From contig JAQVRQ010000010.1 in assembly GCA_028700975.1 (NCBI GenBank), positions 1 through 42,884 of the forward strand: 42,884 nucleotides of DNA. The letters run 5' to 3'. Shown here in pieces: positions 1 to 42,884 of the stretch (its first letter is position 1; each line of letters opens with the position of its first letter). Both the position numbers and the translations under genes were made by a program. The DNA comes from Bacteroidales bacterium. GTDB taxonomy: Bacteria; Bacteroidota; Bacteroidia; Bacteroidales; UBA932. Under the pieces are notes generated by a model. It saw only the letters and a program-made list of their open reading frames with translations. It did no database searches and had not been told where the DNA came from.

Positions 1-893
1 CCCTCATCCAGCAGGTATTTAGCCATCTCCAGCTGGTCGGCAATTACAGCCCAGTGTAAACCGGCGCTTATGATCTCTTTCTTAATCCCAAGCTCTTCTG
101 CCCTTTTCAGAATCAACTTTGCTGCCTCTATGTTACCCTCTTTAGCTGCATAATCAAGTGCATTAGGTGAGGATGAGAATGTCGATTGCCTTAACTGTAT
201 GTTTGCACCCTTATCTATAAGCATTTTTACTACCTCAGTGTACTTGCCGGCAGCCAGCATAAGAGCTGTTTCGCCGTGTTTTGTTCTTGTGTCCAGAGTT
301 GCACCTTTATCAATTAGAATTTTTGAAACTTCCGTATTGTGTACACCGAGGATAAGTGCTGTATATCCCAGTCTGTTCTGAATATTAATTTTTGCCCCTT
401 TGTCAATAAGAAGCTTTGCGCTCTCCGTATATGTAAAATTTGGAACACCTACAGCAAGCATCAATGCAGTATTACCACCGCTTTCGTGAAGCTTGCCGTC
501 CCATAGAATCCATTCATCCTGCAGATCAATTAAAACATTTTTATCTAACAACTGCTTAACAACATCCGGGAACTCGACAGCTTTCATCAGCGCTGTATAT
601 TTCCAGGAGCGCTCGGGTTGTGTAAGAATATTCCATTCATTCAGCTTAATTCCCTTTGTATTGATGAGTAGGGTGGTTATCTCCGGAAACTTGCCGTCAA
701 TAGAGATGGCCAGAATTGTCTCATTATGAATTTTTGTATTTGGGTTGACACCTTTTGCAAGTAAGGCCTTTACCTCCTCAATCTCTCCCCGTGAAATCTT
801 GGTTACAATCTCTTGAGCAACAACTGTGTTAATACTACCAGTTAATAAGAATGCTGCCAGGGTGATAACACACGCAAAAAGTGTTTTTTTCAT
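1..893 (-). CDS. Exported ankyrin-repeat protein, C-terminus beyond the window
   Basis: This gene reads leftward from an ATG at 893 and is still open at base 1, so 297 residues are visible and the C-terminus is missing. The N-terminus is a typical signal peptide (MKKTLFACVITLAAFLLTG, likely cut after VVAQ at about residue 27), so the protein should be periplasmic or surface-located. The rest is built from ankyrin repeats of about 30 residues, recognisable by recurring G-x-TALM-LA and LL-x-KGA-x-I/L signatures (for example GETALMLAAGKY, and LLIDKGAKINIQ). Ankyrin repeats bind other proteins; no catalytic domain is seen in the visible part. It lies downstream of a tRNA with an intervening terminator, so it is probably a separate unit. 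The specific partner or role cannot be told from sequence. Confidence 0.85.
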   Translation of the reverse strand, partial: MKKTLFACVITLAAFLLTGSINTVVAQEIVTKISRGEIEEVKALLAKGVNPNTKIHNETILAISIDGKFPEITTLLINTKGIKLNEWNILTQPERSWKYTALMKAVEFPDVVKQLLDKNVLIDLQDEWILWDGKLHESGGNTALMLAVGVPNFTYTESAKLLIDKGAKINIQNRLGYTALILGVHNTEVSKILIDKGATLDTRTKHGETALMLAAGKYTEVVKMLIDKGANIQLRQSTFSSSPNALDYAAKEGNIEAAKLILKRAEELGIKKEIISAGLHWAVIADQLEMAKYLLDE

Positions 894-1032
894 TTTTATC
901 CAATATTTAAATGTGCATAAATGTAGGTAAATATTAAACCGACAAATTAGCATAACTAATAACTATTTGAATTTTGTTGAAAAATACCTGATTGATTATC
1001 CCTGATCCCATCAGGGCTTGACCCTAGCCCAT

Positions 1033-1062
1033 AAAAAAAGCAGCCTCTCGACTGCTTTTTTT
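1033..1062. terminator. Bidirectional intrinsic terminator between ankyrin gene and tRNA
   Basis: A perfect 11-bp stem (A-run plus GCAG at 1033-1043, paired with CTGC plus T-run at 1052-1062) encloses an 8-base loop. Because the stem begins with an A-run and ends with a T-run, it can terminate in both directions. On the minus strand it ends the transcript of the CAT tRNA at 1066-1140. Confidence 0.8.
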
Positions 1063-1065
1063 TTG

Positions 1066-1140
1066 TGGGCCCAGCTGGGCTTGAACCAGCGACCCCCTGA
1101 TTATGAGTCAGGTGCTACTAACCAACTGAGCTATGGGCCC
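1066..1140 (-). tRNA. tRNA with CAT anticodon (elongator Met, or Ile2 if lysidine-modified)
   Basis: Minus-strand cloverleaf with a 7-bp acceptor stem (GGGCCCA/TGGGCCC), anticodon stem CCTGA/TCAGG, loop CTCATAA with anticodon CAT at 1105-1103, and T arm GCTGG-TTCAAGC-CCAGC. The discriminator is A and no CCA is encoded. The fully paired acceptor end and the anticodon stem argue against initiator tRNA. Elongator Met and the AUA-reading Ile2 share this anticodon and cannot be separated here by eye. The D arm carries one extra base (GGTTAGTAGC instead of the usual GGTTAGAGC), which leaves one D-stem pair mismatched and gives a total of 75 bases. Confidence 0.93.
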
Positions 1141-1146
1141 GAAAAG

Positions 1147-1195
1147 GACTGCAAAAATAATAAAAATCCTGGAACTCCTAATATTTATTGCAGTC
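1147..1195 (-). promoter_or_regulatory. Spacer between rpsJ and tRNA: inverted repeat overlapping a tRNA promoter
   Basis: An 8-base inverted repeat (GACTGCAA at 1147-1154, TTGCAGTC at 1188-1195) flanks an AT-rich imperfect stem. On the minus strand it could weakly terminate or process the rpsJ transcript. Its inner arm overlaps a -7 box TATTTTTG (1159-1152) about a dozen bases before the tRNA, so the tRNA may have its own promoter. The -33 position at 19 bases reads TTA rather than TTG. Confidence 0.45.
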
Positions 1196-1212
1196 TTTAT
1201 CTTATAAAATCA

Positions 1213-1518
1213 TCAAACTTTGATCTCAACCTCTACACCGCTTGGAAGCTCTAGCTTCATAAGGGCATCTACTGTTTTAGGAGTGGAGCTGTAGATATCC
1301 AAAAGACGGCGGAAAGAGTTAAGCTCAAACTGTTCGCGTGCTTTTTTGTTCACAAAGGTAGAGCGGTTCACTGTGAAAATCTTCTTATCTGTAGGAAGAG
1401 GAATGGGACCGCTGACAATTGCGCCTGTAGCCTTCACGGTTTTTACAATCTTATCGGCAGATTTATCTACCAGCATATGATCGTAAGATTTCAGCTTTAT
1501 TCTTATTTTTTGGCTCAT
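1213..1518 (-). CDS. rpsJ: 30S ribosomal protein S10
   Basis: A 101-residue S10 of full family length, starting [11 protein letters not shown] and containing the conserved segment [18 protein letters not shown]10 is a 30S head protein and also the NusE partner in antitermination. It is the last gene of the rpsL-rpsG-fusA-rpsJ operon, 32 bases after fusA. In most Bacteroidota rplC follows directly; here the next element downstream is a tRNA and a terminator, and rplC lies about 30 kb away on the other strand. Confidence 0.98.
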
Positions 1519-1550
1519 TTCTGTTATATATTAACCAATTTATAATTCTG

Positions 1551-3671
1551 TTATTCGTCTGTATCGTCATCAAACTTCTTGCCGCCTGCTTTTTCAATAA
1601 CCTCTTTTGCAAGAGATGCAGGAAGCTCAGTGTAATGTGAGAACTCCATTGTACTGGTTGCTCTTCCGGAAGAGAGGGTACGAAGTACAGTTACATAACC
1701 AAACTGCTCAGAAAGCGGAACTTTGGCTTTTACTATCCTTGCATTGCCCTTTGAGTCCATACTGGTGATTTGTCCTCTGCGCTTGTTAAGGTCGCCAATA
1801 ACATCTCCCATATAGTCTTCTGGTGTAACAACTTCAAGTGACATAATTGGCTCCATAATGTATGGATTTGCTTTAGGACAAGATTTACGAAAAGCTTGTC
1901 TTGCGCATATCTCAAACGAGAGCGAATCAGAGTCAACCGGGTGGAATGAACCATCTTTAAGTACAACTTTGATTGCGGGAACTTCGTAACCAGCGAGTAC
2001 ACCATTTGCCATAGCTGCCTTGAATCCCTTCTCAACAGATGGTATGTACTCTCTAGGTATATTACCCCCTTTAACCTCGTCTACAAATTGAAGTCCTGTA
2101 ACACCCTCGTCAGCAGGTCCAATTTCAAATACAATATCTGCAAATTTACCTCTACCTCCGGTCTGCTTCTTGAATACCTCTCTGTGTGCTACTGCAGAGC
2201 GAATTGTCTCTTTGTAGTTCACCTGAGGTGCTCCCTGGTTAATTTCAACGTTGAACTCTCTTCTGAGTCGGTCAACAATGATCTCCAGGTGAAGCTCACC
2301 CATACCGCTAATAACGGTCTGGCCAGTTTCGTGATCAGTTTTAACTGTAAATGTAGGATCCTCTTCTGAGAGTTTACCTAATGCTAGTCCCAGCTTGTCC
2401 AGGTCCTTTTGTGTCTTTGGTTCTACTGCCAAACCGATTACTGGATCTGGGAATGACATTGACTCAAGCACAATAGGGTGGTTCTCAACGCAAACAGTGT
2501 CTCCTGTGCGAAGATCTTTAAATCCTACAGCTGCACAAATATCACCTGCCTCAACAAATTCAATTGCATTCTGTTTGTTTGAGTGCATCTGATAAAGTCT
2601 TGCAACTCGCTCTTTTTTGTCTGAGCGGGTGTTGAGTATATAAGAGCCGGCATCCAATTTTCCGGAATAAGCTCTTATGAATGCTAACCTTCCAACATAT
2701 GGGTCGGTAGCAATTTTAAAGACTAGTCCGCAGAATGGTTCTTTTTGTAATGGTTTGCGAATCTCTTCATTTCCATTTTCCGGATTGATGCCTTTAATGG
2801 CTTCAATGTCAAGTGGAGATGGTAAGAATCGCATAATTGCATCAAGCAGAAACTGTACCCCTTTGTTTTTGAAAGAGGATCCGCAGAGGGTTGGAACAAC
2901 AGCCATATTAATGGTTGCTTTCCTCAAAGCGTCAATAATCTCCTCTTCAGAAATGGAGTCTGGATCATCAAAGAACTTCTCAAGTATTGCATCATTAAAT
3001 TCTGCAACAGACTCAACAAGTTTTCCTCTCCACTCGTCAACTTCGTCAACCATTGAAGCAGGAATATCTTTTATCTGATAGTTAACCAGATCCTTGCTAT
3101 CTGCATCGTAATAAAATGCTTTTTTGGAAATGAGGTCAATAATTCCCTCAAACTTCTCTTCTGCTCCAATAGGTAGAACAATAGGAACTGCGTGGGCACC
3201 CAACTTGTCGTTCATCTCTTCGATAACGGCAAGGAAGTCTGCTCCTACACGGTCCATTTTGTTTACGTATGCGAGCTTTGGAACTTTGTATTTGTCGGCC
3301 TGACGCCAAACTGTCTCAGATTGAGGCTGAACACGACCAACTGCGCAAAATGTTGCAACAGTTCCGTCCAATACCCTTAAAGAACGCTCCACCTCAACTG
3401 TAAAGTCAACGTGACCGGGAGTGTCAATTAAATTTATCTGATATTGATTGCCTTGGTAATTCCAAAAAGCTGTGGTAGCAGCAGAGGTAATTGTTATTCC
3501 TCTCTCCTGCTCCTGGACCATCCAGTCCATAGTTGCGGCGCCATCGTGAACCTCTCCAAGTTTATGGGTTTTGCCCGTATAAAACAGGATTCGTTCAGAT
3601 GTAGTAGTCTTACCTGCATCAATGTGTGCCATGATGCCGATATTTCTTGTGTATTTTAAATCTCTTGCCAT
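1551..3671 (-). CDS. fusA: Elongation factor G
   Basis: A 706-residue translational GTPase that drives ribosomal translocation and, with RRF, recycling. Visible motifs are the G1 loop AHIDAGKTT (residues 15-23), the switch element [11 protein letters not shown]3 DTPGH and G4 NKMD, followed by the usual EF-G domains II to V. The domain IV segment GGRGKFADI and the C-terminal [15 protein letters not shown] are intact. Length is normal and no insertions are seen. The start at 3671 ([20 protein letters not shown]) lies 18 bases after rpsG, consistent with co-transcription from the rpsL promoter. Confidence 0.98.
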
Positions 3672-3689
3672 TTATTCTGTTTATTCACT

Positions 3690-4166
3690 CTAAAAACGGA
3701 AGTGTGCGAATGCTTTATTGGCCTCAGCCATTTTATGCATATCCTCTTTTCTTTTGTAAGCACCACCTTCGTTGTTGTAAGCGGCTAAAATTTCAGCGGC
3801 TAACTTCTCGGCCATTGAATGAGCAGAGCGTTTGCGTGAGTAAAGAATCATATTCTTGATTGAGAGCGAAATCTTCCTTTCAGGACGAACCTCTGTTGGA
3901 ACCTGGAAGTTTGCACCACCCACTCTGCGGCTCTTCACCTCAACTTGTGGAGTTACATTCTCTAAAGCTTTTTTCCAGATTTCCAGCGGAGCCTTGTCAG
4001 AATCTTTCATCTTCTCGCCAATAATATCCATAGCATCATAAAATAAGCTATAGGCAATACTCTTCTTCCCCTGGTACATTAGATTATTCACGAATTGTGT
4101 CACCAACACATCGTGATACTTGGGATCAGGAAGCAGAATCCTCTTTTTAGGCTTCGTTTTTCTCAT
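3690..4166 (-). CDS. rpsG: 30S ribosomal protein S7
   Basis: A 158-residue S7, the primary 16S rRNA-binding protein that nucleates the 30S head. It begins [17 protein letters not shown] and carries the conserved [18 protein letters not shown] segment and the C-terminal [20 protein letters not shown]. It sits 24 bases downstream of rpsL and 18 bases upstream of fusA in the str operon. Confidence 0.98.
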
Positions 4167-4190
4167 TTGTTTCTCTTAATAATTTTAGTT

Positions 4191-4592
4191 TTACTTTTTC
4201 TTAGCCGGAGCTGCTGCACCTTTTTTAGGTCTCTTAGCGCCGTAGAGCGAACGCCCTTGTTTGCGTCCCTCAACACCAGCAGTGTCGAGAGCACCACGAA
4301 GAATGTGGTAGCGTACTCCCGGAAGGTCCTTCACACGACCACCACGAACAAGCACAATTGAGTGCTCCTGGAGGTTATGACCTTCTCCCGGTATGTATGC
4401 ATTGACCTCCTTCTGGTTTGTCAAGCGAACACGGGCAACTTTTCGCATAGCCGAGTTAGGTTTCTTAGGTGTAGTAGTGTAAACACGTACACAAACACCA
4501 CGCCTTTGAGGGCAGGAGTCAAGTGCTCTTGATTTACTTTGCTCCACCAGAACCGTACGACCCTTGCGTACTAATTGTTGAATTGTTGGCAT
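4191..4592 (-). CDS. rpsL: 30S ribosomal protein S12
   Basis: A 133-residue S12, the decoding-centre protein and first gene of the str operon. The conserved [11 protein letters not shown] (residues 41-51) and [14 protein letters not shown] segments are present. The lysines at the positions where streptomycin-resistance substitutions usually arise are wild type. The C-terminus has a short lysine/alanine-rich tail. It has a strong upstream promoter at 4644-4673 and is transcribed divergently from the ornithine aminotransferase gene. Confidence 0.98.
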
Positions 4593-4643
4593 AATTAATT
4601 GTTAATCTTTACTTTATGTAATTACGTTATATAAAACGGGTTG

Positions 4644-4673
4644 CAAAGATACGCTTTCTTTTCCTAACTACAA
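4644..4673 (-). promoter_or_regulatory. Promoter of the str operon
   Basis: On the minus strand TTG (4673-4671) is followed after exactly 19 bases by TATCTTTG (4651-4644), a perfect match to the Bacteroidota -33/-7 promoter. The predicted transcript starts near 4638, giving an rpsL leader of roughly 45 bases that begins close to CCCG and contains a small CGTT/AACG hairpin. Confidence 0.8.
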
Positions 4674-4708
4674 ACAACTTATTAACATTTTTTGAGCTAA
4701 AAAAGGGT

Positions 4709-4716
4709 TATATTTG
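4709..4716 (+). promoter_or_regulatory. Probable -7 box for the ornithine aminotransferase unit
   Basis: TATATTTG lies 22 bases before the ATG at 4739 and matches TAnnTTTG exactly. A TTG exists upstream at 4692-4694 but at a spacing of 14, and the base-19 position reads ATT, so the -33 part is weak. Confidence 0.5.
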
Positions 4717-4738
4717 CTAGATAAACAATTAACAAGCT

Positions 4739-5968
4739 ATGAAAATTTCACAAAAATCTGCCGCCTACATTGTTCAGGAGGAGAAGTATGGAGCGCACAA
4801 TTATCATCCACTTGAGGTTGTGTTATCCAGAGGAGAGGGTCCTTTCGTGTGGGATGTAGACGAAAAGCGTTACTATGACTTTTTGTCGGCCTATTCAGCA
4901 GTAAATCAGGGACATTGCCATCCAAAAATCGTGGGAGCATTAAAAGATCAGGCAGAGACATTATGTCTTACATCAAGAGCCTTTTATAATGATTGTCTTG
5001 GCCCATATGAGGAGTATATCCACAATTATTTTGGATATGATAAGGTCTTACCTATGAACTCAGGTGCCGAGGCTGTTGAAACAGCTCTTAAACTTGCAAG
5101 AAGGTGGGGCTATTCAAAGAAAGGAATTCCTGAAAATCAGGCTTTAATAGTAGGCTGTGAGGGTAATTTTCACGGTAGAACAATTAGTATTGTCTCCCTA
5201 TCAACTGACCCCGATTCATATTCGCAATATGGTCCATTTACACCAGGATTAATTAAAATTCCATATAATAACGTCTCTGCTCTGGAGGCGGTTTTGGAGA
5301 AGAGTTCAAAGCATATTGCTGCATTTATGCTTGAACCAATTCAGGGTGAGGCTGGAGTATTTGTGCCAGATGATGGATACCTTAAAAAGTGCTACGACCT
5401 TTGTAAAAAACACAATGTCCTTTTTATCGCAGATGAGGTTCAGACAGGTATTGCCAGAACAGGAAAAATGCTTTGCTGTGACCACGAAGGAATAAGACCA
5501 GATGTTGTAATTCTGGGTAAGGCTATCTCAGGGGGAGTTCTCCCAGTATCTGCGGTTCTTGCAGATGATGAAATTATGCTAACAATAAAACCGGGTGAGC
5601 ACGGATCAACTTTTGGCGGATTTCCACTTGCCTGTAAGGTAGCTATGGCTGCCCTAGAGGTAGTTAAGGAGGAGAAGTTGGTAGAAAAGGCAGAGTATTT
5701 AGGCAATATCTTCAGGAGTGAAATGAGGAAGGTTAACTCTCCTTTTATTGAACTAATAAGAGGTAAGGGTCTTCTTAATGCAATTGTGATAAAACCTCAT
5801 AACGGAAAAGAGGCAATGGATATTTGTGAAAGAATGGCTGAGAATGGATTGATTGCCAAGCCAACACACAGACATATTATTAGATTTGCTCCACCTTTGG
5901 TTATTACAGAAGAGCAGTTGAGAGAGGCGCTAAAAATAATTATCTCCTCAATTAAGGAACTAGAGTAA
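4739..5968 (+). CDS. rocD: Ornithine aminotransferase
   Basis: A 409-residue class III PLP aminotransferase that converts ornithine and 2-oxoglutarate to glutamate-5-semialdehyde and glutamate. It opens with the family signature [18 protein letters not shown], and carries the PLP-phosphate loop [15 protein letters not shown], the DEVQTG motif (Asp232) and the Schiff-base lysine Lys261 in LGKAISGG. Length fits ornithine rather than acetylornithine aminotransferase, and the HNYHPL signature is typical of RocD. It is followed after 11 bases by a citrulline/arginine hydrolase, so the pair probably works in arginine-family breakdown. A biosynthetic, proline-directed use is also possible. Confidence 0.95.
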
Positions 5969-5979
5969 CATTAAAATTT

Positions 5980-6891
5980 ATGCAGACTACCTCAAAAGTA
6001 TTAATGATTAGACCGGTCAGATTTGGCTTTAATGAACAAACTGCAGTAAATAACTCATTCCAGAAAAGAGGATACGAATTAAGTGCTCAAGATATGGCTC
6101 TTGAGGAGTTTGATAAATTTGTAGCTCTTCTTAAATCAAATGGAGTAGAGGTGGTGGTTGTGGAGGATACTCCGGAGCCTCATACACCTGATTCCATATT
6201 CCCTAATAATTGGTTTTCAACACACGCAACAGGTGAGCTTATCCTCTATCCTATGTGTGCTCCCAATAGGCGCCTTGAGAGAAAAGAGAGTGTATTAAGT
6301 GTGTTGAATGAGTTGGGTAAGAAGGGTAAGATGAAGAGAGTTGTGGACCTTACCCACTTTGAGAATGAAAACCTATTCCTTGAGGGGACCGGAAGTTTGA
6401 TTTTTGACAGGAAAAACAAGCTGGCATTTGCTTGCAGATCTCCAAGATGTGACATTGCGGTACTTGAGGAGTTGTGTGATACTATAGATTATGAGTTTTT
6501 GGATTTTGGTGCATTTGACAGAGATGGAAACCCCATTTATCATACAAATGTTATGATGTGCGTGGGTGAAAAGTTTGTTGTTGCTTGTCTAGATTCCATA
6601 AAGAATATTGACGAGCGTACAGAATTTATCGCATTTGTTGAAGATTGTGATAAAGAGCTTGTAGAGATTTCAATGGATCAGATGGAGCAGTTTGCAGGAA
6701 ATATGTTGCAACTAAAAAGCAAAGACGGGGATTCACTGCTGATTATGTCAGCTACAGCAAAAAGATCTCTCACCTCTGATCAGCTGGAGACTCTCTCATC
6801 TTATTGTAAAATTATCTCTCCTGAACTTGAATCGATTGAGATAAATGGAGGCGGCTCTGCCCGATGTATGCTGGCAGAGCTATTCTTCTGA
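5980..6891 (+). CDS. ctlX: CtlX-type amidinotransferase-fold citrulline (or arginine) hydrolase
   Basis: A 303-residue guanidino-group-modifying enzyme. The family signature FPNNWFSTH lies at residues 74-82, followed by LEGTG (Glu135), His188 in YHTNVMM and the nucleophile Cys296 in GGGSARCMLAEL, which gives the expected Cys-His-Glu set. Proteins of this type are annotated as citrulline utilisation hydrolase CtlX (citrulline to ornithine, CO2 and ammonia); relatives such as ArgZ/AgrE act on arginine instead. Its place 11 bases after rocD, whose substrate is ornithine, supports an ornithine-forming reaction. The exact substrate is inferred, not seen. It ends 12 bases from the convergent fbp gene. 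Confidence 0.8.
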   Translation: MQTTSKVLMIRPVRFGFNEQTAVNNSFQKRGYELSAQDMALEEFDKFVALLKSNGVEVVVVEDTPEPHTPDSIFPNNWFSTHATGELILYPMCAPNRRLERKESVLSVLNELGKKGKMKRVVDLTHFENENLFLEGTGSLIFDRKNKLAFACRSPRCDIAVLEELCDTIDYEFLDFGAFDRDGNPIYHTNVMMCVGEKFVVACLDSIKNIDERTEFIAFVEDCDKELVEISMDQMEQFAGNMLQLKSKDGDSLLIMSATAKRSLTSDQLETLSSYCKIISPELESIEINGGGSARCMLAELFF

Positions 6892-6903
6892 TAATATTTC
6901 AAA

Positions 6904-8862
6904 TTAATTATCGTCCTCTTTTAGATATCCTCCCCGGTATGCTGCAAGCAGCCGGGTGAGTTCATCTATTTGGCGCATCAGATCTACACCAATATCTGTG
7001 TCCCTTACAAGTCTTCTCTTGTTACTGAATTCAAGTACGGTTGTTTCAGATATTATATCGTGGCCATCCTCAATAGCTTTTTTGGTTGATTCAAAAGGCT
7101 CGTGCTGAATAAGCATAAGGCCGTGTGAATTATATATTAGTGTATAACCGGCTATCCCGGTTTCTGGCTGATATGCTTTTGAGTAGCCACCATCTATTAC
7201 AAGCAGTTTGCCTCCTGCTTTAATAGGAGACTCTCCTTTTGCAGTTTTAACAGGAATGTGACCGTTTATTATATGTGAGACTTCATCATTAATCCCAAAC
7301 TCCTTTAGGATTGCTTCGCAAATTTCCCGATTATTCTTTAGAGTATAGTACTCTCCTTTATTCTCTTTGTGAGTCTCTTTTTCAGCAATGAAATACCTCT
7401 CAAAGGTTGTCATCCTATCTTTATCAAAAGGAGGTGATACTGGACCGCACCACAAATACCAGACAAAATCTGTTGCGAAAAGTTTCTCTTTTTTTCTTTT
7501 CTCTTCAAAGTATGCCTGCCTTACAATTTGGTCAATTTTATCAAATAGCGCTTTTCCTGAATATTCTATACCTCTAATTTTTAGTTTTTTAAAAGTTCCA
7601 TCTGAATTAAGTGGAACAGAGCCGTGATAAAGCAAATTTGAATTCTTTACCAAATAGAGAGAGCCATTGGCATAAATACACCTCATATGTTTACGAAGCT
7701 TCTCGCTATTTGCAAAGTAGTGTTTCATTGTCTCAACAACTTCCCTTTCGTCATCTGTAAGCTTATATGGATTTTTAGGATCTATAGTTGGAAAGAGAGT
7801 ATCTCGCAGAGCATACTCCTTTCCGTAAAGGTCAATTGTCCCTTTTTCAAAATTTATTCTGTGAAGTAACCTTCTCTCATCCATCCCGAATTCCGGATTC
7901 CTCTCAATAAGCTCTCCTTCAAGTTTGAATTGTATGATTGAGATGGCTTTATGCATTTGAGAAATAAGTTTCATATGCTTCTGCTTCACAGGTTCGTCAT
8001 CTCTTGCCTTTGGCTTAAACAGAAGGCACTGATCCTCACCATAAACTTCCATAGCAAATGTTGCCAGCGGTAGAAGGTTTATACCATATCCATCCTCCAG
8101 GGTTGAAAGATTCCCGTACCTTAGACTTATACGGAGTACATTGGCCATACAAGCCTCACTCCCTGAAGCAGCTCCCATCCAGACAATATCGTGGTTGCCC
8201 CACTGGATGTCAAAATTATGATAATCGCACAACAGGTCCATTATTATATGAGCTCCCGGTCCCCTATCGTATATATCACCAACAATGTGAAGATGGTCAA
8301 TTGTAAGACGCTGAATTATTTTGCTCATTGCAATAATAAACTGTTCCGCCCTTCCTGTTGAAACTATTGTTGTTATAATAGCGTGAACGTAATCCTGCTT
8401 ATTTGGATCCGTTTTAAACTCGTGAAGAAGCTCTTGAATAATATATGAAAACTCATTGGGCAGGGCCTTGCGAACCTTAGAGCGGGTATATTTTGATGAG
8501 ACATTACTGAGGACACTCAGAAGCTGGAGAAGTACCATCTTATACCAGTCGTTGATATCTCTCTCTCGTACCTGAATAACTTTGAGCTTCTCAGCAGGAT
8601 AGTATATCAAAGTGCAAAGTTCTCTTTTCTCCCACTCTCTAAGTCTGTGGCCAAATATATCCTCTACCTTTTTTCTTATTACTCCCGATGCATTCTTTAA
8701 CACGTGTTGAAAAGACTCGTGCTCTCCGTGGATATCGGTAAGAAAATGTTCTGTTCCCTTTGGAAGATTAAGTATAGCCTCAAGGTTGATAATCTCTGTG
8801 CTGGCAGCAGATATTGTAGGAAAACTTTTAGAAAGTAGTTGAAGATATTTTAGATCCTTCAT
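6904..8862 (-). CDS. fbp: Fructose-1,6-bisphosphatase, class III
   Basis: A 652-residue class III FBPase, the manganese-dependent metallophosphatase type of gluconeogenesis found in Firmicutes and Bacteroidota. Metal-binding motifs are TDIHGEHESF (about residues 42-51), VGDIYDRGPGAH and WGNHDIVWMG, and the C-terminal half has NGHIPVKTAKGESP and the final VIDGGYSKAY region. I chose the ATG at 8862 (MKDLKYLQLL) rather than the TTG at 8868; it lies 6 bases after the stop of the upstream hybrid kinase, so the two genes are almost certainly co-transcribed. The 3' end nearly touches the convergent ctlX gene with no room for a terminator. Confidence 0.95.
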   Translation of the reverse strand: MKDLKYLQLLSKSFPTISAASTEIINLEAILNLPKGTEHFLTDIHGEHESFQHVLKNASGVIRKKVEDIFGHRLREWEKRELCTLIYYPAEKLKVIQVRERDINDWYKMVLLQLLSVLSNVSSKYTRSKVRKALPNEFSYIIQELLHEFKTDPNKQDYVHAIITTIVSTGRAEQFIIAMSKIIQRLTIDHLHIVGDIYDRGPGAHIIMDLLCDYHNFDIQWGNHDIVWMGAASGSEACMANVLRISLRYGNLSTLEDGYGINLLPLATFAMEVYGEDQCLLFKPKARDDEPVKQKHMKLISQMHKAISIIQFKLEGELIERNPEFGMDERRLLHRINFEKGTIDLYGKEYALRDTLFPTIDPKNPYKLTDDEREVVETMKHYFANSEKLRKHMRCIYANGSLYLVKNSNLLYHGSVPLNSDGTFKKLKIRGIEYSGKALFDKIDQIVRQAYFEEKRKKEKLFATDFVWYLWCGPVSPPFDKDRMTTFERYFIAEKETHKENKGEYYTLKNNREICEAILKEFGINDEVSHIINGHIPVKTAKGESPIKAGGKLLVIDGGYSKAYQPETGIAGYTLIYNSHGLMLIQHEPFESTKKAIEDGHDIISETTVLEFSNKRRLVRDTDIGVDLMRQIDELTRLLAAYRGGYLKEDDN

Positions 8863-8868
8863 TGCCAA

Positions 8869-11800
8869 TTATTTATTGTCAAGTAAATATTTATTCAATA
8901 TCATCATAAGAAGTGAAGACTTAATTGGTTTTGTAAGAACCTCATTACAACCAGCCTCTCTTGCCTCCATTTGATCTGATTCAAAAGCATTTGCAGTTAG
9001 AGCTATTATTGGGATGCAGGAGTTCCTTTCTCTTATCGCTTTTGTGGCTTCAAGCCCATTCATAACCGGCATTTTAATATCCATAAGAATTATATCAGGG
9101 TTGAATGAACCATATAAGTTAATTGCCTCTTCTCCATTAAGAGCCCTTACAACGTCAAATTTTTTTGATAATATAATATCTAGTAGCATAAAGTTACTGT
9201 CAAGATCTTCAGCAATAAGAATCTTCTTTTTAACCTCAAACTCTTTTATAGTTATTGGCTCATCTTCAGTCTCTTTCCTACCTGATTCTCCAAAGTCAAC
9301 CCTTGGTTTAATATCAAACGGAATAGTATAGAATATACGAGTACCCTCTCCTAAAGTTGATGTCAGAGATATTGCTCCACCCAATTTTTCAACGATTGCT
9401 TTACATATTGGCAAGCCCAAACCTGCACCTGAAACAAATTCATCTGTTTTGAAGAATCTGTTGAAAACCTTATCCACTGCATCGGGAGGTATCCCTCTTC
9501 CGCTATCTTTTACATAAACTTCAATTTCACTTTTTCTCCTGATATATCCAATTTCAATCTCTCCACTTTCTGTAAATTTTATTGCGTTGTTAACCAAATT
9601 TGAAACAACCTGTCTGTTTCTGACAGGATCGTATAAAATTATCTCATTGGTTGAAGGTAATCCTGTTTTTATTACCACTCCCTCTTTAACGTTTAGTCGG
9701 CTAGTTTCAGCAACCTCAATAATTTGAGTAGAGAGATCAAAATTTGAAAGTTCAAATTTGAGGCTGTTTGACTCAATTCTTGATATATCAAGAATGTCGT
9801 TGATCAGAGTCATAAGTGAAGAAGAATTGCTGTTAATAATTGAGGCAAATTCACTCTTCTCCTCATCCGAATATGAAGGATCAGATATAAGATTGGCAAA
9901 GCCGACAATTCCGTTTAGCGGTGTACGTATTTCGTGGCTCATATTAGAAAGGAAGGAGCTTTTAAGTCTGTCTGACTCCTCAGCTTTTAATCTAGCCTCA
10001 ACCAACTCGTTCTCTCTCATCTTGATATCCTGGATATTTATATCCATCCCATAAAGGAATCTTGCATCTTTATTTGATGTACCGGTTGAGACGGAGTATA
10101 TAATCCCTCTTCTCTCCCACCACTCCCAATTATTCTCTCCATTAAGCGACATTCTGTACTCTACAGTAAAACTTTTTGCCTTTCTAGTCATCAACTTATC
10201 ATACGACAAAGAGAGCTTCTCTCTGTCATCTGGATGAACAAAATCTAGGAAGTTTTTATGAGTAAGGAACTCTCCATCACCAGCGCCAAAGATATTTTCC
10301 TTGTTTACAGCAACGGAAAACTGTTTTGTTATAGTACTATAAAACCATATAAAGGCTTTTGCAGATTCCATTGCAAGATTCAAGTATCTCTTCTGTTTGT
10401 TAATTTCGGTTACATCTCTCATTACCAAAACAATCTGACTAACAGAGCCATCATTATTCAGTACGGGAGCAATGTTGCCGGCAATAAAGCGGGACTCCTT
10501 TTCGTGATAATCTATTCTGGAGAATTCCGGTATTTGTATAGACTTTTTCTCTGTAAAGGCTTGTTTAAGCAAAGAGTGTATACAAACATTGCTCTCAGGC
10601 TGACTAGTGTTGAATACTTCGTGGAATCTTCTCCCCTGTATTCCCTTTTTTGATTCAGAGAGGTTAATGGCAGCATCGTTTGCGTAAATAATTTTAAGCT
10701 TATCGTCAAATGAGATAACCCCCTCTTCCATTACCGAAAATGTATTGTTTAACAACTCTTTCCTTGCAATATTTTCAGAGCTGAGCCTCATCAGCTCCTT
10801 GTTAAGTTTGCTATGGCGCATATGATAAACTGCAAATACCATAAGAGTTGTTATCAGCAATAGAATAAATGCAAGAAAAAGCTGAACTTCAGTGCGATAT
10901 TCATCATATATACTTGCAGGTTTATTTAAGACTAATGATTGCTTTGGAATTTTGTCGCCTGATATACCCCACCTTTTAAGTTTGTTAAAATCAAAAAGAA
11001 GCTTATACTCCTTAATTGTATCATTAATTATAAGGCCAGGATTGTTAATTAACCTAGAGGAGATTTCTGCTGCCTTATACCCATGCTCCCAGCTTGATAC
11101 GGTATATCCTCCCAAGACACCGGTCCCGGTAAGGAGATTCTGAATCCCTATTATTGGAAGATTGTCAATAATTGAGAGAAAGGAGTGGCTGTAACCATTT
11201 AAAAGATAGTTCCCTTCATTGTCAACCATCCAACTGGATAATTTTGCAAATGACTTAAGTTGTGTTCCGTTTATCCTCTTTACAAAATCCTCAAAATTTC
11301 CATCTTTAGGGGATAGGAAAGTGAATTTGTAATTATGTTTGTTTTCTAACGTTGCAATTTCTCGCTTTGTATATTCAGTCTCTAAGTCTCCGTATGTGCT
11401 ATTATCAGTAATGAACAATATCTCTTTAGCATCAGGAAATAGTTTTGTGCCAAGTTCAATATTCTCTTTTACCGGAAACGAAGTGTGGATATATGAAATA
11501 CCCATAAGCTCCTTGTAAGTTGGATCTAATAATTTAACGCATAAAATCCTTGGCAAAGTTTCGTGGGATGAATCTAGAGAGAGCAATACCTCAAGCGCCT
11601 CGCTGTCATTTGCAATTACAAGATCCGGAAGGTTATTACTGTATGCTTTCCAAGCCAAATTCATAACTCTTATCATATCCTCCTTTGAACGATCACCCTC
11701 AGAGTTGATGTATAGGTTTGATATCCTGGTGTTTGTTTTGTTATTGGAGTGATGTGTTGAAAATCCGGCTCCAAATTCTCTAACCCTTTCATTGTTGCGC

Positions 11801-11943
11801 TCTTTTGAGTAAACAATCATCACTCTTTTCTCCCTCTTTTCCCTCTCTGTTGTCTCAGAAGAGAGACTTTGTGAGGAAGATGCAACAGATGCCATTAAAA
11901 TGGCTCCGGAAAGCAGAAATTTGAGAATACTCTTAACAAACAT
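8869..11943 (-). CDS. Hybrid histidine kinase/response regulator with periplasmic binding-protein-like sensor
   Basis: A 1024-residue membrane sensor. Order: signal peptide (1-24), a periplasmic region of about 310 residues resembling ABC-type substrate-binding proteins (from RVMIVYSKER, with GVLGGYTVS and a KAAEISSRLI helix near 290), one membrane segment (354-373), two PAS domains (about 401-515 and 525-640), a HisKA domain with His670 in SHEIRTPLNG, an HATPase domain (NNAIKFTE at 785, DSGRGIPP, GAGLGLPI), and a C-terminal receiver with Asp955 in LMDIKMP and Lys1005. No DNA-binding domain is present, so its output is phosphorelay to another protein. It runs directly into fbp. A -7-like box (TAACTTTG at 11955-11948) lies only four bases before the ATG, which would give an almost leaderless mRNA if used. 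Confidence 0.93.
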   Translation of the reverse strand: MFVKSILKFLLSGAILMASVASSSQSLSSETTEREKREKRVMIVYSKERNNERVREFGAGFSTHHSNNKTNTRISNLYINSEGDRSKEDMIRVMNLAWKAYSNNLPDLVIANDSEALEVLLSLDSSHETLPRILCVKLLDPTYKELMGISYIHTSFPVKENIELGTKLFPDAKEILFITDNSTYGDLETEYTKREIATLENKHNYKFTFLSPKDGNFEDFVKRINGTQLKSFAKLSSWMVDNEGNYLLNGYSHSFLSIIDNLPIIGIQNLLTGTGVLGGYTVSSWEHGYKAAEISSRLINNPGLIINDTIKEYKLLFDFNKLKRWGISGDKIPKQSLVLNKPASIYDEYRTEVQLFLAFILLLITTLMVFAVYHMRHSKLNKELMRLSSENIARKELLNNTFSVMEEGVISFDDKLKIIYANDAAINLSESKKGIQGRRFHEVFNTSQPESNVCIHSLLKQAFTEKKSIQIPEFSRIDYHEKESRFIAGNIAPVLNNDGSVSQIVLVMRDVTEINKQKRYLNLAMESAKAFIWFYSTITKQFSVAVNKENIFGAGDGEFLTHKNFLDFVHPDDREKLSLSYDKLMTRKAKSFTVEYRMSLNGENNWEWWERRGIIYSVSTGTSNKDARFLYGMDINIQDIKMRENELVEARLKAEESDRLKSSFLSNMSHEIRTPLNGIVGFANLISDPSYSDEEKSEFASIINSNSSSLMTLINDILDISRIESNSLKFELSNFDLSTQIIEVAETSRLNVKEGVVIKTGLPSTNEIILYDPVRNRQVVSNLVNNAIKFTESGEIEIGYIRRKSEIEVYVKDSGRGIPPDAVDKVFNRFFKTDEFVSGAGLGLPICKAIVEKLGGAISLTSTLGEGTRIFYTIPFDIKPRVDFGESGRKETEDEPITIKEFEVKKKILIAEDLDSNFMLLDIILSKKFDVVRALNGEEAINLYGSFNPDIILMDIKMPVMNGLEATKAIRERNSCIPIIALTANAFESDQMEAREAGCNEVLTKPIKSSLLMMILNKYLLDNK

Positions 11944-11978
11944 AAACCAAAGTTAGTAATTTATTCCTGTGAATTTAT

Positions 11979-11986
11979 TAAATTTG
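11979..11986 (+). promoter_or_regulatory. Possible -7 box for superoxide dismutase
   Basis: TAAATTTG matches the TAnnTTTG consensus and lies 34 bases before the sodB ATG in the divergent spacer with the hybrid kinase. No TTG is found at the usual upstream spacing, so this is only a candidate. Confidence 0.4.
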
Positions 11987-12020
11987 TTAGCATACAAATA
12001 ATTTTTAAATACCTATAATT

Positions 12021-12596
12021 ATGAAATTTGAGTTGCCTTTATTGGCCTGGGAAGCAGATGCGCTGGAGCCTGTAATTAGTGCACGCACAATAGAATTCCA
12101 TTACGGAAAACATCATCAGGCATATGTTAATAATTTAAACTCACTTATACTTGGGACTCCCTTTGAGAATATGGGTCTTGAAGAGATAATTCACAAGTCA
12201 GAAGGGGCAATTTTTAACAATGCAGCACAGGTGTGGAATCATACCTTTTATTTTAACTGTTTTACACCAGGAGGAAATGGTCTCCCATCAGAGGAGCTTT
12301 TGGGCGCTTTTCTGGATACCTGGGGGAGTTTTGAAAATTTTAAAAAAGAGTTTAGTGCAGCCGCTGCATCTCTTTTTGGATCTGGATGGGCTTGGCTTGT
12401 GAAAGATTCAGAAGGGAAACTATCCATCATTAAAGAGAGCAATGCGGGAACACCTCTGTTAAAAGGTGTTGAGCCACTCCTGCTTTTTGATGTGTGGGAA
12501 CACGCATACTATCTGGATTATCAGAATAGAAGAGCAGATTATATTGAAGCTTTGTGGAAGATTGTAGATTGGGAAGCTGTATCTTCAAGATACTAA
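12021..12596 (+). CDS. sodB: Superoxide dismutase, Fe/Mn family (Fe-type)
   Basis: A 191-residue Fe/Mn SOD that converts superoxide to oxygen and peroxide in the cytoplasm. Metal ligands are visible as His27 (FHYGKHHQAY), His74 (VWNHTFYF), Asp157 and His161 (FDVWEHAYY). Gln70 in NNAAQVWNH sits at the second-sphere position typical of iron-type enzymes; cambialistic use of manganese, as in some Bacteroides, is possible. The gene stands alone and its last 12 bases overlap the 3' end of the convergent MATE gene. Confidence 0.95.
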   Translation: MKFELPLLAWEADALEPVISARTIEFHYGKHHQAYVNNLNSLILGTPFENMGLEEIIHKSEGAIFNNAAQVWNHTFYFNCFTPGGNGLPSEELLGAFLDTWGSFENFKKEFSAAAASLFGSGWAWLVKDSEGKLSIIKESNAGTPLLKGVEPLLLFDVWEHAYYLDYQNRRADYIEALWKIVDWEAVSSRY

Positions 12597-13886
12597 TCTT
12601 CCGTACACCTCTTTTTTTGCCATAACTGTCATCATTACACTCCTCACAACAAGGTGTGCCGAGTATGCCACGTATAGTGCCTGGATTCCTATTATCCATT
12701 CAGTCGCATAATATGTCAGAAAAAATGCTGCAGCAGAGGCAATCATTGTATCCCTTATTGCTGAGGCTGCTGTTGCCCCAATATATATACCATCCCACAT
12801 AAATGCTACGCAACTAATTACAGGGACTATTAGAAGCCAGGGCATAAACTCGGCAGAGGCTGCTATAACCTCATCATTATTGGTCAGTAACCGAAATATT
12901 GGTTCTCCGGCTAAAACATATGCTAAAGTAGATATTCCAGCTATAATAAATGTCCATAAAAAGAGAAGCTTAACCGCTTTTTTTAGAGAAAAGAGATCTT
13001 TTGCACCAACATATCTGCCTGTAATTGCCTCCCCAGCATATGCAAACCCGTCAACCAGATATGAATAAAGGAGCATCAGTTTCATCATAATGGTACTCAC
13101 AGCAAGTAGCTGGTCTCCGTATTTGGCAGAGAGTGCCGTAAATCCTGTATATACAAGAAGCAGAGATGCAGATCTTAGAAAGAGATTGCCGTTAAGGACA
13201 AAAAAGTCCTTCATCTCTTTTAATTTTAAAGAGCCTTTAAGGTTAATATATTTGAATAGCTTCTTGTAGTACCTGTTCATCAATATAACAGCAGACAAAA
13301 TTCCAATATATTGAGCAGCAACCGTTCCTAAGGCCACTCCCGCAATTCCCATCTTCATAGGGATCGCAAAAATAATGCTGAGTAATATGTTTGAACTATT
13401 TACAATAATATCAGTTACCATTGGGCTAACTGTGTTTTGCATCCCAATGAACCAACCCTTGAAGGAGAAGAGACTTAATGTAGCCGGAGCAGCCCATATG
13501 CGGATGAAAAAATAGTCCCTAGCCATACTTTCAACCTGGGGTGTTGTGTCAAGTATTGCAAAAGCTCCCACAACATATACATATTGTATTATCAGTAGAA
13601 AAAGGGCAGCAATAAGTGCGGTCCCCAAAGATTGAGTCAGCACATTTATACTCTCTTTGAAATCTCTTCTTCCGTAAGATTGGGCAGCTTTTCCTCCCGT
13701 TCCGACACGAAGAAAACCCAGATTCCAGTATAGGAGATCAAATAGCATAGTCCCTATTGCAATTCCGCCAATAGCCGCAGCATCTCCCAATCTTCCGGCA
13801 ATTGCAAGGTCTGCCATTCCTACCAGTGGTACTGTTATGTTTGCGAGAATGCTCGGGCCTGCCAGGCGGAGTATCTTTTTGTTCAT
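12585..13886 (-). CDS. MATE family efflux transporter
   Basis: An integral membrane protein of 433 residues with about 12 hydrophobic segments in two halves, typical of MATE cation-coupled multidrug exporters. The first segment carries the family-like LAGPSILANITVPLVGMADL, and DGFAYAGEAITGRYVG lies in the second half. The open frame extends to 13913 inside rsgA, but MNKKILRLAGP at 13886 is the natural start, five bases after the rsgA stop. It is therefore the second gene of an rsgA-MATE unit. The transported compound cannot be predicted. Confidence 0.9.
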   Translation of the reverse strand: MNKKILRLAGPSILANITVPLVGMADLAIAGRLGDAAAIGGIAIGTMLFDLLYWNLGFLRVGTGGKAAQSYGRRDFKESINVLTQSLGTALIAALFLLIIQYVYVVGAFAILDTTPQVESMARDYFFIRIWAAPATLSLFSFKGWFIGMQNTVSPMVTDIIVNSSNILLSIIFAIPMKMGIAGVALGTVAAQYIGILSAVILMNRYYKKLFKYINLKGSLKLKEMKDFFVLNGNLFLRSASLLLVYTGFTALSAKYGDQLLAVSTIMMKLMLLYSYLVDGFAYAGEAITGRYVGAKDLFSLKKAVKLLFLWTFIIAGISTLAYVLAGEPIFRLLTNNDEVIAASAEFMPWLLIVPVISCVAFMWDGIYIGATAASAIRDTMIASAAAFFLTYYATEWIIGIQALYVAYSAHLVVRSVMMTVMAKKEVYGRLVS

Positions 13887-13890
13887 ATTG

Positions 13891-14829
13891 CTACCTGTAT
13901 TTCTCCTCCTCATCCAGCATCCCGAGGTATGATAAATATCTATCTGCAGATATTTCGTTATTGTCCACAGCCTCCTTTACACGACATCCAGGTTCGTGTG
14001 TGTGAGTGCAGGGGGCAAATCTGCACTCTTGATTGAGTTTAAGCATCTCCGGAAAATAATGACTAAGCTCCTCCCTCTCCATCTCAACAAGGCCAAAGCC
14101 TCTTATCCCCGGGGTGTCAATAATAAAGCCACCGCTATTCAACGGGTGCATTTCGTAAAAGGTAGTGGTGTGTTTTCCTTGAAGGTGATAGTCAGAGATA
14201 TTTGCTGTTTTAAGGATAAGGTTAGAGTCCATTGCGTTAATGAGTGATGATTTTCCAACTCCAGACTGACCGGAAAAGAGAGATACCTTGCCTTTGCACT
14301 CATCCCTAAGCTTTTCAATGTTTAGACCTGTTTTTGCAGATACTTCAATAATTTCATAGCCGGCACCTTCATAGATTTGCTTGAAGTTTTCAAGCATATC
14401 TATCTCCTCTCTGTCCAAAAGGTCTCTTTTATTCAGCAGAATTTTTACGGGTACTCTATAAGCCTCGCAAGTTACTAGAAATCTGTCGAGAAATACAGTT
14501 TTTACCTCGGGGTGGATAAGCGTTGTAACAAGATATGCAGTACCAATATTGGAGGCAATAATATGTGATTCTCTTGATAGATTTGTGGATTTCCTTATTA
14601 TATAATTTTTTCTGGGTTCAATAGAAACAATTATACCCTTTCCATCATCTCCCGGCTCATATTTAACTATGTCTCCAACTGCCAGTGGATTTGTGGTTTT
14701 TGACCCCTTTAGTCTGAGTCTGCCACGAACAACACACTCCACAGGATCCCACAAAGGCAAAGGACTAACCATATAGTGGCTGCCGGTATGTTTTACTACT
14801 ATTGCACTCTTTATTCCTCTTTTTTCCAC
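13891..14829 (-). CDS. rsgA: Ribosome small subunit-dependent GTPase A
   Basis: A 312-residue circularly permuted GTPase that assists late 30S maturation. After an N-terminal OB-fold, the GTPase motifs appear in permuted order: G4 NKRD (133-136), then G1 GQSGVGKS (187-194), then G3 DTPG (238-241). The C-terminal zinc knuckle is formed by Cys269, Cys274, His276 and Cys282 (CRFAPCTHTHEPGC). The start codon is GTG at 14829. A TATCTTCGCA element ends just upstream (14842-14833), resembling the local -7 motif with one change, so the leader may be very short. Confidence 0.96.
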   Translation of the reverse strand: MEKRGIKSAIVVKHTGSHYMVSPLPLWDPVECVVRGRLRLKGSKTTNPLAVGDIVKYEPGDDGKGIIVSIEPRKNYIIRKSTNLSRESHIIASNIGTAYLVTTLIHPEVKTVFLDRFLVTCEAYRVPVKILLNKRDLLDREEIDMLENFKQIYEGAGYEIIEVSAKTGLNIEKLRDECKGKVSLFSGQSGVGKSSLINAMDSNLILKTANISDYHLQGKHTTTFYEMHPLNSGGFIIDTPGIRGFGLVEMEREELSHYFPEMLKLNQECRFAPCTHTHEPGCRVKEAVDNNEISADRYLSYLGMLDEEEKYR

Positions 14830-14895
14830 GGGTGCGAAGATACAAAATTGTATAAAAAAGGATTAACTTCGCGGCATAATTATAAAATTGCTGCA

Positions 14896-15873
14896 ATGTT
14901 ATCTCCATCTGAAATTGAAAATGTAGTTGAGAGAGGGTTAATGTCTCTGGATTGGAAAATTCCACCTGAAGAGTTATATGAACCAATTGAGTATCTTATT
15001 TCGATAGGAGGAAAGAGACTAAGACCAAAACTTGCGATTTTATGTTGTAATCTTTTCTCGGACAATCTAGATAAATCAATAATATATCCGGCTTTGGGAC
15101 TTGAGGTTTTTCACGGCTTTACTCTAATTCACGATGATATTATGGATGGGGCAGATATGAGAAGAAATCAGCCTACTGTACATAAAAAATGGGATAGAAA
15201 TATTGCGATATTGTCCGGAGATGTGATGTGTATAAAGTCATATCAGTTGATTGCTCAAGCTCCTGAAAGCAAACTGAAAGAGGTTCTTGATGTTTTCTCA
15301 GAGACCGCTTCAAAGGTTTGTGAAGGTCAACAGTATGATATGAATTTTGAGGAGGAGCCGTTTATTACAATTGAAGACTATATGCAGATGATTGGTCTGA
15401 AGACTGCTGTCCTTATTGCCTGTTCGGCAAAAATTGGTGCTATAATTGGAGGCGCAAGCAGAGAGATCTCGGATGCTCTTTATAATTATGCATACAAACT
15501 TGGTCTGGCTTTTCAGATTAAAGATGACCTTTTGGATAGCTTTGGTGATACTGCAATATTTGGCAAAAATATTGGAGGGGATATAATGAGTAATAAGAAG
15601 ACCTGGTTACTTGCGGAGAGTATGAAAAGGGCTGTTGGAGAGGATAAAAAAGAGCTTGACAGATTGTTAAAAGTAAGTGAGATTAAAAGGGAGGAGAAGA
15701 TTCCTGCAATGCAAGCATTATTCACCAAATTGGGTGTTAAAGATGATGCAGATTTTGCTGTTGAGGCTCTTCACAAAGAGGCTTCCGGAATACTTCAAAA
15801 AGCAGGACTAGGCAAAAACGAGATGAATCAATTATCTGATTTCGCAAACACTCTATTGAACAGAGAGAGGTAA
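14896..15873 (+). CDS. Short-chain polyprenyl diphosphate synthase (farnesyl/geranylgeranyl type)
   Basis: A 325-residue trans-prenyltransferase of isoprenoid synthesis. The first Asp-rich motif DDIMD is at 80-84 (LIHDDIMDGADMRR) and the second DDLLD at 210-214 (FQIKDDLLD), with GGKRLRP upstream for diphosphate binding. Phe75, five residues before the first motif, is aromatic, which is typical of short-chain products. I chose MLSPSEIENV at 14896; the frame opens earlier (14776) but those residues overlap the divergent rsgA gene and do not look like the family. IspA-like farnesyl or geranylgeranyl synthase are both possible. Confidence 0.92.
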   Translation: MLSPSEIENVVERGLMSLDWKIPPEELYEPIEYLISIGGKRLRPKLAILCCNLFSDNLDKSIIYPALGLEVFHGFTLIHDDIMDGADMRRNQPTVHKKWDRNIAILSGDVMCIKSYQLIAQAPESKLKEVLDVFSETASKVCEGQQYDMNFEEEPFITIEDYMQMIGLKTAVLIACSAKIGAIIGGASREISDALYNYAYKLGLAFQIKDDLLDSFGDTAIFGKNIGGDIMSNKKTWLLAESMKRAVGEDKKELDRLLKVSEIKREEKIPAMQALFTKLGVKDDADFAVEALHKEASGILQKAGLGKNEMNQLSDFANTLLNRER

Positions 15874-15889
15874 AATCTGTTACTTAAAA

Positions 15890-17125
15890 ATGAATTCTAC
15901 TATTGAAATAATGGCTCCGGCAGGCAACTTTGAGAGTTTGAATGCTGCTATTCAGGGTGGTGCAAATTCTGTCTACTTTGGTGTTGGGAGCCTGAATATG
16001 CGTTCTCATTCAGCGAATAATTTTTCAACAGACTCTTTAAAGGAGATTGTTGAGATTTGTAATAACTCAGGTGTTAAGTCATACCTTACGCTTAATATTG
16101 TTATTTATGATGAGGATATTTCGCCTATGAGGGAGGCAATAGATAAAGCTGTAGAGGCAGGTGTTTCTGCAATTATTGCTTCAGATATGGCCGTAATACT
16201 TTATGCAAGAGAGAGAGGTATGGAGGTTCATATTTCTACTCAGCTTAATGTATCAAACATCTTAAGTCTAAAATATCACGCTCAGTTTGCAGATGTTGTT
16301 GTATTGGCCAGAGAATTAAATCTTAATCAGATTAAAGATATTTCAGAGACTATTGAACGAGAGCAGATTAAAGGCCCATCCGGGGAGTTGGTAAGGCTGG
16401 AGCTTTTTTGTCACGGAGCACTCTGTATGGCGGTCTCCGGGAAGTGTTACCTTAGTCTACACGAGTATAATGCCTCTGCAAACAGAGGCAGTTGCTACCA
16501 GATTTGCAGAAGATCATACGAGGTTAAAGATAAAGAGACGGGAAATACTCTTGAAGTTGACAACAAATATATAATGTCTCCAAAAGATTTATCCACTATA
16601 CTTTTTGTTGATAAGCTAATTGATTCAGGGATAAGAGTTTTCAAGATTGAGGGTAGGGCAAGAGCCCCTGAGTATGTTAAGAGGGTTACATCCGCATATA
16701 GAGAGGCGGCTGATGCTGTCCTGGAGAATCGGTATACTCCCGAACTTGCCAAGGCTCTGGAAGGGAGAGTGTCAGAGGTTTTTAACAGAGGCTTTTGGGA
16801 TGGCTACTACCAGGGAGCACGTCTGGGCGAGTGGAGCGAAGTGTATGGTAATAAAGCCACTAAAAAGAAGGCTTATGTTGGGAAAGTGACCAATTTTTTC
16901 TCAAACCTCTCTGTGGCAGAAGTTTTGATTGAGACAGGAGAGCTTAAGCTGGGAGATGATGTTTTAATTATTGGCCCTTCAACCGGTGTGATGGAGCTGA
17001 AGATAGAGGAGATAAGGACAAATCTCCTGCCGGTAGATGTTGCGGAAAAGGGCGACCTTTGCTCATTACCAGTTCCAAAGGGTACAAAGCTTAGAAGATC
17101 AGATAAAATTTACTTGTGGAGATAA
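15890..17125 (+). CDS. trhP: Peptidase U32 family protein, TrhP-like
   Basis: A 411-residue U32 protein beginning IEIMAPAGNFESLNAAIQGG. The U32 signature is LELFCHGALCMAVSGKC, with conserved cysteines 174, 179, 186, 202 and 206 that may bind an iron-sulfur cluster. Though named peptidases, members such as TrhP/RlhA are now linked to RNA hydroxylation (tRNA uridine 34 and 23S rRNA), while UbiU/UbiV are oxygen-independent ubiquinone hydroxylases. The lineage and length fit the TrhP group best, but the assignment within U32 is inferred. A C-terminal beta-barrel-like part from about 320 follows the catalytic domain. Its stop overlaps the GTG start of the next gene. Confidence 0.8.
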   Translation: MNSTIEIMAPAGNFESLNAAIQGGANSVYFGVGSLNMRSHSANNFSTDSLKEIVEICNNSGVKSYLTLNIVIYDEDISPMREAIDKAVEAGVSAIIASDMAVILYARERGMEVHISTQLNVSNILSLKYHAQFADVVVLARELNLNQIKDISETIEREQIKGPSGELVRLELFCHGALCMAVSGKCYLSLHEYNASANRGSCYQICRRSYEVKDKETGNTLEVDNKYIMSPKDLSTILFVDKLIDSGIRVFKIEGRARAPEYVKRVTSAYREAADAVLENRYTPELAKALEGRVSEVFNRGFWDGYYQGARLGEWSEVYGNKATKKKAYVGKVTNFFSNLSVAEVLIETGELKLGDDVLIIGPSTGVMELKIEEIRTNLLPVDVAEKGDLCSLPVPKGTKLRRSDKIYLWR

Positions 17126-17583
17126 AGGAAAAAGATGTTTTTACTGGTGAAAGAGTTCCACTAAGGATGGTGGAATTTCTTAAAGAGCACCATTTACTCA
17201 CTCTTGCTGTTACAGATGGAGCGGATATATGGTGTTCTCACGCCTTTTATGTATTTATTGAGGAGGAAAATGCCTTTTTAATTATTTCAGAAGAGAGGAC
17301 GAGACATATCCAAATAGTAAGAAAAAATCCAACTGTTTCCGGAGGTGTTGCCCTAGAGACCAACAAAATTGGTGAGATAAGAGGAATTCAGTTTAAAGCA
17401 GATATTGAGCAGTGCAAAGAGACAATTTTTGGGAAATATAAACTCATCTATCTAAAAAGTTTTCCTTATGCTATTTTTAAAGGTGGCGATTTATGGCTTC
17501 TGCGAATAACAGAAGCCAAATTCACCGATAATCGTTTGGGTTTTGGAAAGAAACTGAAATTTATAAGAGAAAAGCTCTCTTAA
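17116..17583 (+). CDS. YhbP-like pyridoxamine 5'-phosphate oxidase-fold protein
   Basis: A 155-residue protein with the split-barrel fold of flavin-binding PNPOx relatives and overall similarity to E. coli YhbP (UPF0306). Recognisable are [19 protein letters not shown] and the [10 protein letters not shown] strand. The start is a GTG at 17116 that overlaps the U32 stop by 10 bases; an internal ATG at 17167 is the alternative. In E. coli, yhbP lies near the U32 genes yhbU and yhbV, so the pairing with a U32 protein here may be functional. No specific reaction is known. Its last 23 bases overlap the convergent metK gene. Confidence 0.7.
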
Positions 17584-18811
17584 TCTCATCAACTGCATCA
17601 AGTTTTTCCCAGGCGAAAAACTCTATCTCTTTTTTAACGGTTTTGCCACCCTCTATTAGCTCAATCTCTTTGGTAAAAGGATCTCTTCCCATATGACCAT
17701 AAGCAGCAGTCATCTCATAAATAGGATATTTAAGCTTTAAACGCTCAATTATTTTTGCTGGTCTTAGGTCAAATATTTCCTCAATTTTCACAGCAATTTC
17801 TCCATCGGTTAACCCGTTATTTGCAGTTCCATATGTGTTTACAAATACGCTTACAGGTCTGGCAACACCTATAGCGTAAGCAAGTTGAACCAGTACCTCT
17901 TTTGCTACTCCTGCAGCAACCAGATTTTTGGCAATATGTCTAGCAGCATATGCAGCAGACCTATCTACCTTACTCGGGTCTTTCCCTGAAAATGCGCCAC
18001 CACCGTGAGCTCCCTTTCCGCCATATGTATCTACAATGATTTTTCGTCCTGTCAGACCAGTATCTCCGTGAGGCCCTCCAATAACAAACTTGCCTGTTGG
18101 ATTGACGTGTAAGATGTAATCCCCTTTGAAAAGAGCTTGAGTAAATTCAGGAAGTCTCTTCACTAATCTGGGGATTAGAATATTTCTGACATCGTCACGG
18201 ATCTTTAATTGCATTGTTGTGTCATCGGCAAAATCGTCGTGCTGGGTAGATATAACAATTGTATGAATTCTTAAAGGATTGTTATTGTCATCGTACTCAA
18301 TTGTAAACTGAGATTTTGAATCCGGCCTCAAATAGGTCATCTCTTTACCCTCTCTTCTGATTTTAGCAAGTTCTAGCAGAGCTATATGAGATAATGTGAG
18401 TGGGAGTGGCATATACTCCTCCGTATCGGTACAGGCATATCCGAACATCATCCCCTGATCTCCGGCTCCTTGCTCTTCTGCTACCGCTACATCAACGCCT
18501 CGGTTTATATCTGCCGATTGTTCGTGTATTGCAGAGAGTATTCCGCAGGAATTACCATCAAACATATACTCGGCTTTTGTATAACCTATTTTATTAATTA
18601 CCCTTCTGGTTATTTGTTGGATATCTACATAGGCAGAGGATCTTACCTCTCCTCCTACAACTACAAGTCCCGTGCTTACGAATGTTTCGCAGGCAACCTT
18701 TGAGTTGCTATCCTGCCTGATGAATTCATCAAGAATTGCATCCGATATCTGATCCGCCACTTTGTCTGGATGCCCTTCAGATACCGATTCAGATGTAAAA
18801 AGATATGACAT
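17561..18811 (-). CDS. metK: S-adenosylmethionine synthetase
   Basis: A 416-residue enzyme that makes S-adenosylmethionine from methionine and ATP. The catalytic HPDK (His14), [11 protein letters not shown] (115-125) and the P-loop-like GGGAFSGKD (270-278) are intact. Length is normal for Bacteroidota. The coding region is preceded by a structured leader of about 150 bases with a SAM-riboswitch-like core, so feedback control by SAM is likely. The 3' end overlaps the convergent YhbP-like gene by 23 bases. Confidence 0.97.
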
Positions 18812-18960
18812 TTTCGTGAAAAATTAGTTAAACATATAGTTAAACACTTTCGGAGGGAAAGAGTTCTTGAATACACGAAATGGCAAATGGAAAAACGAAT
18901 GTTCAGAACATTTTAGCATTTTTTCGTGTGGTTGCAAGCAGTCAAATCTCTCCACCAGTA
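18811..18960 (-). promoter_or_regulatory. metK leader: SAM-II-like riboswitch core plus start-codon-sequestering repeat
   Basis: Read on the minus strand from 18960: a P1 stem GTGG/CCAC (3' arm 18931-18928), a loop with GATTTGAC (18948-18941) and TTGCA, then ATGCTAAAAT (18919-18910). These match the conserved GATTTAAC and GCTAAAA blocks of SAM-II RNAs. A 15-base palindrome follows (18912-18898). The octamer CACGAAAA occurs at 18928-18921 and again at 18818-18811, where its last A is the first base of the metK ATG. The complement TTTCGTG lies between them at 18880-18874. The central element can pair with only one copy at a time. The riboswitch class is recognised by eye, and the switching model is inference. 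Confidence 0.7.
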
Positions 18961-18968
18961 ATTTTGTG

Positions 18969-18976
18969 CAAAGATA
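18969..18976 (-). promoter_or_regulatory. metK -7 promoter box
   Basis: TATCTTTG followed by CA on the minus strand is identical to the str-operon -7 box. The base-19 upstream position reads TTT instead of TTG. Transcription would begin just ahead of the riboswitch core, which supports the leader assignment. Confidence 0.65.
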
Positions 18977-19030
18977 TATAAAATTTGTTAATAAAAAATG
19001 GTTACGATATTGTTAAATATTTCAAAATAA

Positions 19031-19063
19031 TTGTCATTTTTACTTATGATTTACCTAATTTTG
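19031..19063 (+). promoter_or_regulatory. Promoter of the TonB-dependent receptor
   Basis: TTG at 19031-19033 and TAATTTTG at 19056-19063 are separated by 22 bases, slightly longer than the 19 seen at the best promoters here. The ATG at 19097 follows after 33 bases. Confidence 0.6.
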
Positions 19064-19096
19064 CGACACAAAACCAAACAACTTTTATAAATACCT

Positions 19097-22000
19097 ATGA
19101 AACAAACACTTAAGAAATTTGCCATGGTGGCCGTGAGTTTGTTTGTTGCCTTTGCTGCTTTTGCACAGGTTACGACATCCTCTATGAGCGGAAGAATTAC
19201 CGAGGCCGACGGAAGAGCTGTAGTAGGAGCTACTGTAGTTGCCGTTCATACCCCTTCAGGCACTCAGTACTATTCAATTACTGACAATGCCGGTAACTAT
19301 CGCATACAGAATATGCGTGTTGGCGGTCCGTACGAAGCTGAGGTTACTTTCCTTGGTTTCGGTTCTGTAAAGAGTGGAAACATTGTTCTAAGACTTGGAG
19401 AAAACTATGTTCACGATGCAGTCCTCACTGAGGAGGCTGTTAGTTTGAGTGAAGTAGTTGTCTCTGCAGGGATTAACCCTATTCTTAACAGCGATAGAAC
19501 AGGTGCTTCTATGAACATTAGCACAAGAGAGATTAACACTCTCCCATCAATAAGCAGAAGTATTACAGACTTCACTAAGCTTACTCCTCAATCAAATGGA
19601 ACATCATTTGCAGGGCGTGATGGTCGTTTTAATACTGTAACTATTGACGGAGCTGCATTTAATAACAACTTTGGTCTCTCAAGCAACGCACTTCCTGGTG
19701 GTACAGCTCAGCCGGTGTCTCTGGATGCTATTGCTGAGGTATCTGTAAACATCGCTCCATATGATGTTCGTCAGTCTCAGTTTACCGGAGCTGCAATTAA
19801 CGCAGTTACAAAATCTGGTGATAACAACTGGAAGGCTTCTGTTTACACATATTTAAGGCCTAAATCATTCACCGGCGAGCTTGTTGGTGAGTCAGTTGTT
19901 AAAGGCGCTCGTGACAGAGAGTCTCAAATGTTCGGTTTTACAGTAGGAGGTCCAATTATTAAGAACAAACTATTCTTCTTTGTAAGTGGTGAGTATGAGA
20001 AAGAGTCTTCACCTAGTGGTGCTTGGGAGCCAAGTATCAATGGTGAGTCAAATCTAACTGAAAGAATCTCTCGTACAACAGTAGCAGACCTTGAGAGAGC
20101 TAAAAATCACCTTATGAACACTTACGGATATGATCCGGGTGAATATCAGAACTTCTCTGCTTTCCCTTCTCAGAACTATAAGATTCTTGCACGTGTTGAC
20201 TGGAATATTGCCAGAAACCACAAATTTGTAGCAAGATACAACAGATTGAGAAATACCTCAACTAACCTTACAAATGCAACTTCAGGTCCATCAGGCGTTC
20301 CAAGATCAAATTACGCACGTGTATCTGATAAATCCATTGCCTTCTCAAATGCCTTCTATGGTAATGAAAATGCTATTGATGCATTTGCTGCTGAATTGAA
20401 CAGTTCATTTGGTTCAAGGATTGCTAACAAACTCCTTGTATCTTATACTGCAACAACAGACCCAAGAAGAACATCAAATAGCGATCTTTTCCCATTCGTT
20501 GATATTTACAAGGATGGTGATCCATATATGTCATTTGGATACGAGCTATTTACATATAAGAATCAGGTGCTAAACAATACCTTCTCTGTTACAGACAACC
20601 TTTCAATTAACCTTGACAGACACACTTTAACAGCTGGTCTTTCTTATAGCAACATCTTCGTAAATAACTCATACATTCGTGAGGGAACAAGTTACTACAG
20701 ATATGCTTCATTAGACGACTTCATCAATAACTCTAAACCAACCGCATTTGGTGTTACTTACGGTTATGAAGGTCAGGACATTGAAGGAGTAAAGATGAGT
20801 TTTGGTATTGCTAGTGCATACATTCAGGATGAGTGGCAGATAGATCCTAAGTTTAAACTTACATATGGTATTCGTGCAGAACTTCCGCTTTATCACAACA
20901 AACTTGTTGACAACCCTGCAGTTGCAGCGCTTGACTTCAATGGTTATAAAATGAGACTCGGCGAATGGCCAAACAGCAAAGTTCAGATCAATCCAAGAGT
21001 TGGTTTTAACTGGGACGTAAAAGGAGACAGGAGCATTCAGCTTCGCGGAGGAACAGGTATCTTCTCAGGAGTGCTTCCATTTGTATGGTTTACAAACCAG
21101 CCTACTGCTTCCGGTACTGTTCAGAGTCCTGAGATTGGTCTTGTTGAAAACAGACTTCCTGCAGACTTTAGATTCAATCCGGATTTCAAAGCTCAGGTTG
21201 CAAAATACCCTTCACTTTTCCCTGCTACAATGAGTTCTACTCTTGCCAGAGGTGCTGCTCTTGCAGAGGTTAGTAAAGATTTCAAAATGCCTCAGATTTG
21301 GAGATCAAATCTTGCCGGAGATTTTGAACTTCCGGGCAATATGATCCTTACCGTTGAAGCTTTGTATTCAAAGGATATAAATGCAGTAGTTCAAAAGAAC
21401 AAGAATCTCCCTAATCCTCAAAATGTATTTATGGGAGTTGATAACCGTCCTCGTTGGACAAATCGTTTTGTAAATAGTGATGTATCCTCTGCAATGGTTC
21501 TTGAGAACTCAAGTAAAGGTTATCAGGCATTCTTTACCGCTCAACTTATAAAGAACTTTGAGTACGGATTCTCAGGTATGGTTGCTTACACCTATAACGT
21601 TTCTAAGGATGTAACATCAAACCCAGGCTCATCTGCATACTCTGCTTGGACAAGTAACTTAGATGCATTTGATCTTAACAACCCTGCACTTGGATACTCA
21701 AACTTCTCTGTTCCTCACAGAGTTGTAGGTTCCCTTTCATACAGAATTGAGTATGCAAGACACCTTGCAACCACCATCTCTGTATTCTACAATGGAGCGG
21801 CTTCAGGAAGATCATCAGTTGCTTATTCAAATGATATGAATGGTGACGGTGCTGTTTCAGACCTCATCTATATACCTAATCACAAAGACGAAATCACTTT
21901 CGTTGATGTAGTTGGAAAGATGACTGCGGCTCAGCAAGCAGACAAGTTTATGGAATATGTTAAGGGAGACAAATATCTTAGCAAGCATATGGGTGAGTAC

Positions 22001-22357
22001 GCCGGTAGATTTGGGGTTGTTAACCCTTGGAGAAATCGTTGGGATGTTAAAGTTCTACAGGATGTATTCGCTGATTTTGGAACAGATAGAAGATACACTC
22101 TTCAGGTTTCACTTGATATCGTTAACGCTGCTAACTTGCTTAGCAAGAACTGGGGCTTGTACAAGAAATCCGGTTTAGCTAACAACTACAATGTTATTAT
22201 GCCTTTAACATATAAGGGTGTTGACCATATGGGTCAGCCAACCTATACTCTTAATGCAAAGGATCTTGCAGACTTTGATGCTAAGAACCAGTTAATCAAT
22301 CAGGTGACAACAGGAAGTACTTGGGGAATGCAACTAGGTATTCGCCTTCTTTTCTAA
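19097..22357 (+). CDS. TonB-dependent outer-membrane receptor, Oar-like
   Basis: A 1086-residue outer-membrane protein. A signal peptide ends at AFAQ (residue 24), followed by a carboxypeptidase-regulatory-like domain (about 28-110, GRITEADGRAVVGATVV), a plug with EVVVSAG and a VTIDGAAFNNNFG region (about 120-250), and a large beta-barrel ending in an aromatic C-terminal residue (LGIRLLF). Overall it resembles Oar-type receptors rather than SusC, and no SusD partner follows. The imported compound is unknown. It is monocistronic, bounded by its own promoter and a strong terminator at 22381-22416, so it may be a well-expressed standalone outer-membrane protein. Confidence 0.9.
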   Translation: MKQTLKKFAMVAVSLFVAFAAFAQVTTSSMSGRITEADGRAVVGATVVAVHTPSGTQYYSITDNAGNYRIQNMRVGGPYEAEVTFLGFGSVKSGNIVLRLGENYVHDAVLTEEAVSLSEVVVSAGINPILNSDRTGASMNISTREINTLPSISRSITDFTKLTPQSNGTSFAGRDGRFNTVTIDGAAFNNNFGLSSNALPGGTAQPVSLDAIAEVSVNIAPYDVRQSQFTGAAINAVTKSGDNNWKASVYTYLRPKSFTGELVGESVVKGARDRESQMFGFTVGGPIIKNKLFFFVSGEYEKESSPSGAWEPSINGESNLTERISRTTVADLERAKNHLMNTYGYDPGEYQNFSAFPSQNYKILARVDWNIARNHKFVARYNRLRNTSTNLTNATSGPSGVPRSNYARVSDKSIAFSNAFYGNENAIDAFAAELNSSFGSRIANKLLVSYTATTDPRRTSNSDLFPFVDIYKDGDPYMSFGYELFTYKNQVLNNTFSVTDNLSINLDRHTLTAGLSYSNIFVNNSYIREGTSYYRYASLDDFINNSKPTAFGVTYGYEGQDIEGVKMSFGIASAYIQDEWQIDPKFKLTYGIRAELPLYHNKLVDNPAVAALDFNGYKMRLGEWPNSKVQINPRVGFNWDVKGDRSIQLRGGTGIFSGVLPFVWFTNQPTASGTVQSPEIGLVENRLPADFRFNPDFKAQVAKYPSLFPATMSSTLARGAALAEVSKDFKMPQIWRSNLAGDFELPGNMILTVEALYSKDINAVVQKNKNLPNPQNVFMGVDNRPRWTNRFVNSDVSSAMVLENSSKGYQAFFTAQLIKNFEYGFSGMVAYTYNVSKDVTSNPGSSAYSAWTSNLDAFDLNNPALGYSNFSVPHRVVGSLSYRIEYARHLATTISVFYNGAASGRSSVAYSNDMNGDGAVSDLIYIPNHKDEITFVDVVGKMTAAQQADKFMEYVKGDKYLSKHMGEYAGRFGVVNPWRNRWDVKVLQDVFADFGTDRRYTLQVSLDIVNAANLLSKNWGLYKKSGLANNYNVIMPLTYKGVDHMGQPTYTLNAKDLADFDAKNQLINQVTTGSTWGMQLGIRLLF

Positions 22358-22380
22358 ACTGACACCTTAAATACAAACTA

Positions 22381-22416
22381 TGAGGATGACTAAATTTGTA
22401 GTCATCCTCATTTTTT
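22381..22416 (+). terminator. Intrinsic terminator after the TonB receptor
   Basis: GAGGATGACTA pairs with TAGTCATCCTC around a short AT loop, followed by TTTTTT. The stem is perfect over 11 bp and lies 24 bases after the receptor stop codon. Confidence 0.88.
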
Positions 22417-22433
22417 ATTGCCCTTAATTTTAC

Positions 22434-22441
22434 TAACTTTG
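22434..22441 (+). promoter_or_regulatory. Probable -7 box for the yraN-pheS gene run
   Basis: TAACTTTG matches TAnnTTTG and lies 25 bases before the ATG at 22467. The TTG at 22418-22420 is only 13 bases upstream, so the -33 element is poor. Confidence 0.45.
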
Positions 22442-22466
22442 TTTAAGTATGTGAGAGAGATGGGAT

Positions 22467-22829
22467 ATGGTTACCAGGCAAGAGACAGGAAAACGAGGTG
22501 AGCGAGAGGCTGAGGAGTTCCTTAATAAAAGAGGACTAATAACTCTTGAGCGAAACTGGCGATGTGGCCATAAGGAGGTAGATCTTATAATGGATGGAGT
22601 AGGTGCCATCCATTTTGTAGAGGTGAGAGCCCTCTCTGCTCCATCATTATTGAAACCCTATGAAACTATCGGCTTCAATAAACAAATGAACCTAATAAGA
22701 GCAGCCTCATCTTATGTTGCTAAACATAGAGTAAAAAAGGAGGTTTCGTTTGATATTATATCTGTACAATTTTATGAAAGACATACAGTTATAGAATATT
22801 TTCAAAATGCATTTTCTCCAAGATGGTAA
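22467..22829 (+). CDS. yraN: YraN family (UPF0102) nuclease-like protein
   Basis: A 120-residue UPF0102 protein with the restriction-endonuclease-like core. TGKRGEREAEEFLNKRG is the conserved N-terminal helix, RNWRCGHKEVDLIM carries the E-x-D metal-binding pair, and IHFVEVRAL holds the E-x-K-like strand, but with Arg in place of the usual Lys (EVR rather than EVK). Members of this family are predicted nucleases of unclear role. It is the first gene of a tight plus-strand run that continues into manC after 18 bases. Confidence 0.85.
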   Translation: MVTRQETGKRGEREAEEFLNKRGLITLERNWRCGHKEVDLIMDGVGAIHFVEVRALSAPSLLKPYETIGFNKQMNLIRAASSYVAKHRVKKEVSFDIISVQFYERHTVIEYFQNAFSPRW

Positions 22830-22847
22830 GATAATATAGTCTAGACA

Positions 22848-23942
22848 ATGAACAAAAACAATTACTGTATAATAATGGCCGGAGGAATTGGAAGCAGATT
22901 CTGGCCGGTCAGCAGAAATTCAAAGCCAAAACAATTTTTGGACATACTGGGAGTTGGAAAATCTTTCTTGCAGCAGACGTTTGAGCGTTTTTCGCAAATA
23001 ATTGATAAGGACAATATTATTATTGTGACTTCATCTCACTACAAACAACTTGTGTTTGATCAACTACCAGACATTAATCCTGACAATGTTCTGCTTGAGC
23101 CATATAGACGTAATACAGCACCTTGTATTGCATATGCAACCTATAAGCTACTTGAAAAAAATCCGGCGGCTACTGTGGTGGTTGCTCCAAGTGACCACCT
23201 TATAATGAATGATAAGCTTTTTCTTGAGACAATAGAGAATGCATTGGAATATGCTAGTGGTCACAATGTGTTACTAACACTTGGTATTAATCCTACTCGC
23301 CCAGAGACTGCCTACGGCTACATTCAGGCAAATAAATCTGAGATGGTGGATATTGGAAACAGACCTGCCTACCCGGTTAAAACTTTTACAGAAAAGCCGA
23401 ATACTGAACTTGCAGATGTTTTTGTTAAATCTGGTGAATTTCTCTGGAATTCGGGTATTTTTATATGGAATTTGCAGACGATCAAGAGCGAAATGGAGCT
23501 TCATCAGAAGGGAATATCCTCTATGTTTGGTAAGGGCAAAGGGATATATTTTACTCCTGAAGAGCCGGCCTTCGTTAAAGCAGTATACGAGGATTGTACA
23601 AGTATCTCCATTGACTACGGTATAATGGAGAAGACCGAGAAGGCACTTGTCTATCCAGCCTCTTTTGGTTGGTCGGACTTAGGAACCTGGGATGCTCTCT
23701 ATTCCGAGGCAGAAAGGGATAATAATGACAATCACATTGTTGGTGAAGAGACAATGGTCTCTGACGTTAATGAGAGTATCGTTGTTTCACAAGAAAAGGA
23801 GAAACTCATAGTCGTAAAAGGGTTGCAAAACTTTATGGTTGTGAATACAGATGATGTTTTGTTGATTTGTCCAAGGGAAGAGGCAGCTTTTAAGAGTATC
23901 CTGTCAGACCTCCCTCTTAATGAGTTTATGAAATTTCAATAA
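22848..23942 (+). CDS. manC: Mannose-1-phosphate guanylyltransferase
   Basis: A 364-residue nucleotidyltransferase that makes GDP-mannose from mannose-1-phosphate and GTP, a precursor of surface polysaccharides and GDP-fucose. The signature GGIGSRFWPVSRNSKPKQFL opens the protein, and VVAPSDHLI, FTEKPN, WNSGIFIW and SFGWSDLGTW follow as expected. It lacks the C-terminal cupin isomerase domain of bifunctional ManC/AlgA enzymes and so is monofunctional. It lies 9 bases before the arginine deiminase gene. Confidence 0.94.
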   Translation: MNKNNYCIIMAGGIGSRFWPVSRNSKPKQFLDILGVGKSFLQQTFERFSQIIDKDNIIIVTSSHYKQLVFDQLPDINPDNVLLEPYRRNTAPCIAYATYKLLEKNPAATVVVAPSDHLIMNDKLFLETIENALEYASGHNVLLTLGINPTRPETAYGYIQANKSEMVDIGNRPAYPVKTFTEKPNTELADVFVKSGEFLWNSGIFIWNLQTIKSEMELHQKGISSMFGKGKGIYFTPEEPAFVKAVYEDCTSISIDYGIMEKTEKALVYPASFGWSDLGTWDALYSEAERDNNDNHIVGEETMVSDVNESIVVSQEKEKLIVVKGLQNFMVVNTDDVLLICPREEAAFKSILSDLPLNEFMKFQ

Positions 23943-23951
23943 ATTATATAT

Positions 23952-25229
23952 ATGGCTAGCGCACCGTTAACAATTGAGGTTCAGTCGGAAATTGGGAAGC
24001 TCGAGGCAGTTCTTCTCCATTCACCAGGGGCAGAAGTCGAGAATATGACTCCTAGAAATGCTCAGAGAGCACTGTACAGTGATATATTAAATCTTTCAAT
24101 AGCCCAGAAGGAGTATGAGCAGGTATCAGGAGTATTAAATAAGGTTTCAAAAACATATCAGATAAGGGATCTCCTGGTAAAAATTTTAGATAACCACGCT
24201 GAAAGAGAGTCATTGATTGGTAAAGTTTGTGTAACTGAAAATGTCACTGACTATTTTGAGTACTTAATGGATATGTCCTCAAAAAATCTTGCAGCTGTTC
24301 TTATTGAAGGACTTCCTGCAAGAATTAATACTTTAACAGCATATCTTAAGGATGATTACTATGCACTTCTTCCGCTCTATAATTTCTATTTTACAAGAGA
24401 TGCATCGGTCTCTATAGGTAACAGAGCTTTAATATGCAAGATGGCCAGTAAAGTAAGGATGAGGGAATCTCTAATAACTGAGGCAATATTTCGTAATCCA
24501 CATTTCTTTGACTGTTCTCTTCTTAATGCTCACGATTTTCAGCCTGGAAATGATGAAATATTTATGGAGGGTGGAGATATCCTCATAGCAAGGGAAGATA
24601 TTCTCATTATTGGTAACGGAATGAGAACAAGTAGTCTGGGAATTGATCAGTTGATCAATAAATTGTGCAGATCTACAAGTCAGGAGAAATGGCACGTAAT
24701 AGTACAGCAGCTGCCTGATTCACCGGAGTCTTTTATTCACCTGGATATGGTTTTTACACTCTTGGATGTAGATAAGGCAATGGTGTTTGAACCATTGATA
24801 TTGAATGATAATCAGTATCAAACGGTTCATATGATAATAGAGGGTGGGAGAGTGACCAAAATTAAAAGCGTTAACAATATATTATCTGTTCTAAAGAAAT
24901 TGGGTATGGAGCTTGAGCCGGTAATCTGTGGTGGAAATGCAGATGAATGGAATCAGGAGAGAGAGCAGTGGCATAGTGGCGCTAACTTCTTTGCTTTTGC
25001 CCCGGGAAAAATTATGTCTTATGCAAGAAATATCCATACTCTCAATGAGTTAAATAAAATGGATTTTGAAATAATTCCTGCGTGGGATGTTATAAACGGC
25101 AAAAAAGATCTTTCAAAAACTGGTCAGTGTGTTGTAACCATTGATGGTTCAGAACTTCCTAGAGGGGGAGGCGGAGCAAGATGTATGACAATGCCGTTAA
25201 GAAGAGAATCTGTTAAGTGGCCAAAATAA
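23952..25229 (+). CDS. arcA: Arginine deiminase
   Basis: A 425-residue guanidino-group enzyme that hydrolyses arginine to citrulline and ammonia. It begins SEIGKLEAVLLHSPGAEVENM, a clear ArcA start, and carries FTRDAS (Asp150), EGGD (Glu206), His263 in HLDMVFTLLD and the nucleophile Cys411 in RGGGGARCMTMPL. Ornithine carbamoyltransferase and carbamate kinase, the usual ADI-pathway partners, are not nearby; instead a CtlX-type citrulline hydrolase and rocD lie about 17 kb upstream. It is packed between manC (9 bases) and a tricorn-like protease (10 bases). Confidence 0.92.
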   Translation: MASAPLTIEVQSEIGKLEAVLLHSPGAEVENMTPRNAQRALYSDILNLSIAQKEYEQVSGVLNKVSKTYQIRDLLVKILDNHAERESLIGKVCVTENVTDYFEYLMDMSSKNLAAVLIEGLPARINTLTAYLKDDYYALLPLYNFYFTRDASVSIGNRALICKMASKVRMRESLITEAIFRNPHFFDCSLLNAHDFQPGNDEIFMEGGDILIAREDILIIGNGMRTSSLGIDQLINKLCRSTSQEKWHVIVQQLPDSPESFIHLDMVFTLLDVDKAMVFEPLILNDNQYQTVHMIIEGGRVTKIKSVNNILSVLKKLGMELEPVICGGNADEWNQEREQWHSGANFFAFAPGKIMSYARNIHTLNELNKMDFEIIPAWDVINGKKDLSKTGQCVVTIDGSELPRGGGGARCMTMPLRRESVKWPK

Positions 25230-25239
25230 ATCAAAAAAT

Positions 25240-28200
25240 ATGAAAAAATTCATTCTTCTGCTGTTATCTGCAATAGCAGGTATGGCTCTTAATGCGCAAA
25301 GTCTGCACTTTGCATCCAAACCTTCATTGTCCCCAGATGGTGCTGAACTATTCTTCTCCTGGTCAGGAGATATTTTTAGGGTACCTTCAAAGGGTGGCCT
25401 TGCTCTTAGAATGATATCAATGAAGGGTAATGAAACTTCTCCAATAGTTTCTCCGGATGGAAAACTCCTCGCCTTTGCATCTAACGAGACTGGAAACAAC
25501 AATGTTTACGTTGTTCCCTTATCTGGAGGAGCTGTTATTCAGCTAACTTTCCACGATGGTTCGGATATTCCGGTATCCTGGTCTCCGGATTCAAAGAGGA
25601 TCTATTTTGAATCAAATAGATACAATACGGTTAGTGTTTATTCCATACCTGTGATAGGAGGTACACCACAGAGATTATTTCAGAATTATTTTAACACTAT
25701 TTCTGCATTGGTTGAGAATCCTGTAACTGGGGATTTTTACTTTACAGAGTCTGCCGAGAGCTATAGATTTGCAACCAGGAGGGGATATAGAGGCGAACAT
25801 AATGCAAATATAATTTCCTGGAACCCCTCTAAAAAAGAGTACAAAGAGGTCACAAGCTGGATTGGAAAGGATCAATGGCCAATGGTTGACGCGCTGGGGA
25901 ATCTCTATTATGTATCTGACGAAAAAGGAGGCGAGGATAATATTGTTAGACAGGATGGAGAGAAGAGGACTTTCCTGACAAATTTTAAAGAGTCTGTACG
26001 CTATCCATCAATTAGCAGGGATGGTTCAAAAATTGTTTTTTTAAAGGGTTATGAAATAAATATTTTGGATATTAAAAGCGGAGATATTGCAAAACCATCT
26101 ATACATATTGCCGATTCTAAAAAGATCAATGACCAGAGTTTCAAAGTAGAGGTACCTGAAGATGCTGCAATTTCTCCTGATGGTAAAAAGCTCGCTTATG
26201 TTTATAGAGGGATGCTTTTTGTTAGTGATGCAAAGGGTAAATTTTCAAAGAAAATTGAAACGCCAGAGAATGAGAGGGTTTCAGAGGTGTTGTGGGCAAA
26301 GGATAGTAAGAATCTCTACTACACAAGAACAAACAACGGTTATTATAACATTTTTAAGAAGAGAGCAGATACTGTTAGTGCCGAAAAAATTCTATACAAA
26401 GCTGAAGAGGGAGCCAGGAGTATGACTATCTCACCTAAAGGAGATAAAATTGCATTTATTAGTGGCAAAAGGAGTATTATGATACTTGATACAGAGAAAG
26501 AGAAGAGTGAAAAAATTTCTGATCAAGAGTTTTGGGCATATCAGGGTTATAGTATTAACTTCTCTTCAGATCAGAATCACCTTGCTTTTACAGCAATGAA
26601 TATGTTTGAGGAGGATATTTTTATTTATTCTTTTGCAGATAAAAGTGTTGTAAATTTAACCAATTCAGCTGTTTCTGAAGGGAGTCCTCTATTTACACCA
26701 GATGGTAAATCTATGTATATGGTGGCAAATAGATTATCGGCGTCATATCCTAGAGGAGCAACTCCATCTTTGTATAAAGTAATGCTTGATAAAGTTCAAA
26801 AACCGCTTGAAATTGAGGAGTTTGATAAGCTATTCGGAAAGAGTGGTGCTATAAGAGACTCCTCTGTTGTAGTAGATCATAGATATTTGCAAAGAAGGTT
26901 CTCTCCGGTTGTTAGAGGTGGATACCAAACTTCACCATATATATTTACTTCTAAAGAGAAAAGCTGGCTTCTATTTGGATCAAATCACGAAGGCTCAAAT
27001 GCTCTATATGTACAGGAGCTAAAAAATTGGGATCAGAAACCTCCTAAAAAGGTTACAGGTATTGCATCCTCTGGAAAATATATATCAAATAATAAAGATC
27101 TTTTTATCCTAGGGAGAGGGGGCTTGTATAAAATTGACCCTTCAGCTGCATCTGCTACAAAGATTGAGGTAGATGCAAATTTCACAAAAAATATATCTTC
27201 TGAATTCAGACAGATGTTTTACGAAGTTTGGGCTACACTTGAAGAGAATTTCTACGATGAAAAATTTCACGGGGTAAACTGGAGTGCAAAACGTGACTAT
27301 TATGCCTCATTTCTTCCTTATGCAGGAACCAGAGATGATGTAAGAACTCTTATCAACGATATGCTTAATGAACTTAATTCGTCGCATATGGGATTCAGTA
27401 CATTTGGAAAAGATGAAGAGACACCTGTCAGGAATACATCAATTATTACAGGTATTATGTTTCAAGAGACTAATCCGTATATAGTTGAAAGGATTGTTCC
27501 TGGATCTCCTTCTGATTTTTCAGGTAATCCGGTTGAACCGGGAGACAGACTAGTTGCTGTGAATGGCATTAAAGTTTCAACTGAAGTTAACAGAGAGAAG
27601 TATATGGTGTCACCTACTCCTCAGAAAGAGGTAGTATTAAAGTTTGCGAAGAGTGGTTCTTCAAGTTCTGCTTTGAATGAGTATGATGTGAAATTGCACA
27701 CAACTAATAGCGCAATTTTAAGGAGTCTTATTTACACTGAATGGGAGGATTCAAACAGAGATTTTGTTGAACGAATGTCAAATGGTAAGCTTGCATATGT
27801 ACATATGAGGGATATGAGTGCCGGTTCTCTTGAGAATTTCCTGATAGATATGAATACATATGCTGTACATAAAGAGGGACTTATATTAGACTTGAGGTTT
27901 AATAACGGAGGAAATGTACACAATGAGGTAATAGAGTTTCTTTCTCAGAAAAAGCATTTCAACTGGAAATATAGAGAGGGAGCAGTTACAACACATCCAA
28001 ATGTAACTCCGGCAGATAAACCAATTGTTGTACTAATTAATGAGAGAAGTTTAAGTGACGCTGAGGTTACTTCAAATGGAATCCGAGAGCTCTCAATTGC
28101 TAAACTAATTGGAACAGAGACCTATCGGTGGATTATTTTTACATCAGGAGTTAGATTGGTAGATGGTTCATCTGTGAGACTACCGGCTTGGGGATGCTAT

Positions 28201-28332
28201 ACTCTTGATGGAAAGAATCTGGAATCAACAGGGGTGAAGCCAGATATCAGCATTAGAAATACATTTAAAGATAGAGTGGAGTCAAAAGATCCGCAACTAG
28301 AGAGGGCAATAAAAGAATTATTACCTTTGTAG
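25240..28332 (+). CDS. Exported tricorn-like S41 peptidase
   Basis: A 1030-residue protein of tricorn-protease architecture. A signal peptide (cut after ALNAQ, residue 20) places it in the periplasm, unlike cytoplasmic archaeal tricorn. Beta-propeller repeats with SPDG/SPDSKRIYF signatures fill about residues 25-620, followed by a helical C1 region, a PDZ domain (about 735-800) and the S41 core. The tricorn catalytic set is present: Ser715-His716 (NSSHMGF), the nucleophile Ser939 with Asp940 (NERSLSDAEV) and Glu995 (NLESTGVKPDI). Tricorn-type enzymes cut oligopeptides into very short pieces. Its place next to arginine deiminase suggests a link to peptide use. Confidence 0.92.
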   Translation: MKKFILLLLSAIAGMALNAQSLHFASKPSLSPDGAELFFSWSGDIFRVPSKGGLALRMISMKGNETSPIVSPDGKLLAFASNETGNNNVYVVPLSGGAVIQLTFHDGSDIPVSWSPDSKRIYFESNRYNTVSVYSIPVIGGTPQRLFQNYFNTISALVENPVTGDFYFTESAESYRFATRRGYRGEHNANIISWNPSKKEYKEVTSWIGKDQWPMVDALGNLYYVSDEKGGEDNIVRQDGEKRTFLTNFKESVRYPSISRDGSKIVFLKGYEINILDIKSGDIAKPSIHIADSKKINDQSFKVEVPEDAAISPDGKKLAYVYRGMLFVSDAKGKFSKKIETPENERVSEVLWAKDSKNLYYTRTNNGYYNIFKKRADTVSAEKILYKAEEGARSMTISPKGDKIAFISGKRSIMILDTEKEKSEKISDQEFWAYQGYSINFSSDQNHLAFTAMNMFEEDIFIYSFADKSVVNLTNSAVSEGSPLFTPDGKSMYMVANRLSASYPRGATPSLYKVMLDKVQKPLEIEEFDKLFGKSGAIRDSSVVVDHRYLQRRFSPVVRGGYQTSPYIFTSKEKSWLLFGSNHEGSNALYVQELKNWDQKPPKKVTGIASSGKYISNNKDLFILGRGGLYKIDPSAASATKIEVDANFTKNISSEFRQMFYEVWATLEENFYDEKFHGVNWSAKRDYYASFLPYAGTRDDVRTLINDMLNELNSSHMGFSTFGKDEETPVRNTSIITGIMFQETNPYIVERIVPGSPSDFSGNPVEPGDRLVAVNGIKVSTEVNREKYMVSPTPQKEVVLKFAKSGSSSSALNEYDVKLHTTNSAILRSLIYTEWEDSNRDFVERMSNGKLAYVHMRDMSAGSLENFLIDMNTYAVHKEGLILDLRFNNGGNVHNEVIEFLSQKKHFNWKYREGAVTTHPNVTPADKPIVVLINERSLSDAEVTSNGIRELSIAKLIGTETYRWIIFTSGVRLVDGSSVRLPAWGCYTLDGKNLESTGVKPDISIRNTFKDRVESKDPQLERAIKELLPL

Positions 28333-28349
28333 CCCTGAATATATGCAAA

Positions 28350-29375
28350 ATGAGAGATAAAATTGAAAAACTCCTCTCTGAGGTGGAGCAGCTTGCCGCA
28401 AAGCGTGAGCAGGAGGTAGAGGAAATTAGAATAAGACTTCTTGGCAAAAAGGGTTCTATCACCCAACTTTTTGACGAATTTAGAAATGTACTCCCTGAGC
28501 AAAAAAGGGAGCTTGGTCAGGTGCTTAATTCGCTTAAAATTGCAGCTGTCAATAAAATTGAACAGTTGAAAGAGATGCTTGATGAGAGTATGGAGAGCGA
28601 AGGGTCAGCTTTTGATCTTACAAAACCAGGAGATTCTCAGGAGCTTGGCTCAAGACATCCAATATCTGTTACAAGAAGAGAGATTCTCTCAATATTTAGC
28701 AAATATGGCTACGAAGTGGCCGAGGGGCCTGAGATTGAGGATGACTGGCACGTCTTTGGGGCACTTAACTTTCCTCCGGAGCATCCGGCAAGAGATATGC
28801 AGGACACCTTCTTTATCACAGAGGGTGATAATCCCATTCTACTTAGAACACATACAAGCTCGGCTCAGGTAAGGGCAATGGAGAGGATCTCTCTTCCTAT
28901 AAGAATAGTTTGCCCTGGAAGAGTCTTTAGAAATGAGGCCATATCGGCTAGAGCCCATTGTATTTTTCATCAGGTAGAAGGACTTTATATTGATAAACAG
29001 GTAACCTTTGCCGATCTTAAACAGGCTGTTCTGCTTTTTGCAAGAGAGATGTTTGGTGAGAATGCTCAAATTAGGCTCAGACCATCATACTTTCCATTTA
29101 CAGAACCAAGTGCAGAGGTGGATGTTAGTTGTAATATATGCGGAGGAAAGGGTTGCAATATTTGTAAAGGAACAGGCTGGCTGGAAATAATGGGTTGTGG
29201 TATGGTTGATCCTAATGTTCTTGAAGCAAACGGAATAGACAGTACTCAATATAGTGGGTTTGCATTTGGAATGGGGATTGAAAGAATAGCTATGTTGAAG
29301 TGGCAAGTAAAGGATTTACGCCTTTACTTTGAAAATGACATTAGATTTCTAAAACAGTTTGAGACTGTAGTTTGA
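28350..29375 (+). CDS. pheS: Phenylalanine-tRNA ligase alpha subunit
   Basis: A 341-residue class II synthetase subunit. It has the N-terminal coiled coil, LGKKGSITQLFDEFR, motif 2 (FRNEAISARAHCIFHQVEG) and motif 3 (GFAFGMGIERIAML). The four-cysteine insert CNICGGKGCNICKGTGW near residue 250 is typical of Bacteroidota PheS and may bind zinc. The start ATG at 28350 lies 17 bases after the protease stop. A TACCTTTG box at 28322-28329 overlaps the end of the upstream gene and could give pheS its own promoter. pheT is not in the window. Confidence 0.97.
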   Translation: MRDKIEKLLSEVEQLAAKREQEVEEIRIRLLGKKGSITQLFDEFRNVLPEQKRELGQVLNSLKIAAVNKIEQLKEMLDESMESEGSAFDLTKPGDSQELGSRHPISVTRREILSIFSKYGYEVAEGPEIEDDWHVFGALNFPPEHPARDMQDTFFITEGDNPILLRTHTSSAQVRAMERISLPIRIVCPGRVFRNEAISARAHCIFHQVEGLYIDKQVTFADLKQAVLLFAREMFGENAQIRLRPSYFPFTEPSAEVDVSCNICGGKGCNICKGTGWLEIMGCGMVDPNVLEANGIDSTQYSGFAFGMGIERIAMLKWQVKDLRLYFENDIRFLKQFETVV

Positions 29376-29383
29376 TAATTTTT

Positions 29384-29413
29384 TTGGAAGGAGAGAAAAA
29401 ATTATTACTTTTG
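29384..29413 (+). promoter_or_regulatory. Promoter of tRNA-Gly
   Basis: TTG (29384-29386), exactly 19 bases, then TACTTTTG (29406-29413) followed by CA. This is a perfect Bacteroidota promoter placed 12 bases before the tRNA-Gly 5' end. Confidence 0.8.
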
Positions 29414-29425
29414 CAGTCCCAAAAC

Positions 29426-29498
29426 GCGGAAATAGCTCAGTTGGTAGAGCATAACCTTGCCAAGGTTAGGGTCGCGAGTTCGAGTCTCGTTTTCCGCT
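29426..29498 (+). tRNA. tRNA-Gly (GCC)
   Basis: A 73-base cloverleaf with acceptor stem GCGGAAA/TTTCCGC, anticodon loop TTGCCAA (anticodon GCC at 29459-29461) and T arm GCGAG-TTCGAGT-CTCGT. The discriminator is T and CCA is not encoded. Confidence 0.97.
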
Positions 29499-29504
29499 CT
29501 ACTT

Positions 29505-29538
29505 AAAAAAGACCTCTCCGCATTGGAAGGTCTTTTTT
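29505..29538. terminator. Symmetric terminator between tRNA-Gly and tRNA-Leu
   Basis: A-run plus GACCT (29505-29515) pairs with AGGTC plus T-run (29528-29538) around a 12-base loop. The A-run/T-run symmetry makes it work in either direction. It should end the tRNA-Gly transcript, so tRNA-Leu needs read-through or its own weak promoter. Confidence 0.75.
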
Positions 29539-29558
29539 GATAGAGGAGAGTGATTATT

Positions 29559-29644
29559 GCTCGGGTGGTGGAATAGGTAGACACGCAGGACTTAAAATCC
29601 TGTGGGCAGAAATGTCCGTACGGGTTCGATTCCCGTCCCGAGCA
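29559..29644 (+). tRNA. tRNA-Leu (TAA)
   Basis: An 86-base class II tRNA with acceptor stem GCTCGGG/CCCGAGC, anticodon loop CTTAAAA (anticodon TAA at 29593-29595), a long variable arm (TGGGCAGAAATGTCCGTA) and T arm CGGGT-TCGATTC-CCG. CCA is not encoded. The marC start codon follows only five bases later. Confidence 0.97.
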
Positions 29645-29649
29645 CTCTT

Positions 29650-30228
29650 ATGAATTTTAGCTTAAAAGAGATTTTTAGTGCTTTCATAGTAATGTTTGCT
29701 GTGATTGATATCTTGGGCTCTGTGCCAATTATTATTGGTATGAAGGAGAAAAAGAAGAGCTTTAGCCCTATTAATGCTGCTATTATATCTTTTGCTATTC
29801 TTGTTGCCTTTCTCTTTGTGGGACAGGCTATGCTAGGACTTTTCGGGGTAGATATCTCTTCTTTTGCCGTGGCTGGGGCTTTGGTGCTGCTGGTTCTTGC
29901 AATTGAGATGATTTTTGGAATCCAAATATTTAAGGATGATGGACCTACTGATTCGGCAACAATAGTGCCGATTGTTTTTCCGCTTATTGCCGGTGCTGCT
30001 TCGTTTACTACCTTGCTATCTCTTAGGGCCGAATATGCCGTTGAGAATATTATAATCTCTCTCTTCATTAACATTCTCATTGTATATCTTGTGTTAAACA
30101 ATCTGGATTTTATCTCAAGAAAAATTGGCAAGGGCGGTATTTACGTAATGAGAAAATTCTTTGGTATTATACTTCTGGCAATAGCTGTTAAGCTCATCAT
30201 TTCGAATCTGCACACACTTCTTAATTAA
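29650..30228 (+). CDS. MarC family integral membrane protein
   Basis: A 192-residue, very hydrophobic protein with about six membrane segments, matching the MarC family (SAFIVMFAVIDILGSVPIIIG near the N-terminus, and a late segment VMRKFFGIILLAIAVKLI). The function of this family is not settled; early links to antibiotic resistance were withdrawn. The start MNFSLKEIF at 29650 fits the family; the frame is open further upstream only because it runs through tRNA-Leu. The start lies five bases past the tRNA 3' end, with no visible ribosome-binding site. Confidence 0.88.
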   Translation: MNFSLKEIFSAFIVMFAVIDILGSVPIIIGMKEKKKSFSPINAAIISFAILVAFLFVGQAMLGLFGVDISSFAVAGALVLLVLAIEMIFGIQIFKDDGPTDSATIVPIVFPLIAGAASFTTLLSLRAEYAVENIIISLFINILIVYLVLNNLDFISRKIGKGGIYVMRKFFGIILLAIAVKLIISNLHTLLN

Positions 30229-30248
30229 AGCACAAATCATCTTTATTA

Positions 30249-30278
30249 TTGTTCTTGTATATTAAATGCTTATATTTG
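30249..30278 (+). promoter_or_regulatory. Promoter of the lipoprotein gene
   Basis: TTG (30249-30251), exactly 19 bases, then TATATTTG (30271-30278). The predicted transcription start falls about a dozen bases before the GTG at 30297, so the mRNA leader would be very short. Confidence 0.7.
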
Positions 30279-30296
30279 AATATAAATTCAAATTAA

Positions 30297-31733
30297 GTGC
30301 AATTGTCATCATATAAAAGATTAAAATCTCTTTATTCTTTAGTGGTATTGGGTTCTCTTTTATTGACTACCTCTTGTGTCAAGTTCCCGGCACCAAATCC
30401 CAATCCTTATTCAAGTGGTTCAAGATATGTTTATCCTTTCGCTACGGAAGTTAACAACGTAACAGCAAATATAAGTATTGAGCTTGTAGATAATGAGTCT
30501 ATACCAGATATTGAGACAGAGATTCCAAGATTAAAGTATAATAAATCCACCCTATTTCTTTTGTCTCAAGATGACTCAAGACAGGATTCGTTTAGCTCCA
30601 CATTTGCAGCAATTAATGGCAGACCAATACCTATTACTGAATATTATTATGATGTTGAGCACTTAGAGGCTAATGATTTACCGCCGGATACTTTATCTTT
30701 ATGTAAAACTCTAGGTTATACAGATGGAGCTGGTAACGAAGTGAGGTTCTCATTCCTTATTACAATTTGTCCAGAAGAGGAGTGGATGAATGTGAAACCC
30801 AAAATCACACCTGGTTATACATTAAATTTTAATAGATTCAGAATGAAGTCTGGTCTCACATATAACAATGTTAGAGAGATGATGAATTATGGGGTAGGTA
30901 TTGCTTATCACGATGTTAAAACAAAAGCAGTCGATAATAGAGATAGTGTATATAGTCATATTCTATTATCTCATAACATATTGATGGATACATTAAAAGG
31001 GAGAGGATGCAAAACATTAGTTGAACCTAATGGAAACAAAGTATATCTAGATGCAGCTAAAATGGTTCCATTTATTAAAGTGCTTACTGCTCAATCAGGA
31101 GTGAATAAGATTTATCCTTTTCAGGAGAATTCAGATCTTAGCCAAATACCTACTTGGAGAAGGTTTATACTTGAAAAAGACTTTAGAAGAGAATATGAGG
31201 ATATTATTAAAATACCAAAAGAGCGGAGAGAGGCTGTCGCATTAGGTGTTCACGGTACTAGGCTTACCTGGGCTAATAATTTCTTGTGGATGAATGACGC
31301 TTATGGTAAGGATGGTGATGATTCAGTGTGGGGTCCAAATTTAGAAGAGTATTTTGAATACAACTATTATAGGGTTAATGGAAATATTGAGGTTAAGCAG
31401 ATAAATGGTAAAATTGATCTTAAGGTGCATCTTCCAAGCGCTGAATATTTTTATTATCCGTCAGTAACAGTTAATGTTAAGGGGATTAAGATGGTAGATG
31501 TTGCATCAATAAAATCTGGAGATGAGGTTAAAGGGATGTCCTTTGCAGATTATGATGAGGGTGTTATGATAAACATTGATTGTAGGAAGTATTTATTGGA
31601 GCACGCAACTCATTTTGTTGAGAAATATGAAAAAATGGGGTTGAAATATCTTAAGCGCGACGCGATTTATTTTGTCAATATGCTTAAAGAGTCTCCGGCA
31701 AAAAGAGCCCTTCTCTCAAGATTAGGTTTATAG
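30297..31733 (+). CDS. Uncharacterised lipoprotein, possibly polysaccharide-deacetylase-like
   Basis: A 478-residue protein with a lipoprotein signal (hydrophobic segment then LLTTSC, lipidated Cys27). I do not recognise the family with certainty. A strand followed by QDDS (91-94), then GVGIAYHD (199-206) and VEPNGNKVY (242-250) are reminiscent of the metal-binding Asp-Asp and Asn/His motifs of the NodB polysaccharide-deacetylase fold as found in Bacteroidota proteins. The second half (about 370-440) looks like an all-beta domain. The start is GTG at 30297; a TTG at 30303 is an alternative. It stands alone, between marC and the rplC operon, next to the breakpoint of the split ribosomal operon. 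Confidence 0.6.
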   Translation: MQLSSYKRLKSLYSLVVLGSLLLTTSCVKFPAPNPNPYSSGSRYVYPFATEVNNVTANISIELVDNESIPDIETEIPRLKYNKSTLFLLSQDDSRQDSFSSTFAAINGRPIPITEYYYDVEHLEANDLPPDTLSLCKTLGYTDGAGNEVRFSFLITICPEEEWMNVKPKITPGYTLNFNRFRMKSGLTYNNVREMMNYGVGIAYHDVKTKAVDNRDSVYSHILLSHNILMDTLKGRGCKTLVEPNGNKVYLDAAKMVPFIKVLTAQSGVNKIYPFQENSDLSQIPTWRRFILEKDFRREYEDIIKIPKERREAVALGVHGTRLTWANNFLWMNDAYGKDGDDSVWGPNLEEYFEYNYYRVNGNIEVKQINGKIDLKVHLPSAEYFYYPSVTVNVKGIKMVDVASIKSGDEVKGMSFADYDEGVMINIDCRKYLLEHATHFVEKYEKMGLKYLKRDAIYFVNMLKESPAKRALLSRLGL

Positions 31734-31764
31734 TAATATCCTGTTGATATCTTGCTGTCAGCTA

Positions 31765-31794
31765 TTGCTTTTTCAAGTTTTTATCGTATATTTG
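31765..31794 (+). promoter_or_regulatory. Promoter of the rplC-rpsC operon
   Basis: TTG (31765-31767), exactly 19 bases, then TATATTTG (31787-31794) followed by CA. It is a perfect match and shows that the S10 operon fragment has its own promoter rather than depending on rpsJ. Confidence 0.82.
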
Positions 31795-31797
31795 CAG

Positions 31798-31816
31798 CCC
31801 GCAAATTTTATGCGGG
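31798..31816 (+). other. Hairpin at the extreme 5' end of the rplC mRNA
   Basis: CCCGCA (31798-31803) pairs with TGCGGG (31811-31816) around a 7-base AT loop. The hairpin begins within a few bases of the predicted transcription start and 37 bases before the rplC ATG. It may stabilise the mRNA or serve in autoregulation; no known ribosomal-protein leader is recognised. Confidence 0.6.
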
Positions 31817-31852
31817 ATAGTAATTAATTATAATACACCAAATTAACAACCA

Positions 31853-32482
31853 ATGCCTGGATTAATTGGAAAGAAAATCGGAATGACATCCGTTTTCGGT
31901 GCCGATGGAAAAAACATTCCATGCACCGTTATTGAGGCTGGTCCGTGTGTTGTTACGCAAATTCGTACAGAAGAGAAAGATGGTTATGCCGCTGTACAAC
32001 TTGCCTATGACGAAAAGAAAGAAAAACACACCAGCGGAGGGCTTAAGGGCCATTTCAAAAAGGCAGACACCACACCTAAAAGAAAAGTAGTTGAATTCCC
32101 TATGGACTTCACAAAAGAGCTTACTTTAGGTGACACCGTAACCGTTTCAGATGTTTTTGTAAAAGAGCCTCTGGAGTGGGTAGATGTAGTTGGAATATCT
32201 AAAGGTAAAGGATTTCAGGGTGTTGTGAAACGCCACGGATTCGCGGGAGTAGGCGGCGCTACTCACGGTCAGCACAACAGACTTCGTGCTCCCGGTTCAA
32301 TGGGCGCCTCATCTTGGCCTTCAAGAGTATTTAAAGGTAAGAGACTGGCCGGCCGTATGGGTGGCGACAGGGTAAAAATTTTGAACCTAAAGGTTATTAA
32401 GGTTATTCCTGAGAATAATCTTATTATAGTAAAGGGATCTGTTCCCGGAGCAAAAGGTTCATATGTAATCGTGGAGGATTAA
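31853..32482 (+). CDS. rplC: 50S ribosomal protein L3
   Basis: A 209-residue L3, an early 23S-binding assembly protein near the peptidyl transferase centre. It begins [15 protein letters not shown] and holds the family signature [13 protein letters not shown] and the central loop around [20 protein letters not shown]. It is the first gene of the second ribosomal block here, whereas rpsJ is usually directly upstream. Confidence 0.98.
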
Positions 32483-32488
32483 GCGTCT

Positions 32489-33121
32489 ATGGAATTATCA
32501 GTTTACAAAACAGATGGATCTGAGTCAGGAAAGAAGGTGACTCTTGATTCCGGTATCTTTGGCATAGAGCCAAATGATCACGCTATTTACCTTGATGTAA
32601 AGCAGTATCTTGCAAATCAACGTCAGGGTACTCACAAGACCAAGGAGAAGTGGGAAGTAGCATACAGTACAAAGAAGATTGTAAGACAAAAGGGTTCCGG
32701 CGGTGCTCGTCACGGTAGCATCAAGTCACCTACTTTTGTTGGAGGAGGAAGGGCTTTTGGTCCTAGGCCTCGTGATTACAGCTTCAAGCTGAATAAAAAA
32801 CTCAAGCAGCTGGCAAGATTTTCTGCACTTACTTACAAAGTGAAAGAGAATGCTCTTACCATTGTAGAGTCATTCAATCTGGAGGCTCCTAAGACTAAAG
32901 AGATGATTAGTATTGTTAAGAACCTTAAGGTTAATGACAGGAAGATTCTCTTTGTGCTTCCTGAAAACTCAGAGAATATTTATATGTCTTCACGTAACCT
33001 GCAAAATGTAAAGGTTGTTACTGTTAACGAAATCAATACTTACGACCTGGTTAATTCAACCAGCGTAGTTTTTGTTGATGGCGTTCAGGATATCCTGCAG
33101 GCACAGTACGGACGCAAATAA
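32489..33121 (+). CDS. rplD: 50S ribosomal protein L4
   Basis: A 210-residue L4 with the conserved loop [21 protein letters not shown] that lines the exit tunnel. In many bacteria L4 also autoregulates the S10 operon. A GGAGG at 32473-32477 inside the end of rplC precedes the ATG by 11 bases, one of the few clear Shine-Dalgarno-like sites in the window. Confidence 0.98.
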
Positions 33122-33132
33122 GCCGCATTGAA

Positions 33133-33423
33133 ATGGGAATATTAATTAAGCCTATAGTAACAGAAAAATTGACGATTCAAGGCGAAAAGTTGAATCGTTA
33201 CGCATTTGAAGTTGACCGCGAAGCAAATAAGATAGAGATCAAAGCTGCGGTTGAGGAGATGTATGGTGTAAAGGTATTGGATGTAAATACCATTAATTAC
33301 CACGGAAAGAAAAAGAGCCGCTTTACAAAGGCGGGATTGTTGTCTGGTCGCGCAAACCACTATAAAAAGGCATATGTGACCCTGGCAGGTGAAGATAAGA
33401 TTGATTTCTACAGTAACATTTAA
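33133..33423 (+). CDS. rplW: 50S ribosomal protein L23
   Basis: A 96-residue L23 ([10 protein letters not shown], then [26 protein letters not shown]). L23 sits at the tunnel exit and docks trigger factor and SRP. It is 11 bases after rplD and 5 bases before rplB. Confidence 0.97.
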
Positions 33424-33428
33424 TATCT

Positions 33429-34253
33429 ATGGCAATACGCAAATTCAAACCGGCAACTCCCGGTACAAGACATAAGGCAATAAGCGCATTTGACGAGATT
33501 ACTTGTTCTACTCCAGAGAAATCTCTTTTACAGCCACTTCGTAAAAGCGGTGGCCGTAACGGACAGGGTAAAATGACTATGCGCTATATTGGTGGCGGTC
33601 ACAAAAGGATGTATCGTGTTATCGACTTCCTGCGTGATAAAGACAAATACACAGCCACAGTAAAGACTATTGAATACGATCCAAACAGAAGTGCAAGAAT
33701 TGCACTTGTTGTTTACGGAGATGGAGAAAAACGCTATATTTTAGCTCCTAACGGAATTAAAGTTGGTCAGGTGATTGCATCGGGTCCTGGAGTTGCTCCT
33801 GAGCTTGGTAACACACTCATTCTCTCAGAAATTCCACTTGGTACATTAGTTCACAACATTGAACTTCGTCCCGGTCAGGGTGCCGCAATGGCAAGAAGTG
33901 CTGGAGCTTATGCTCAACTGCTCGCTCGCGAAGGTGATCACGCTATCCTTAAACTCCCTTCTGGTGAGACTAGGATGGTCCTCACAACTTGTCGTGCAAC
34001 TGTTGGAACAGTGTCTAATCCGGACCACAACCTAGAGTCGGACGGTAAAGCCGGGCGTAAGCGCTGGTTAGGCCGCAGACCACGTACTCGTGGTGTTGTG
34101 ATGAATCCTGTCGATCACCCAATGGGTGGTGGTGAAGGAAGAGCATCCGGCGGACACCCTCGTTCAAGAAAAGGTATACCAGCTAAGGGTTACAAGACAC
34201 GTGATCCTAAGAAGACTACCAAGAAATTCATTGTTGAAAGAAGGAAAAAATAA
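33429..34253 (+). CDS. rplB: 50S ribosomal protein L2
   Basis: A 274-residue L2 with the peptidyl-transferase-proximal segment [17 protein letters not shown] and the conserved [18 protein letters not shown]. It is of full length and intact. Confidence 0.98.
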
Positions 34254-34273
34254 CGGAATAAACTGAATAGAGT

Positions 34274-34537
34274 ATGAGTCGTTCATTAAAAAAAGGTCCT
34301 TATATTCAGGCAGTCCTCGAGAAGAGAGTACTTGCTATGAATGAAGCAGGAAAAAAAGAGGTTATCAAGACCTGGTCAAGAGCCAGTATGATTTCACCCG
34401 ACTTTGTGGGCCACACCATTGCAGTTCATAACGGAAACAAGTTTATTCCGGTATATGTTACAGAGAATATGGTAGGACACAAGCTCGGCGAGTTCGCACC
34501 CACCAGAACCTTTAAAGGTCACTCTGGTAATCGCTAA
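34274..34537 (+). CDS. rpsS: 30S ribosomal protein S19
   Basis: An 87-residue S19 starting [10 protein letters not shown], with the conserved [18 protein letters not shown]19 binds the 30S head with S13. It follows rplB after 20 bases. Confidence 0.98.
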
Positions 34538-34564
34538 TTAATTAATGTGTAAAAAACCACAATA

Positions 34565-34990
34565 ATGGGAGCTAGAAAAAGAGAAGCAGCCGAAAGGCAT
34601 AAAGAAATAAGGAAGCAGACAGCTTTTGCCAAGCTGAATGACGTTCCTACCTCACCGAGGAAGATGCGCCTTGTGGCGGATATCATCAGAGGTGTAGAGG
34701 TAAACCGCGCCTTGGATATACTGAAGTATACCAAGAAGGAGGCATCTATTCGTTTGGAAAAACTTCTGCGTTCTGCAATTGCAAACTGGGAAGCTAAAAA
34801 CGAAGAAGATCGCAAGGATCTGGAAAGTGGAAACATATGTGTTCAATCAATTATGGTTGGGCAAGGTCGTTCACTAAAGCGTATCAGAACTGCGCCGCAA
34901 GGTCGTGCAGCAAGAATTCGCAAGCGTTCAAACCACGTTACCATAGTGCTTGGAAAGAAGAAAAGTAAAACCGTAAAAGAGGAGCAATAA
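34565..34990 (+). CDS. rplV: 50S ribosomal protein L22
   Basis: A 141-residue L22 with the tunnel-lining hairpin region around [21 protein letters not shown] and the [14 protein letters not shown] helix. It has a short lysine-rich C-terminal tail. Its stop lies one base before the rpsC start. Confidence 0.97.
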
Positions 34991-34991
34991 G

Positions 34992-35801
34992 ATGGGACAA
35001 AAGACAAATCCTATATCAAACCGACTTGGTATTATCCGTGGCTGGGACTCTAACTGGTACGGTGGAACTGACTACGCAGGCAAGATCCTTGAAGATGCAA
35101 AGATACGCGAGTATCTTAATGCACGTCTTGCAAAAGCTTCACTCTCAAAAATTGTTATTGAGAGAACCCTTAAACTTATTACCGTAACTATCCATACTGC
35201 ACGTCCCGGTATTATTATCGGCAAAGGTGGACAGGAGGTTGATAAACTTAAGGAGGAGCTTAAGAAAATCTCTAATAAAGAGGTGCAGATTAACATTTAC
35301 GAAGTAAAAAGGCCAGAACTTGACGCAAATATTGTGGCTAACAATATAGCTCGCCAGGTTGAGGGTCGTGTATCATATCGTCGTGCTATTAAAATGGCTA
35401 TGGCATCAACAATGAGAATGGGTGCAGAGGGCATCAAAGTTCTTATTAGCGGCCGTTTGGGTGGTGCTGAGATGGCAAGAAGGGAGCTATACAAAGAGGG
35501 AAGAACTCCTCTTCACACCTTCCGTGCTGATATTGACTATGCTCACGCTGAGGCTCATACAAAGGTGGGTGTCCTTGGAGTTAAGGTTTGGATTTGCAAT
35601 GGTGAAGTTTACGGAAAGAGAGATCTATCTCCTAACGTAGGTATGTCAGCCAATGCAGCATCTTCTCAAGGAGGTCATCAGGGTGGCAGAGGTGATCGCC
35701 GTGGTGGCGACCGCAGAGGCCGTGGTGGCGAAAGAGGAAGAGGCCGTTCGAACAACTCTCGTGGAGGATCTCGTCCTCAAAGAGATTCTAACGAAGGTTA
35801 A
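34992..35801 (+). CDS. rpsC: 30S ribosomal protein S3 with Gly/Arg-rich tail
   Basis: A 269-residue S3, which forms part of the mRNA entry channel. The KH domain ([17 protein letters not shown]) and the C-terminal domain ([19 protein letters not shown] through [11 protein letters not shown]) are complete by about residue 219. The last 50 residues are an unusual low-complexity tail with many RGG/GGR units (for example [20 protein letters not shown]), making the protein longer than the usual 210-245 residues. The gene is followed by a terminator, not by rplP. Confidence 0.97.
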
Positions 35802-35834
35802 TATCCATACGATTTAATTCGGACGATTAAATTA

Positions 35835-35873
35835 AAAAATTGAGTAATGATTATTCATTACTCAATTTTTTTT
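35835..35873. terminator. Bidirectional terminator between rpsC and the histidine kinase
   Basis: A-run plus TTGAGTAATGA pairs perfectly with TCATTACTCAA plus a nine-T run around a short loop. It closes the rplC-rpsC operon and, read on the minus strand, the convergent histidine-kinase unit. Confidence 0.9.
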
Positions 35874-35913
35874 TGCGCTTATTTATATCAATTGATTAAT
35901 CCAGCAATATTAA

Positions 35914-37590
35914 TCATAGATTCAAAGGCAAGGTGAAGAAGAATGTTGAACCTTTGTTAGGTTCGCTCTCCAGCCAAATATCACCATTGAGCTCTTCAAT
36001 ATAAGCCTTAGTTATAGAGAGGCCAAGACCGGTCCCTTCATAGTATTTGGAAATATTTTCATCTGCCTGAATAAATCTCCCAAACACAGCCTCCTGCCTA
36101 TCTTTAGGTATTCCTATCCCTGTATCTGAGACATAGAACTTAAGACTCTTATCAACTAAAGAGTAACCAAATTCAATGGTTCCAGAATGAGTGTATTTAG
36201 ATGCATTTTTTAACAGATTTACTAAAATTGCATAAAGTTTATCCCTGTCGGATAATATTACAGAATCATCGTCAAGCCCCTTATTACATTTAAATTTAAT
36301 TGCTTTTCCTTCAATCTCAAGTTTGAAGAAATCGTAAACGTGACTAATTAGTTCGTTAATCTTGAATTGTGAGAGATTTAGTTTAATCTGCCCGGCATCA
36401 ATTATTGAGATATTGATTAGATCATTTATAATGCTAAGCATCCTGTTGCCGCTCTCTTCAATAATTTGAATATACTCTTTTCTCTCCTCTTCAGTAAGTC
36501 CGGGTTCAGACAACAGAGCAGCAAAACCCATAATACCATTCATAGGAGTTCTAATTTCGTGACTTACATTTGCAAGAAAAGCAGATTTAAGTCTGTCGCT
36601 CTCCTCAGCCATCCTTTTCGCATTCATCAACTCCTCTTTCTGGCTGAAATGGTCGGCAAGAAGCATTCCCACTTTACTATATTCCGTTGATGCCGACTTT
36701 AAATTCCGCATCCCTTCCGAATCCTCTTTTTCTATATATCGTATAAGACGTTTAAGAGGGTTAATCCCCCATCTCATTACTGCAAACATATATAGGCCAA
36801 TAGTTACAAGAAGGCTTACGGAGAGAAGCAGCACAATATTGAATGTGCTTTCACGATATCTTTTAAGAACAGAGCTCTCTCGCGTGAATTCTATCCACGC
36901 CTCAGGCCTGCCTTGCGAACCAATAAGTTCTTGAATTGATATTATCGAATATTTACCCGAGTCCTGCTTATCCTTAATTGTATCTCTTAATATAACGCTT
37001 GATCCAGTTAATGTTGACAACTCGTTCAGAAAATCGTCGTCCCATTTTTTTGATACAAACAGGTAGCCTGATGCAGGAGTTTGATTATGTAAAGGATCTG
37101 AAGTGGGATGTATAGTGGCACCAAATACACGAAAAAGACCCTTGTCAGTCTTGATAAAGAAAGAGACAAGAGAGCGCTCTTTAAAAAGATCAAATATTGA
37201 TTCCGGTATCAATGAGGATGCTGAGGCGGATGGTGAAGAGGCCTCGTGAATAAGTTTGTAACTCTTATTGTAAACAGCTACGTAGTCCATTCTGAATGAT
37301 GTGATTATTGTAGTGATATTATGCTCAAACCATTCAGGGTCTTTGGATTCAACAGATAGCACCAATTCATCCCAATATGTATAATCCCAGGCAACCTGGC
37401 TCATCGTATTTCCGGTAAGCTTTATTAGTGCTTCACTCTCCTGATCTAACTGGCTTTTATCACCGTCAAGTATTAGTTTGTACTCTTGAGATTTCATATA
37501 GTATGTCACCAATACTACTATTGTGAGAAATGAAATCACAATGACAAACAGCGTCCCGAATACAGAATAGATACTATACCTCTTCCTCAT
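35914..37590 (-). CDS. CHASE4-type sensor histidine kinase
   Basis: A 558-residue membrane kinase. Order: membrane segment (about 9-32), an extracytoplasmic CHASE4-like domain (about 36-245, with WDYTYWDELV near 68), second membrane segment (252-272), a HAMP-like linker, HisKA with His344 in SHEIRTPMNG, and HATPase with NASKYT, DTGIGIPK and GTGLGLSI. No receiver domain is attached. I chose ATG at 37590 (MRKRYSIYS); the frame also has a TTG at 37602 that would overlap the upstream gene by four bases. It is translationally close to the outer-membrane protein gene before it. No response regulator is nearby. Confidence 0.92.
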   Translation of the reverse strand: MRKRYSIYSVFGTLFVIVISFLTIVVLVTYYMKSQEYKLILDGDKSQLDQESEALIKLTGNTMSQVAWDYTYWDELVLSVESKDPEWFEHNITTIITSFRMDYVAVYNKSYKLIHEASSPSASASSLIPESIFDLFKERSLVSFFIKTDKGLFRVFGATIHPTSDPLHNQTPASGYLFVSKKWDDDFLNELSTLTGSSVILRDTIKDKQDSGKYSIISIQELIGSQGRPEAWIEFTRESSVLKRYRESTFNIVLLLSVSLLVTIGLYMFAVMRWGINPLKRLIRYIEKEDSEGMRNLKSASTEYSKVGMLLADHFSQKEELMNAKRMAEESDRLKSAFLANVSHEIRTPMNGIMGFAALLSEPGLTEEERKEYIQIIEESGNRMLSIINDLINISIIDAGQIKLNLSQFKINELISHVYDFFKLEIEGKAIKFKCNKGLDDDSVILSDRDKLYAILVNLLKNASKYTHSGTIEFGYSLVDKSLKFYVSDTGIGIPKDRQEAVFGRFIQADENISKYYEGTGLGLSITKAYIEELNGDIWLESEPNKGSTFFFTLPLNL

Positions 37591-37598
37591 TATATTTA

Positions 37599-38321
37599 TC
37601 AATTATTGTAAAGACTTATTCCAATTGTAAAAAAGATGTTTTTTTCAGAGGGATTTGCAATTAAACTTAGCAAAAGATCAATTGATACCCCTTTTGAAAT
37701 GATTATGGGCTGTGTATAGGTGAGGCCGAGGTTTACAAAGCCCGGTTTATCAGCATAGTAGTTACCTCTTGCCTGATAACCTACATTAAATAGTAGCTCA
37801 GAGTTGTTTATAGGAAGAGCGTATTCTAATTCAAGGTAAAGGCTTTTTGACTCATCTGCACCATAAAAAAGCCAGCCTCCCATAAGGCTTAATGGAAGAT
37901 AATCGCCGGCTGATAGTGTAACTAGTCCCTCAAAAAGATGATTAGTTCTACCTTCTCGAATATCTAAAAAATTGTTTGCACCGGATTTTCCGTACGACCA
38001 GTAGTCCCATAGTTCCAGAGTTATAAAGCCAAATGATTTTGAGAGAAAAAGATTTATTTCATTATCACCATCACCGGTAATTTTATATGAGCCGGAGTAA
38101 CCTAGTGAGAAATCTTTATACTCAACTGTAAACCCAGGTTGAATTGTTGGTATATGACCCATATCCATACCCCTCCATATATAACTGCTGTATATATCAA
38201 CATTTGCCGACACATTAACCTTATCACTCTCTTGTGAAAGGGCGTCAAAACTTATACCGAAAATAGAAACAATCAGCAGGAGAAGAGAGGAGTATGCAAA
38301 CTCAAATAAGTGTTTGAACAT
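37599..38321 (-). CDS. TorF-like putative outer-membrane porin
   Basis: A 240-residue protein with a signal peptide (cut near ALSQ, residue 30) and amphipathic beta strands. SSYIWRGMDMG at 45-55 is the hallmark of the TorF/Gcw_chp family of putative porins, and the C-terminus ends as a barrel strand (FFTIGISLYNN). The function of this family is poorly known. It is the first gene of a two-gene unit with the CHASE4 kinase. A TACATTTG box (38347-38340, minus strand) lies about 19 bases before the ATG without a TTG at the expected spacing. Confidence 0.75.
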   Translation of the reverse strand: MFKHLFEFAYSSLLLLIVSIFGISFDALSQESDKVNVSANVDIYSSYIWRGMDMGHIPTIQPGFTVEYKDFSLGYSGSYKITGDGDNEINLFLSKSFGFITLELWDYWSYGKSGANNFLDIREGRTNHLFEGLVTLSAGDYLPLSLMGGWLFYGADESKSLYLELEYALPINNSELLFNVGYQARGNYYADKPGFVNLGLTYTQPIIISKGVSIDLLLSLIANPSEKNIFFTIGISLYNN

Positions 38322-38370
38322 AAGAGATTGTTAAACTAACAAATGTAGTAATAATTACACTACTTTTTTG

Positions 38371-38378
38371 TACTTTTG
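38371..38378 (+). promoter_or_regulatory. Possible -7 box for the serine hydrolase gene
   Basis: TACTTTTG followed by C lies 24 bases before the ATG at 38403. The -33 TTG is missing at the normal spacing. Confidence 0.45.
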
Positions 38379-38402
38379 CTCAACACATAACCCTATATTA
38401 AT

Positions 38403-39599
38403 ATGAAAAAATTCTTCTTTTCTCTGATTCTTTTAGTAGCATCATTTTCCATTAACGCTCAGCCATTACAGAGAGTAACACCAGAACAGGCAGGAATGGA
38501 TTCAAAACGTCTTGAAAATACAGATAATATTATAAATGAGTCTATTGAGAAGGGCGAAATACCAGGAGCGGTGCTTGCTGTAGTAAGAGATGGTAAAATG
38601 GTCTATTTAAAGGCTTATGGCAATAAATCTCTATATCCGGCAAAGGAGAAGATGACAGTTAATACAATATTTGACCTTGCCTCAGTTAGTAAACCTGTGG
38701 GAACAGCAATAGCATTTATGCAACTTGTTGAACAAGGAAAAATAAGACTCACGGATAATGTTTCAATGTATATTCCGGGATTTAAGCCTTGGGTAGATAC
38801 AATTACCGGGCGTAAAATTGAAATTAGAGTTGCAGACTTGCTTACACATACCTCCGGACTTCCTCCTTACGCACCTGTTGCAACAATCGTTGAGACTAGT
38901 GGTGCACCAAATCCGGCTGCACTTATGGAGTGGATTTCAAACTGCGAAAGAGACTTTAAGCCAACAACAAATTTTCAGTATAGCTGTCTCAATTTTGTTA
39001 CACTTCAAAATATACTTCAGAATGTTACTGGAATGAAACTTATGGATTATTCACAAAAGAATGTCTTTGATGTTCTTGGAATGAAACATACTACATATAA
39101 CCCATCTAAAGAGCTGTTTAAATTTATTGCACCTACTGAAAAACAGAAAGATGGCTCCGTTTTACTTGGTAGAGTACACGATCCTATTGCAAATATTCTC
39201 AATGATGGAAACTCTGGGAATGCCGGTGTGTTTTCCAATGCTGAGGATTTGGCGATTCTTGCTGCAGCACTTATGAATGGCGGAGAGTATAATGGGAAAA
39301 GAGTTCTTGGCAAACTAACTCTTGAGACGATGACAAGAGTTCCCGAGAACGTGAAAAAAGAGGGACGTTCATTAGGCTGGGATAACTACTCGGCATATGC
39401 ATCAAACAATGGGAATCTTTTCCATCCGGAAAGGACTTTTGGTCATACAGGATATACCGGAACATCTATTGTAATAGATCCGGTGTCAAAAACAGCTGTT
39501 ATATTACTAGCTAACAGAGTACATCCAGAGGATAAAGGGAGCGTTGTAAGGCTTCGTGCACTTGTAGCCAACGCGGTTGCAGGATCTGTAATCAAATAG
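38403..39599 (+). CDS. Exported serine hydrolase, beta-lactamase/DD-peptidase (class C-like) family
   Basis: A 398-residue protein with a signal peptide ending SINAQ (residue 20). The catalytic S-x-x-K is Ser94-Val-Ser-Lys97 (DLASVSK), the second motif is Tyr193 in FQYSCLNF, where the usual Asn of YxN is Cys, and HTGYTGTS is the KTG-like third motif. Members act as esterases, DD-peptidases or amidases; true beta-lactamase activity cannot be inferred. LLTHTSGLPPY is a typical family segment. The GNAT-like gene follows after 9 bases. Confidence 0.9.
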   Translation: MKKFFFSLILLVASFSINAQPLQRVTPEQAGMDSKRLENTDNIINESIEKGEIPGAVLAVVRDGKMVYLKAYGNKSLYPAKEKMTVNTIFDLASVSKPVGTAIAFMQLVEQGKIRLTDNVSMYIPGFKPWVDTITGRKIEIRVADLLTHTSGLPPYAPVATIVETSGAPNPAALMEWISNCERDFKPTTNFQYSCLNFVTLQNILQNVTGMKLMDYSQKNVFDVLGMKHTTYNPSKELFKFIAPTEKQKDGSVLLGRVHDPIANILNDGNSGNAGVFSNAEDLAILAAALMNGGEYNGKRVLGKLTLETMTRVPENVKKEGRSLGWDNYSAYASNNGNLFHPERTFGHTGYTGTSIVIDPVSKTAVILLANRVHPEDKGSVVRLRALVANAVAGSVIK

Positions 39600-39608
39600 G
39601 CTAAACTT

Positions 39609-40733
39609 ATGAGTCTCACAATACGCGAGGTTAAAAACAGAGTAGAATTAAAGGCATTTATCTCTTTTCCAGAGAAGCTTTATAAGGATAGTCCTTATTG
39701 GGTAAATGCTCTTTGGAGTGATGAGTATAAGACTCTTCTAAAATCTAAAAATCCCGCATTTGAGTATTGTGAGGCTTGGTATTTTCTGGCAGAGAGAGAT
39801 GGCAAAGTGGTGGGAAGAGTAGCAGCTATAATCAATCATAATGCAAACAGGGATTGGAATGTTAAAAATATGCGATTTGGCTGGTTCGATTTCATTGATG
39901 ATATCGAAGTATCAGCTGCGTTACTTGGCAGGGTAGAGGAGCTTGCTGCAGAAAAGGGTATGAATGCTGTCAACGGCCCATTCGGTTTTACTGATATGGA
40001 TAGAGAGGGGATGCTTGTAGAGGGTTTTGATAAAATGGGGGCTTTTACAACACTCTATAACTACTCTTATTATCCCCTTCATATGGAGAAACTGGGGTAT
40101 AAAAGGGATGCAGAGTGGACCCAAAGAGAGTTTGATGTTCCGGACGATGTTCCTGATAAACTTAAGCAGTACTCAAGGATAATCAAGCAAAAATATAGGG
40201 TTTCAGTTCTTGATTCAAAGTCAAAGAAGGAGTTGCGAGTATATGCAATAGGCCTTTTTAATGCCCTAAATAAGGCATTTATTCCTTTGTATGGATTTAC
40301 TCCAATATCTCAAAAACAGATTGAGTGGTATGTGGACCAATTCTTGCCTCTGATTAACACAGATCTTATATGCTTAGTTGTAAATGAAGAGGATAGAGTG
40401 GTTGCATTTGCTGTCACAATGCCAAGTCTCTCAAATGCAATGAGAGAGACAAAGGGTAGGTTATTCCCTTTTGGTTTTATTAAGCTTTTAAAGGCATTGA
40501 AAAACGTTGATCTCGTTGATCTTTATATGATAGGGATAGTTCCTGAATATCAAAATAAGGGTCTTAATGCAGTAATTTTTGACCATCTGAATTCAAATTT
40601 TATTAAGTTGGGAGTGAAGAGGGTTATTGCAAATCCACAACTTGATTCAAACAAAGCTGTTCAGAGCATATTTGACTACTACCCCGGAAGGCTATATTCA
40701 AAAAGATGCTGTTACTTAAAATCTTTATCTTAA
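39609..40733 (+). CDS. GNAT-like acyltransferase domain protein
   Basis: A 374-residue cytoplasmic protein of a family common but uncharacterised in Bacteroidota. The C-terminal part has an acyl-CoA-binding-like motif (GIVPEYQNKGLNAVIFDHL, Gln315-Gly318) and an ending typical of GNAT folds (NKAVQSIFDYYPGRLY). The N-terminal half has a second GNAT-like strand pattern (YFLAERDGKVVGRVAAI), so this may be a duplicated GNAT. It probably forms a unit with the serine hydrolase. The substrate is unknown. Confidence 0.7.
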   Translation: MSLTIREVKNRVELKAFISFPEKLYKDSPYWVNALWSDEYKTLLKSKNPAFEYCEAWYFLAERDGKVVGRVAAIINHNANRDWNVKNMRFGWFDFIDDIEVSAALLGRVEELAAEKGMNAVNGPFGFTDMDREGMLVEGFDKMGAFTTLYNYSYYPLHMEKLGYKRDAEWTQREFDVPDDVPDKLKQYSRIIKQKYRVSVLDSKSKKELRVYAIGLFNALNKAFIPLYGFTPISQKQIEWYVDQFLPLINTDLICLVVNEEDRVVAFAVTMPSLSNAMRETKGRLFPFGFIKLLKALKNVDLVDLYMIGIVPEYQNKGLNAVIFDHLNSNFIKLGVKRVIANPQLDSNKAVQSIFDYYPGRLYSKRCCYLKSLS

Positions 40734-40744
40734 ATAGGTAGTAA

Positions 40745-41707
40745 TTAAAGAATAAGATCTGCAATGGCAATTGCTGTTGCAGCCTCGACTACTACTGGGA
40801 CTCTTAGTGCAAAACAGGTATCGTGCCTCCCGTTTACAACCAGCTCCTCAATTTTATTAGTCTCAAAACTATATGTTTTTTGAGGAATACTGATGCTTGA
40901 CGTTGGTTTTACAGCAACTTTAAACAGAATATCATTGCCATTGGTAATGCCTCCATTAATTCCACCCGATCCATTTTTAGAGGTTTTTCCGCTAGGGTCA
41001 ATTATTGGATCGTTGTGCTGAGACCCACTCATTTTTGAGACTTTAAAACCATCACCAAACTCTATCCCTCTTATACCTGGGATTGAAAAAATCATATGAG
41101 ATATTTGAGATTCAACAGAATCAAAGAAGGGATTACCTATTCCGGCCGGGATATTTGTTGCTCTGCACTCAATAATTCCACCAAGCGAATCTCCATTTTT
41201 TCCGGCCTCTTCAATTAATCTCTCCCAGCTGTTTTCACCACCAATTTCAATAATATCGGCAACTATATTAACCGGTTCTAAGATTTTCTTTGCAATAACT
41301 CCCGCTGCAACAAGACCAATTGTTACCCTTCCGGAGTTGTGGCCACCACCTCTAAAGTCGATATGTTCGCCAAATCTGGCCTTTGCTGTAAAATCGGCGT
41401 GACCGGGCCTCGGATGATTAGCAAACCTTTCGTAATCTGATGGTCTGGCATTATCGTTTGAAAAGGTAAGGCAAATTGGGGCTCCTGTTGTATGCCCATT
41501 AAAAACCCCACTCAATATTGTAATGTTATCTCCCTCAATTCTGGGGGTTGTACCCGGAGAACCCGACCTTCTTCTGGATAGATCTATTTTAAAATCACCC
41601 TGAGAGAGAGCTATTCCGGATGGGACTCCATCCACAACTACTCCGAGTCCTGCACCGTGTGACTCACCAAAAATTGAGACTCTGAATCTGTTGCCAAATC
41701 TGTTCAT
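40745..41707 (-). CDS. aroC: Chorismate synthase
   Basis: A 320-residue enzyme for the last shikimate step (EPSP to chorismate, with reduced FMN). Motifs are FGESHGAG (14-20), RRRSGSPG, RPGHAD, GEHIDFRGGGHNSGRVT (113-129), SGGINGGITNG and NGRHDTCFALRVP. The start is MNRFGNRFRVS at 41707, which overlaps the aroA stop as ATGA, so translation is probably coupled. The GGGHxSGR form, instead of the more common GGGRSSAR, and the short length resemble the clostridial subtype. All main catalytic blocks are present. Confidence 0.94.
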   Translation of the reverse strand: MNRFGNRFRVSIFGESHGAGLGVVVDGVPSGIALSQGDFKIDLSRRRSGSPGTTPRIEGDNITILSGVFNGHTTGAPICLTFSNDNARPSDYERFANHPRPGHADFTAKARFGEHIDFRGGGHNSGRVTIGLVAAGVIAKKILEPVNIVADIIEIGGENSWERLIEEAGKNGDSLGGIIECRATNIPAGIGNPFFDSVESQISHMIFSIPGIRGIEFGDGFKVSKMSGSQHNDPIIDPSGKTSKNGSGGINGGITNGNDILFKVAVKPTSSISIPQKTYSFETNKIEELVVNGRHDTCFALRVPVVVEAATAIAIADLIL

Positions 41708-42884
41708 TTTACAAAATAGCTTATAAAATCCGGGAAGGATTTTGAGATACACTCCATATTGTCCAGGTAAAGAGGTTCGTCAATATTAAGTGCAGCTATA
41801 CAAAGTGCCATTGCAATCCTGTGATCTCCGTGTGTATTGCAATAACCGCCGTGAAGCTTTCCCCCCTTAATTATCATATAGTCTCCTTGGATATCTATGT
41901 CTGCTCCAAGTTTTACAAACTCAGAAAAGAGAGTCTCTGCTCTGTTGCTCTCCTTGTTGTATAGTCTGCTCACACCCTTTATTCTGCTTTCGCCATCACA
42001 ATTAAGAGCCAGTACTACAAGAGGAGGAAAGAGATCAGGTGAGTCAGTTGCATCAAATTCAAAAGGATTAAGAGGTGTTTTTGAACCTTTAACCTCTATC
42101 CTTCCAGAGCAGCAATCTTCATCATCTGGGTTGTCTCTGAATGCGCAAGGTATGTCTCCGCACATAATCAAATATTTAGGCCCTTCAATTATCTCATACT
42201 CTACTCCGGCAGATTTGAATACATCAAGAACTCTTTCATCTGCTTGAGATGAATTAATTACCAAATTTTTTACAGTTACATCTCCAGAGATTGCGCCTCC
42301 CGTAAGTAGTAGGGCGGCTGAACTCCAATCTCCCTGTAATTGATAGAAAATCTTTTTTCTGTATCTCTGTCTGCCCGGGATTACAAATTGCGAGTAGTTG
42401 TTATTTGTTATCTTAAGATTGAAGTCTCTTAAGGTTTTAAGAGTTAAATCTATATATGGCTTGCTTGTAGGGTTGTCCAACTCCAGTTTACTAGAGTCTA
42501 CACACAGCGGTAGAGCCATTAAGAGTCCAGAGACAAGTTGCGACCCCCCCTTCCCGGATAATTGTATTGTTCCTCCTTTTAGAGCCCCTTTAATCTTTGC
42601 AGGAAGGTATCCATTTGAGGTGTCAAAAGAGAGGCCCACCTTTTCAAGAACCTCCTCAACGCCCAAGTACTCTCTCTTTAAAAGGGTCTTTTTACCGGTT
42701 ATTGTAATCTTTCTGTTTGCAGATAAGTGTCCTGCTATTGGGATCATTAGTTTGGATAGCAATCCGGACTCACCTGCGTTAAAAGTGAGTGGCGATTTTG
42801 ACTTTGCAAACTCAAGACTAATTGCATTTGATCCCGGGCTTTTAATATAAAGGTGCCCCCTTTTGCTTTTGAATTTAACCTGAA
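41704..42884 (-). CDS. aroA: 3-phosphoshikimate 1-carboxyvinyltransferase (EPSP synthase), 5' end beyond the window
   Basis: At least 393 residues are visible, with the start beyond base 42884. EPSP synthase joins shikimate-3-phosphate and PEP. Recognisable are NAGESGLLSKLM (the counterpart of the NAGTAMRPL loop, with Lys where Arg is usual), GKGGSQLVSGLLMALP, GDWSSAALLL, ATDSPDLFPPLVVLA, RLYNKESNRAE, HGDHRIAMAL and the C-terminal KSFPDFISYF. KESNR in place of KESDR and the GESG loop are common in Bacteroidota enzymes. It is directly upstream of aroC with a four-base overlap. Confidence 0.95.
   Translation of the reverse strand, partial: QVKFKSKRGHLYIKSPGSNAISLEFAKSKSPLTFNAGESGLLSKLMIPIAGHLSANRKITITGKKTLLKREYLGVEEVLEKVGLSFDTSNGYLPAKIKGALKGGTIQLSGKGGSQLVSGLLMALPLCVDSSKLELDNPTSKPYIDLTLKTLRDFNLKITNNNYSQFVIPGRQRYRKKIFYQLQGDWSSAALLLTGGAISGDVTVKNLVINSSQADERVLDVFKSAGVEYEIIEGPKYLIMCGDIPCAFRDNPDDEDCCSGRIEVKGSKTPLNPFEFDATDSPDLFPPLVVLALNCDGESRIKGVSRLYNKESNRAETLFSEFVKLGADIDIQGDYMIIKGGKLHGGYCNTHGDHRIAMALCIAALNIDEPLYLDNMECISKSFPDFISYFVK

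Follow-up and report, generated by a model that had tools for sequence, protein, structure and literature searches.

Bacteroidetes lack Shine-Dalgarno sequences, as stated in an excerpt of PMC6847099, and in our judgement this makes the way in which riboswitches act there a real question. The case considered here is the metK leader of the window, i.e., the whole analysed stretch of 42,884 nucleotides from a Bacteroidales bacterium, in which a SAM-II aptamer and the metK ATG are separated by 100 nt.

Results and Discussion

A SAM-II aptamer upstream of metK

The gene downstream of the aptamer was named from a motif of 11 protein letters, which we take to identify metK. The best named MetK match by tblastn was that of HGW-Bacteroidetes-10, with 88% identity in the best segment. 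A 1086-aa ORF lies divergent from metK (window 19097-22357, plus strand) and is TonB-dependent outer membrane protein-like by eye.

The initial annotation had proposed a SAM-II-like aptamer at this place, and the proposal was borne out by RF01726 (SAM-II long loops), which scored 57.8 bits against a gathering score of 44. The second SAM model gave the opposite outcome: membership in RF00521 (SAM_alpha, the SAM-II first described in alpha-proteobacteria), which has a similar core, was rejected at 19.0 bits, below the gathering score of 36. The P1 helix and the conserved core (GTGG/CCAC, GATTTGACTG, TTGCAACC, and AATGCTAAA) aligned with the RF01726 consensus; after GCUAAA the consensus reads gCAGu, whereas the window reads AUGUU. 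For the P2 pseudoknot, a GAC/GUU pairing may be possible, as judged by eye only, the RF01726 model itself containing no pseudoknot. The model stops at the aptamer, so the downstream region lies outside it. RF01726 was present in 81 of 99 genomes of relatives. At the genus level it was found upstream of metK in 24 of 25 genomes, and the count for the family was 224 of 249, the own genome being included in all three figures.

The aptamer itself is already known. The SAM-II long-loop motif is listed for Bacteroidetes and marine samples in an excerpt of PMC2864571, and SAM-II was reported from the Bacteroides group in an excerpt of PMC1273637, which also places terminators between P2 and the gene in many members; terminators after SAM-II aptamers are already known as well. 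Among the matches listed for open-access PMC articles without their supplements, no title or opening of an abstract described an anti-aptamer in Bacteroidetes metK leaders, and the supplement of PMC2864571 may hold part of it.

A box of the type TAnnTTTG, which we take to be the Bacteroidetes promoter box, lies just 5' of the aptamer. Its position indicates that the aptamer should form the 5' end of the mRNA, with transcription expected to start a few bases 5' of P1. The box was found within 40 nt 5' of P1 in 168 of 196 leaders, compared with 7 of 196 shuffles.

Table 1. Positions of the features of the metK leader in the window
Feature	Position	Strand	Basis
metK, S-adenosylmethionine synthetase, 416 aa	17561..18811	-	ORF; relatives by tblastn
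Second octamer CACGAAAA at start codon	18811..18818	-	present here; 0/21 other genus leaders
Genus hairpin AAC-U-CUUUC ccucc GAAAG-U-GUU; 5' arm part of anti-aptamer	18843..18865	-	covariation, 14 leaders
Anti-aptamer region, predicted to pair with aptamer	18851..18890	-	duplex -21.1 kcal/mol, z -1.53, p 0.070 (window alone); population signal
Anti-aptamer parts TTTCGTGT and TCAAGAACTCTTTCC	18880-18873 and 18870-18856	-	predicted duplex
ACACGAAA, overlaps first octamer; pairs with 18880-18873 in SAM-free model	18922..18929	-	predicted fold, duplex
P1 3' arm CCAC	18928..18931	-	alignment to RF01726 model
Aptamer 5' strand GGTGGAGAGATTTGA, predicted anti-aptamer target	18942..18956	-	predicted duplexes
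P1 5' arm GTGG	18952..18955	-	alignment to RF01726 model
SAM-II aptamer RF01726	18903..18961	-	model match, E 1.1e-8
Promoter -7 box TATCTTTG, type TAnnTTTG	18969..18976	-	sequence

Complementarity between the downstream leader and the aptamer

Leaders were obtained from 141 of 173 loci for the first set (none from 7 of the first 93 loci or from 25 of 80 tblastn loci; L025, one of the 7, was added by hand later). These gave 128 distinct leaders, 119 of them with at least 33 nt after the aptamer. The held-out set comprised the 79 best-scoring new loci, which are not a random draw and come from a family already represented in part of the first set; it yielded 67 distinct leaders, several of them near copies, besides 6 loci without a leader and 6 duplicates, and 60 leaders were long enough. 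Since the leaders are related and some are nearly identical, the counts below are not independent.

Side-by-side comparison showed that many leaders contain stretches resembling the aptamer in reverse complement, such as GTCAAATCTTATCC in L142 against GGATAGATTTGAC, and this observation was then put to the test. Against dinucleotide shuffles, pairing of the downstream leader with its own aptamer 5' strand reached p<=0.01 in 38 and p<=0.05 in 59 of the 119 leaders, and the held-out leaders gave 22 and 35 of 60, respectively. The pooled analysis of the downstream leader against the aptamer showed a mean z of -1.91 (104/180 at p<=0.05), compared with -0.11 for the control of 65 nt upstream (12/180) and +0.82 for the control of metK codons 2-20 (0/180). 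In 97 of 119 leaders (shuffled control 64) and in 52 of 60 held-out leaders (control 35), the own aptamer was a better partner than the median obtained with aptamers taken from other leaders, and it ranked in the best 5% of swapped aptamers in 24 of 119 (control 6) and 8 of 60 (control 4), respectively. In a covariation test confined to the loops, own and swapped partners gave 6.71 and 6.73 paired bases, with 25 of 41 loop types positive.

In the genus, the whole aptamer showed a negative z with the downstream leader in all 23 leaders (mean -1.55; 6/23 at p<=0.05). For the window alone the signal was not significant, either with the aptamer 5' strand (p 0.17) or with the whole aptamer (p 0.07). 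Accordingly, a downstream segment that is complementary to the aptamer and also common to a second conserved fold was found at the population level, and not at significance for the window by itself.

The free leader fold pairs the aptamer also with metK codons, a pairing that the population control does not support. As a separate observation, metK codons 2-20 paired with the aptamer less than their shuffles did (152/180 at p>=0.5), as if pairing between the aptamer and the metK start were avoided; protein constraint may also bear on these z values.

A hairpin conserved in the genus

The motif AAC-N-stem-loop-stem-U-GUU was found in 22 of the 23 genus leaders, where it ends 21 to 33 nt 5' of the ATG. 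The window segment aligns with this hairpin, ends 31 nt 5' of the ATG, and has AACTCTTTC in common with the anti-aptamer. The pairing was assessed in an alignment of 14 of the 23 genus leaders, from which the near copies L009, L030, L035, L037, and L040 were left out, as were L014, L015, and L027 (arms fitting badly) and L029 (no motif), the omission of these last four favouring the hairpin. The results showed that 89.3% of cells were paired and 16 cells were changed on both sides, while slid versions reached at most 52.5% paired. Covariation score and cells paired exceeded those of all 500 shuffles, and RNAalifold returned the same hairpin pairs. Two of the five measures fell within the shuffles, namely the pairs changed on both sides (85/500 as high) and the further pair types (453/500). 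When the 3' arms were permuted among 19 hairpins, including those of L014, L015, and L027, the observed mean energy was reached in 0 of 2000 trials. Taken singly as local folds, none of the genus leader tails went beyond its shuffles (p 0.06 to 0.755). With the aptamer held, the pair probability of the hairpin was >0.6 in 13 of the 23 genus leaders and <=0.14 in the other 10, the window giving 0.69; in the anti-aptamer fold this probability is zero by construction.

From these features we infer that the metK leader is probably a SAM-II OFF switch in which an anti-aptamer does the switching. At low SAM, the anti-aptamer region would fold back on the aptamer, where TCAAGAACTCTTTCC would pair with the 5' strand GGTGGAGAGATTTGA, and CATTT..TTTCGTGT with ACACGAAAAAATG. 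With the aptamer held by SAM, the stretch would be freed and AACTCTTTC could fold into the local hairpin; the anti-aptamer fold and the hairpin draw on the same bases and are mutually exclusive. The hairpin would then lower MetK, most likely by transcription attenuation and, as a second choice, by translation control.

Terminator-like hairpins and the possible output of the proposed switch

Strict terminator-like hairpins were detected in 36 of the 60 held-out leaders (4/300 shuffles) and in 16 of 97 other leaders (10/485 shuffles), and in the genus in 2 of 23 leaders compared with 7 of 115 shuffles. The anti-aptamer overlapped the terminator-like 5' arm in 28 of the 36 held-out cases and 14 of the 16 others, where random placement gave 17.6 and 9.2, respectively; in many family mates such a hairpin has the anti-aptamer as its 5' arm, an example being TCAAATCTTCCTCCCCGAAGGTTTGATTTTTTTT in L064. 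A looser scan found candidates in 11 of 23 genus leaders and 15 of 69 shuffles, and the window was not among the 11. An intrinsic terminator in the window was rejected, as 18780-19100 contains no terminator-like site and the hairpin has no U-tract. The action of SAM-II aptamers on genes has received little study. An excerpt of PMC9373788 (2022) predicts that the S. meliloti metZ leader forms a terminator upon SAM binding, and its introduction states that SAM-II effects on gene expression had not yet been studied.

Attenuation is favoured here because the window hairpin sits where family mates have terminator-like hairpins. With no U-tract in the hairpin and 31 nt between its end and the ATG, attenuation and translation control are both candidate outputs, and the transcriptional one, taken alone, is put forward tentatively.

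Control of translation has the same architecture with a different output: the anti-aptamer helix or the upstream hairpin would alter ribosome access without pairing to the start codon. The lack of a U-tract in the window agrees with this, as does the report that low structure between -20 and +20 accompanies initiation in Flavobacterium johnsoniae (excerpt of PMC6847099); the end of the hairpin, however, falls outside that zone. Likewise, the openness of the start region was higher by >0.05 in the anti-aptamer state in 10 of the 23 genus leaders, but the other 13 had no such opening. We regard this form of translation control as somewhat unlikely.

It would also be conceivable that the aptamer regulates by another route, e.g., candidate Rho-dependent termination, the downstream complementarity of the window being incidental. 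The p values of the window alone and its missing U-tract are consistent with such a route, whereas the strong population signal and the alignment of the window segment with the genus hairpin argue against it, making it an unlikely explanation.

Possible variants and losses of the switch in relatives

In SAM-II leaders of the direct-occlusion kind (metX type), described in an excerpt of PMC10907184, the aptamer is of the same class as in the window. The window differs by its 100 nt between aptamer and ATG, and none of the 23 genus leaders is of the direct type. Outside the genus, 9 of 106 leaders and 7 of 67 had an aptamer that ended 0-11 nt 5' of the ATG (at least L010, L044, L052, L077, L103, L129, and L135, and, held out, at least L184, L204, L217, L221, L224, L229, and L243), a placement suggesting that the aptamer itself occludes the start.

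In one other genus of the family (L174, L186, L199, L203, L219, L220, L225, and L231), a hairpin CTAAAT..ATTTAGTT abuts the metK ATG just 3' of the anti-aptamer; the switch may take a translational form in these leaders.

The metK gene of L253 (genome G020, same genus) has no SAM-II aptamer: just 10 nt lie between TACTTTTG and the ATG, and the locus gave no Rfam match up to E 1. L253 represents a natural loss of the switch. The metK loci L255 (G025) and L256 (G044) gave no Rfam match, and metK was not found in genomes G032 and G049. In L254 (G040, same family), all that is left of the aptamer is its 5' half (AGTGGAAGACTTGACTGCTTGCAAC), directly 5' of the metK ATG.

Repeated octamers and the start codon

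The initial annotation had also pointed to two copies of CACGAAAA (18928-18921 and 18818-18811) and to TTTCGTG (18880-18874) on the minus strand, and had proposed competing pairings in which TTTCGTG masks the start codon. All three elements were located at these positions, and the ORF confirmed that the second octamer ends at 18811 on the A of the metK ATG. Rather than abutting the P1 3' arm, as had been claimed, the first octamer shares the last base of CCAC (18931-18928). Its complementarity to TTTCGTG is real, with the extent corrected to 8 bases, ACACGAAA (18929-18922) with TTTCGTGT (18880-18873).

When the 123-nt stretch was shuffled with its dinucleotides preserved, 29 of 5000 versions contained a repeated octamer whose two copies flank a 7-base complement, a figure that understates the chance of some such pattern because the pattern was chosen after being seen; in the same stretch the 8-base repeat alone arose in 385 of 2000 shuffles and the 7-base complement alone in 1282 of 2000. 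No CACGAAAA was found at the start codon in the 21 other distinct genus leaders or in L025, which was read separately. L039 and L040, the leaders most like that of the window, keep the linker octamer, with TTTCGCG in the middle, AAGACAATG or ACGACAATG at the start, and the aptamer-side pairing down to 5 bases. A triad of analogous layout but different letters is present in L007 (CACTTTA in the linker, ACTTTAA at -19 to -13, and TAAAGTG between the two); its start-side copy is missing in L008 and L009, which are near copies of L007.

The pairing energy between the middle element and the start region showed no signal, either in the 23 genus leaders (mean z -0.14; 2 at p<=0.05) or in 170 leaders (mean z -0.20; 19 at p<=0.05). 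Linker pairing likewise gave a mean z of +0.12 in the 23 genus leaders; the only one at p<=0.05 was the window itself, whose aptamer-side pairing lay above its shuffles (z -2.55, p 0.025). In the aptamer-held minimum fold of the window, the pairing of CATTTCGTG and CACGAAAATG takes in the start codon as well, and its pair probabilities reach 0.45; as a duplex, it is not beyond shuffles in the window (p 0.145) or in L040 (p 0.055).

That SAM binding frees TTTCGTG to cover CACGAAAATG and the start codon, thereby blocking translation, is quite improbable and was rejected as the main model because the octamers are not conserved: the window has all the elements and the aptamer-held fold just described, and L007 repeats the layout, but the genus does not keep it, no population pairing signal was found for it, and holding the aptamer lowered the openness of the start region (-12..+6) only slightly, to 0.51 from 0.57 on average over the 23 genus leaders. 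The 8 leaders of the other genus place a hairpin directly 5' of the ATG, so that some kind of start masking may be present within the family. What stands of the competing pairings is that a downstream element probably competes with the aptamer. The TTTCGTGT-ACACGAAA helix is nested within the predicted anti-aptamer fold, and this pairing is most likely a local piece of the switch formed by aptamer, anti-aptamer, and hairpin.

Implications for Bacteroidetes metK leaders

Beyond the anti-aptamer switch proposed for the window, a wider pattern may be suggested with some reserve. In Bacteroidetes SAM-II metK leaders, the anti-aptamer may be under selection while its partner is exchanged, being an intrinsic terminator, a start-codon hairpin, or the genus hairpin without a U-tract, with direct occlusion in other family mates. 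The leaders gathered here form a natural series of likely outputs, together with natural losses, for one aptamer and one gene. If the pattern is true, a single sensor would be combined with several interchangeable outputs inside one family, and the window hairpin would represent a new kind of SAM-II output.
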